Part shown: positions 1 through 37,174 of the stretch, in pieces
Layout: every line of letters starts with the position of its first letter
Position numbering within the stretch: position 1 is the first letter of the stretch
Origin: Thermodesulfobacteriota bacterium
GTDB taxonomy: Bacteria > Desulfobacterota > Deferrisomatia > Deferrisomatales > JACRMM01
Length of the DNA: 37,174 bases
Assembly (NCBI GenBank): GCA_040756475.1
Contig: JBFLZB010000023.1
Span: 1 to 37,174, forward strand
Direction: 5' to 3'
Notes under the pieces: generated by a model
What the model was told of the DNA's origin: nothing
Database searches by the model: none
Seen by the model: only the letters and a program-made list of their open reading frames with translations
Translations under genes and position numbers: made by a program

Positions 1-32
1 GCCGGCCGCGAGCCGCCCTCCCCCCCGGCGCC

Positions 33-95
33 TCAACAGGGGTGGACGGACGAAGTGCCGACGACGCGAGGTTTCACATAGGTGAGCTTCTTCAT
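33..95 (-). CDS. 20-residue peptide, possible modified-peptide precursor
   Basis: A short reading frame encodes MKKLTYVKPRVVGTSSVHPC and a TGA stop. It is preceded by a strong ribosome binding site, AAGGAG six bases before the ATG. It lies about 130 bases downstream of the YidD-like gene on the same strand, so it could be the last visible gene of that run. The sequence has a basic start, a YxxP motif (YVKP) and a terminal His-Pro-Cys. YxxP is used by RRE/PqqD-like domains to recognise some RiPP leader peptides, so a precursor role is possible but not shown. An in-frame ATG at 158 would give 41 residues but has a weaker ribosome site. No function is recognised from the sequence alone. Confidence 0.45.
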   Translation of the reverse strand: MKKLTYVKPRVVGTSSVHPC

Positions 96-225
96 CTCCG
101 TCTCCTTTCCGAGCAGGGCGAGGGCAGCGGTTCGCCCCCGCGGTTTGAGGAACCCCATCGGTTGCTCTTCCGCGCGCGACCGGCTCTGCAGCACGTGCCG
201 CGTGGGCTTCGAAACAAGAGTCGCC

Positions 226-681
226 TCACGGGTCGAGCCGGCCTCTCAGGAAGGCCAGGTCGTCCTCCACGGGGGCGTACACCCGCCATCTGCCCCCTAC
301 GAAGATCCGCGGTGAGAACGCCGCCTCGTCGGCGTCGGACAGGAGCCGTCCCGCCGTCAGGGCAATCCCCAGCACCGGTCCGTGCTCGCGCAGCGCCTCC
401 ACAGCGTACGCCGAGCAGGTGGGGTAGCTCGGACAACGGGGCCCGTCGACCCGGCTCACCGTGGTCTGGAACAGTCGGACCGCCCACATCAGCGGAAGGG
501 CCACCGGGTTGGTCGAAGCTTCCGCCTCTTTGGGCGGCGCACGGCGCCAGCCCGGAGGATCCCAGCCCGCGCTGGCGGTTGCCGCAGCTACCAGCAACGC
601 GCCGATGGCGAGGGCCAAGCAGATGGGGCATGTCATCGTCCTCTGCCGATCGTCCCCGCGGGTGGCTCCGGCTTCGTTCAT
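226..681 (-). CDS. YidD-domain protein with N-terminal membrane segment
   Basis: The core LFQTTVSRVDGPRCPSYPTCS followed by AYAVEAL and a HGP turn matches the YidD (membrane protein insertion efficiency factor) family, whose members help insert inner-membrane proteins. Unlike ordinary YidD, which is about 70-90 residues, this protein has a hydrophobic signal-like segment (CLALAIGALLVAAATASAG) in front. It also has a different C-terminus (SPRIFVGGRWRVYAP) and lacks the usual last Cys-containing motif. Three starts are possible. ATG 750 overlaps the upstream TlpA stop as ATGA, ATG 681 has a GGGAG site (chosen, 151 aa), and ATG 636 begins right at the hydrophobic segment. It follows the TlpA lipoprotein directly and is probably co-transcribed. 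A secreted or periplasm-facing YidD derivative is inferred. Confidence 0.7.
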   Translation of the reverse strand: MNEAGATRGDDRQRTMTCPICLALAIGALLVAAATASAGWDPPGWRRAPPKEAEASTNPVALPLMWAVRLFQTTVSRVDGPRCPSYPTCSAYAVEALREHGPVLGIALTAGRLLSDADEAAFSPRIFVGGRWRVYAPVEDDLAFLRGRLDP

Positions 682-746
682 CTTTCTGCTCTCCCTGACG
701 CTGCTCCAGATCCGACCCAAGAGGACCGAGACGCCGTTCAGTTGCT

Positions 747-1316
747 TCATTGCCTGCACATCTCCAGAAGTTTCTGCACTTCTTCTTCGATCACCGCTCC
801 GAGTGCAGGTTTGAACCCCGTGTGGACCGCCCTCACCATGCCGGTCCTGTCGATGAGCACCGTGACCGGTACGGCCCACGGTGCGTAGCGCGCCGAGGCG
901 CTCAGGTCCGGGTCCAGCGCCACCGGGTACGGAAAGACGATCCCCCGCGTCTGCAGGGTCTCCCGAAGCCTCGCCGGCCCGCCGTTGTCAATGTTGACCC
1001 CGAGCACCTGGAACCCCCGCCCCCCGTACTCGGCCTGGAGCCGGGAGAGGAGCGGGAACTCCTCCAGGCATGGGGCGCAGGAGATGCTCCAGAACTGGAG
1101 CAGAATGGCCTTCTGCCCCACGATCTCGGACAGGGTGACCACCCCGCCGCCGAGGGCGGGGGCGGCGAAGTCGAAGTAGGGCCTGCCCACCTCCACCGTG
1201 CCGTTTCCCGGCGGCCGTGGCCCCGCCAGGGGCATCACCTCGCCCACCAGCCGGGGCCCCGCACAGCCGAACACTAGGACTAGGGGCACCAGCAGCACCA
1301 AGAGCAGAGGCCTCAT
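747..1316 (-). CDS. TlpA-like thioredoxin lipoprotein
   Basis: This 189-residue protein has a lipoprotein signal ending LVFGC (Cys18) and a TlpA/ResA-type thioredoxin fold. The redox motif is WSISCAPC (Cys80, Cys83), and the cis-proline region reads AVPVTVLIDRTG. Such proteins act outside the cytoplasmic membrane as thiol reductants or oxidases, often keeping CXXCH cysteines reduced for haem attachment. That role fits the multihaem cytochromes encoded upstream in the same direction. Its stop overlaps the ATG at 750 of the possible long YidD start. The 71-base gap before it, after the PhnD-like gene, holds no clear promoter. The family assignment is secure; the specific partner is inferred. 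Confidence 0.88.
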   Translation of the reverse strand: MRPLLLVLLVPLVLVFGCAGPRLVGEVMPLAGPRPPGNGTVEVGRPYFDFAAPALGGGVVTLSEIVGQKAILLQFWSISCAPCLEEFPLLSRLQAEYGGRGFQVLGVNIDNGGPARLRETLQTRGIVFPYPVALDPDLSASARYAPWAVPVTVLIDRTGMVRAVHTGFKPALGAVIEEEVQKLLEMCRQ

Positions 1317-1387
1317 GGTGCTCGGCTCGTCCGGCCTCGGCCGATCCAAGCAACGGTGTCTACGCAACGAGCCACCACGCGAGCCAA

Positions 1388-2221
1388 TTAGTACTCCTCG
1401 TAGGGCGGCATCTTCGCCAGCCGCGCCCAGCGGCGGATCTCGTCGTAGTCGGCGTCGGTCAGGGCTTCGTAACCCGCGATCTGCGCCCGTTTGAGCACCC
1501 GAAGGGTTTCCCCGCCGGTAGGCGCTGTGGTTCGGTCGTCGAGGGCCAGAAGGGCCGCGCGCACCTTGCCGACCCAGGCATCGGAGACGCCGGGGGCCGC
1601 GGCGAAGGTGCAGTAGGGGGCCAGCGGGCTGCGGCCCAACACGGTGAAATCGTCGGGCGCCACGCGCCCGTCGGCGCCCATCTCCTCCAGGTCGATCAGG
1701 GGCGCGGTGCCGGCGTCGAAGCCGCCGTACAGGACGGAGTAGAGGATCTTCTGGTGCTTCATGCTCCCTCTCGGGATTCCGTAGTAGGCCAGGTCCTGTT
1801 CCGGGTCGATGCCCCCTTCCAGCATCAGCGCGTACTGGGCCAGGAATCCGAACGGTGCCCATTGCGGCCCGAAGACGACCCGCTTGCCCTTGAGGTCGGC
1901 CAGGGGTTGGAGCCCCGAGTCCTTGCGGGCGATGATCACCCCGCGGGTCCTGGCCCCGAACGCCCCCCGCCTCTCGGCCGCGATCGGTCGCACGCCGTGG
2001 CGCTCGCGCAGGACCACGTAGAGGAGCGAGTTCGTGTGGGTAAACTCGAAATCCCCCTGCTGATAAGCGCTTTCCACGTCGACCGTGTCCAGATACACCG
2101 CCTCGAATCGAGCCCCGGTGGATTCGGAGAGATACGCCGTGAGCGGGTCGAACCTCTCTCGGGTCTCTTCGAGGGAGTTGCAGATCATGTACCCGATGCG
2201 AAGCACGGGCGGGCGACTCAC
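1388..2221 (-). CDS. PhnD/SsuA-type substrate-binding protein, signal peptide out of frame
   Basis: The 277-residue frame from GTG 2221 reads LRIGYMICNSLEETRERF, then a GDFEFTHTNSLLY-type pocket and DLKGKRVVFGPQWAPFG. These match the phosphate/phosphite/phosphonate ABC transporter binding-protein family (PhnD-like). No signal peptide lies in this frame. One frame over, from GTG 2324, which overlaps the preceding TGA as GTGA, there is a clear lipoprotein signal (LLGLVAGLVLFSSLPAC, Cys codon 2226-2228). The intact gene would therefore be about 1388-2324 with a one-base shift between about 2205 and 2226. This is either a sequencing error or a true frameshift. No permease or ATPase is nearby, so it may serve as a sensor or orphan binding protein; the ligand is unknown. 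Confidence 0.8.
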   Translation of the reverse strand: MSRPPVLRIGYMICNSLEETRERFDPLTAYLSESTGARFEAVYLDTVDVESAYQQGDFEFTHTNSLLYVVLRERHGVRPIAAERRGAFGARTRGVIIARKDSGLQPLADLKGKRVVFGPQWAPFGFLAQYALMLEGGIDPEQDLAYYGIPRGSMKHQKILYSVLYGGFDAGTAPLIDLEEMGADGRVAPDDFTVLGRSPLAPYCTFAAAPGVSDAWVGKVRAALLALDDRTTAPTGGETLRVLKRAQIAGYEALTDADYDEIRRWARLAKMPPYEEY

Positions 2222-2324
2222 GCCGGCAAGCCGGTAGGGACGAGAACAGCACGAGCCCCGCGACCAGCCCGAGCAGGGGCCGGGGCGGTCTGGCGTGCCC
2301 CGGTCGTTTCGCTTTCGGGATCAC
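2222..2324 (-). other. Detached lipoprotein signal peptide of the PhnD-like gene
   Basis: A GTG at 2324 overlaps the TGA of the upstream beta-helix gene by four bases. It opens a stretch encoding a basic start, a hydrophobic core and the lipobox LPAC. The frame then runs on without homology, while the PhnD-like body continues in the next frame. Position, coupling and lipobox together indicate this is the true 5' end of the binding-protein gene. Confidence 0.65.
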
Positions 2325-3205
2325 GGTCGTCTCTCCCGGGGGGCCCACGGGCCGGAGAGGCGGGGTTCGACGATCACCCGACCGACCCCTTCGGAGTCGG
2401 CTCCGTCAAAAATCTTCTGCGCCAAGGCGGTCGAGTCCGCTGCGCCCCACCAGTTGTTCGAGGCGTCCACATCCGAGGTTTGCAGCTCTCCCAGTTTGAC
2501 GGCGTACTCCAGATCACCGAAGTTGTTGTGCCTGACCAGCGCACCTTCGACCTCCTGGCGGAAGAAGATCCCGGTGAGGTTGGCGACGAAGGAGTTGCCT
2601 TCGATCACCGGGGAGGCACGCCACAGGCGCACGCCGATCCGGTTGCCCTCGAACCGATTGGCTCGCAGCACGATCTCGCCGCCCCGGCCCCGCACGCCGC
2701 CGTAGTTGTCCCAGAACCGGCACGCCTCCACGGTCCCGCGGGTGTCGTGGAGGTGGAGTCCCCACGGACCCCGCCGAAACACGCAGTGTCGGAAGCGCGC
2801 GTCTTGGGCCTCCCGGACGTCCACCATGTTCTCCAGCGGGTTCTGGCGGGGTTCCACGGGCGTGAACAGGATGGGGGCCTCCTCGGTTCCCTCGGCGTGA
2901 ATCCTCCCGTGGACCGTGATCCAGGCCGAGTCGGGTTCGAGCTCCTCGGTCTCGGGCAGGTCGAAGAAGACCCGCGTGCCCGGCTGGAGGGTGAGGGCGG
3001 CGCCCGTGGGCACGACCACCGGTCCCACCACCCGGAGGTCGCCGGACCAAATCGGGCTGCCGGACAGGGTCTGGCCAGCGACAATCCGCGCCTCGTGCGG
3101 GACGTCGAATCGAGCCACTTCCGGAGGAGGCGCACCCCAGGCGGGCGCCCACCCGAGAAGCCCGAGGAAGGCGATGAAACCCGCAGCGAGGGCCCACTTT
3201 GTCAC
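2321..3205 (-). CDS. Right-handed beta-helix (NosD-like) exported protein
   Basis: This 294-residue protein starts at GTG 3205 with a signal peptide (ALAAGFIAFLGLLGWAPAWG). It carries parallel beta-helix repeats with the rhythm seen in NosD/PbH1 proteins, for example RFRHCVFRRGPWGLHLHDTRG, EACRFWDNYGGVRGRG, ANRFEGNRIGVRL and GNSFVANLTGIFF. An early segment (PVVVPTGAALTLQPGTRVFF) and a late NNWWG element are also typical. Beta-helix proteins of this kind are periplasmic or extracellular and often bind carbohydrate or assist maturation of metal proteins; the role here is not known. It starts 7 bases after the TlpA gene at 3213 and overlaps the PhnD signal start. The protein encoded at 6172-7029 is a paralogue with the same TlpA-then-beta-helix arrangement. 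Confidence 0.85.
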   Translation of the reverse strand: MTKWALAAGFIAFLGLLGWAPAWGAPPPEVARFDVPHEARIVAGQTLSGSPIWSGDLRVVGPVVVPTGAALTLQPGTRVFFDLPETEELEPDSAWITVHGRIHAEGTEEAPILFTPVEPRQNPLENMVDVREAQDARFRHCVFRRGPWGLHLHDTRGTVEACRFWDNYGGVRGRGGEIVLRANRFEGNRIGVRLWRASPVIEGNSFVANLTGIFFRQEVEGALVRHNNFGDLEYAVKLGELQTSDVDASNNWWGAADSTALAQKIFDGADSEGVGRVIVEPRLSGPWAPRERRP

Positions 3206-3212
3206 GGCCGTA

Positions 3213-3779
3213 TCACGGTTTGCACGCCGGGTCAGCCAACAGTTCGTCGAGCACGAACGGCACCTCGCTGATGCCGTCGGCGTAGTCGCCCACGTGGCTG
3301 TAGCGGATCACGCCCTGGCAGTCGATGATCACCTTGAGCGGGATCGGTCCCGAAAGGCCGTAGGTCTTGGTGGCCACCTCGAACTCGGTGTCCAAGAGCA
3401 GCGGGTAGGTGAGCCCGAACTTCTCCTTGAGCTCCCGGATCTTCTCCCGGTCCTTCTTGTCGCCGCGGCTCAGGGTGATCCCGAGGAGCACGTACCCCTT
3501 GTCCTTGTACTCCTCGTACTCCCGAACCAGCCGAGGCATTTCGCTCTTGCAGATGTCGCACCAGGTGGCCCAGAACTCCAGCATCACCACCTTCTTGCGC
3601 AGGAACTGGCCCAGCGAGATCGGCTGGCCGGTAGAGAACTCCTCCAGGGTGAAGTCCGGAGCCCGGTCCCCGAGCTGGAGCCGCATGGCCGTGTCCTGGG
3701 CTGCGGCGCGGGGCACGAGCCCGGGGAAAGAAGCGGCAGCGGCCGCAACGACGGCGAGCAGGGCGATTCTCCGCATCAT
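3213..3779 (-). CDS. TlpA/ResA-like periplasmic thioredoxin
   Basis: The 188-residue product has an N-terminal signal (ALLAVVAAAAASFPGLVPRAAA), then GDRAPDFTLEEF and the active site FWATWCDIC (Cys74, Cys77). A cis-Pro region (GPIPLKVIIDCQG) follows. This is the AhpC/TSA-redoxin type of membrane-facing thioredoxin used in thiol redox control and cytochrome c biogenesis. A GAGGAG site precedes the ATG at 3779; a second ATG at 3776 is equally possible. It sits 10 bases after the 7-haem cytochrome gene and directly before a beta-helix gene. A role in reducing haem-site cysteines of the neighbouring cytochromes is inferred. Confidence 0.9.
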   Translation of the reverse strand: MMRRIALLAVVAAAAASFPGLVPRAAAQDTAMRLQLGDRAPDFTLEEFSTGQPISLGQFLRKKVVMLEFWATWCDICKSEMPRLVREYEEYKDKGYVLLGITLSRGDKKDREKIRELKEKFGLTYPLLLDTEFEVATKTYGLSGPIPLKVIIDCQGVIRYSHVGDYADGISEVPFVLDELLADPACKP

Positions 3780-3789
3780 GGTGTGCTCC

Positions 3790-4896
3790 TCAGTGGTCGA
3801 TCCGCCCCGGCGCCCGCCACTGCTCGACGAGCCGTCGGGACCATTCGAGATCCCGGCCTTCGTGACACTTGCCGCAGTACTTCTCGATCTCGGGGTCGTA
3901 GCACTGCTGCACGTGGACCAGAAAGTACCCGTAGGAGTGGATGTCTTGCTCGTCGGACACGTTCATGATGTCCTTCGTCTTCTGGACATGACAGTCGAAG
4001 CAGGCCAGATCCGTGCCGGCCGGGTGGCGGGTGTGCTCGGGGTACTTTTCCTTGAACTCGTGGCAGCCGAAGCAGAAGTCCAGGGCCGCCGCGTTCTCGT
4101 TCTTCTTGGTCTCGGGAGCGCCCGGGATGCCGCACACGTCGCACTTGCTCTTGCCGGCCTTGCGGTCCTCCTGCCACTTGTCGTAGGCGCGCAGGATCGC
4201 CTGGGAATTGGTCTCCCCGGGCTGCACGTCGTTGGGAACGTAGTGGTGGCCGAGGTCTTCCCCCGGCGTGAAGGCCACGGGGAAGTGGTAGGTGCCCGAG
4301 GGGTCTTTCCCTCGCACGTGACAGGCGGCGCAGATCATCTTGCGGCGGTCTTCCGGAAGCTTCGCCGGTTGGACGATGGCGGCCTCGCCTCCCGCCTCTG
4401 CGTGGGCCTTGCCCGGGCCGTGGCACGACTCGCACCCGATCCGGTGCTCCGTCTCCGTGCCCGTGTCGGGCTCGTAGGCGGTCACGTGGCACCCCCGGCA
4501 GTACTTGCTGTACGGCATCTTGCGCCACCCCCACACGTTGTAGGGCTGCCAGGTCCGGGACGGAACGCTCCAAAGTTTCGGCAGGACGTAGTAGTCGTCG
4601 TCGATCTTCTTCATGTACCGCTGGTCCCAGTGCCCGCCGATGGTGTATTCCACCTCGTCCCGCGTGAAGGGGAGGCCGGGCGCGGTGAAGTCGCCGAGGA
4701 TGGCCGATGGGTCTTTCTTGGCGTCCTTGACCACCGTGGCGTGAAAGGTCTCCTTCCAGCCATCGTATTTCTCTTTGTGGCACTCGGCGCACCGGTCGCT
4801 CCCCGCGTACCCGGCGGGGTCCAGCATCTCCGCCGCGCTCGGCCCCGAGCCGAGCGTGAGCGCCAACGCGCCCGTCGCGATCATCCTTCGCATCAC
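3790..4896 (-). CDS. Multihaem c-type cytochrome, seven CXXCH sites
   Basis: This 368-residue exported protein has seven canonical haem-binding motifs in order: CAECH, CRGCH, CESCH, CAACH, CFGCH, CFDCH and CGKCH. There is also a CDVCG (4129-4143) that lacks the histidine ligand. The N-terminus (MIATGALALTLGSGPSAA) is a signal peptide. Blocks such as GGHWDQRYM, YNVWGWRKMPYSKYC and GCESCHGPGKAH recur in the neighbouring cytochrome at 4934-6175, so the two are paralogues. Proteins of this class carry electrons in the periplasm or to the cell exterior. The gene lies 37 bases after its paralogue and just before a TlpA gene, consistent with one operon. Redox partner and location are inferred. Confidence 0.9.
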   Translation of the reverse strand: MMRRMIATGALALTLGSGPSAAEMLDPAGYAGSDRCAECHKEKYDGWKETFHATVVKDAKKDPSAILGDFTAPGLPFTRDEVEYTIGGHWDQRYMKKIDDDYYVLPKLWSVPSRTWQPYNVWGWRKMPYSKYCRGCHVTAYEPDTGTETEHRIGCESCHGPGKAHAEAGGEAAIVQPAKLPEDRRKMICAACHVRGKDPSGTYHFPVAFTPGEDLGHHYVPNDVQPGETNSQAILRAYDKWQEDRKAGKSKCDVCGIPGAPETKKNENAAALDFCFGCHEFKEKYPEHTRHPAGTDLACFDCHVQKTKDIMNVSDEQDIHSYGYFLVHVQQCYDPEIEKYCGKCHEGRDLEWSRRLVEQWRAPGRIDH

Positions 4897-4933
4897 CGAG
4901 CTTCCTCCTGTGTCGTTTTGCCTCTTGCACGTG

Positions 4934-6175
4934 TCATTGGATCAGGAACCGGTCCACGATGCGTCTCGACTCCTGCCGGGCCCACCCGTCGTCTCGGTCT
5001 TCCTTGAGTTGGGTGTTGTGGCAGTACACGCACGCCTCCGCCGTGGTCATCTCCCGGGGGTACCGGACCGGCAACAGGTGGAAGTCCGGAGCGTAGTACT
5101 GGCACCGGTCTCCGGACACGCTCCCGGGCTCGTGGCACTCGGTGCAGGCCGGGGCCGGCTGGCTGAAGTCGAATTTGTGGTCGTGGATCGAGTAGGTCGT
5201 CCCGCGTTTCGCCATCCGGGGCACGTGGCAGTCCCGGCACTCGACCTTCTCCGGCCGGTGCCCGGAGTGCTGTAGGAAGTTCTCGCTGCGGTACTTGTGG
5301 CAGGTGCCGCAGTACTCGCTGGGGCCCATGATCCGCTCCTTGGGCGCTGAGATCCCCCGGTCGAAACCGCATACCTCGCAGGCCCGCGTGGTGGAGTAGA
5401 ACTTCGACTGGAAGAAGCGCCACATGCGCTGGCGCTCCAGGAAGTCCATGGAGCCCCAGTACCACCGTTTGCTGTTGGGCTTGGGCATGAAGAACTCGGT
5501 GAGGTAGTCGTTGAGGTCTTCCCCGGGCACGTAGCCCACGGGAAAGGGGTACTTGCCCGTGACCGTGTCGGTGCCGTCCGTGTGGCACGCCATGCAGATC
5601 ATCTGGGCCCGGTCGGGTGGCAGGTTGGCCGGGTTGACGATCTCCGAGAGACGCCCTCCCGTCTCCACGTGCTTCTTTCCCGGGCCGTGGCAGGATTCGC
5701 AGCCCACGCCCGGCTCGAAGAAGCTCTCGGTCTCCGGGTCGAAGCCCACCGTGTGGCACCCGTCGCAGTGGACGTTGTAGGGCTGCTCCCGCCAGTTCCA
5801 GATGCTGTAAGGCTCCCACTTGCGTTTGGCGACGTTCCAGTACTTGGGCAGGACGTAAAGGACCCCGTCGATCCGGGTGAGGTACTTCTGGACCCAGTGA
5901 CTCCCCAGGACGTACACGACGTCCTCCCGGCCGAAGGGGATGTCCTCGTTGAAGTCGGTGGCCAGGATCGCGAACGGATCCCGGACCGCATCGACGAGCA
6001 TCCGCGAGTGGGAGCTCAGGCGCCACTGGGCGTAGACCTCCGGGTGGCACCGGGCACAGGTGTCGCTGCCCGCGTACCCGGGGAGGCCCCCGAACTCTGC
6101 TCTCGCCTCACCGGCGACCAGGGTGAAGGCGAAAAGGCCCCCGGCGACCAAGGCGCAAACAGCCGAACGATTCAT
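4934..6175 (-). CDS. Multihaem c-type cytochrome, eight CXXCH sites
   Basis: From ATG 6175, which overlaps the beta-helix stop as ATGA, the 413-residue product has a signal peptide (CALVAGGLFAFTLVAGEARA). Its eight haem motifs are CARCH, CDGCH, CESCH, CMACH, CGTCH, CRDCH, CTECH and CVYCH. A CEVCG without histidine (5366-5380) sits where the paralogue has CDVCG. Shared blocks with the 3790-4896 protein include GSHWVQKYL, YSIWNWREQPYNVHC and GVGCESCHGPGKKH. The extra motifs are near the C-terminus. It probably works in periplasmic or extracellular electron transfer. Translational coupling to the beta-helix lipoprotein gene suggests the products act together or in fixed ratio. Confidence 0.9.
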   Translation of the reverse strand: MNRSAVCALVAGGLFAFTLVAGEARAEFGGLPGYAGSDTCARCHPEVYAQWRLSSHSRMLVDAVRDPFAILATDFNEDIPFGREDVVYVLGSHWVQKYLTRIDGVLYVLPKYWNVAKRKWEPYSIWNWREQPYNVHCDGCHTVGFDPETESFFEPGVGCESCHGPGKKHVETGGRLSEIVNPANLPPDRAQMICMACHTDGTDTVTGKYPFPVGYVPGEDLNDYLTEFFMPKPNSKRWYWGSMDFLERQRMWRFFQSKFYSTTRACEVCGFDRGISAPKERIMGPSEYCGTCHKYRSENFLQHSGHRPEKVECRDCHVPRMAKRGTTYSIHDHKFDFSQPAPACTECHEPGSVSGDRCQYYAPDFHLLPVRYPREMTTAEACVYCHNTQLKEDRDDGWARQESRRIVDRFLIQ

Positions 6176-7029
6176 TCCGTCTCCCCCGGTCTTTCGTCCC
6201 TGGCGGGGTCCCATCGGGGCCATCCGCGGGGCCCGGCCTCCGAGACCTCCCCGGGAGTCGTCTCGAGCCTGGCCTCCGGCCGGCCGGCGCCCGCGTCCTC
6301 GCCCGAGGGGGGCGCTCCGCCCCAGTCGTTGCCCCGGGTGCGGACGGCGCCGGTGAAGAAATCCCCGAGCCGGAACGGGTGGTCGTTCTCCCGGAACACG
6401 TTGCGCTCGAACGCCGAGCCCTCGTCGGTCTCGAAGAGGAAGATCCCGTTGCGGTTGCGGCGAAAGACGTTTCCGACGACGCTATTCCGGCAGCGGCGCT
6501 GATTGAGGCCCTTGCCGACGTTGCCGGTGAAGAGGCAGCGTTCCACCGCGAGGGTGGACTGGCCGAAGCGCGTGCCGTCCACGTTGTGCCGGAAGACCGA
6601 GTCCGAGATCCGTCCCTTCGAGAAGTGGACGTGGAGCCCGCGCGAAGAGCCTTCCACCACGGCGTACGCCACGTCGACCGTTCCGAAGTCCGCGCGCACC
6701 GCACCCCACTGCCCCGGCTCGACGGGCTCGGCCTCGGAGGTAAAGACGATCGGCGCGGCGGCGGTGCCCACGGCGACCAGGTCCCCTTCGATGCGCACCT
6801 CGGCGTCTCCCCACCCGTCCCCGTCGTCATCCCGGTAGGCGAAGCGGACCACCGTGCCCGGCTCCAGGACCAGGCGCGAACCGCGGGGAACGGTCACGTC
6901 TTCGGTGACCCGCACCTCCCCCCGCCACGTCACGGTTCCCGGACCCGTGTGGGGTTGTGGGGTGGCACAAGCAGCCCCGAGGAACAGGAAGCCCGCCACC
7001 GACAGGAGCCTCCGGGTTCGGCGGATCAC
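6172..7029 (-). CDS. Beta-helix (NosD-like) lipoprotein
   Basis: GTG 7029 opens a 285-residue protein with a lipobox (LFLGAAC, Cys21). Repeats of the parallel beta-helix type follow: DSVFRHNVDGTRFG, ERCLFTGNVGKG, GNVFRRNRNGIFLF and RNVFRENDHPFRLG. A GTVVRF/RIEGDLVAVGT opening resembles the paralogue at 2321-3205, and both end in a GNDWGG/NNWWG element. It would be anchored to a membrane facing the periplasm or the surface. It lies between a TlpA gene (stop two bases upstream of this start) and the 8-haem cytochrome gene, which overlaps its stop. A scaffolding or assembly role for the cytochrome is a guess from context. Confidence 0.83.
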   Translation of the reverse strand: MIRRTRRLLSVAGFLFLGAACATPQPHTGPGTVTWRGEVRVTEDVTVPRGSRLVLEPGTVVRFAYRDDDGDGWGDAEVRIEGDLVAVGTAAAPIVFTSEAEPVEPGQWGAVRADFGTVDVAYAVVEGSSRGLHVHFSKGRISDSVFRHNVDGTRFGQSTLAVERCLFTGNVGKGLNQRRCRNSVVGNVFRRNRNGIFLFETDEGSAFERNVFRENDHPFRLGDFFTGAVRTRGNDWGGAPPSGEDAGAGRPEARLETTPGEVSEAGPRGWPRWDPARDERPGETE

Positions 7030-7030
7030 C

Positions 7031-7573
7031 TCAGTTCCCCCCGCCCAGGGCCTGCTTCACCTTCTCCTCGAGCTTGATCTCGTCCCCCGGGGCGTAGCCC
7101 ACGTGGTAATCGACGACCTTGCCCTGCCGGTCGATGAGTACGGTGGTGGGGAGCACGCTCACGGAGTAATCGCCGGCCACCTGCCGGCGCTTGTCGATCA
7201 CCAGGGGGAAGGGGATGGGGTAGTCCAACCCTTCCACGAACCGGACGACCCGCTTCGAGCCGAAGCTGTCCAGGTTGATGCCCACGACCACGAGGCCCCT
7301 CTCCCGGTACCGCTCATAGAGGTCGATGATCTTGGGCATCTCTTCCATGCAAGCCACGCAGTAGATGGACCAGAAGTCGAGCAGGATGACGTCTTTGCCC
7401 AGATGCGGGCCGAGCTCCAGGTCTCCGTCTTCTAACAGCGGTGCGGTGAAGGAGGTGGCGGCGGCGCCGGGTTGGGGTTTGTCTGCGCCGAACGCCGGCC
7501 ACGGCACGCCCGGAGCGGCGAGGCACAAGAGGGCGGCTGTGAGGAAGCTCGCGGTCGTTCGCATGGTGTCCAT
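7031..7573 (-). CDS. TlpA-like periplasmic thioredoxin
   Basis: The 180-residue product begins with a signal peptide (ASFLTAALLCLAAPGVPWPAFG). It carries the thioredoxin-like active site FWSIYCVAC (Cys72, Cys75), and the cis-Pro segment is VLPTTVLIDRQGKVV. It is closer in layout to TlpA/ResA than to cytoplasmic thioredoxin. ATG 7573 or ATG 7564 could be the start; neither has a strong ribosome site. It is the first gene of the TlpA/beta-helix/cytochrome set after a 99-base gap, which holds only weak GC-rich inverted repeats. It probably supplies reducing power for cytochrome thiol chemistry. Confidence 0.88.
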   Translation of the reverse strand: MDTMRTTASFLTAALLCLAAPGVPWPAFGADKPQPGAAATSFTAPLLEDGDLELGPHLGKDVILLDFWSIYCVACMEEMPKIIDLYERYRERGLVVVGINLDSFGSKRVVRFVEGLDYPIPFPLVIDKRRQVAGDYSVSVLPTTVLIDRQGKVVDYHVGYAPGDEIKLEEKVKQALGGGN

Positions 7574-7672
7574 TGTGATTGTGGTCGTTCCCGTTTCCCG
7601 CCCCGGCGCGGGGCGCAGCCTTCGCGATCCCGATGACTCGTCCGGGGGTCACCCGACCCCGATGCAGCTCAG

Positions 7673-7894
7673 TCAGAGGAGCTGCCCGTTGAAGAGCACC
7701 TCGCCCCACTCGTGGCGGGCGACCCCGAAGTAGAAGGTGGCGGCCAGCAGGAGGAGCCCGGCGCCCCAGAGTGCCTTCTTCCACCGGGACCTCCACAACC
7801 CACTGCCCGCCGTGACGAGCAGCAGCAGGGCAAGGCCCAGGGGCACCGAGGCCCAGTTGTTGGCGGCTTCCAGGAACTCGAGAAGATCTTCCAT
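7673..7894 (-). CDS. Small two-helix membrane protein
   Basis: The 73-residue protein (from ATG 7894, with GGAGGGG eight bases upstream) has two predicted membrane helices, VPLGLALLLLVTAGSGLW and ALWGAGLLLLAATFYFGVA. A short basic loop (RSRWKK) joins them, and the tail (RHEWGEVLFNGQLL) is probably periplasmic. It lies 37 bases after the iron-sulfur membrane protein gene in the same direction. No family is recognised. It may be an accessory subunit of that membrane protein. Confidence 0.6.
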   Translation of the reverse strand: MEDLLEFLEAANNWASVPLGLALLLLVTAGSGLWRSRWKKALWGAGLLLLAATFYFGVARHEWGEVLFNGQLL

Positions 7895-7931
7895 GGTCAA
7901 CCCCTCCGGCAGAAGGTTCGCGCCCGGCCGG

Positions 7932-8771
7932 TCACGCTACTTCCCGGGCCGGCTCCGGAAACGCCGCGGGCTGCTCCCCTTCTGGTCGCGAGAGCACCGT
8001 GGTCACCGTGATGGCCTCGCATGCGGTGCAGTCGAGGCACCGGATGCACTGGCCGGTGTTCTCTCCCTCGTAGACCTTGATCTCCATGGGGCAGACCTCG
8101 AAGCACTTGTCACAGTGGGTGCAGGTCTTGGCGTCCCAGTGCAGGCGCACGAAGCTCAGCCGGTTGAAGAGGCCGAAGATCGCCCCCAGGGGGCACGTGG
8201 TCTGACAGAAGGGGCGTTTGGCGATGATCGACGAAGTGGTGAAGAAGATCAGCATGGCCAGCTTGATCCAGAAGAGGTCCTGGATCATGTTCCGGATGTC
8301 CCCGCTGATCGTCACCCACGGGAGGCCGCCGGCCAACGTCCCGGCGGGACAGAGCTTGGAGAACCAGTTCTGGCCCGTCACCCACGGCAGGACGAACACC
8401 AGCACGACCAGCACGATGTAGCGAAACGGCCGGAGGTACCGCGGGATGCGGATCTTGAACGACCGGAGCTTGTAGAGGAGATCCTGGAAGAACCCGAATG
8501 GGCAGATCGTGCCGCACGGCATGCGCCCGATGAACGCGCCGACGGCGCCCAGGTACCCCATCACGTAGTAGGGGATAGAGCGCACCACCATGAAGTGCTG
8601 GAGCGACCCGAGGGGGCAGGAGAAGAAGGCCGAGGGGCAGGCGTAGCAGTTCAGCGCCGGGATGCAGAACCCCTTGCCCGCCCCCTGGTACACGGCCTTG
8701 GCCCAGTAGCCTTTGAGCCAGCCGTTGGCCCCGAGGCTCGTGCCCAGTTGGAGGTAGCGTCGCAGTCTCAT
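7932..8771 (-). CDS. NapH/NosR-like membrane 4Fe-4S protein
   Basis: The 279-residue product, from ATG 8771 with AAGGAG upstream, has several membrane helices. Cys-rich motifs of the polyferredoxin-type membrane family (Fer4_5) lie between them: RMPCGTICPFGFFQDLLYK, LCPAGTLAGGLPW and CQTTCPLGAIFGLFNR. The C-terminal ferredoxin segment contains CTHCDKCFEVCP and CIRCLDCTAC, enough for two clusters. NapH-like proteins pass electrons from the quinol pool to periplasmic acceptors. An early CYACPSAFFSCPLGSLQ segment adds more cysteines. The gene overlaps the ResB-like stop as ATGA. An electron-supply role for the nearby cytochromes is inferred, not shown. Confidence 0.85.
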   Translation of the reverse strand: MRLRRYLQLGTSLGANGWLKGYWAKAVYQGAGKGFCIPALNCYACPSAFFSCPLGSLQHFMVVRSIPYYVMGYLGAVGAFIGRMPCGTICPFGFFQDLLYKLRSFKIRIPRYLRPFRYIVLVVLVFVLPWVTGQNWFSKLCPAGTLAGGLPWVTISGDIRNMIQDLFWIKLAMLIFFTTSSIIAKRPFCQTTCPLGAIFGLFNRLSFVRLHWDAKTCTHCDKCFEVCPMEIKVYEGENTGQCIRCLDCTACEAITVTTVLSRPEGEQPAAFPEPAREVA

Positions 8772-9913
8772 GCAGGCACGCTCCTTTCGTTCGCCCTCGG
8801 ATGGTCGAAGAGGGCGCGGCCAGCCGTCGTGCTTCCCCGCCCGGAGGCATGCGGTGGGATAGGGCTTGCCCCGAGGGACGGCGGGATCCGGTCGACGGTC
8901 AGCCGGAGATAGGCCACGATTCGGGGCACTCGGCGGGTGCCTCCGACCGCGGCCAGCGCCCCGGCGAAGACGAGGAGTCCGCCGGCCGCGGCCCAGGCCA
9001 ATCCCGGGTCCCTCACTACCCAGAAGCGCAGGTACTCGCACCCCGGCGTGAACTCGGTCAACCGAAAGAACAGAGCCCCGCCGCGTGCTCGGTCCAGGCC
9101 GGGCAGGGCGCGATAGACCAGGAAGGAGTCGGCTCCGCGTAGCGGGTCGCGAACGACCAGGCGAACCGCCGGGCCGAGATCGTTTCGGCTCTCCCAGAGT
9201 CCGGTCACCAGGACCTGCGTTCCGGTGCCGGGTACGGCGACCGCGTCTCCCTCCCCCACTTCCAGTCCATCCAGCAGAGGTGTCCCATCCCGGTCGAAGA
9301 TGCTGAGCACCCCTCGCGCTCCGACGCGGACCTCGCCCGCCGGGTAGAGGCGCAGGCCGTCCGAGAACCACACCGTGTTGCCTGCCCGGATGGGAGTCGT
9401 GTCGCCAGCATCTTCCCCTGCGCGTCGCACGACGACGCCCCCCTGATTCGGGTCGCCTTCCGGCGGGTACTCCAGCGCGAACGGGAGAGGGACGGCGGTG
9501 CCGTCGCGGAGCGTTGCGGTGTTCGCGATCCCGAAGCGCGGGACCAGCACTTGCCCCCGAAGCCCCCGTCCCTCCCCCAGCGCATGCCCGAGCAGTGCCA
9601 GGAGAAGGCCGCTGTGGGCAACCAGGAGGCCGGTCCGGACCCGGGGTCCGACGCCCGTGGACTCCGCCGCCGGCTTGGCCACGCAACCAGCGACGGCGCT
9701 CACGGAAAGGCCTGCCACCAGAACCCATAGGAGAGGGGCGAGGGCCGCCACCGGCGACGTCGCCGCCGCCTCAGCCCATCCGGCGGGTGCGCCCCGGAAA
9801 CGTCCAGACGCCGCGAACGTGCCAGCCAGCGCCAACGCTGCGAGAAGACATAACGAAACCTTGGGAGAGCCGAGGGCCGCCAAGAGCCCTCGGGCCGGTC
9901 TGTGAATTCCCAT
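8768..9913 (-). CDS. ResB-like cytochrome c biogenesis membrane protein
   Basis: The 381-residue protein from ATG 9913 has N-terminal helices (LLAALGSPKVSLCLLAALALAGTF is one region, then APLLWVLVAGLSVSAVAG). It also has a periplasmic domain and a last helix after EYLRFWVVRDPGLAWAAAGGLLVFAG, the arrangement of ResB/Ccs1. The segment VTGLWESRNDLGPAVRLVVRDP matches the family's periplasmic domain. It is shorter and more divergent than the second ResB at 20157-21533 and has no CcsA next to it. ResB normally works with CcsA in system II haem delivery and ligation. Here it may instead serve the adjacent iron-sulfur protein. The ribosome site is weak. Confidence 0.75.
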   Translation of the reverse strand: MGIHRPARGLLAALGSPKVSLCLLAALALAGTFAASGRFRGAPAGWAEAAATSPVAALAPLLWVLVAGLSVSAVAGCVAKPAAESTGVGPRVRTGLLVAHSGLLLALLGHALGEGRGLRGQVLVPRFGIANTATLRDGTAVPLPFALEYPPEGDPNQGGVVVRRAGEDAGDTTPIRAGNTVWFSDGLRLYPAGEVRVGARGVLSIFDRDGTPLLDGLEVGEGDAVAVPGTGTQVLVTGLWESRNDLGPAVRLVVRDPLRGADSFLVYRALPGLDRARGGALFFRLTEFTPGCEYLRFWVVRDPGLAWAAAGGLLVFAGALAAVGGTRRVPRIVAYLRLTVDRIPPSLGASPIPPHASGRGSTTAGRALFDHPRANERSVPA

Positions 9914-10059
9914 CAGATGCCCCAATCGTCACGAAACGGTGAGCAACTGCCGCTGTGATGGCCGTCGCAGCCCCATGTTGTGCGACGGCGCGGCAAAGCG
10001 ACGCTACGGCGCGGGGCGATCACGCCCGGCCCGCCGAAACGCCCGGCTCGGGATGCGGA

Positions 10060-10398
10060 TCAGGAAGAGATGGGAACGGGGGGGAGTGGTTCCAGAGGCG
10101 TCAGGGGCGCCCTGCGGGGCAGTTCGTCGGGGTCCAACGCTTGGACTCGAGGATCGCACGAAGCGGCGGGAGTGGAGGCGACATAGGGCGCGCAGCAACT
10201 GCAGAGCATGCTGGGGCAGTTCCGCTCGCCGTCGCGGGGGGTCTCCCGCCGGCAGCAGACCGTGGCGCAGATCTGCGTCTCCTCCGCCTCATCGCTCCGT
10301 GCGCTGGCGCACGGCGGCACAACGGTCGTCTGCGCGACGAATGCCGCGAGGACGAGGCACATGACCCAGATGCTGTTAACCCGACCGGAAAAAGCCAC
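10060..10398 (-). CDS. Small Cys-rich exported protein
   Basis: GTG 10398, with GAGGAG six bases upstream, opens 112 residues. They comprise a signal-like helix (IWVMCLVLAAFVAQTTVVPPCASA), a Cys-rich core (ICATVCCRRE, then CPSMLCSCCAPY) and a Pro-rich tail ending PLEPLPPVPISS. A similar layout occurs at 21652-22014: helix, CC, a C-x-C cluster, then a tail ending PPAPVPIAG. Both genes stand first after a sigma-70 promoter and before a ResB-family gene. The function is unknown. Metal or haem binding, or disulfide exchange in cytochrome c maturation, is possible. Confidence 0.6.
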   Translation of the reverse strand: MAFSGRVNSIWVMCLVLAAFVAQTTVVPPCASARSDEAEETQICATVCCRRETPRDGERNCPSMLCSCCAPYVASTPAASCDPRVQALDPDELPRRAPLTPLEPLPPVPISS

Positions 10399-10433
10399 TC
10401 AATCTCCTCAGCCCCAGATGAACCTCAAGTAGG

Positions 10434-10463
10434 ATGATAGGGAATCTGCACGTCACGGGTCAA
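10434..10463 (-). promoter_or_regulatory. Sigma-70 promoter for the Cys-rich/ResB-like operon
   Basis: On the minus strand TTGACC (10458-10463) and TATCAT (10434-10439) are separated by 18 bases. The start of transcription would fall near 10427, leaving a leader of about 29 bases with the GAGGAG site before GTG 10398. The rest of the 10399-10635 gap holds no convincing gene. Confidence 0.6.
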
Positions 10464-10635
10464 GTGATTGTTTTCGCATGGCGACGGCGGGCCGATAAAG
10501 AACCTATCGACTGCTTGGGACGGGATCGTGAGGCGTCTCTCATGGGCTCGGCGACATCGGCATGCGTTGGAAAGCCGTCCCCCGAGAGGGACCGCCGGTT
10601 CTACACACACCGGGGGACTTGGCGTCTGCCGGTCG

Positions 10636-11106
10636 TCAGCGGTCGCGGTCACGCTCCTCTTCGATCGCGGTGTTCTCGCCGCACGTCCCGCCCGCGTCGA
10701 GGAGTGTCCCGTGGGGCAGGATTCTTAGGCGGATTCCTCGACCGCGCAGACCGGGCAAGCGCGCGGCAAAGGACACGGCCGGACGTCCCTCTTCCGTTCT
10801 TATGACATGGTAAGGTGCGCTGGCCGTGGCGAGAAGTGACCCGTCCGGCGCGTATACCGCGATGTCGGCGTGGCCCGTTTCGGCAGCCTCGCCGCCCCTG
10901 TGCACGACCCCTTCCACCCGAACATCTCGCCCCTCTCCCCAGACCCGGGTCTGGAGGCGGAATGCCTCACGGCGCGCAGCCCGGTCCACGTTGGTCGCCG
11001 CGGAACTCGGGCCCTGCTCGGCTCGGGGTGCGGTGCACCCGAGCAGGGTAAGGCCCGCCAGGAGGACCGCAGTCCCCCTGGCGAGCGTCCCCGCAAGCGG
11101 ATTCAT
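10636..11106 (-). CDS. Exported lipoprotein of the efflux locus
   Basis: The 156-residue product has a lipobox (LTLLGC, Cys24) and a beta-rich domain with HADIAVYAPDGSLLATASAPY and FAARLPGLRGRGIRLRIL. It ends with a conserved-looking GGTCGENTA. The preceding gene product (11139-11588) is a paralogue, with HVDVAVLDAGGRPVAEASADPF and AGCGENAA in the same places. Both follow the PII-like and RND genes on the same strand. Proteins with this HxDxAVxxxxG core are, as far as I recall, common hypothetical proteins in CusABC/CzcABC loci. No biochemical role is known to me. It is the last gene of this run. Confidence 0.68.
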   Translation of the reverse strand: MNPLAGTLARGTAVLLAGLTLLGCTAPRAEQGPSSAATNVDRAARREAFRLQTRVWGEGRDVRVEGVVHRGGEAAETGHADIAVYAPDGSLLATASAPYHVIRTEEGRPAVSFAARLPGLRGRGIRLRILPHGTLLDAGGTCGENTAIEEERDRDR

Positions 11107-11138
11107 CCGGGGTTCGCTCCCAGCATGTGGGCCCGGGG

Positions 11139-11588
11139 TCAGGCGCCCCTCGCGGCCGCGTTTTCCCCGCAGCCTGCCTCGGAGCTCCCCGCAGAGCCCT
11201 TGGCGTGGTAGCGCACCCGGACCCCGCCGCCGTCCGGCACGGACTCGGCCAGACGAGCCGTGAACCGTGCCGACTGTTTTCCACCCCGCTGCATGTGGTG
11301 GGGGAAGGGGTCGGCGCTGGCTTCCGCCACCGGGCGTCCACCAGCGTCCAGGACCGCCACGTCCACATGGCCCCGGACCGGGGAGGGGAAGAGCCTCTCG
11401 ACCCTTCCCGTGACGACCAGGCCTTGTTCTTCCCGGTGTGCCGCGACTCCGGTCACGCGCGGGCCAACTCCCTCCACTACATCCACGGGGACCGCAGGAC
11501 CGCCGGATACCGTGATGCCGGTTGCCGCGCACCCCAACGTGAGACCGAGACACCCGAAGACCAACACCAATCTCAGCACGTTCTTCAT
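11139..11588 (-). CDS. Exported lipoprotein, paralogue of the next gene
   Basis: The 149-residue product has a lipoprotein signal (LVFGCLGLTLGC, Cys20) and a beta-rich body: VTGRVERLFPSPVRGHVDVAVL, then SARFTARLAESVPDGGGVRVRYHAKG. It ends with AGCGENAAARGA. The Gly-Cys-Gly-Glu-Asn tail and the central HVDVAVLD segment match the lipoprotein encoded at 10636-11106. A strong GGAGGAG site precedes ATG 11588. It sits between the PII-like gene and its paralogue, so it probably belongs to the metal efflux operon. The C-terminal cysteine could bind metal, which is conjecture. Confidence 0.68.
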   Translation of the reverse strand: MKNVLRLVLVFGCLGLTLGCAATGITVSGGPAVPVDVVEGVGPRVTGVAAHREEQGLVVTGRVERLFPSPVRGHVDVAVLDAGGRPVAEASADPFPHHMQRGGKQSARFTARLAESVPDGGGVRVRYHAKGSAGSSEAGCGENAAARGA

Positions 11589-11603
11589 GGCGCTTCTCCT
11601 CCC

Positions 11604-11945
11604 TCAGACGGCGCCTTCGCCGCGCTCGCCGGTGCTGATTCGCACCGCTTGCTCCACGTCGGAGACGTAGATCTTGCCGTCGCCCTTGAGGCCCGTGTGG
11701 GCCGTCTGTTGGATGGTGCGGATGACCTCGTCCACCAGGTCGTCCCGGCAGACGATCTCGAGCTTGACGCCGGTGACATAGTCGATCAGATCGTCCACGA
11801 CACGATGCGGCTGGTCCTTGGCCCGCCCACGGCCGAAGCCCCGGACGTCGGTCACGCTGATGCCCGTGAGGCCCTCGATTTTGTGCAGGGCCAGGGTCAC
11901 GGGCGCGAGCTTGTGCTTCTTGATGTACGCCTTGATCTCTTTCAT
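11604..11945 (-). CDS. PII-like signalling protein linked to metal efflux
   Basis: The 113-residue protein keeps the PII signature near the C-terminus (TGLKGDGKIYVSDVEQAVRI followed by STGE) and the GFGRGRAKDQPHRVVDD T-loop region. Position 51 of GlnB, the uridylylated tyrosine, is replaced by His47 here, so control by GlnD is not expected. PII homologues beside CusABC-type pumps were described as the PII-NG group, and this gene lies 10 bases after the RND gene. It probably senses a nucleotide or metal state and acts on the pump or its expression. The ribosome site GAGGAG is good. Confidence 0.88.
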   Translation of the reverse strand: MKEIKAYIKKHKLAPVTLALHKIEGLTGISVTDVRGFGRGRAKDQPHRVVDDLIDYVTGVKLEIVCRDDLVDEVIRTIQQTAHTGLKGDGKIYVSDVEQAVRISTGERGEGAV

Positions 11946-11955
11946 CGGGGTCTCC

Positions 11956-14900
11956 TCACAGAGTCTGGACCGAACGGTTGGGGTCGATGGCGAACCACTT
12001 GTAGAGGGCGGGGAGCACGAGCAGGGTGAGCACCGTGGAGGTCACGAGGCCACCCACCACCACGGTGGCCAGCGGCCGCTGCACCTCGCTCCCCGTCCCG
12101 GTGGAGACCAGGAGCGGCGCGAGCCCCAGGAGCGTGGTGATCGCGGTCATGAGCACCGGCCGCAGGCGCACGCAGGCGCCCTCGACGCAGGCCTCGGCCA
12201 GGGGCACCCCGTCCCGCAGGAGCTGGTTCAGGTACTGGACCAGCACCATCCCATTCTGGAGCGCGATGCCAAAGAGCGCGATGAACCCCACCGACGCCGG
12301 CACCGAGAGGTTCTGACCCGTGAGCCACAGGGCCACGGCGCCGCCGACCAGGGCCAGGGGGATGTTGAGGATGATGAGGAGCGAGCTCTTGAGCGAGTTG
12401 AAGTTCGAGTAGAGGAGCAGGAACACCACCAGGAGGGTGATCGGTACTACCAGGGCGAGCCGCTTGTTGGCCTCCTGCTGGAGTTCGAACTGGCCGCCCC
12501 ACTCCACGAGGTATCCGGGCGGGAGCTTCGCCTCCGCGTCGATGGCGGCCTGGGCGTCCGCCACGAAGGTGCCGATGTCTCGGCCCCGCACGTTGCACTG
12601 CACGGCGATGAAGCGCTGGTTGTTCTCCCGGGTGATCTGGCGAGGGCCCACGATCTCCTCGATCCGGGCAAGGTCCCGGAGCGGCACGAGCCCCCCGGCC
12701 GGCGCCGGGATCAGGATGCGCCCGATGTCCTCCGGGGTGGCGCGGTCGGCCTTGGCGTAGCGCACCACGATGGCGAAGCGGGCCACGCCCTCGAAGATCT
12801 GGCCCGCCTCCTCGCCCCCCACCGCGGCGCTCACCACCTCCTGGACCTCGGCCACGTTGATGCCGTGGCGGGCGATGGCGTCCCGGTCGATGGTGACGCG
12901 CACCTGGGGGGTACCGCTCACCTGATCGCGCTGCACGTCGGCCGCGCCGGGCACCTCCCGGATCACGGCCTCCACCCGGGCCGAGACCTCCTTGAGCACC
13001 TCCATGTCCGGCCCGAAGATCTTCACTGCGAGCTCGGCCTTGGTGCCGGTGAGGAGCTCGTCCACCGCCGCGGCGATGGGCTGGGTGAAGTTGAACTGGG
13101 TGCCGGGGAAGCTCTCGAAGGCCTCGCCCATAGCCGCGTAGAGGGCGTCGGGGGTCTTCGCGGTCGTCCACTCGGCCTCGGGCTTCAGGGCCACGAAGGC
13201 CTCGGCCGAGTTCACCGGGTCGGCGTGGGCCCCCACCTCGCCCCGCCCCACCCGGGTGACCACCCGCGTGACCTCGGGGAACTGCGCCATGAGGCGCCGC
13301 TCGAAGCGGAGCATCGTGTCCCGGGCCTCCTCGAGTGAAATCGACGGCGCCATGGTGGCGCGCACGAGCAGGTCTCCCTCGTTGAGCCTCGGCACGAACT
13401 CCGAGCCGAGCTGCGGGAGCACCCAGGCGCCGGCGGCGAGCATGCCGAGGGCCAGGACCACGGCCGCCAGCCGGAAGCGGACGAAGAGGCGGACCAGGGG
13501 CCGGTAGGGCACCAGGAGCACCCGCACCACCCGGCTCTCCGCCGCCTCGCCCTTCGGGCGCCGCATCAGGAGATGCGCGGCCACCGGCGCCAGGAGCAGC
13601 GCGAAGAGGAGCGACCCCAGCATGGCCAAGGACACGGTCTCGGCCAGGGGCCGGAAGGTCTTGCCCTCGACCCCCTGGAGGGTGAAGAGGGGCAAGAAGA
13701 CCAGGATGATGATGGACACGGCGAACAGGATGGGCCGGCCCACCTCGGCGCAGGCCCGGGCCACCACGTGGACCCGGGGCTCGGCCGGGTCGGACTGCCG
13801 GAGCATCCGGTCCACGTTCTCCACCATGACGATGGTGCCGTCCACCAGCATGCCGATGGCGATGGCGAGCCCCCCCAGGCTCATGAGGTTGGCCGAGACC
13901 CCGAGGACCTTCATCAGGATGAAGGCGAAGAGGAGCGAGAAGGGAATCGAGAGCGCCACCACCGCGCTCGGCCGAAGTCCTCCCATGAAGAGCAGGAGCA
14001 CCAGGGCCACCAGCGCGATGCCCTGGACCAGGGCGTCGGTCACCGTGGCCACGCACTTCGCCACCAGGGTGGCCTGGTCGTAGTAGGGGACGACCCGCAC
14101 CCCGGGCGGGAGCACCTTGTTGACCTCCGCCAGGCGCGCCTTGACGTCGGCGATCACCTGGGAGGTGTTGGTGCCGATGAGCTTCAGGACCATGCCGGCC
14201 ACGGTCTCGCCTTTGCCGTCCATGGTGGCGAGCCCCCGGCGGATCTCCCCGCCGATCTCCACATCGGCCACCTGGCTGAGATACACCGGCGTGCCCCCCA
14301 CCGACTTCACCACCACCCGCTCGAGGTCCGCGGCGTCCTCGGCCAGCCCCACCGACCGGACGATGTACTCCTCCTTGTTCTTCACGATGAACTGGGCGCC
14401 GGCGTTGGCGTTGTTGGCCCGCAGCGCCTCCACCACGTCGTGGAGCCCGAGGCCGTAGCGCACGAGGTCCATGGGCCGCACGGCCACCTGGAACTGCTTC
14501 ACCTCGCCCCCCAGGCTGAGAATCTCGGTGACGCCGGGCACGGCCTGGAGGTTGAACTTGATCAGCCAGTCCTGGATCGTCCGGGTCTCCTCGGGGCCGA
14601 GCTTGCCGGTCTCGTCTTCCACGAAGTAGAAGAGGATCTGCCCGAGGCCCGTGGTTATGGGGCCCATCTCGGGCTCGCCGAAGCCCTCGGGGATCTGCTC
14701 CCGGGCCTCCTGGAGCCGTTCGTTCACGAGTTGGCGGGCGAAGTAGATGTCGGTGCCGTCCTCGAAGTAGACGTTCACCACCGAGAGCCCGAAGTTCGAG
14801 ACCGAGCGGAGCTCCTTCAGGTTGGGCAGGCCGTTCATGACGGCTTCGATCGGGTAGGTGACGTACTTCTCCACCTCCTCGGGCGCCAGGCCCTCGGTCT

Positions 14901-15051
14901 CGGCGAAGACCTGCACCAGGGCAGGGGTCACGTCGGGGAAGGCGTCCACCGGTAGGGACCGGTAGCTCAGGACCCCGGCCCCCATGACCAGGGCGGCCAG
15001 GGCCACCATCAGCAGGCGGCTGCGCAGGGTGAACTGGATGAGCTTTTCCAT
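11956..15051 (-). CDS. cusA: Heavy-metal RND efflux pump, CusA/CzcA type
   Basis: This 1031-residue inner-membrane transporter has the full HME-RND architecture: an N-terminal helix, porter domain (FPDVTPALVQVFAETEGLAP), helices 2-6, a second porter domain and helices 8-12. The fourth helix motif (LMSLGGLAIAIGMLVDGTIV) places Asp404 where CusA has its essential Asp405. The SLGGLAIAIG form is nearer to CusA and relatives than to the CzcA SLGALDFG form. The metal cannot be fixed from sequence; Cu(I)/Ag(I) or a divalent metal are both possible. It is encoded after the CusB-like adaptor (21-base gap, GAGAGGAG site) and before the PII-like gene. It exports metal by proton antiport across both membranes with its partners. 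Confidence 0.92.
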   Translation of the reverse strand: MEKLIQFTLRSRLLMVALAALVMGAGVLSYRSLPVDAFPDVTPALVQVFAETEGLAPEEVEKYVTYPIEAVMNGLPNLKELRSVSNFGLSVVNVYFEDGTDIYFARQLVNERLQEAREQIPEGFGEPEMGPITTGLGQILFYFVEDETGKLGPEETRTIQDWLIKFNLQAVPGVTEILSLGGEVKQFQVAVRPMDLVRYGLGLHDVVEALRANNANAGAQFIVKNKEEYIVRSVGLAEDAADLERVVVKSVGGTPVYLSQVADVEIGGEIRRGLATMDGKGETVAGMVLKLIGTNTSQVIADVKARLAEVNKVLPPGVRVVPYYDQATLVAKCVATVTDALVQGIALVALVLLLFMGGLRPSAVVALSIPFSLLFAFILMKVLGVSANLMSLGGLAIAIGMLVDGTIVMVENVDRMLRQSDPAEPRVHVVARACAEVGRPILFAVSIIILVFLPLFTLQGVEGKTFRPLAETVSLAMLGSLLFALLLAPVAAHLLMRRPKGEAAESRVVRVLLVPYRPLVRLFVRFRLAAVVLALGMLAAGAWVLPQLGSEFVPRLNEGDLLVRATMAPSISLEEARDTMLRFERRLMAQFPEVTRVVTRVGRGEVGAHADPVNSAEAFVALKPEAEWTTAKTPDALYAAMGEAFESFPGTQFNFTQPIAAAVDELLTGTKAELAVKIFGPDMEVLKEVSARVEAVIREVPGAADVQRDQVSGTPQVRVTIDRDAIARHGINVAEVQEVVSAAVGGEEAGQIFEGVARFAIVVRYAKADRATPEDIGRILIPAPAGGLVPLRDLARIEEIVGPRQITRENNQRFIAVQCNVRGRDIGTFVADAQAAIDAEAKLPPGYLVEWGGQFELQQEANKRLALVVPITLLVVFLLLYSNFNSLKSSLLIILNIPLALVGGAVALWLTGQNLSVPASVGFIALFGIALQNGMVLVQYLNQLLRDGVPLAEACVEGACVRLRPVLMTAITTLLGLAPLLVSTGTGSEVQRPLATVVVGGLVTSTVLTLLVLPALYKWFAIDPNRSVQTL

Positions 15052-15072
15052 GGTCGGTCTCCTCTCCAGTCC

Positions 15073-16578
15073 TTAGTGGTTATGGCCGTCGCCGAAGCTG
15101 CCCTTGGCGAGGTGGGCCTTGAGGCCGAAGCCGCCCTCGGTTGCGTAGGCCTCCCCGGCCTGGAGCCCGGCGGTGATCTCGGCGCGGAGCTCGTTTCCGC
15201 GCCCCACGGTCACGGGCCGGGCCTCGAACCCGTCCCCCTCCTGGACGAAGACCACGGTGCGGCCGTCCACGTTGAGGAGCGCGGTCCGGGGCACGAGCAC
15301 CGCCACGTCGGCCTCGTCCACCACCACCTCGCCGTTGACGAACATGCCCGGCTTCCATGCCCCCCTGGGGTTGGGCAGGCTCACCCGGGCCAGCCCGGCC
15401 CGGGTCTCGGAATCCACGGCGGGACTCACGTAGGTGATCTTCCCCTCGGCAGCGAGCCCGTCGCCGGTGGAGACGATGGCCCGGAGCCCCGCGCGGACCT
15501 GGCCCACGTCCTTGGGGTAGACGCTGAGGTCCACCCACACCGTGGCCAGGTCGGCCACCACGTAGGCGTCCGTCTCGTCGGTGAGGAGCTCGCCCCGGGT
15601 CACGTGGTGCTCGATCACCTGCCCGGCGAAGGGGGCCTTGAGCTCGTACCAGGCCAGGCGATCCTCGGGCTCCTGGTCCTCGGCCAGGCGCTGGACCGCC
15701 GGCTCGTCCAGGCCGAACACGTGGAGCTTGCGCTCCGCCGACCGCAGCCCCAAGCGGGCGACGTCGGCGGCGTGGCGCGCCTCCAGCAGGGCCTTGCGGA
15801 CCTCGAAGCCCACCTGGTCCCGGGCCGAGGCGTACTCGGCGCGGGACTTCTGCAGGGCGTTCTCGGCCGCCAGGAACTCCTCCTGACTGGAGATCTGCTT
15901 GTCGAAGAGGGTCTTCTCCCGCTGGTAGGTCTGCTGGGCGAAGGTCTGTTCGGAGTAGGCCGAGACGAGGCGGCTGCGGTACTCCCCGGCCTGGGAGCCG
16001 TCCAGGGACTCCAGGCCCTCCAGGGACGGTGACCGGTCGAGCAGTTCCAGGATCTTCTGCACGTTGTCGTGGACCGCCTGGGCCCGCTCCAGGTCGGTGC
16101 GGGCGAGCTGGGTCTCCTGGGCGGCCGAGAGGAAGGCCACCTTGGCCTCCCCGAGCTCCGGGCTCTCCAGCACGGCCATCACCTGGCCCTCCTTCACCCG
16201 GTCGCCGAGCCCCACCCGCACCTCCCGGACGTAGCCCCGCACCCGGGGCACCACGTGGGCGAGCCGGTCGGTGGGCATGGCCACCTTGCCCGGGACCTTG
16301 AGGACGAGGCCGAGCTTGCCGGCCCCGGCGGTGCGGACCACGATTCCGAGCTCCTTGAGCTCGTGGGCGTCCAGGTGGACTCGGCCCTCGCCCTCGTGCT
16401 CGTCGTGCTCCTCGCCGTGTTCTTCGCCGCGCTCGTCCTCGTGGTCCCCGTCCTCGTGCTTCTCCTCTTGATGCTCCACGCCCTTCGTCCCGTGCTGGTC
16501 CTCGGCGGCGAGGGAGGGGGACGCCCAAGCGAGGGCGGCGAGCAGGCAGGTGGTCGCGATTGCGATCTTCCGGTTCAT
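15073..16578 (-). CDS. cusB: CusB/CzcB-type periplasmic adaptor
   Basis: The 501-residue protein has a signal peptide (CLLAALAWASPSLAA). A His/Asp/Glu-rich linker follows at about residues 27-66. Then come a lipoyl/barrel-sandwich half (VVPRVRGYVREVRVGLGDRVKEGQ), a long coiled coil (residues about 140-280) and the second half (YELKAPFAGQVIEHHVTRGE). Beta-barrel and membrane-proximal domains with a GHNH end complete it. This is the membrane-fusion subunit bridging the RND pump and the outer-membrane factor. The acidic His-rich segment is likely to bind metal ions, as in several CzcB proteins. It follows the outer-membrane factor gene by 13 bases with a GAGGAG ribosome site. Confidence 0.92.
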   Translation of the reverse strand: MNRKIAIATTCLLAALAWASPSLAAEDQHGTKGVEHQEEKHEDGDHEDERGEEHGEEHDEHEGEGRVHLDAHELKELGIVVRTAGAGKLGLVLKVPGKVAMPTDRLAHVVPRVRGYVREVRVGLGDRVKEGQVMAVLESPELGEAKVAFLSAAQETQLARTDLERAQAVHDNVQKILELLDRSPSLEGLESLDGSQAGEYRSRLVSAYSEQTFAQQTYQREKTLFDKQISSQEEFLAAENALQKSRAEYASARDQVGFEVRKALLEARHAADVARLGLRSAERKLHVFGLDEPAVQRLAEDQEPEDRLAWYELKAPFAGQVIEHHVTRGELLTDETDAYVVADLATVWVDLSVYPKDVGQVRAGLRAIVSTGDGLAAEGKITYVSPAVDSETRAGLARVSLPNPRGAWKPGMFVNGEVVVDEADVAVLVPRTALLNVDGRTVVFVQEGDGFEARPVTVGRGNELRAEITAGLQAGEAYATEGGFGLKAHLAKGSFGDGHNH

Positions 16579-16591
16579 GGCTGGGTCTCCT

Positions 16592-17860
16592 CTATCGGGT
16601 CTCGGTGCCCTGGGGGGCGCCGGAGTTTGCAGAAGCGAGCCTCCCCGTCAGACGGGCGAGGCGGGTCCTGGCCAAATGGTAGACCTCCTGGGCGTCCAGG
16701 AGCTGGGTGCGGGCCTCCACCACGGCGCGCTGGACGTCGAGGAGGCGCTGGAGGTCGAACTTGCCGAGGCGGTACCCCTCCCGAACCGCCTCGAAGGCGG
16801 CCTCGGCGTCGGGCAGGAGGCGCTCGGTCAGGGTTTGCGCCTCGACCTGCGCGGTCTCCGCCTCCTGGTAGGCGGCCGCGAGCTCAGCCCGGAGCCGCAG
16901 GAGCGCCCCCCGGGCCTCGGCCCGGGCCTTGTTGAGACCGGCCCGCGCCTCCCCCACTCCCCCCTGGTTCCGGTCGAAAAGGGGTAGCGGCAGGGAGACC
17001 CCGACGAGGCCGGTGACCTCGTCCCCGGCGCCCACCGCGCGCAGCCCGCCCGAGAGGGTCAGATCGGGCACGGCCAGGGATCGCGCCGCTTCAAGGCCTG
17101 CCTTCTTCTGGGCGATCTCGGCCTCCCACCGGGCCAGGTCGGGGTTGTCGGGCAGGAGCGCTTCGAGCTCCGCTTCGGGCGGGAAGGGCACAGCGGCCGC
17201 GAGGGAACCCGCGAGGGTCCCCACCTCGCCCCCAGTCCCGCCCCAGAGCGCGGCGAGGCGCCGTCTCGCCCCCTCCCACCGGGATTGGGCCCGTCGCAGC
17301 TCGATCCGCGCCGAGGAGACGGCGACCCGGGCCTGGGTCTTCTCGATGGGCGAGACCTTCCCGGCGTCTACCCGCTCCTCCACCGCCCGGAGGCCGCGCT
17401 CGGTCAGGTCGGACAGGACCTCGGCTTGGGCGAGCCGCTCCTGGGCCGCCAAGGCCTCGAAGAAGGCGGTGTGCACCTCCGCCAGGAGGTCCTGCCGAGC
17501 CGACGCCTGGTCCCAGTGTGCCAGGTCGGCTTCCAGGGCGGCCGCCTGCCGCCGCTTCGCCCGCTTGCCGCCCAGCTCCAGGGCCTGCTCCAGGGCCAGG
17601 GTCGTCTCGAGGGCGTCGCCGCCCCCGGCGGCGCCCAGCTCTTCGACTTCCAGCGAGACCTCGGGGTTTGGACGGAGCCCGGCTTGAAGGGCCGCGCCCT
17701 CTCGGGCCGCGGCCTCGGCCGAGGCCGCCTGCAGGGTGGGGTGCCCGGCCAGGACCCGGGCGGTGACCTCTTCCAGGGTCAGGCCGCCGGACGCCCCGGC
17801 CTGGTTCGCCAGGGCCAGGGCCAGGCCCCCGGCGAGCCAGAGAACTCTCGGTGGTGTCAT
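16592..17860 (-). CDS. cusC: CzcC/CusC-type outer-membrane efflux protein (TolC family)
   Basis: The 422-residue product starts at ATG 17860 after a GGAGGAG site and has a signal peptide (LWLAGGLALALANQAGA). Two TolC-type repeats follow with long alpha-helical coiled coils. Typical features are LTLEEVTARVLAGHPTLQAA at the start, LRPNPEVSLEVEELGA, and GLVGVSLPLPLFDRNQGGVGE in the second half. It would form the outer-membrane channel for the RND pump. Length is normal for the CzcC family. A 179-base gap with a strong hairpin separates it from the His-rich gene upstream. Confidence 0.9.
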   Translation of the reverse strand: MTPPRVLWLAGGLALALANQAGASGGLTLEEVTARVLAGHPTLQAASAEAAAREGAALQAGLRPNPEVSLEVEELGAAGGGDALETTLALEQALELGGKRAKRRQAAALEADLAHWDQASARQDLLAEVHTAFFEALAAQERLAQAEVLSDLTERGLRAVEERVDAGKVSPIEKTQARVAVSSARIELRRAQSRWEGARRRLAALWGGTGGEVGTLAGSLAAAVPFPPEAELEALLPDNPDLARWEAEIAQKKAGLEAARSLAVPDLTLSGGLRAVGAGDEVTGLVGVSLPLPLFDRNQGGVGEARAGLNKARAEARGALLRLRAELAAAYQEAETAQVEAQTLTERLLPDAEAAFEAVREGYRLGKFDLQRLLDVQRAVVEARTQLLDAQEVYHLARTRLARLTGRLASANSGAPQGTETR

Positions 17861-18014
17861 GTCGCTCCTCCGAAATCGAAAGCAGTGAGTGGGTTCTTTG
17901 CTGCCGCCCGCGTTCGGGACCTCGGGCGCGCAAGTGGGACAATCGCGGCAGGCCGCTGGCAGGCCCTCTGAGGCCGTGCCGGACGCGCCGAGAACGAGCA
18001 GGGGTCGGATGGAC

Positions 18015-18034
18015 CCGGTCCCGGCGGGGACCGG
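18015..18034 (-). promoter_or_regulatory. Perfect 8-bp hairpin between the His-rich gene and cusC
   Basis: CCGGTCCC and GGGACCGG form an 8-base-pair stem with a four-base loop, five bases beyond the stop of the His-rich gene. No run of T follows on the minus strand, so it is not a classic terminator. It could stabilise or process the message. The remaining bases to 17861 hold no recognised gene. Confidence 0.5.
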
Positions 18035-18039
18035 AGGGA

Positions 18040-18492
18040 TCAAATCCGCAGGATGATGCTCCGGATGGAGCGGAGGGCGACGGGGGGAGGCGAAGGGGAG
18101 AGGCCTTGATGTTTCAGGCGCAGGCTGAAGAGAACGGCGCCCCCGGACACGGGAAGTGTCAGCATGGGAGGTTGCGCGACACCGTGCGCCGGACCCCCGA
18201 GAGCCGACCGGCTGCGGCGCAGCCCGTCCACCGAGATCTCCTCGTGCTCGCAGGTGTGCTCGTCCGGCGGCGTCTCCGAGGAGCCGGAGGCCGGCCGGTG
18301 CTGGTCGGGCTCCCTGTCGTGATGGCGATGGGCTGCGTGGCCGCCGGCCTCCACCACGGCGTGCCCGTCCTCCCCGGTGCAGAGCAGGAAGGCCGTGCCC
18401 GCCAACACCGAGGTCGGGAGCAGCAGGACGAAGACGAGCCCGGCCGCGAGCGCCCGCCAACGGCCGCCCCCGCTCCGCAGGCGAGATCTCAC
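18040..18492 (-). CDS. His-rich exported protein of the efflux locus
   Basis: GTG 18492 overlaps the DsbC-like stop as GTGA and opens 150 residues. A signal peptide (ALAAGLVFVLLLPTSVLAG) is followed by AFLLCTGEDGHAVVEAGGHA, then AHRHHDREPDQHR and DEHTCEHEEI. It ends with a hydrophobic, basic RSIRSIILRI. Clustered His, Asp, Glu and a few Cys suggest periplasmic metal binding. Proteins opening LCxGxDGH and lying just upstream of CzcC/CusC genes are, as I recall, widespread but uncharacterised. A metal chaperone or buffer for the pump encoded downstream is plausible. Confidence 0.7.
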   Translation of the reverse strand: MRSRLRSGGGRWRALAAGLVFVLLLPTSVLAGTAFLLCTGEDGHAVVEAGGHAAHRHHDREPDQHRPASGSSETPPDEHTCEHEEISVDGLRRSRSALGGPAHGVAQPPMLTLPVSGGAVLFSLRLKHQGLSPSPPPVALRSIRSIILRI

Positions 18493-19286
18493 TTCGGGGC
18501 CCTCTGGTCCTCGTCGAGGTACGCGAGGATCTTCTCCGCCGTCTTGTAGCCGGGAGCCACTCTCCCGTCGGGGAAGACCAGGGTAGGCGTGGAGCGGATC
18601 CCGAGGGCCTGAGCCAGCGCTTCGTTCTTCTCGATCTGGTCGGTCTCGCAGGTCGGGTCGGGAATGGGCCTGCCTTCGAGGCTGGCTTCGAGCAGGGCCT
18701 CGGAGCGGGCGCAGACGATCGCCTGGGCCTTGCGCCGGGCGTCGGGGTGGCTCTTCAGGGGAAACATCTTGACGAAGAAGGCGACGTCGGGGCGCTGTTC
18801 CACCACGCGCTTCATCTCGGGGTGAATCTTCCGGCAGTAGGGGCACTCCGGATCGTCGAAGACGACGACCTTGTGGGGCGCCTTCGGATCGCCGATCACC
18901 ACGGCGTCGTCCAAGGGGATCGAGGCCGCGTCCACGCGGTTCAGCCCGATGGCCCGCTCCCGGGTGAGACTCTCCCGGCTCTGGATCTCGACCACGTCAC
19001 CGGCGATCAGGAAGCGCTTCGAGAAGTCGACGTAGGCCGGAATCTTCCGCCCCTGCTTCTCCACGTCCACGGCCCAGAGGCCTGGGACCTTGCTCTCCCG
19101 CACATCCAGGACGCCGTCGACCATGCCGCCGAGGAGACTCCCCGCCTCCTCCCGACTCAGGCTGTGGCAGTCGGTGCACTTGCCCTCTCCGCAGCCGCCG
19201 TCGCCGAAGGCGAGGGACTGCCCGGTCCAGCTCAGCACGACGGCCAGCGTCCAGACCGGGGCCAGCTTCGAAATCTTGTAGGACAT
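18489..19286 (-). CDS. DsbC-like thiol:disulfide protein with haem-type CXXCH
   Basis: From ATG 19286 the 265-residue product has a signal sequence. A CTDCH motif lies at residues 37-41, followed by a DsbC-type dimerisation region (GVLDVRESKVPGLWAVDVE). The thioredoxin fold has the active site DDPECPYCRKIHPE (Cys148, Cys151) and cis-Pro (IRSTPTLVFPDG). The CXXCH could bind haem c or act as an extra redox pair. DsbC-type proteins isomerise or reduce wrong disulfides in the periplasm. Placed just after CcsA and ResB, it probably keeps apocytochrome cysteines reduced. The upstream 38 bases contain a hairpin at 19301-19317. Confidence 0.85.
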   Translation of the reverse strand: MSYKISKLAPVWTLAVVLSWTGQSLAFGDGGCGEGKCTDCHSLSREEAGSLLGGMVDGVLDVRESKVPGLWAVDVEKQGRKIPAYVDFSKRFLIAGDVVEIQSRESLTRERAIGLNRVDAASIPLDDAVVIGDPKAPHKVVVFDDPECPYCRKIHPEMKRVVEQRPDVAFFVKMFPLKSHPDARRKAQAIVCARSEALLEASLEGRPIPDPTCETDQIEKNEALAQALGIRSTPTLVFPDGRVAPGYKTAEKILAYLDEDQRAPK

Positions 19287-19300
19287 TGCACTCTTCTCCT

Positions 19301-19317
19301 GGGAACCGTTGGTTCCC
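19301..19317 (-). promoter_or_regulatory. 7-bp hairpin between ccsA and the DsbC-like gene
   Basis: GGGAACC, a GTT loop and GGTTCCC form a perfect stem seven bases beyond the ccsA stop and just ahead of the ribosome site of the DsbC-like gene. No T tract follows. It may set relative expression of the two genes. Confidence 0.45.
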
Positions 19318-19324
19318 GCGTCGC

Positions 19325-20143
19325 TCATCCGTAGCTGTGGAGCCCGGAGAGCACGAAATTCACGCCCCAGTAGGTGAACATGGTGGCCCCGAAGCCCACG
19401 ATGGAGAGCCAGGCCAGGCGCGGTCCCTTCCAGCCGGCCGTGAAACGGGCGTGGAGGTAGGCCGCGTAGACGAACCAGGTGATCAGCGACCAGGTCTCCT
19501 TCGGGTCCCAGCTCCAGTAGGTGCCCCAGGCGTAGTTGGCCCAGATGGCCCCGGTGAGGATGCCCGCGGTGAGGAACGGGAAGCCGAAGGCGATCGCCCG
19601 GTAGGAGAGGTCGTCGAGGGCCTTGCGCGGCGGCACCGAGCCTCCGGTCCCGTCACCCCGGAAGACGTAGACCAGGCTCACTGCGAAGGCGATAGCGAAG
19701 GCGCCGTACCCGAGGAAGCAGGTCACGACGTGGGCGGTGAGCCAGTTGGACTGGAGCGCCGGCACCAGGGGCTGGAGCTCCGCCGAGATCCTGGGGTTCA
19801 GGGACACGATGGCGATGGAGAGCCCCCCGAGAGGCGCCACGAAAGCCCCCAGCGCCCTGGTCCCGAGCCGCCACTCGAAAATCAGGTACACGGCCACGAT
19901 GCACCAGGCGAAGAAGACCTTCGACTCGTACATGTTGGAGAGGGGCATGTAGGCGAAGCCGAGCTTCTGGCTCTCCAGGTAGCGCACCGCGAAGGCCGCG
20001 GTGTTGATGAGGAGGCCGGCCAGGCACACGGCCGAGGCGGCGACACCGAGGCGGCGTTCTTGCCGCGCGACCAGGTGCAGGGCGTAGAGCACGGTAGCGG
20101 CGAAGTACGCGACCATGCTCGCGTTGAACAGGGTGACGTTCAT
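19325..20143 (-). CDS. ccsA: CcsA/ResC cytochrome c synthase subunit
   Basis: This 272-residue polytopic protein has about eight membrane helices and the tryptophan-rich haem-handling motif NYAWGTYWSWDPKETWSLIT. Conserved histidines, for example in LTAHVVTCFLGYGAF and AAYLHARF, are also present. It matches CcsA/ResC of system II cytochrome c biogenesis, which exports haem and joins it to CXXCH motifs together with ResB. Its start is 13 bases after the ResB stop, with GAGGAGGAG upstream, so the pair is co-translated. The many multihaem cytochromes encoded in the same window are natural substrates. Confidence 0.93.
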   Translation of the reverse strand: MNVTLFNASMVAYFAATVLYALHLVARQERRLGVAASAVCLAGLLINTAAFAVRYLESQKLGFAYMPLSNMYESKVFFAWCIVAVYLIFEWRLGTRALGAFVAPLGGLSIAIVSLNPRISAELQPLVPALQSNWLTAHVVTCFLGYGAFAIAFAVSLVYVFRGDGTGGSVPPRKALDDLSYRAIAFGFPFLTAGILTGAIWANYAWGTYWSWDPKETWSLITWFVYAAYLHARFTAGWKGPRLAWLSIVGFGATMFTYWGVNFVLSGLHSYG

Positions 20144-20156
20144 TCCGTTCTCCTCC

Positions 20157-21533
20157 TCAGCCCGCCGCGCGCTGCGCCCGGGAAGTGAGTTCGGTCCGCT
20201 CGCGCAACGTTCGCTCCAGTTCCTCGAAGGCGTCCCGGAACGCGGACAAGTTCTTCGAGGCCGCGCCGGCGAGGGTCAGCCGCCCGTCTTCGATGCGCAC
20301 CCAGACCCTTCGGTGGGAGGCGAAGAACGCCATCAGGGTGCCGAGGGTGAGCAGGAGCGAGCCTGCCCAGATCAGGGGGACCCCGGGGTCCTTGGCGACC
20401 TGGAGCCCCGTGTACCACCGGCCGGGCAGAAGGCCCGCGAGCTGGAAGACCTGCTCCCCGCCGCGGCGCTGGTCGAAGTTGGGGAAGTTCTGGAGCACCA
20501 CAAAGGGCTCGCCGACGTGGGCGTGGCTGTTCGGGCCCTCGGCCACGAGGACGAGCTGGGCCGCCGGGCCGAAGCCGTTGTAGTTCTCTGCCGTGGCCAC
20601 GACCTCAACGGAGAGATCGCTTCCCGGGACCCGTATGGTGCTTTCCTCGGGGACCTGCACCGGTGCCAGGACCTGGTCGCCCCCCGGGCTCACGGCCTTG
20701 AGGACGGCGCCGCCCCCGCTCTTGCCGTAGCTAGACTGGTAGAAGTAGATCCCGTCCTGGATCAGGGGGTCGTTCACTTCGATGGTCTTCTTCTCCACGA
20801 CGTTGCCGTTCCGACGCACCTCGAGCCGGCTCAAGTAGTCCTTGGGGCGGCCGTCGGGGTAGGTGTGGAGCTCGAAGGACTCGCAGGCGATCTCGAAGGG
20901 GAGCGTCAGCATCCCGCCGTCCCGGAGCTGGACGGAGGCGACTGACTCGCCCTCCACGATGTTCACGAAGCCCTTGAACCCGTAGCGCGCGCCGACGATG
21001 CCGCCGAGGAAGAAGAGCACGAGGCTCGCGTGGGCCACGTAGGCCCCGAGCCGGGCCCAGGGCTGCTTCTGGACGAACCAGGCAAAGGCCCCTTCCTCGA
21101 GATGCATGCTGGGAGTGCCCAGCTTCTCCCGGAGCACTTCCTCCACGACGCCGGCCGCGCCCTCCCGCGTTGCCCAGGACGATTGCAAGGGTTTGGTCGC
21201 CAGTTCTCCGGCGGTGACGTGCTGGTCGCGCCGAATCGAACGCAGTGCGGCGGGGAGCCGGCGCAGCGAACACACCAGGGTGTTCAGGAGCAGCAGCGCG
21301 AGGAGCAGCTCGAACCACCATGAGTGGTACATGTCCACGAGGTTGAGCACCTCGAAGACCCGCGCCAGCGTCGGCCCGTACGACTCGATGTAAGCGTGAG
21401 GGTCGGCCTGCTGCTGGATCACCGTGCCGAAGACGCTCGTCCCGGCCAGGGCGAAGAACAGGAAGATCGTGAGCTTGAGCGAGGCCAGGGTGTCGAGGAC
21501 CCTGGACGCAAACGGTTTGTCCCGTGTGGCCAT
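20157..21533 (-). CDS. resB: ResB cytochrome c biogenesis protein
   Basis: The 458-residue product from ATG 21533 (GGAGGAG upstream) has the ResB plan. Two N-terminal helices include TLASLKLTIFLFFALAGTSV, and a third follows after WFELLLALLLLNTL. A further helix (YVAHASLVLFFLGGIVGARY), a large periplasmic domain (EVNDPLIQDGIYFYQSSYG) and a last helix after GLQVAKDPGVPLIWAG complete it. It works with CcsA to deliver haem and reduced apocytochrome on the outer face of the inner membrane. A strong 10-bp inverted repeat lies 18 bases before the start. Confidence 0.92.
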   Translation of the reverse strand: MATRDKPFASRVLDTLASLKLTIFLFFALAGTSVFGTVIQQQADPHAYIESYGPTLARVFEVLNLVDMYHSWWFELLLALLLLNTLVCSLRRLPAALRSIRRDQHVTAGELATKPLQSSWATREGAAGVVEEVLREKLGTPSMHLEEGAFAWFVQKQPWARLGAYVAHASLVLFFLGGIVGARYGFKGFVNIVEGESVASVQLRDGGMLTLPFEIACESFELHTYPDGRPKDYLSRLEVRRNGNVVEKKTIEVNDPLIQDGIYFYQSSYGKSGGGAVLKAVSPGGDQVLAPVQVPEESTIRVPGSDLSVEVVATAENYNGFGPAAQLVLVAEGPNSHAHVGEPFVVLQNFPNFDQRRGGEQVFQLAGLLPGRWYTGLQVAKDPGVPLIWAGSLLLTLGTLMAFFASHRRVWVRIEDGRLTLAGAASKNLSAFRDAFEELERTLRERTELTSRAQRAAG

Positions 21534-21550
21534 GACCGCTCCTCCGCGCA

Positions 21551-21572
21551 GCGCACCTCGCACGAGGTGCGC
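21551..21572 (-). promoter_or_regulatory. Perfect 10-bp inverted repeat upstream of resB
   Basis: GCGCACCTCG and CGAGGTGCGC are separated by two bases and would form a very stable hairpin in the leader between the Cys-rich gene and resB. There is no T run. It could be an operator or an RNA element setting resB expression. Confidence 0.5.
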
Positions 21573-21651
21573 CGCGCACCGCGCCGCATTCGGGGCGCGG
21601 GCGTCGTCGAGGGAGAAAGAGACCGGAAAGGGTTGGAATCGGCGGAGCGGG

Positions 21652-22014
21652 TCAGCCGGCGATGGGCACGGGAGCGGGAGGGGCCTCGACGGCCGATGGG
21701 AGAGCGGCCGCACGGCAGGGGGGCACCACGGAAGTGACGCCCAGGGGCTGGATCTTGGGAGTGCTGCTGAACCCGGGGACCTGGGAGCAGGGGCAGGGAC
21801 AAAGGCAGTTGGTGTCGCAGTCCGGCGCCTTCGGCGCCGAGGCGCCGCAGCACCCCGACCCTGCGATCGACACGTCACACGCGCTCGACGACGGCGACGC
21901 CTCGACGCAGTGGGGAGCCGCGAGGGACCAGGCCAGCGCGGCGAGCACGAGGACCACGCAGAGCTTGAGATAGCGAAACGAATGGATACCGATGACACCC
22001 AATGTCAACTCCAT
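21652..22014 (-). CDS. Small Cys-rich exported protein, second copy
   Basis: The 120-residue product has a signal-like helix (LKLCVVLVLAALAWSLAAPHC), a Cys-rich core (GSGCCGASAPKAPDCDTNCL followed by CPCPC) and a Pro-rich tail ending PPAPVPIAG. It resembles the 10060-10398 protein in order of elements though not closely in sequence. It is the first gene after the promoter at 22035-22064, and no Shine-Dalgarno site is visible in the short leader. Resemblance and position before ResB suggest a shared role in cytochrome maturation or metal handling. The function is unknown. Confidence 0.6.
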   Translation of the reverse strand: MELTLGVIGIHSFRYLKLCVVLVLAALAWSLAAPHCVEASPSSSACDVSIAGSGCCGASAPKAPDCDTNCLCPCPCSQVPGFSSTPKIQPLGVTSVVPPCRAAALPSAVEAPPAPVPIAG

Positions 22015-22034
22015 CAGTCGGGATAGTGTGCCGG

Positions 22035-22064
22035 ATTGTACGAGTTCGGCCTGGCTGGCGTCAA
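22035..22064 (-). promoter_or_regulatory. Sigma-70 promoter for the Cys-rich/resB/ccsA operon
   Basis: On the minus strand TTGACG (22059-22064) and TACAAT (22035-22040) are separated by 18 bases. Transcription would begin near 22028, giving a leader of about 14 bases before ATG 22014. Confidence 0.6.
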
Positions 22065-22176
22065 ATTAGAACCGTCTCACGTTGGTGGTGCTCCTCGTCC
22101 GCTCGGGGTACTCAGCAGGTCTCATTCGCGCCGTCCAGACCCAGGCGGCGACTGCGGTGACCCCGGCGACCAGGGG

Positions 22177-22198
22177 CTTCGCGAACGCTTCGCGAACG
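22177..22198. repeat. Tandem 11-bp repeat carrying TTCGCGAA palindromes
   Basis: CTTCGCGAACG occurs twice with no gap (22177-22187 and 22188-22198). Each copy contains the 8-bp palindrome TTCGCGAA, so two identical sites face the same side of the helix one turn apart. A regulator binding site is possible. Confidence 0.5.
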
Positions 22199-22308
22199 GG
22201 AGGAAAGCCGACTCGAAGAGGGACGCCCACACGGCCAGCATGGGGGAGCCCCAGCACCCGACCACGAAGCACGCACCCGCGCGGAGTTTTCCTCTCCGTA
22301 CCCCCCCC

Positions 22309-22339
22309 TTGATTCCGGACCATAGTACGGACATTAGAC
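22309..22339 (+). promoter_or_regulatory. MerR-type promoter and operator
   Basis: TTGATT (22309-22314) and TTAGAC (22334-22339) are separated by 19 bases, the over-long spacer typical of MerR-activated promoters. Within the spacer lies the dyad TCCGGAC-CATA-GTACGGA (22314-22331), one base away from the classic mer operator half-sites TCCGTAC/GTACGGA. MerR would repress without mercury and untwist the DNA with it. The promoter reads into merR itself, so the regulator is autoregulated. Confidence 0.82.
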
Positions 22340-22360
22340 TGGCAGTGAGGAGGTGACGAG

Positions 22361-22795
22361 ATGAGGGGTCTAACGATCGGGCAGGTGGCGAGAGAGGCTG
22401 GGGTGGGCGTCGAGACGGTTCGGTTCTATGAACGGAAGGGCTTGGTGGACCAGCCGGAGCGACCCGATTCGGGGTTTCGCCGCTACCCGGCGACCGTGGT
22501 GGATCGGATCCGCTTTCTCCGACACGCGCAGGCTCTCGGGTTCACTCTCAAGGAAGCAGCGGAGCTTCTGTCCCTGCGCGTTGACCCGCAGGTGAGCTGC
22601 GCCGAGGTGAGGTCCCGAGCCGAAGCGAAGGTGGCGGGCATCGAGGCGAAGATCGCCGCTCTCGAACGCATGCGAGACGTGCTGGGGCGCTTGGTTTCCG
22701 CGTGCTCCGGCCGCGGCCCCACGAGCGAGTGCCCGATCCTCGATGCCCTGCAACATCCCCCGGCGGGGGCTGGCTCCCAAGGAGAGGAACTATGA
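22361..22795 (+). CDS. merR: MerR mercury-responsive regulator
   Basis: This 144-residue MerR-family protein has the N-terminal winged helix (LTIGQVAREAGVGVETVRFY) and a dimerisation helix. Three cysteines sit at positions equivalent to the Hg(II) ligands of MerR: Cys80, Cys115 and Cys124. The nine-residue spacing in ACSGRGPTSECPIL matches the Tn501 protein. A GAGGAGG site precedes ATG 22361. Unlike most Gram-negative mer operons it is the first gene of the operon rather than divergent. Its TGA overlaps the next ATG. Confidence 0.92.
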   Translation: MRGLTIGQVAREAGVGVETVRFYERKGLVDQPERPDSGFRRYPATVVDRIRFLRHAQALGFTLKEAAELLSLRVDPQVSCAEVRSRAEAKVAGIEAKIAALERMRDVLGRLVSACSGRGPTSECPILDALQHPPAGAGSQGEEL

Positions 22796-23256
22796 TGGCC
22801 AAGGCAGCTTCAGACGATCGGGGAGCCGATAGCTCCAGAGACGCCCGTCGTGGAGGCCTTGCCACAGCCCTGACGATGGTCCCAGCGGTGAGTGTGGCGC
22901 TGCTCCCAAAGATCACGTGCCCCGCATGCTGGCCTGCGTACGCCGCGCTGGCGAGTGCCTTGGGGCTGGGTGCGGTCAACTATGGGCCGTACCTGCTCCC
23001 CCTCACCGTAGGGGGACTCGCCCTCGCGTGGGCGGGCCTCGCGTTTCGCGCCAAGAGACGACGGGGCTACGGCCCGTTGGCACTCGGGGTTGTCGGTGGC
23101 GTCGTCATGATGGTTGGCAAGTTCGCCTACGGATCACAGGCCGCGATGTACGGCGGGATCGCCTTTCTGCTCGGGGCCTCGATCTGGAACGTTTGGCCGA
23201 AGCAGCGGCCAAGACCCTGCCCGGCCTGCGTCCCGACCGGTACAGAGGGCGAATGA
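22792..23256 (+). CDS. merC: MerC-like mercury transport membrane protein
   Basis: From ATG 22792, overlapping the merR stop as ATGA and preceded by AAGGAG, the product is 154 residues with four membrane helices. The first helix contains KITCPACWPAYAALASALGL, comparable with the CAACFPALASFGAAIGLG segment of MerC. The last contains MYGGIAFLLGASIWN, comparable with MerC MYVGLALMIGVSIWD. A second CPAC lies near the C-terminus (about residues 143-146). It probably carries Hg(II) inward through paired cysteines. Sequence identity to Tn21 MerC looks low, so the symbol is by resemblance. Confidence 0.75.
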   Translation: MMAKAASDDRGADSSRDARRGGLATALTMVPAVSVALLPKITCPACWPAYAALASALGLGAVNYGPYLLPLTVGGLALAWAGLAFRAKRRRGYGPLALGVVGGVVMMVGKFAYGSQAAMYGGIAFLLGASIWNVWPKQRPRPCPACVPTGTEGE

Positions 23257-23294
23257 GAGGGACGAACCCAGGAACGTGAACCGAGGAGATCAAG

Positions 23295-23564
23295 ATGAGC
23301 ACGAAACGAACGGTGGAGATCTTCAGTGCCGGCTGTCCCGTATGTCGGGAAGCCGTCGATCGGGTGAAGGCTCTCGCCTGCCCGGACTGCGACGTTCAGG
23401 TCTTCGACATGAACGACCCTGCGGTGGCCGCCCGGGCCAAGAGCCTGGGGGTAGGTTCCGTACCCGCGGTGGCGGTCGACGGCGAGCTCGCATCATGTTG
23501 CGCCGGCCGCGGCCTGGACGAGCAGGCCCTGCGGGACGCGGGCGTTGGTGTGCCGAGAGGCTGA
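23295..23564 (+). CDS. Small thioredoxin-like protein of the mercury operon
   Basis: The 89-residue protein has a glutaredoxin/thioredoxin-like core with FSAGCPVCREAV (Cys14, Cys17), a second pair in ACPDCDVQVFDM (Cys29, Cys32) and a cis-Pro segment GVGSVPAVAVDG. A Cys-Cys follows (ASCCAGRG). It has no signal peptide and would be cytoplasmic. Its place after the MerC-like gene suggests it takes Hg(II) from the transporter or helps thiol redox balance. It may substitute for MerP or MerA functions absent here. The gap to the previous gene is 38 bases with a GAGGAG site. Confidence 0.78.
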   Translation: MSTKRTVEIFSAGCPVCREAVDRVKALACPDCDVQVFDMNDPAVAARAKSLGVGSVPAVAVDGELASCCAGRGLDEQALRDAGVGVPRG

Positions 23565-23713
23565 TTGGGGCTCCGAGAGCCCTCCGGCCTGCATTTGACG
23601 GCCCCACGGGAAAGCCGTCGGGGTGCATCAAGAGCGGGAGGGACGATTTGTCGGCGTCCCGGAGTGACGAGAACGGACGAGATCAGGTTACGGTCATCTT
23701 GGCCGTGCCGATC

Positions 23714-24076
23714 TCAAAAGACGGGAAACTCCTGGTTCTCGCCCGGGTGGGGGCTGTGTTGCGGACGCCCTCCCAGGAGGACCTCGTGGATGTACTCGTT
23801 CTGGTTGCACTCGGCCATCCGGAACTTCGATATGCCGCAGTTCGCGTCCGGGTTGTAAAGCGCCACGCTCACCGGCTTCGGAGGGACAGGAGTCCCGCCG
23901 CTCATGGGAAGCAACGCCACGATCGGGGCGGCAAACAGAACCCGAAGGAATGCTGCTCGGGAGCGTTTCGGGGAAGAGGGTGGTTCTGGGTGGAGGGGCA
24001 CGACCTTGTCCGAAGCCGCGCTCCGCATGATGTGACGGACTCTCCGTGCCGTGATGTGCCGTACCCTGTCGTCCAT
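23714..24076 (-). CDS. Hypothetical membrane-anchored or exported protein
   Basis: The 120-residue product from ATG 24076 (AAGGGGGAG upstream) has a basic N-terminus rich in Arg and His. One hydrophobic segment follows (AAFLRVLFAAPIVALLP), then a Cys-containing C-terminal part (NPDANCGISKFRMAECNQNE). It follows the XRE regulator by 26 bases and is probably co-transcribed. No family is recognised. The KRSRAAFLR start before the helix is only loosely like a Tat motif. The 23565-23713 gap downstream, between convergent genes, holds a weak 6-bp hairpin (23597-23619) and nothing else seen. Confidence 0.5.
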   Translation of the reverse strand: MDDRVRHITARRVRHIMRSAASDKVVPLHPEPPSSPKRSRAAFLRVLFAAPIVALLPMSGGTPVPPKPVSVALYNPDANCGISKFRMAECNQNEYIHEVLLGGRPQHSPHPGENQEFPVF

Positions 24077-24102
24077 GATCTCCCCCTTGTCCTCCGACGG
24101 TC

Positions 24103-24528
24103 TCAGGTTGCCAGTTTGACCATCCTCGCGATGTGGGCCCGGCCCGGCTGGGCCCCTTCCTCGTGTCCCATCATGTCGTAGAGCAGCACCACGAGCTCGG
24201 CCTTCTTCTTCGGCTCCAGGCTTGTCCCCAGCTCCTGGAGCTCCGCCTCCACGCCCTCGATCACGCCCGCCAAAATGGACTCGTCCGGGCCCCCGCGGTC
24301 TCCCCGCTCCCTCGGAAGGGGCTCGCGGCCCAGCACGAGCCAATCGCAGGACACGCCTGCCTCCTCGCTGAGCTTCCCCAGGAAGACCGGGTCGGGCAGC
24401 TGACCCCGCTCGATCCGGCCCACCGTGTCCCGGGATACCTCGGTGCGCTCCGCCAGCTCCGCCTGGCTCCAGCCAAGCCGCTCACGCGTCTGGCGCACTC
24501 TGTCGCACACGCTCGGTAGCGTCATCAT
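24103..24528 (-). CDS. XRE-family transcriptional regulator
   Basis: The 141-residue protein starts with a Cro/CI-type helix-turn-helix: RVRQTRERLGWSQAELAERT, then EVSRDTVGRIERGQLPDP. The linker and C-terminal part (KKKAELVVLLYDMMGHEEG) may support dimerisation. ATG 24528 is chosen because the promoter's predicted start of transcription falls on that A; a second ATG follows directly at 24525. A GTG at 24543 overlaps the -10 box and is unlikely. It is divergent from the sigma-like gene that precedes the transfer operon, so it could repress the element like other ICE or phage repressors. Target sites are not defined. Confidence 0.8.
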   Translation of the reverse strand: MMTLPSVCDRVRQTRERLGWSQAELAERTEVSRDTVGRIERGQLPDPVFLGKLSEEAGVSCDWLVLGREPLPRERGDRGGPDESILAGVIEGVEAELQELGTSLEPKKKAELVVLLYDMMGHEEGAQPGRAHIARMVKLAT

Positions 24529-24534
24529 GTGCGC

Positions 24535-24562
24535 ATTATACACGGGAAGCCGGGGGTGTCAA
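24535..24562 (-). promoter_or_regulatory. Near-consensus sigma-70 promoter of the XRE gene
   Basis: TTGACA (24557-24562) and TATAAT (24535-24540), both perfect consensus boxes, are separated by 16 bases on the minus strand. Seven bases past the -10 box lies the A of ATG 24528, so the message would have no leader. The 24541-24745 intergenic region also contains the palindrome GGTGCACC (24616-24623) and a weaker plus-strand promoter candidate. Confidence 0.78.
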
Positions 24563-24662
24563 CCAGGGATGAGCGAAGAGAGACCTTTATAGGCTGGATT
24601 GTGCAGACATAGAGAGGTGCACCTATCTCGAGCCGCGCGGGGGCGAAATTCGCAGTTTCTGG

Positions 24663-24691
24663 TTGACCTGTGCGAGTATCGCGTGATATTG
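24663..24691 (+). promoter_or_regulatory. Weak promoter candidate for the sigma-like gene
   Basis: TTGACC (24663-24668) is followed after 17 bases by ATATTG (24686-24691), only partly like a -10 box. It would drive the gene starting at 24746. A weak basal promoter next to a strong divergent one would suit a repressed element, but the call is tentative. Confidence 0.3.
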
Positions 24692-24745
24692 CTGCGAACG
24701 GTGCACAGAACGAGGATCGGGGCGGAGGCCTGGGAGGGAAGAGGC

Positions 24746-25462
24746 ATGGAACGAATGGCGGCGTGGCGGGATGACACGGGGATTTCCGACGGGACTCCAC
24801 GAAGGCGCAGCCGCGAGAGGGAAGAGGCCCGAGTGAGCAGGTCGCGCACGGGGGTCTTGCCGCGGACCTCCCCCGAGGGGGACGGGGCTGCCGATGCCGA
24901 GGCCTGGGAGCAGGCGACCCGGTGGGTGGAGGAGCACCGGAAGTTGATCGTCCGTCAGGCCGAGCGCTACGCGGGCTACGCCCCCTACGATCGGCAGGAC
25001 TACCTGCAGCAGGCCGTCCTGGCCGCCTTCCACGCCTGGAAGGACTGCGTTCGCTCGAGGCAACCCGAGCGCTTCACTTCCTACTGCTTCATCCGCTTCC
25101 GGCGGGAGTGCCGAGACGAGCTGGCCATTCGCCGCGACGCGCCGGCGAGCCTTCGCCCCGAGGACCGGCCCCTGGACCCGTCGGCCGGAGGCTCGGAGGG
25201 AGATCGGAAGAGCGCTGGCGGAGAGGAAGCGGCCGAGCGGGAAGCGCTGGTCTGGAAGGCCCTGCGCTGGATGACCCCGCGCCAGCAGCTCGCCTGGCTC
25301 CTGGCCCTCGGCCACCTCGGACACGGCCGCGCGGACCCCAAGGAGATCGCCCGGACCCTCAAGATCAGCCGGCGCGCCGCAGCCGGGCTCCTGGCGCGGG
25401 GGCAGGCCCAAGCGGAGGAGGGCGCGCGCCGGGAGAAGCAAGCGCTCGATGCGGCCGGTTGA
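24746..25462 (+). CDS. Sigma-70-like RNA polymerase factor
   Basis: From ATG 24746 (GGGAGGGAAGAGG upstream) the 238-residue protein has a region resembling sigma region 2: HRKLIVRQAERYAGYAPYDR, a DYLQQAVLAAFHAWKDC helix and FTSYCFIRFRRECRDEL. Its C-terminal region-4-like part has LRWMTPRQQLAWLLALGHLG, then PKEIARTLKISRRAAAGLLA. The first 55 residues are basic and probably disordered. It is divergent from the XRE gene and stands before the conjugation operon, so it may activate transfer genes. Sequence match to sigma factors is moderate; a DNA-binding regulator of another type is the alternative. Confidence 0.58.
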   Translation: MERMAAWRDDTGISDGTPRRRSREREEARVSRSRTGVLPRTSPEGDGAADAEAWEQATRWVEEHRKLIVRQAERYAGYAPYDRQDYLQQAVLAAFHAWKDCVRSRQPERFTSYCFIRFRRECRDELAIRRDAPASLRPEDRPLDPSAGGSEGDRKSAGGEEAAEREALVWKALRWMTPRQQLAWLLALGHLGHGRADPKEIARTLKISRRAAAGLLARGQAQAEEGARREKQALDAAG

Positions 25463-25564
25463 ACAAGGGAAGTCCGGCGAAGGGGGGCCGCCGTGTTCCA
25501 CCGCGGACGAATACGTAAGTGAGGGCAGGAAGCGAAGCCCGGAGAGCGGGAGGAGGAGAGAGCA

Positions 25565-25933
25565 GTGAACGTCCGGAGGTGGGGTCTTGTGGCAGGGCTT
25601 CTCGCGGCCGGCGCCGCGCAGGCAGACGTCCTCTGCCAGGAGCGTTTCCAGCACCCGGGTGGCCTCGCTCGCTTCCTGGTCAGTGAGCGCACCTGGCTGG
25701 TCTCTGCGGAAGACGCCGAAGCGTTTGGATCGCCTGTACCTCGGGTGCCCCACCTCGCGGTCCGGGTGGGAGGCGCAACGAAGCCGCAGGGCGGGGGCCC
25801 TGGAGGGGCAGGGCAGGGGAGTCTCAACTCGATGGACAGCGAGGACCCCAGAACGAGGGCCCTGTGCCCGGACCCCTGGGTCCACGACGTGGGCACCCAG
25901 GACCCCGACACCATCCTGGAGGAGTCGCCGTGA
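25565..25933 (+). CDS. Hypothetical small exported protein before the transfer genes
   Basis: GTG 25565 with a GGAGGAGAG site opens 122 residues. A signal peptide (WGLVAGLLAAGAAQA) is followed by DVLCQERFQHPGGLARFLVS and a Gly/Pro-rich middle and tail. The stop overlaps the next GTG as GTGA, which supports real translation and coupling to the DsbC-like gene. No family is recognised. Position at the head of the transfer operon suggests a periplasmic conjugation accessory. Confidence 0.5.
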   Translation: MNVRRWGLVAGLLAAGAAQADVLCQERFQHPGGLARFLVSERTWLVSAEDAEAFGSPVPRVPHLAVRVGGATKPQGGGPGGAGQGSLNSMDSEDPRTRALCPDPWVHDVGTQDPDTILEESP

Positions 25934-26634
25934 GAAGTTCTCTTCGGATCGTCTGCTTCACGTTGCTCCTGGCGGGTCTGTTCATGAGCTGGGCCTTCGC
26001 GGAAGAGAGCTCCTCCGACGCGGAGACGACACTGCGGCAGATCTTCCCCCGGCTCGGGGTCACGGCGGTCCACCCGACCCCGGTGGAGGGCCTCTTCGAG
26101 GTGGTCGCCGGCGACAACGTTTTCTACTTCGCCCCGGCCACCGGACACCTCTTCTTCGGGGAGCTCTGGTCCAAGGAGGGCGTGAGCCTCACCGCGGCGC
26201 GGAAGGAGCGCCTCCTGGCCGAGAAGGTCGCCCGCCTCCCCCTCGACCGGGCCGTGAAGCTCGGCGACGGCCCCACGGTGGTGATCGAGGTCACCGACCC
26301 CGACTGCCCCTTCTGCCGGCGGGGCAGCGACTACCTCGAGACCCGGAGCGACGTCACCCGCTACGTCTTCTTCCATCCCCTGCCGAGCCATCCCCAGGCC
26401 CGGGCCAAGGCCCAGTACATCCTCGCGGCTCCCGACCCGGCGGCGGCCTACGCCGAGGTCTTCTCCGGTCGCTACGACGAGGACCCGCTGCCCGGGTTCG
26501 AGCCCACGGGCCGATTGGAGGAGCACGTCCGTCTCGTGGAGGAGCTCGGCGTCCGAGGGACACCGCACTACTGGATCGGCGGCGAGCACGTGGCTGGGGC
26601 CGACCTCGACGCCATCCGCAACCTGCTGCCGTAG
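25930..26634 (+). CDS. dsbC: DsbC/TrbB-like disulfide isomerase of the transfer operon
   Basis: The 234-residue product has a signal peptide (IVCFTLLLAGLFMSWAFA) and a DsbC-like N-terminal dimerisation domain (VEGLFEVVAGDNVFYFAPAT). The thioredoxin domain carries DPDCPFCRRGSDYL (Cys126, Cys129), and the cis-Pro is in GVRGTPHYWIGG. F-type and SXT-type elements encode a DsbC beside their Tra genes to fold cysteine-rich proteins such as TraN and TraU. The adjoining TraN-like proteins here are very Cys-rich and are the likely clients. The GTG start overlaps the upstream stop. Confidence 0.87.
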   Translation: MRSSLRIVCFTLLLAGLFMSWAFAEESSSDAETTLRQIFPRLGVTAVHPTPVEGLFEVVAGDNVFYFAPATGHLFFGELWSKEGVSLTAARKERLLAEKVARLPLDRAVKLGDGPTVVIEVTDPDCPFCRRGSDYLETRSDVTRYVFFHPLPSHPQARAKAQYILAAPDPAAAYAEVFSGRYDEDPLPGFEPTGRLEEHVRLVEELGVRGTPHYWIGGEHVAGADLDAIRNLLP

Positions 26635-26661
26635 GCGGCACCCACCTCAGGGGAGAAGAGC

Positions 26662-26979
26662 ATGCGAAAGACCTTCCGGAAGCTCCGCGGCAAGACCGGC
26701 CTCATCCTGCTCGTCGCGACCGCGGCCGTCGCCGCGGCCGGCACGGCCCTGGCCCTGCCGGTGCCCGCAGTCGGCGACCTCGGCTACGACGTCTACAGCC
26801 TCTTCATGGACATCAAGGACGGCCCGGTCGGCTACGCGGGGGCCGGCATCGGCATCGCCGGCGCGGCCTTCCTTGGCTACAAGTCCCAGTGGATCCCCGC
26901 CATCGGCGCGCTGCTGGGCACCGGCGCGATCGTCAAGGCCGACACCATCGTCCAGAGCCTCGGCGCCCTCATCGGCTAG
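26662..26979 (+). CDS. traA: Conjugative pilin TraA
   Basis: The 105-residue precursor has a long basic leader and a cleavable hydrophobic segment ending TALALPVP; cleavage after Ala31 would leave 74 residues. The mature part has two membrane-spanning stretches (GYAGAGIGIAGAAFLGY and IPAIGALLGTGAIVKA) around a short basic loop, as in TraA/TrbC-type pilins. The place directly before traL matches F-type order. It would be stored in the inner membrane and built into the pilus. The gene is followed at once by a terminator-like structure, which would give pilin in excess. Confidence 0.85.
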   Translation: MRKTFRKLRGKTGLILLVATAAVAAAGTALALPVPAVGDLGYDVYSLFMDIKDGPVGYAGAGIGIAGAAFLGYKSQWIPAIGALLGTGAIVKADTIVQSLGALIG

Positions 26980-26983
26980 CGGG

Positions 26984-27004
26984 CCCTCCCGGCCCTCGGG
27001 AGGG
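26984..27004 (+). promoter_or_regulatory. Hairpin competing with the traA terminator
   Basis: CCCTCCCG (26984-26991) and CGGGAGGG (26997-27004) form a perfect 8-bp stem with a 5-base loop. Its right arm shares GGGAGGG with the left arm of the terminator at 26998-27037, so only one of the two can form. That is an attenuator-like layout. Confidence 0.5.
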
Positions 27005-27037
27005 GCGCGGCGCCCCAGACGCGTCCCTCCCCTTTTT
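26998..27037 (+). terminator. Intrinsic terminator after traA
   Basis: An 11-bp stem pairs GGGAGGGGCGC (26998-27008) with GCGTCCCTCCC (27021-27031), with one G-U pair and a 12-base loop. It is followed by C and five T. It lies between traA and traL in an operon otherwise free of gaps, so partial termination is likely rather than the end of the operon. Confidence 0.68.
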
Positions 27038-27054
27038 CCGTCTTCGAGGATGTC

Positions 27055-27324
27055 ATGAAGCGCGTGCCCTTCCCGCAGTACCTCTCCCGGCCCATGCAGT
27101 TCCTGTGGTGGGAGAGCGACGAGCTCGCCGTGATCCTCCTCTTCGTGGGCCTGGCGATGATGTTCGGCGGGGTGTTCTGGTTCCTGCCCTTCCTCGGGAG
27201 CTACGCCTTCGTGCGCTTGAAGCGCGAGTACCCGAAGGACTTCCTCCGCCACGTCTTCTACTTCCTCGGGCTCACCCGCTTGAAGGGCTACCCGGAGTAC
27301 TGGGAGCGGGAGTTCTCCGAATGA
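27055..27324 (+). CDS. traL: TraL conjugation inner-membrane protein
   Basis: The 89-residue protein has FPQYLSRPMQFLWWESDELA and one or two membrane helices (VILLFVGLAMMFGGVFWFLP), then a basic tail (VRLKREYPKDFLRHVFYFLG). This is the TraL pattern of type F secretion systems. It is a small pilus-assembly component related in position to VirB3. A GAGGA site precedes ATG 27055; the stop overlaps traE as ATGA. Confidence 0.88.
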   Translation: MKRVPFPQYLSRPMQFLWWESDELAVILLFVGLAMMFGGVFWFLPFLGSYAFVRLKREYPKDFLRHVFYFLGLTRLKGYPEYWEREFSE

Positions 27325-27941
27325 GGGCCGCGAAGTTTCTCGACGAGAAGAGCAACCTCACCTCCCAGAACCGGCTCCTCCAGTTCGCGGTGGTGGCGCT
27401 GGTCCTGGCCGAGGCGGTGCAGGGGGTGGCCACGGTCCGGGCGCTTCGCTACCAGCGGACGATCCTCCTCCCCGCGTCCCTCAACCACCAGGTCGAGTTC
27501 GTCGGGGACCGGGCGAGCCCGGAGTACGTGCGGGAGTTCGCGCGCTACGCCGTGGGCCTGGCGCTCAACGTCACCCCTGCCACGGCGAGCGGCAACTTCG
27601 AGGAACTCCTCACCCTCTACTCCCCGCGAGCCTACGGGACCGGGCGGAAGACCTTCTACGCCATGGCCCGGGACATCGAGGGCGCCAAGGTCTCCGGGGT
27701 CTTCTACCCCCTGAAGATCCGCCCCGAGGAGGCTCGGGGCCGGATCGAGATCGAGGGGCACCGCAAGCTCTACACCGACGACCTCCTCGTGGAGAGCGCC
27801 CGGCGGACCTACGTGCTCCGCTACGAGCTCGTGGACGGCCGCTTCCAGATCCTCGGGCTCGTGGAGAAGGCGGAGGAGGCGGAGCTGGAGGCAGCCATCC
27901 AACAGCCGGCGCCCGGCGAGAAGGAGGAGACCACCGAATGA
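27321..27941 (+). CDS. traE: TraE, VirB5/VirB8-like assembly protein
   Basis: The 206-residue product has an N-terminal membrane helix (LLQFAVVALVLAEAVQGVAT). A periplasmic domain follows with LLPASLNHQVEFVGDRASPE and YPLKIRPEEARGRIEIEGHR. These match TraE of F-type systems, a bitopic core protein. The start overlaps traL and the stop overlaps traK, both as ATGA, showing tight coupling. It probably joins the inner-membrane complex with TraL and TraB. Confidence 0.88.
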   Translation: MRAAKFLDEKSNLTSQNRLLQFAVVALVLAEAVQGVATVRALRYQRTILLPASLNHQVEFVGDRASPEYVREFARYAVGLALNVTPATASGNFEELLTLYSPRAYGTGRKTFYAMARDIEGAKVSGVFYPLKIRPEEARGRIEIEGHRKLYTDDLLVESARRTYVLRYELVDGRFQILGLVEKAEEAELEAAIQQPAPGEKEETTE

Positions 27942-28753
27942 GCCTTATGAAGCGAAAGACTAGCCTCCACCGGAGGTGTCCCTGCCTGGCGGTCTTCACC
28001 CTCGCCCTCGTCCTGGCGGCGACGGCCGGCGCCACCGAGCCGGAGCCTGTCCTCGAACCCGACCTTTCGTTCCGGAACGTCGTCGTCCACCCGGAAACCC
28101 CGACGGTGGTGGAGATGAGCTCCACGGACGTGAACCGGGTGACCTGCGCGGAACCCATCCAGGACGTCGTCTACTCGGCGGAGAAGGGGGTGAGCGTCCG
28201 TTTCCTCGACCGGGAGGCCTTCGTGAAGTTCCTGGTCCGGAAGAAGGGCACCGAGACGCTCTACGCCACCGAGCCCACCGAGCTCTACGTGGTCTGCGGC
28301 GGCGCGGTCTACACCCTGATCGCCCAACCCCGGCGGATCCCGCCGCCCCCGATCCGCCTCGCCGCCCCCAAGGGGGACGCGGTGCGGGAGAACCGCGCGC
28401 ACCTGGGCGGTCTCCCCCGGGAGCTCAAGCTCGTGACTCTGATCCGGGAGGCCTACACCGGGGAGCTCCCGGAGAGCTATCTCGTCCGGCCGCTGAACCG
28501 GCCCGTGGCCCTGTCTCCCAACCTCACCGTGGTGGTCCGCCGCCTCGTGGTGGTCGAGGGCGAGGGGCTCCAGGTGAAGGAGCTCCACGTGACCGCCAAG
28601 CCCGAAGGCGGTGAACGTCACCTGGCCGAGCCACTCTTCGCCGATCCGGCGCTGGGCCCCGAGCGCAAGGCCGCCGTGGCCATCGAGAAGACGAACCTCC
28701 AGCCCGGCGAGACCACGCGCGTCTTCGTGGTCGAGCTCGCCCAGGGGAGCTGA
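27938..28753 (+). CDS. traK: TraK secretin-like component
   Basis: The 271-residue product has a signal peptide (CLAVFTLALVLAATAGA). A beta-rich body with VEMSSTDVNRVTCAEPIQDV and TELYVVCGGAVYTLIAQP is typical of TraK, the VirB9-like ring protein of the outer-membrane core. An ATG nine bases further in (27947) is an alternative start. The two cysteines may form a disulfide served by the operon's DsbC. It precedes traB by three bases. Confidence 0.85.
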   Translation: MSLMKRKTSLHRRCPCLAVFTLALVLAATAGATEPEPVLEPDLSFRNVVVHPETPTVVEMSSTDVNRVTCAEPIQDVVYSAEKGVSVRFLDREAFVKFLVRKKGTETLYATEPTELYVVCGGAVYTLIAQPRRIPPPPIRLAAPKGDAVRENRAHLGGLPRELKLVTLIREAYTGELPESYLVRPLNRPVALSPNLTVVVRRLVVVEGEGLQVKELHVTAKPEGGERHLAEPLFADPALGPERKAAVAIEKTNLQPGETTRVFVVELAQGS

Positions 28754-28756
28754 GCC

Positions 28757-29971
28757 ATGGAGCGCCTCTCGAAGTGGTTCTCCGGCCTCCCGCCGAAGCG
28801 AAAGCGCCGGCTGGTGCTCTTCGGCATCCTGGCCCTCGCGGCCGGCCTCTTCATGCTCGGCTACCGGCCGGACCCGGCGCCGCGCCGCCGGGAGGCCCCC
28901 CTGGTGCGCGAGCTCACCCTGGACGGGGAGAGCCTGGAGCGGGCCAAGTACCTGGACCTCCAGCGCCAGCTCGAGGCGCTCGCCAAGGAGAAGGGGAAGC
29001 AGGGGAAGGACGGACCGGGTTCGGCATCGACCAAGCCGGACCGTCTGCCGGCGCGCACCGAGCCGCCACCGGAGGAGTCGGCCGGGCCGGACCCCAGCTC
29101 CCTGCGCCTGCCCACAGCCGACGAGGTCGCACGGCTCCCCGACCCGAAGCCGGCGCCTGCCCCGGCCCCGCAGCCCACGCCCGTCCCGCCCGCCCCGATG
29201 GGACGTTCGCCGCTCCCCCAGCCGGCCATGGAGCCGGTGGAGGAGATCGTCGGCGGCATCGAGGTCGCGTCCAACGCCGCGGGCGCGGCCAAGGCCAAGG
29301 CGCCGGAGCAGAAAAAAAAAGACCGGACGGAGTCGGTCTACCTGCCTCCTTCCTTCATGGAGGCGACCCTGCTTACCGGGCTCGACGCCTCTACCTCTGG
29401 GGAAGGTAGGAAGAGCCCGGAGCCGCTGCTGCTCCGCGTCCAGAAGCCGGCGGTGCTCCCCAACCGGGTCAAGGCGAACCTCCGCGGCTGCTTCGTGATC
29501 GCCGAGGCCACGGGGTCACTCGCCAAGGAGCGGGCCATGGTGCGGCTCGTGTCGCTCAGCTGTCTCGACCGGGAGGGGCAGGCCGTGATCGACCAGCCGG
29601 TGAAGGGCTTCGTGGTGGACGTGGACGGGAAGGTCGGCCTCGGGGGCCGCGTCGTCTCCAAGATGGGCGCGGCCACGGCCCGGGCGGTGATCGCCGGGAT
29701 CTTCGGGGGCGCCGGCGAGGTGATTCAGTCGGCGAGCACGGCCCAGACGATCTCGCCGCTTGGCGCCACCCAGATCGTGGACAGCGAGAACCTCGCCCGG
29801 GCCTCCCTGGGCGGGGGGCTCGCCGCCGGCGCCAACACCCTTCGGGACTTCTACCTGGAGCTCGCCAAGCAGGCCACCCCGGTGATCGAGGTCGGGGCGG
29901 CCAAGGGAGTCACGGTGGTAATCAGCGAGGGCGTCAACCTGGAGATCCGGGACGTGAGCCCGGTCCCGTGA
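28757..29971 (+). CDS. traB: TraB, VirB10-like core protein
   Basis: The 404-residue protein has a cytoplasmic start, one helix (LVLFGILALAAGLFMLGY), a short coiled coil, a long Pro-rich linker (residues about 90-165) and a VirB10-like barrel. Diagnostic blocks are LRGCFVIAEATGSLAKERAM and VKGFVVDVDGKVGLGGRVVS; the end is GVTVVISEGVNLEIRDV. It spans inner and outer membrane layers of the transfer channel. A run of nine A at 29312-29320 in the linker coding region could cause slippage. It lies between traK and traV, as in F, without traP. Confidence 0.9.
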   Translation: MERLSKWFSGLPPKRKRRLVLFGILALAAGLFMLGYRPDPAPRRREAPLVRELTLDGESLERAKYLDLQRQLEALAKEKGKQGKDGPGSASTKPDRLPARTEPPPEESAGPDPSSLRLPTADEVARLPDPKPAPAPAPQPTPVPPAPMGRSPLPQPAMEPVEEIVGGIEVASNAAGAAKAKAPEQKKKDRTESVYLPPSFMEATLLTGLDASTSGEGRKSPEPLLLRVQKPAVLPNRVKANLRGCFVIAEATGSLAKERAMVRLVSLSCLDREGQAVIDQPVKGFVVDVDGKVGLGGRVVSKMGAATARAVIAGIFGGAGEVIQSASTAQTISPLGATQIVDSENLARASLGGGLAAGANTLRDFYLELAKQATPVIEVGAAKGVTVVISEGVNLEIRDVSPVP

Positions 29972-29987
29972 CGGAAAGGACGAGGCG

Positions 29988-30545
29988 GTGAAGCGGATGA
30001 GAAGAACGCGGTCTTCTGCGGCCCCCCTGGGCGCTTTGCTGCTCGGCATCCTCTTCCTGGGCGGCTGCAGCGTGGTGAACCCCTACCGGAGCGACTTCAA
30101 GTGCCCGCCCCTGGACGACGGGAAGTGCATCAGCGTCGGGGAGGCCTACGACGAGGCCCTCGGTTTCGGCCGAGACCTCGCTCCCCACCGGGACTGCCCC
30201 CGGGAGATCGTGAAGGAGCCCCCCTGCGAGCCGTGCCCCAACTGGCCGGACTGCGGGGACGATTGGTGCCCGGAGGTCGCGACCCCGGAGCCCTGCGAGG
30301 AGCCTCCGGAGCCTCCGACGCCCACCCCGGCCGAGGCGTACCAGGGGGCGCTCTACCGTCGGTTGGCCGGCCTGGTGCAGGAGCCGCACACGCCGCTGGT
30401 GGCTCCCCCGGAGGTCCTCCGGGTCTGGCTCCTGCCCTACGAGGGGGAGGGGGGCGAGCTCTTCATGGAGCGCTACGTCTACGTGATGGTGAAGGGGCCC
30501 CGCTGGGTGCTCGGCACCTACCTCACGGAGCAGGAGAGGAAGTGA
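29988..30545 (+). CDS. traV: TraV outer-membrane lipoprotein
   Basis: GTG 29988, or ATG 29997, opens a lipoprotein with lipobox FLGGC (Cys27 from the GTG). The TraV signature NPYRSDFKCPPLDDGKCISV follows, then a Cys/Pro-rich section with pairs of Cys (CEPCPNWPDCGDDWC). A C-terminal part ends VKGPRWVLGTYL. TraV anchors the TraK/TraB ring to the outer membrane. Its stop shares one base with the traC start (TGATG). Confidence 0.88.
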   Translation: MKRMRRTRSSAAPLGALLLGILFLGGCSVVNPYRSDFKCPPLDDGKCISVGEAYDEALGFGRDLAPHRDCPREIVKEPPCEPCPNWPDCGDDWCPEVATPEPCEEPPEPPTPTPAEAYQGALYRRLAGLVQEPHTPLVAPPEVLRVWLLPYEGEGGELFMERYVYVMVKGPRWVLGTYLTEQERK

Positions 30546-33049
30546 TGCTGGCTCAACTACGGTCCTTCGGCCAGCGGGTGCGGGACGCCTCAGAGCAGGG
30601 CCTGCGGTTCTCGGATCTCCTCCGGGCGGCCGACCGCCACCCCTTCTCGGTCTACCTCCCCTGGCTCGCCTACGACGGGGAGACCGACACCTATGTCCTC
30701 CAGGACGGCACCGTGGGGGCGCTGTGGGAGTGCCACCCGCTCGCCTTCGCCTCGGCCCAGACAGCGAACGGTCTCGATGGCCTCTTCCGGCTCGGCCTCC
30801 CTGAGGGCTCGGTCCTCCAGTTCGTGCTCCACGCCGACCCCCATCTGGAGGGGCACCTGGCCTCCTATCGAGAGTTGAAGACCCGGGCCGACCCGACGGT
30901 GGAGGCCTGCGTCGCCGAGTTCACGGCCTTCCTCCGGGAGGGCACGGCGGGGATCGCCAAGCTCGCCGGCATCCCGGCCCGGGACTTCCGGCTTTTCGTG
31001 GGGCTCAAGGTCCCCATGGACAAGACCTCGCCGCTTCGCTGGGAGGACCTCCGGGCGAGCACCGAGGAGATCCTCCAGGGCGCCTCCCTCTGGCCCCGGA
31101 GCGTGACGCCCGAGGCCTTGCTCGCCTGGGCGCGGCGGCTCTTCAACGACGACGCCGGAGGGAACGCCGCCCACTACGACGCCGAGCGCGCGATCCGCGA
31201 CCAGGTGATCTACGCGGAGACCGGGATCGGGGACCAGGGCCGCCACCTCGCCATCGGCGAGAACGCCTGGGCCTGCCTCACCCCCAAGGCGAACCCCAAG
31301 GAGGTGGACCTCTTCAGCACGAACCAACTCGCCGGCGGGGTGTGGGGCCTGGTGAGCGACGCCGACCAGATCCAGACGCCGTTCCTCCTCTCTCTGAACC
31401 TGATCTTCGAGAGCCTCGCGCCCCGGCTCCACGCCAAATGCAACCTGGTCCTGGGACAGGGCGCGGCCGGGAGCTTCGCCCCGAGCCTCGCCCGGAAAAA
31501 GGAGGAGTACCTCCGCGCCGTGGACTCGCTCGAGCGCGGGGCGGTCTTCGTCCGGGCCCTTCCGACCCTCTGGGTCTGGGGGAGGGACAAGCAGCTCGTG
31601 GCCGAGGCTCTGACCCGCGCCAAGCGCATCTGGGAAAACTCGGGCTACGTCATGCAGCAGGACCGGGGGATCCTGAAGGTCCTCTTCCTCCTCTCGCTCC
31701 CGTTCGGGCTCTACCTCCAGGGAAAGAACCTCGAGAACATCGCCCGAGACGCGATCGTGGACTCCGAGGCCGCGACCGCGATCCTCCCCGTCCAGGCCGA
31801 CTTCGCCGGCGGGGGGAAGCCCGCGCTCCTCTTCGTCGGCCGGAAGGGCCAGCTCGCGACCTTGGACTTCTTCGACGCCCGGGCGAACAACCACAACTTC
31901 CTCATCGCCGCGGAGAGCGGCTCGGGGAAGAGCTTCCTCACCAACTACGTCGCCTACAACTACTGGGCGAACGAGGCCATGGTCCGCGTCGTGGACATCG
32001 GCGGGAGCTACAAGAAGCTCGCCCGGATCACGAACGGCCGCTACATCGACTTCGGCGAGGCCGGAGCGGGCGGGAAGCCCCTGTGCCTCAACCCCTTCAC
32101 CCACATCGTGGAGCCCGAGCACGAGCTCCAGGTGGTGGACGCGGTGGTGGCGCAGATGATCTACAGCCGCTCCGGCGCCCGGCCCTCGGAGACCGAGAGC
32201 TCGCTCATCCGCTCGGCGGTTCAGTGGGCCTGGGCCCAGGAGGAGAACGAGGCCGACGTCGACGCGATCTACCACTTTCTGGCGAACCTGAAGGAGGTGC
32301 CGGGTCTCGAGGACGCCCCCATGCTCAAACACCCCAAGATCGTCGAGCAGGCCGGGATGCTCTCCTTCAACCTCCGGGAGTTCACGAGCCAGGGGACCTT
32401 CGGGCGCTACTTCAACGGGCGCTCGACCTTCGACATTCGATCGGACGAGTTCGTGGTCCTGGAGCTCGAGCACCTCAAGGGCCAGACCTCGCTCTTCCGG
32501 GTGGTGACGCTGCTCGTGATCAACGCCGTCACCCAGGACCTCTACCTCTCCGACCGCTCCCGGGAGCGGTTCGTCATGTTCGACGAGGCCTGGCAGTTCC
32601 TGGAGCACGAGGCCGACACCCTCACCCAGGTGATCAACGAGGGCTACCGCCGGGCCCGCAAGTACCAGGGCTCCTTCGGGATCATCGTGCAGTCGATCGA
32701 GGACCTGGCCCAGTTCGGGAAGGTGGGCCAGGTGATCCTGAACAACAGCTCCTTCAAGCTCTTTCTCCAGTCCTCGGGGTTCCACAAGGCGAAGCAGAAG
32801 GGCCTCGTCGACTACGACGACTTCACCATGCGCATCCTCCAGAGCCTGGCCTCCAAGAAGGGGGACTACTCGGAGATCTTCGCCGACACGCCCTTCGGGG
32901 TCGGGGTGCTCCGCCTCGTGGTGGACCCCTTCTTCTACGGGGTCTGCACCTCGAACGGGAAGGAGAACGCCGCGATCGAGCGGGCCGTGGCCCGGGGGAT
33001 GACGTACGCCGAGGCGATCCGCCGCATGCTGGAGGAGCGGGATGCTTAG
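30545..33049 (+). CDS. traC: TraC, VirB4-like transfer ATPase
   Basis: The 834-residue ATPase has an N-terminal TraC/VirB4 domain. The catalytic part has Walker A AESGSGKS (residues 456-463) and Walker B RFVMFDEAWQ (Asp680, Glu681). The later motif GSFGIIVQSIEDLAQFG is also typical. It powers pilus assembly and DNA transfer at the inner membrane. The start overlaps traV by one base and the stop overlaps the next gene by eight. Length is close to that of F TraC (about 875). Confidence 0.94.
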   Translation: MLAQLRSFGQRVRDASEQGLRFSDLLRAADRHPFSVYLPWLAYDGETDTYVLQDGTVGALWECHPLAFASAQTANGLDGLFRLGLPEGSVLQFVLHADPHLEGHLASYRELKTRADPTVEACVAEFTAFLREGTAGIAKLAGIPARDFRLFVGLKVPMDKTSPLRWEDLRASTEEILQGASLWPRSVTPEALLAWARRLFNDDAGGNAAHYDAERAIRDQVIYAETGIGDQGRHLAIGENAWACLTPKANPKEVDLFSTNQLAGGVWGLVSDADQIQTPFLLSLNLIFESLAPRLHAKCNLVLGQGAAGSFAPSLARKKEEYLRAVDSLERGAVFVRALPTLWVWGRDKQLVAEALTRAKRIWENSGYVMQQDRGILKVLFLLSLPFGLYLQGKNLENIARDAIVDSEAATAILPVQADFAGGGKPALLFVGRKGQLATLDFFDARANNHNFLIAAESGSGKSFLTNYVAYNYWANEAMVRVVDIGGSYKKLARITNGRYIDFGEAGAGGKPLCLNPFTHIVEPEHELQVVDAVVAQMIYSRSGARPSETESSLIRSAVQWAWAQEENEADVDAIYHFLANLKEVPGLEDAPMLKHPKIVEQAGMLSFNLREFTSQGTFGRYFNGRSTFDIRSDEFVVLELEHLKGQTSLFRVVTLLVINAVTQDLYLSDRSRERFVMFDEAWQFLEHEADTLTQVINEGYRRARKYQGSFGIIVQSIEDLAQFGKVGQVILNNSSFKLFLQSSGFHKAKQKGLVDYDDFTMRILQSLASKKGDYSEIFADTPFGVGVLRLVVDPFFYGVCTSNGKENAAIERAVARGMTYAEAIRRMLEERDA

Positions 33050-35039
33050 CGGAAGCGGCAAGGCCGCCATCGCGGCACTGCTCTGGGCCGGGGTCTTCGG
33101 AGGGAACGCCGTGGCCGGCGAAGCCGAGGACGCGGCGAGCGCCGCCTACGGGCAGGTCCACTCCGCCTACGGGCGAAAGGACGTTTTCCGGCAGAGCGCG
33201 ACGCTCCCCTTGACCTCGGGCGGCACGCCCATGGAGACCCTGGACGGAGAGACCGCCTTCTCCGCCCAGCTGGCCGCCCCATCGAGCGAGGCCTACCTCA
33301 CCGTCCTCGCCCAGCCCGCCGGGACCGGGGACCTCCAGGTGGTGCAGGTGAGCCAGGACACGGACCTCGACGGCACTCCAGATGCCCTCTACACCGTTCC
33401 CTTCTGGGTCTCCGGCGTCTGCGCCAACGGGGTCATCGGCTGCCAGCCGGGGACCTGGTCGAGCTGCCGCTTCCACGAGTGGGTGGCCGACGGCTCCGGC
33501 CGGGTGGGCCTCAGGGAGGTCCCGGCCTCGTCCCTGGGGGGCTGCTACTGCCTCAACAACGACTGCGGCTCGAACCTGGTGTGGACAAACCTCGCTTTGG
33601 TCCTCCAGGACCTGGGGGGCGGCGCCGTGGGCGCGACCCAGGCGGCTCGGCCAGACTTCTCGGTCTCCGAGGTCCGGGTGGACCCGCCGACCATCACCTA
33701 CTACGGGCAGCGGGTTGGGGACGCGGCGCCCGGCCCGGCCACCGCGGTCACCCAGCAGCGCTACTACCGGGACACCCCGGCGTTCGACGCCGACGCCCAG
33801 GCCGAGCTCCTGACCCAGAGCGGCGACCCGGAGAGCCTCTACAGCCTTACCACCGGCGCCATGACCCGGGCCGGCACCGGCGCGAGCCGCTCCGCCTGCA
33901 CGGTGGAGCGAAGCGTCACCCTGGAGGAGGTGACCTGGGCCGACATCCTGGAGGACCGGGGCGGCACCGAGGGGTCCTTCACGGTTGCGATCGACCCGGC
34001 GACCGGCCGGACGGTCGTCCAGTGGGTCCTGGGGCGGCACACGGCGTCGAGCTGGATGCCGGACAACAGCATCGTGGATCAGACCCGGGAGCTCTACGTC
34101 GCCCGTCCCGGACGGGTCACACGGGCCGTCCTCACCGAGGTCCACGCCGACGACACGACCCTGGTGGTGCTCGGCGGCACCGTGGTCTTCGGGCAGCCGC
34201 GGCTCTGCGACTTCGACGGCACGGGGTGCAGCCGCACCGCCGGGAACACCACCTCCTACCCCAACCTGGACGTCACGGCGCACTTCCGAAGCCCCGGGCT
34301 CCTCCAGGGGAACGCGCGGGTCTTCGTGGGGAACAACGGCGAGGGGTACGCCGTGATCCGGATCGAGGTGGACGAGAGCTGTGACCCCGTGGAGGCGGTG
34401 GCCAACCTCTGCGCCGGCTTCGAGGCGGACCCGGACTGCACGCTCCAGGACGAGGCGGTGGACGGCGTCGTCACCGTCCGGAACGCGAACCCCACCGGCC
34501 TCGTCCCCCTGGGGGAGACCCGCACGATCACCGGCGGGAGCTGCCTTCTGAACGTCACCCCGGCCTGGTGGCGACGGGAGCGGACCTACCTCTGCACCGA
34601 CGCGGCGGCCTTCGACTTCGCCGATGCCGAGGCGCGGCTGGGCGCGATCGATTCCAGTGTGGCCTTCGGGGCCGGCACGCTCACCTACACGGACCGAAGG
34701 CGCGACGAGACCGGCGCGTGGGTGACCGAGGACGGCGCGATCGAGGTCGGCCTCACCCCGGCCCCCGGCGAGTGCGAGCGCGCCTGCAAGACCCGCCGGC
34801 CCCGGGAGAACACCCAGGCGGGGAGCACGGGCCACGTCGCCGACCAACGCCTCAGCACCGAGGGCTACGACCTCTTCTACAAGAGCTGCGGGCCGGACGA
34901 CACCTGCCCTCGGGAGGCCGGCGAGGAGCTCCTCATCCCCTGCCAGTGCATCGACGAGTTCGCCGAGGCGGCCACGGTGCTCCTGTCGCTGCGGGCGGCC
35001 CAGGAGGACCTCATCTGCTCCGACGGGACGAGGAAGTGA
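33042..35039 (+). CDS. TraN-like Cys-rich exported protein, N-terminal type
   Basis: The 665-residue product has a signal peptide (AIAALLWAGVFGGNAVAG). A large beta-rich body with many cysteines contains SGVCANGVIGCQPGTWSSC, GGCYCLNNDCGSN, CTLQDEAVDGVVTVRN and AWWRRERTYLC. The last two resemble the central part of long TraN adhesins. It ends with a Cys-rich tail (ECERACKTRR, SCGPDDTC, IPCQCIDEF). It lacks the C-terminal TraN block, which is on the next gene. Together the two could make a split mating-pair stabilisation protein. The match to TraN is from memory of motifs, so moderate. Confidence 0.6.
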   Translation: MLSGSGKAAIAALLWAGVFGGNAVAGEAEDAASAAYGQVHSAYGRKDVFRQSATLPLTSGGTPMETLDGETAFSAQLAAPSSEAYLTVLAQPAGTGDLQVVQVSQDTDLDGTPDALYTVPFWVSGVCANGVIGCQPGTWSSCRFHEWVADGSGRVGLREVPASSLGGCYCLNNDCGSNLVWTNLALVLQDLGGGAVGATQAARPDFSVSEVRVDPPTITYYGQRVGDAAPGPATAVTQQRYYRDTPAFDADAQAELLTQSGDPESLYSLTTGAMTRAGTGASRSACTVERSVTLEEVTWADILEDRGGTEGSFTVAIDPATGRTVVQWVLGRHTASSWMPDNSIVDQTRELYVARPGRVTRAVLTEVHADDTTLVVLGGTVVFGQPRLCDFDGTGCSRTAGNTTSYPNLDVTAHFRSPGLLQGNARVFVGNNGEGYAVIRIEVDESCDPVEAVANLCAGFEADPDCTLQDEAVDGVVTVRNANPTGLVPLGETRTITGGSCLLNVTPAWWRRERTYLCTDAAAFDFADAEARLGAIDSSVAFGAGTLTYTDRRRDETGAWVTEDGAIEVGLTPAPGECERACKTRRPRENTQAGSTGHVADQRLSTEGYDLFYKSCGPDDTCPREAGEELLIPCQCIDEFAEAATVLLSLRAAQEDLICSDGTRK

Positions 35040-35042
35040 GCC

Positions 35043-36116
35043 ATGGGACGAAGAGCGAACCTGCGCCTCACCCTGGGCCTGGCCCTGTCTCTCCTTGTCG
35101 CCGGGACGAGCCAAGGTCTTGCCCAGCTCACGGGCGTCGTCTGCGGCCAGGACCTGGACGGCGACGGGCTCATCGAGGAGGCCGCCGGGGAGCTCGCCAC
35201 CTGCGTGGACGACCTCTGCCCGGTGGGGACGGTGGACTGCACGCCCACCTACGAGGCCCCTGCCTGCCCCGAGGGCGGAGCCCTGGACCCGATCCGGGAC
35301 GTCTGCCAGGTGGAGCCCCTGGCCCGGGTGCCAGTGGTCGTTTGCCCGCCGGGCTACGGGTACGTGGCCCCGCCTCTCGACCGGTGCGAGGCGCCGGTAG
35401 CGTGCGCCACGGGCACCTACGAGCCGGCCGAGGACGGCTGCTACGTGGGGGACCTCACGTGCCCGCTGGGGGGCTACGCCTGCGGGGACTCGGGGGCGGG
35501 CCGGAACCAGTGCTCCCCGAACCCCTGCGTGGACCTCGCGGCCCAGCCCCCGGTGGACACCGAGGCCGACCGCACGGCCTACGGGGACGACGGCACGGTC
35601 GACCCGGCCACCGGTACCTGCTCGGGGCTCTTCCTGATCTTCAACGGCAAACCCTCCGAGTGTCTGCCTCCCGGGTACCAGACCACCTGGTTCGACTGCT
35701 GCGACACCGACCGAGACCGGTTCCTCTTCCTGCGGGAGCAGTGCGGGGAGGAAGCCCTGGAGACAGCCATGGCAAAGGCCGACGAGCGGGCCGTCGACCT
35801 GGGGAGCTACTGCAAGAAGCGCATCCGCTTTATCGGCTGCGTCCAGCGGGCCCGGGTCTACTGCGTCTTCTCCACGAAGCTCGGCCGGATCGTCCAGGAG
35901 CAGGGCCGGCCCCAGCTGCAGGCCTTCGGGGCGACCGGCGGTTGGGGCACGCCGGAGAACCCCCGCTGCGAGGGGTTCACCCCCGAGGAGTTCCAGGCCC
36001 TGGACTTCAGCCAGATCGACTTCTCCGAGTTCTTCGGGGACCTCGCGACCCCGCCTCCGGAGGCCGTCCAGGGCGAGATGCAGGAGCGGATCGATGCCTT
36101 CTACGAGCGGCTGTAG
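35043..36116 (+). CDS. traN: TraN mating-pair stabilisation protein, C-terminal type
   Basis: The 357-residue product has a signal peptide (LTLGLALSLLVAGTSQGLA) and a Cys-rich N-terminal half with repeated VxCPxGxxx units. The C-terminal half has TraN features: LFLIFNGKPSECLPPGYQTT with WFDCCDTDRDRF, YCVFSTKLGRIVQEQGRPQL, and GFTPEEFQALDFSQIDFSEF. TraN stabilises mating pairs at the recipient outer membrane. Full-length F TraN is about 600 residues; here the C-terminal block stands alone with the larger relative upstream. It lies three bases after that gene and overlaps traW. Confidence 0.82.
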   Translation: MGRRANLRLTLGLALSLLVAGTSQGLAQLTGVVCGQDLDGDGLIEEAAGELATCVDDLCPVGTVDCTPTYEAPACPEGGALDPIRDVCQVEPLARVPVVVCPPGYGYVAPPLDRCEAPVACATGTYEPAEDGCYVGDLTCPLGGYACGDSGAGRNQCSPNPCVDLAAQPPVDTEADRTAYGDDGTVDPATGTCSGLFLIFNGKPSECLPPGYQTTWFDCCDTDRDRFLFLREQCGEEALETAMAKADERAVDLGSYCKKRIRFIGCVQRARVYCVFSTKLGRIVQEQGRPQLQAFGATGGWGTPENPRCEGFTPEEFQALDFSQIDFSEFFGDLATPPPEAVQGEMQERIDAFYERL

Positions 36117-36804
36117 GGCTGCCTCGGTCTGGACGATGCTCGGGGTCGCCGTGTTGGTCGCCTCGGCCACTGCCCCTGTCTCGGCTAAGGATCTGGGCCA
36201 GGTGGGCCGGGTCTACCCCATCGCCGAGCCGGACGCCCTCCAGGAGATCGAGGAGCGGGCCGCGGCGATCCGCTGGGAGGAGGTCCTGCCCGAGGAGAAG
36301 CGGCGGTCTCTGGTCCTGGACTACCGCCCCGTGGACTTGGCGTCCCTGCCTCGGGCCGGGGAGGAGAGGACCCGGCTGGTGGACATGACCTACACCTTGG
36401 AGGTGGACCTCCCGGACGGGAAGGGCGGGATCCTCTACCCCAAGGGGTTCGCTTTCAACCCCCTGGAGTACGTCTTCTACCCGAATGTCCTCGTGGTCCT
36501 GGACGGGGACGACCCGGAGCAGGTCGCCTGGTTCCGGGAGTCCCGCCTGGCCCGGGATCCCCGGGTGCGGCTCCTCCTCTCCGGGGGGAGCTGGTCCGAG
36601 GTGGGTGCCGCACTGGGGCGCCCTGTCTTCTACCTTACGAGCCCCCTCCGGCAGCGGCTCCGGCTGGAGGCCGTTCCCTCAGTCGTATGGCAGGCCGCGA
36701 AGGCCATGGAGGTGAGAGAGATCGATGTGGCGAAGAGCAGGGAGGTGGCCGGGGCCGAGACCGCAGCCCAGATCAGGAGTGAGGCCCATGAGCCGGACCC
36801 GTAG
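36094..36804 (+). CDS. traW: TraW pilus assembly protein
   Basis: The 236-residue product (ATG 36094, AGGAG upstream, 23-base overlap with traN) has a signal peptide ending ATAPVSA. The TraW opening DLGQVGRVYPIAEPDALQEI follows. Later blocks are ILYPKGFAFNPLEYVFYPNV and LLSGGSWSEVGAALGRPVFY. TraW works with TraU and TrbC in pilus assembly in the periplasm. ATG 36136 is an alternative start with a weaker ribosome site. The end overlaps traU by 17 bases. Confidence 0.9.
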   Translation: MPSTSGCRAASVWTMLGVAVLVASATAPVSAKDLGQVGRVYPIAEPDALQEIEERAAAIRWEEVLPEEKRRSLVLDYRPVDLASLPRAGEERTRLVDMTYTLEVDLPDGKGGILYPKGFAFNPLEYVFYPNVLVVLDGDDPEQVAWFRESRLARDPRVRLLLSGGSWSEVGAALGRPVFYLTSPLRQRLRLEAVPSVVWQAAKAMEVREIDVAKSREVAGAETAAQIRSEAHEPDP

Positions 36805-37174
36805 CCTTCTAGGCTGGGCCTGTCTCGCTCTCGTTCTCGTGCTGAGCGCAACGCCGGCCAGGGCCGGGAGACCCCTGAACCCGGTCGCGGACATCGCCTG
36901 GCAGGAGATCTTCCCCATCTCCATCGCGGGGATCGAGATCCGGGGGAACGACAGCTCGAGCCCGAGCGGCTTCTCGGCCATCTCGAGCCCGGTGTGCACC
37001 TGCCCGGCGCCGCCACCCGTCTTCGTGCGGGTGGGGATCCCGGTGGGCCTCTGGGAGCCGGCCCGGCTCATCGAGACGGTGAAGGACGCGGGCTACTTCC
37101 CTTCCCTGGGGGTCACCATGGACCTCGGCGGTCACCGGGACGGCTCCCGAGGGAGCCACGCCTCCGGCGCGACC
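36788..37174 (+). CDS. traU: TraU, partial at the window end
   Basis: From ATG 36788, 129 codons are visible before the window ends. A signal peptide (ACLALVLVLSATPARA) is followed by NPVADIAWQEIFPISIAGIE, SSPVCTCPAPPPVFVRVGIP and LWEPARLIETVKDAGYFPSL, as in TraU. The usual CWxC before FPI is AWQE here, and the Cys usually found just before xxLG is Tyr. TraU is a periplasmic protein for DNA transfer and pilus assembly. The rest lies beyond the window. Confidence 0.88.
   Translation, partial: MSRTRSLLGWACLALVLVLSATPARAGRPLNPVADIAWQEIFPISIAGIEIRGNDSSSPSGFSAISSPVCTCPAPPPVFVRVGIPVGLWEPARLIETVKDAGYFPSLGVTMDLGGHRDGSRGSHASGAT

Follow-up and report, generated by a model that had tools for sequence, protein, structure and literature searches.

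A Cys-terminated 20-residue peptide encoded at the end of a multihaem cytochrome operon is a very probable precursor for the GeoRSP radical SAM/SPASM system

The window, by which we mean the whole stretch of DNA analysed, is the entire 37,174-base contig C23 of a draft genome (G000; 369 contigs, 96% complete), and since it spans the whole contig the assembly does not extend leftwards of base 1 and that flank is unreadable. At this edge a 20-codon frame closes a long operon, whose features are given below with the model matches on which they rest.

1..32, minus strand: 3' flank rich in GC, which may form the first arm of a terminator hairpin that the contig end truncates (from the sequence only)
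95..36, minus strand: predicted precursor peptide gene, MKKLTYVKPRVVGTSSVHPC, with ATG at 95-93 and stop TGA at 35..33 (sequence and a family of 56 intact copies)
107..102, minus strand: ribosome-binding site AAGGAG, 6 nt ahead of the ATG (sequence)
226..681, minus strand: YidD-like protein, directly before the peptide gene (PF01809, E 9.4e-14)
747..1316, minus strand: TlpA/AhpC-TSA thioredoxin-like protein (PF00578, E 1.4e-16)
1388..2221, minus strand: PhnD-type periplasmic binding protein (PF12974, E 9.2e-48; clusters with the PhnD genes of GeoRSP loci)
2321..3205, minus strand: NosD-like parallel beta-helix protein with homologues within GeoRSP cassettes (PF05048, E 2.6e-8)
3213..3779, minus strand: TlpA-like protein (PF00578, E 1.2e-23)
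3790..4896, minus strand: multihaem cytochrome c with 7 CXXCH (PF13435, PF14522; motif count)
4934..6175, minus strand: multihaem cytochrome c with 8 CXXCH (PF13435, PF14522; motif count)
6172..7029, minus strand: NosD-like beta-helix protein (PF05048, PF13229)
7031..7573, minus strand: TlpA-like protein (homology cluster common to the other TlpA proteins)
7932..8801, minus strand: NapH/MauN-type ferredoxin membrane protein (TIGR02163, E 1.6e-19, under the curated cut-off)

Read in the direction of the genes, the order on this strand is ResB-like (assigned by eye) and NapH-like, TlpA, NosD-like, the 8-CXXCH and then the 7-CXXCH cytochrome, TlpA, NosD-like, PhnD-type, TlpA, YidD and, last, the peptide. 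The original prediction had placed the peptide downstream of a YidD-like gene in a redox-rich operon, and this describes the locus itself well, with PF01809, cytochromes, TlpA and PhnD-type proteins all present, although the adjacency to yidD is not conserved among relatives. It had also proposed a 20-codon frame with a strong ribosome site, and this frame is a genuine gene, far beyond a chance ORF. Further copies are found in the same genome, one on contig C32 and two on C149, one of the latter with its start lost, and inverted repeats (GAGGGCCGGC...GCCGGCCCTC) lie 3' of these paralogues on C149 and C32. Elsewhere in the window, judging by the ORF list only, a small P-II-like ORF (11604-11945) comes after an RND/CusA-like efflux pump ORF (11956-15051, minus).

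The neighbourhoods retrieved contain 56 intact copies of 18-20 residues from 28 genomes. Their 15-residue tail, (Y/F)xxPx(V/I)xGxxxVHPC-stop, runs without insertions through all 56, with Pro9, Gly13, Val17, His18, Pro19 and Cys20 invariant and the Tyr of the YxxP motif replaced by Phe in three copies. Between genomes, codon positions 1 and 2 differ at 0.22 per site and position 3 at 0.60, about three times as much, and Pro, Gly and Val each use all four of their codons, so that selection acts on the protein. Conservation of YxxP and HPC in related genomes, which had been suggested as a check, therefore extends across the family, as does the ribosome site, an SD-like sequence preceding 55 of the 56 copies. 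We also noted decayed copies (L005:2248-2310 and L042:2107-2169) that keep a VHPC or LHPC end and have lost the start codon or the leader, which suggests that the precursor gene has been duplicated locally and has decayed.

Two contexts of the peptide are conserved, namely the GeoRSP cassette and operons for multihaem cytochromes. In eleven loci (G003, G004, G005, G007, G009, G010, G011, G032, G069, G324 and G342) 0-170 bp separate the peptide gene from a preceding gene for the GeoRSP radical SAM/SPASM enzyme (TIGR04303), which itself comes just after the PqqD-type gene (TIGR04302), and none of these eleven loci showed another candidate for the precursor. The TIGR04303 matches are full-length, score 380-622 bits in the wider set, with 20 genomes above the cut-off of 400, and carry CxxxCxxC together with the Cys pattern of SPASM domains. 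Genes for a PhnD-type protein, NosD-like beta-helix proteins, a TPR protein and a YedE-type transporter (TIGR04112) tend to form part of the cassette as well; among the loci examined, a SPASM-only partner (TIGR04304) is above cut-off in G035 and weakly matched in G325 and G268, and in the order to which the window belongs none turned up next to the enzyme. Around 15 of the 26 enzyme-bearing genomes have no peptide directly beside the enzyme. It had been predicted that the frame is a RiPP precursor belonging to a radical SAM/SPASM and PqqD cassette, for example of the GeoRSP type, and the eleven loci support this; a search for peptide-modifying genes nearby and for conservation in relatives, the lack of which had been named as contrary evidence, found both.

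The distribution of this conserved family, which evolves under protein-level selection, follows that of the GeoRSP radical SAM/SPASM and PqqD-type genes. With thresholds of E<=1e-4 for the peptide and E<=1e-80 for TIGR04303, 25 of the 395 genomes of the phylum have both, three only the peptide, one (G006) only the enzyme and 366 neither (28 with peptide, 26 with enzyme; Fisher p ~3e-35, a value that overstates independence because the genomes are related). At the family level, the enzyme is found in 11 of 12 peptide families and the peptide in all 11 enzyme families. A PqqD-type gene is present in 27 of the 28 peptide genomes (TIGR04302 E<=1e-8), mostly under the curated cut-off of 100 bits, and its predicted PqqD-family membership holds by homology and position, not by the cut-off. 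The three peptide-only genomes, G008 (81% complete), G249 (96%) and G362 (98%), were rechecked with all candidates scored; G249 and G362 retain the PqqD-type gene despite no enzyme being detected. In family f30, the sampled members G037, G207 and G325 have both peptide and enzyme, and at least seven genomes (G073, G107, G134, G184, G229, G307 and G343) have neither. In those seven (among loci L154, L155 and L158-L162) a GeoRSP-like PqqD gene sits beside a twin-arginine-signal-like protein, in several with a SPASM-like gene, and without the GeoRSP radical SAM gene or the peptide; lying beside such genes without that radical SAM gene, these PqqD genes look like, and possibly are, a different or reduced system.

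The window operon has homologues of the PhnD-type and beta-helix proteins of the GeoRSP cassette and lacks the maturase. The latter had been expected just beyond the window, and in this detail the original prediction was wrong as far as can be seen, since the only GeoRSP enzyme of the genome is on contig C83, where it lies at least 6 kb inside both contig ends (6.2 kb from the nearer one) with no adjacent peptide. It scores 394.1 bits against TIGR04303 (curated cut-off 400), the next best model reaching 213, 180 bits lower, and the PqqD-type gene of this genome scores 55.9 bits against TIGR04302 (curated cut-off 100). From C83, the enzyme can reach the predicted precursors encoded on C23, C32 and C149 only in trans. 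Radical SAM genes near the paralogues on C149 were considered as the maturase and rejected, as the one that was scanned gave weak matches to other families and genes of this kind are not a conserved neighbour of the peptide.

By context, the 56 copies comprise 11 behind the enzyme, 21 at the ends of cytochrome operons (at least 21, the class being defined by a cytochrome of five or more haems within 4.5 kb upstream), 13 at other operon ends, eight at operon starts, often preceding a FG-GAP/ASPIC protein, and three alone. The type of operon seen in the window (TlpA, 8-haem, 7-haem, TlpA, NosD-like, peptide) recurs in G362, which belongs to a different family. A segment of large multihaem proteins, CSKCHxPHxxRLPxLMxxNCL, was found at 56 genomic places in 18 genomes, and 20 of these places have a same-strand peptide gene within 6 kb downstream, mostly within 450 bp. 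In G032, one and the same peptide is encoded behind the enzyme and again behind a cytochrome operon, as expected if one enzyme serves both.

Other neighbours were observed as well. Large Ig-like repeat proteins lie directly before the peptide at L006:1906-5097 (minus), with homologues in G002, G004, G008, G010, G032 and G069, and end in a lipoyl/biotinyl-like domain (weak acetoin dehydrogenase E2 match, residues 990-1055) with no obvious modified lysine. The phage contig IMGVR_UViG_3300002231_000542, with ORFs for terminase, portal-like, capsid-like and tape-measure-like proteins and ribonucleotide reductase, has one intact copy, MKKYMKPKVVGSSSVHPC, standing alone at L153:6688-6741 (minus) behind a strong ribosome site; this peptide is identical to the enzyme-adjacent peptide of G069, and no GeoRSP enzyme was found on the phage contig. 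The peptide had no match among annotated phage and plasmid records.

The frame could instead be a regulatory mini-ORF or attenuator, its translation controlling where transcripts end or how the genes downstream are expressed, with no role for the peptide as such. It is short, hairpin-like sequence adjoins it and many copies precede an operon end, but the amino acids are kept while synonymous codons vary freely, most copies stand at operon 3' ends where there is nothing to attenuate, and the peptide follows the GeoRSP genes genome by genome, which together make this explanation extremely unlikely. There is next to no chance that the TGA after the Cys is read through as selenocysteine. TGA does follow the Cys in 47 of the 56 copies, and hairpins lie downstream in several, by a simple fold-energy count without shuffle control that is not used as evidence; however, eight copies end in TAA and one in TAG, which rules this reading out, and conservation does not continue past the stop. 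As all three codons serve as stop, the Cys is the true C-terminus.

A further alternative is that the peptide works in the same pathway without being a substrate, for example as an assembly partner or ligand of multihaem cytochromes co-inherited with GeoRSP. The 21 copies that end cytochrome operons and the 20 CSKCH-segment places with a peptide downstream would fit such a role. We nonetheless consider it highly unlikely, since the eleven copies directly behind the maturase occupy the usual place of a precursor, the leader holds an RRE-binding motif and those loci offer no rival candidate. Given the adjacency in eleven loci and the co-occurrence across genomes, the gene very probably encodes a RiPP-type precursor that is a substrate of the GeoRSP system.

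How the GeoRSP system would act on such a precursor can be proposed from its sequence and from its nearest relatives. The RREs of lasso peptides bind the motif [Y/W]xxPx[L/V/I/F/A] (PMC13381572), which the YxxPx(V/I) leader fits, apart from the three copies with Phe. The PqqD-type protein, an RRE domain, would bind this stretch, and the radical SAM/SPASM enzyme would then act on the invariant C-terminal Val-His-Pro-Cys. Only a short tail follows Gly13, closed by the invariant Cys, and VHPC is probably the modified part of the peptide. Closest to the enzyme among other models are mycofactocin MftC and the haem synthase AhbD, both of which remove carboxyl groups oxidatively, and this favours a modification of the terminal Cys. 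The most likely target would be that residue, converted to a thioether or oxidatively decarboxylated as by MftC and AhbD, perhaps with cross-linking of the Cys to Val17 or His18 in addition, but any one specific chemistry is doubtful.

One maturase would serve several scattered precursors, the copy in the window included, and the products would be used by the exported redox machinery (multihaem cytochromes, TlpA, beta-helix proteins) whose operons end with the precursor. The many precursors per enzyme argue for a product needed per operon over a single low-copy cofactor, and gene dosage would fit too. We tentatively propose that each large operon for multihaem cytochromes or exported redox proteins encodes a Cys-terminated peptide of its own, which GeoRSP would mature in trans, and that the product could be a new redox, metal-binding or thiol cofactor of extracellular electron transfer, whose precursor phages carry too; this wider picture is possible, with the balance leaning somewhat against it.

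Among known systems, the closest is GeoRSP itself (TIGR04302, TIGR04303, TIGR04304), whose models are matched by the enzyme and PqqD-type genes that adjoin the peptide or share a genome with it, with the TIGR04304 partner in several loci. The GeoRSP NCBIfam models describe the proteins, and the peptide matched no Pfam or NCBIfam model; a search of the open literature, subscription journals lying outside it, found no paper on GeoRSP in this sense or on VHPC sequence strings. A likely substrate can be named for a radical SAM/SPASM cassette for which the searches found no model of a precursor, and an orphan enzyme becomes a testable reaction of one enzyme, one chaperone and one 20-residue peptide. 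The thio(seleno)oxazole SbtM, geopeptide and other radical SAM/SPASM RiPP systems have the enzyme superfamily in common, but the GeoRSP enzymes fall far under the cut-offs of those models (94.6 against 350 for SbtM). With the precursors of lasso peptides and LPP, whose leaders are bound by discrete RREs, the YxxPx(V/I) motif is common to both (PMC13381572), whereas here a radical SAM enzyme replaces the lasso enzymes and the whole precursor is only 18-20 residues long. The likeness to mycofactocin (MftA/MftB/MftC) and PQQ (PqqA/PqqD/PqqE) lies in the small precursor, the PqqD-type chaperone and the radical SAM/SPASM enzyme. MftC, whose model ranks second for the enzyme, acts on the last residues of its precursor. 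Unlike these two systems, the one described here has a Cys-terminated precursor with a YxxP leader, several dispersed precursors per enzyme and a cytochrome-operon context, and because precursor copies mark multihaem cytochrome operons, its product may be a missing component of electron transfer outside the cell or in the periplasm.
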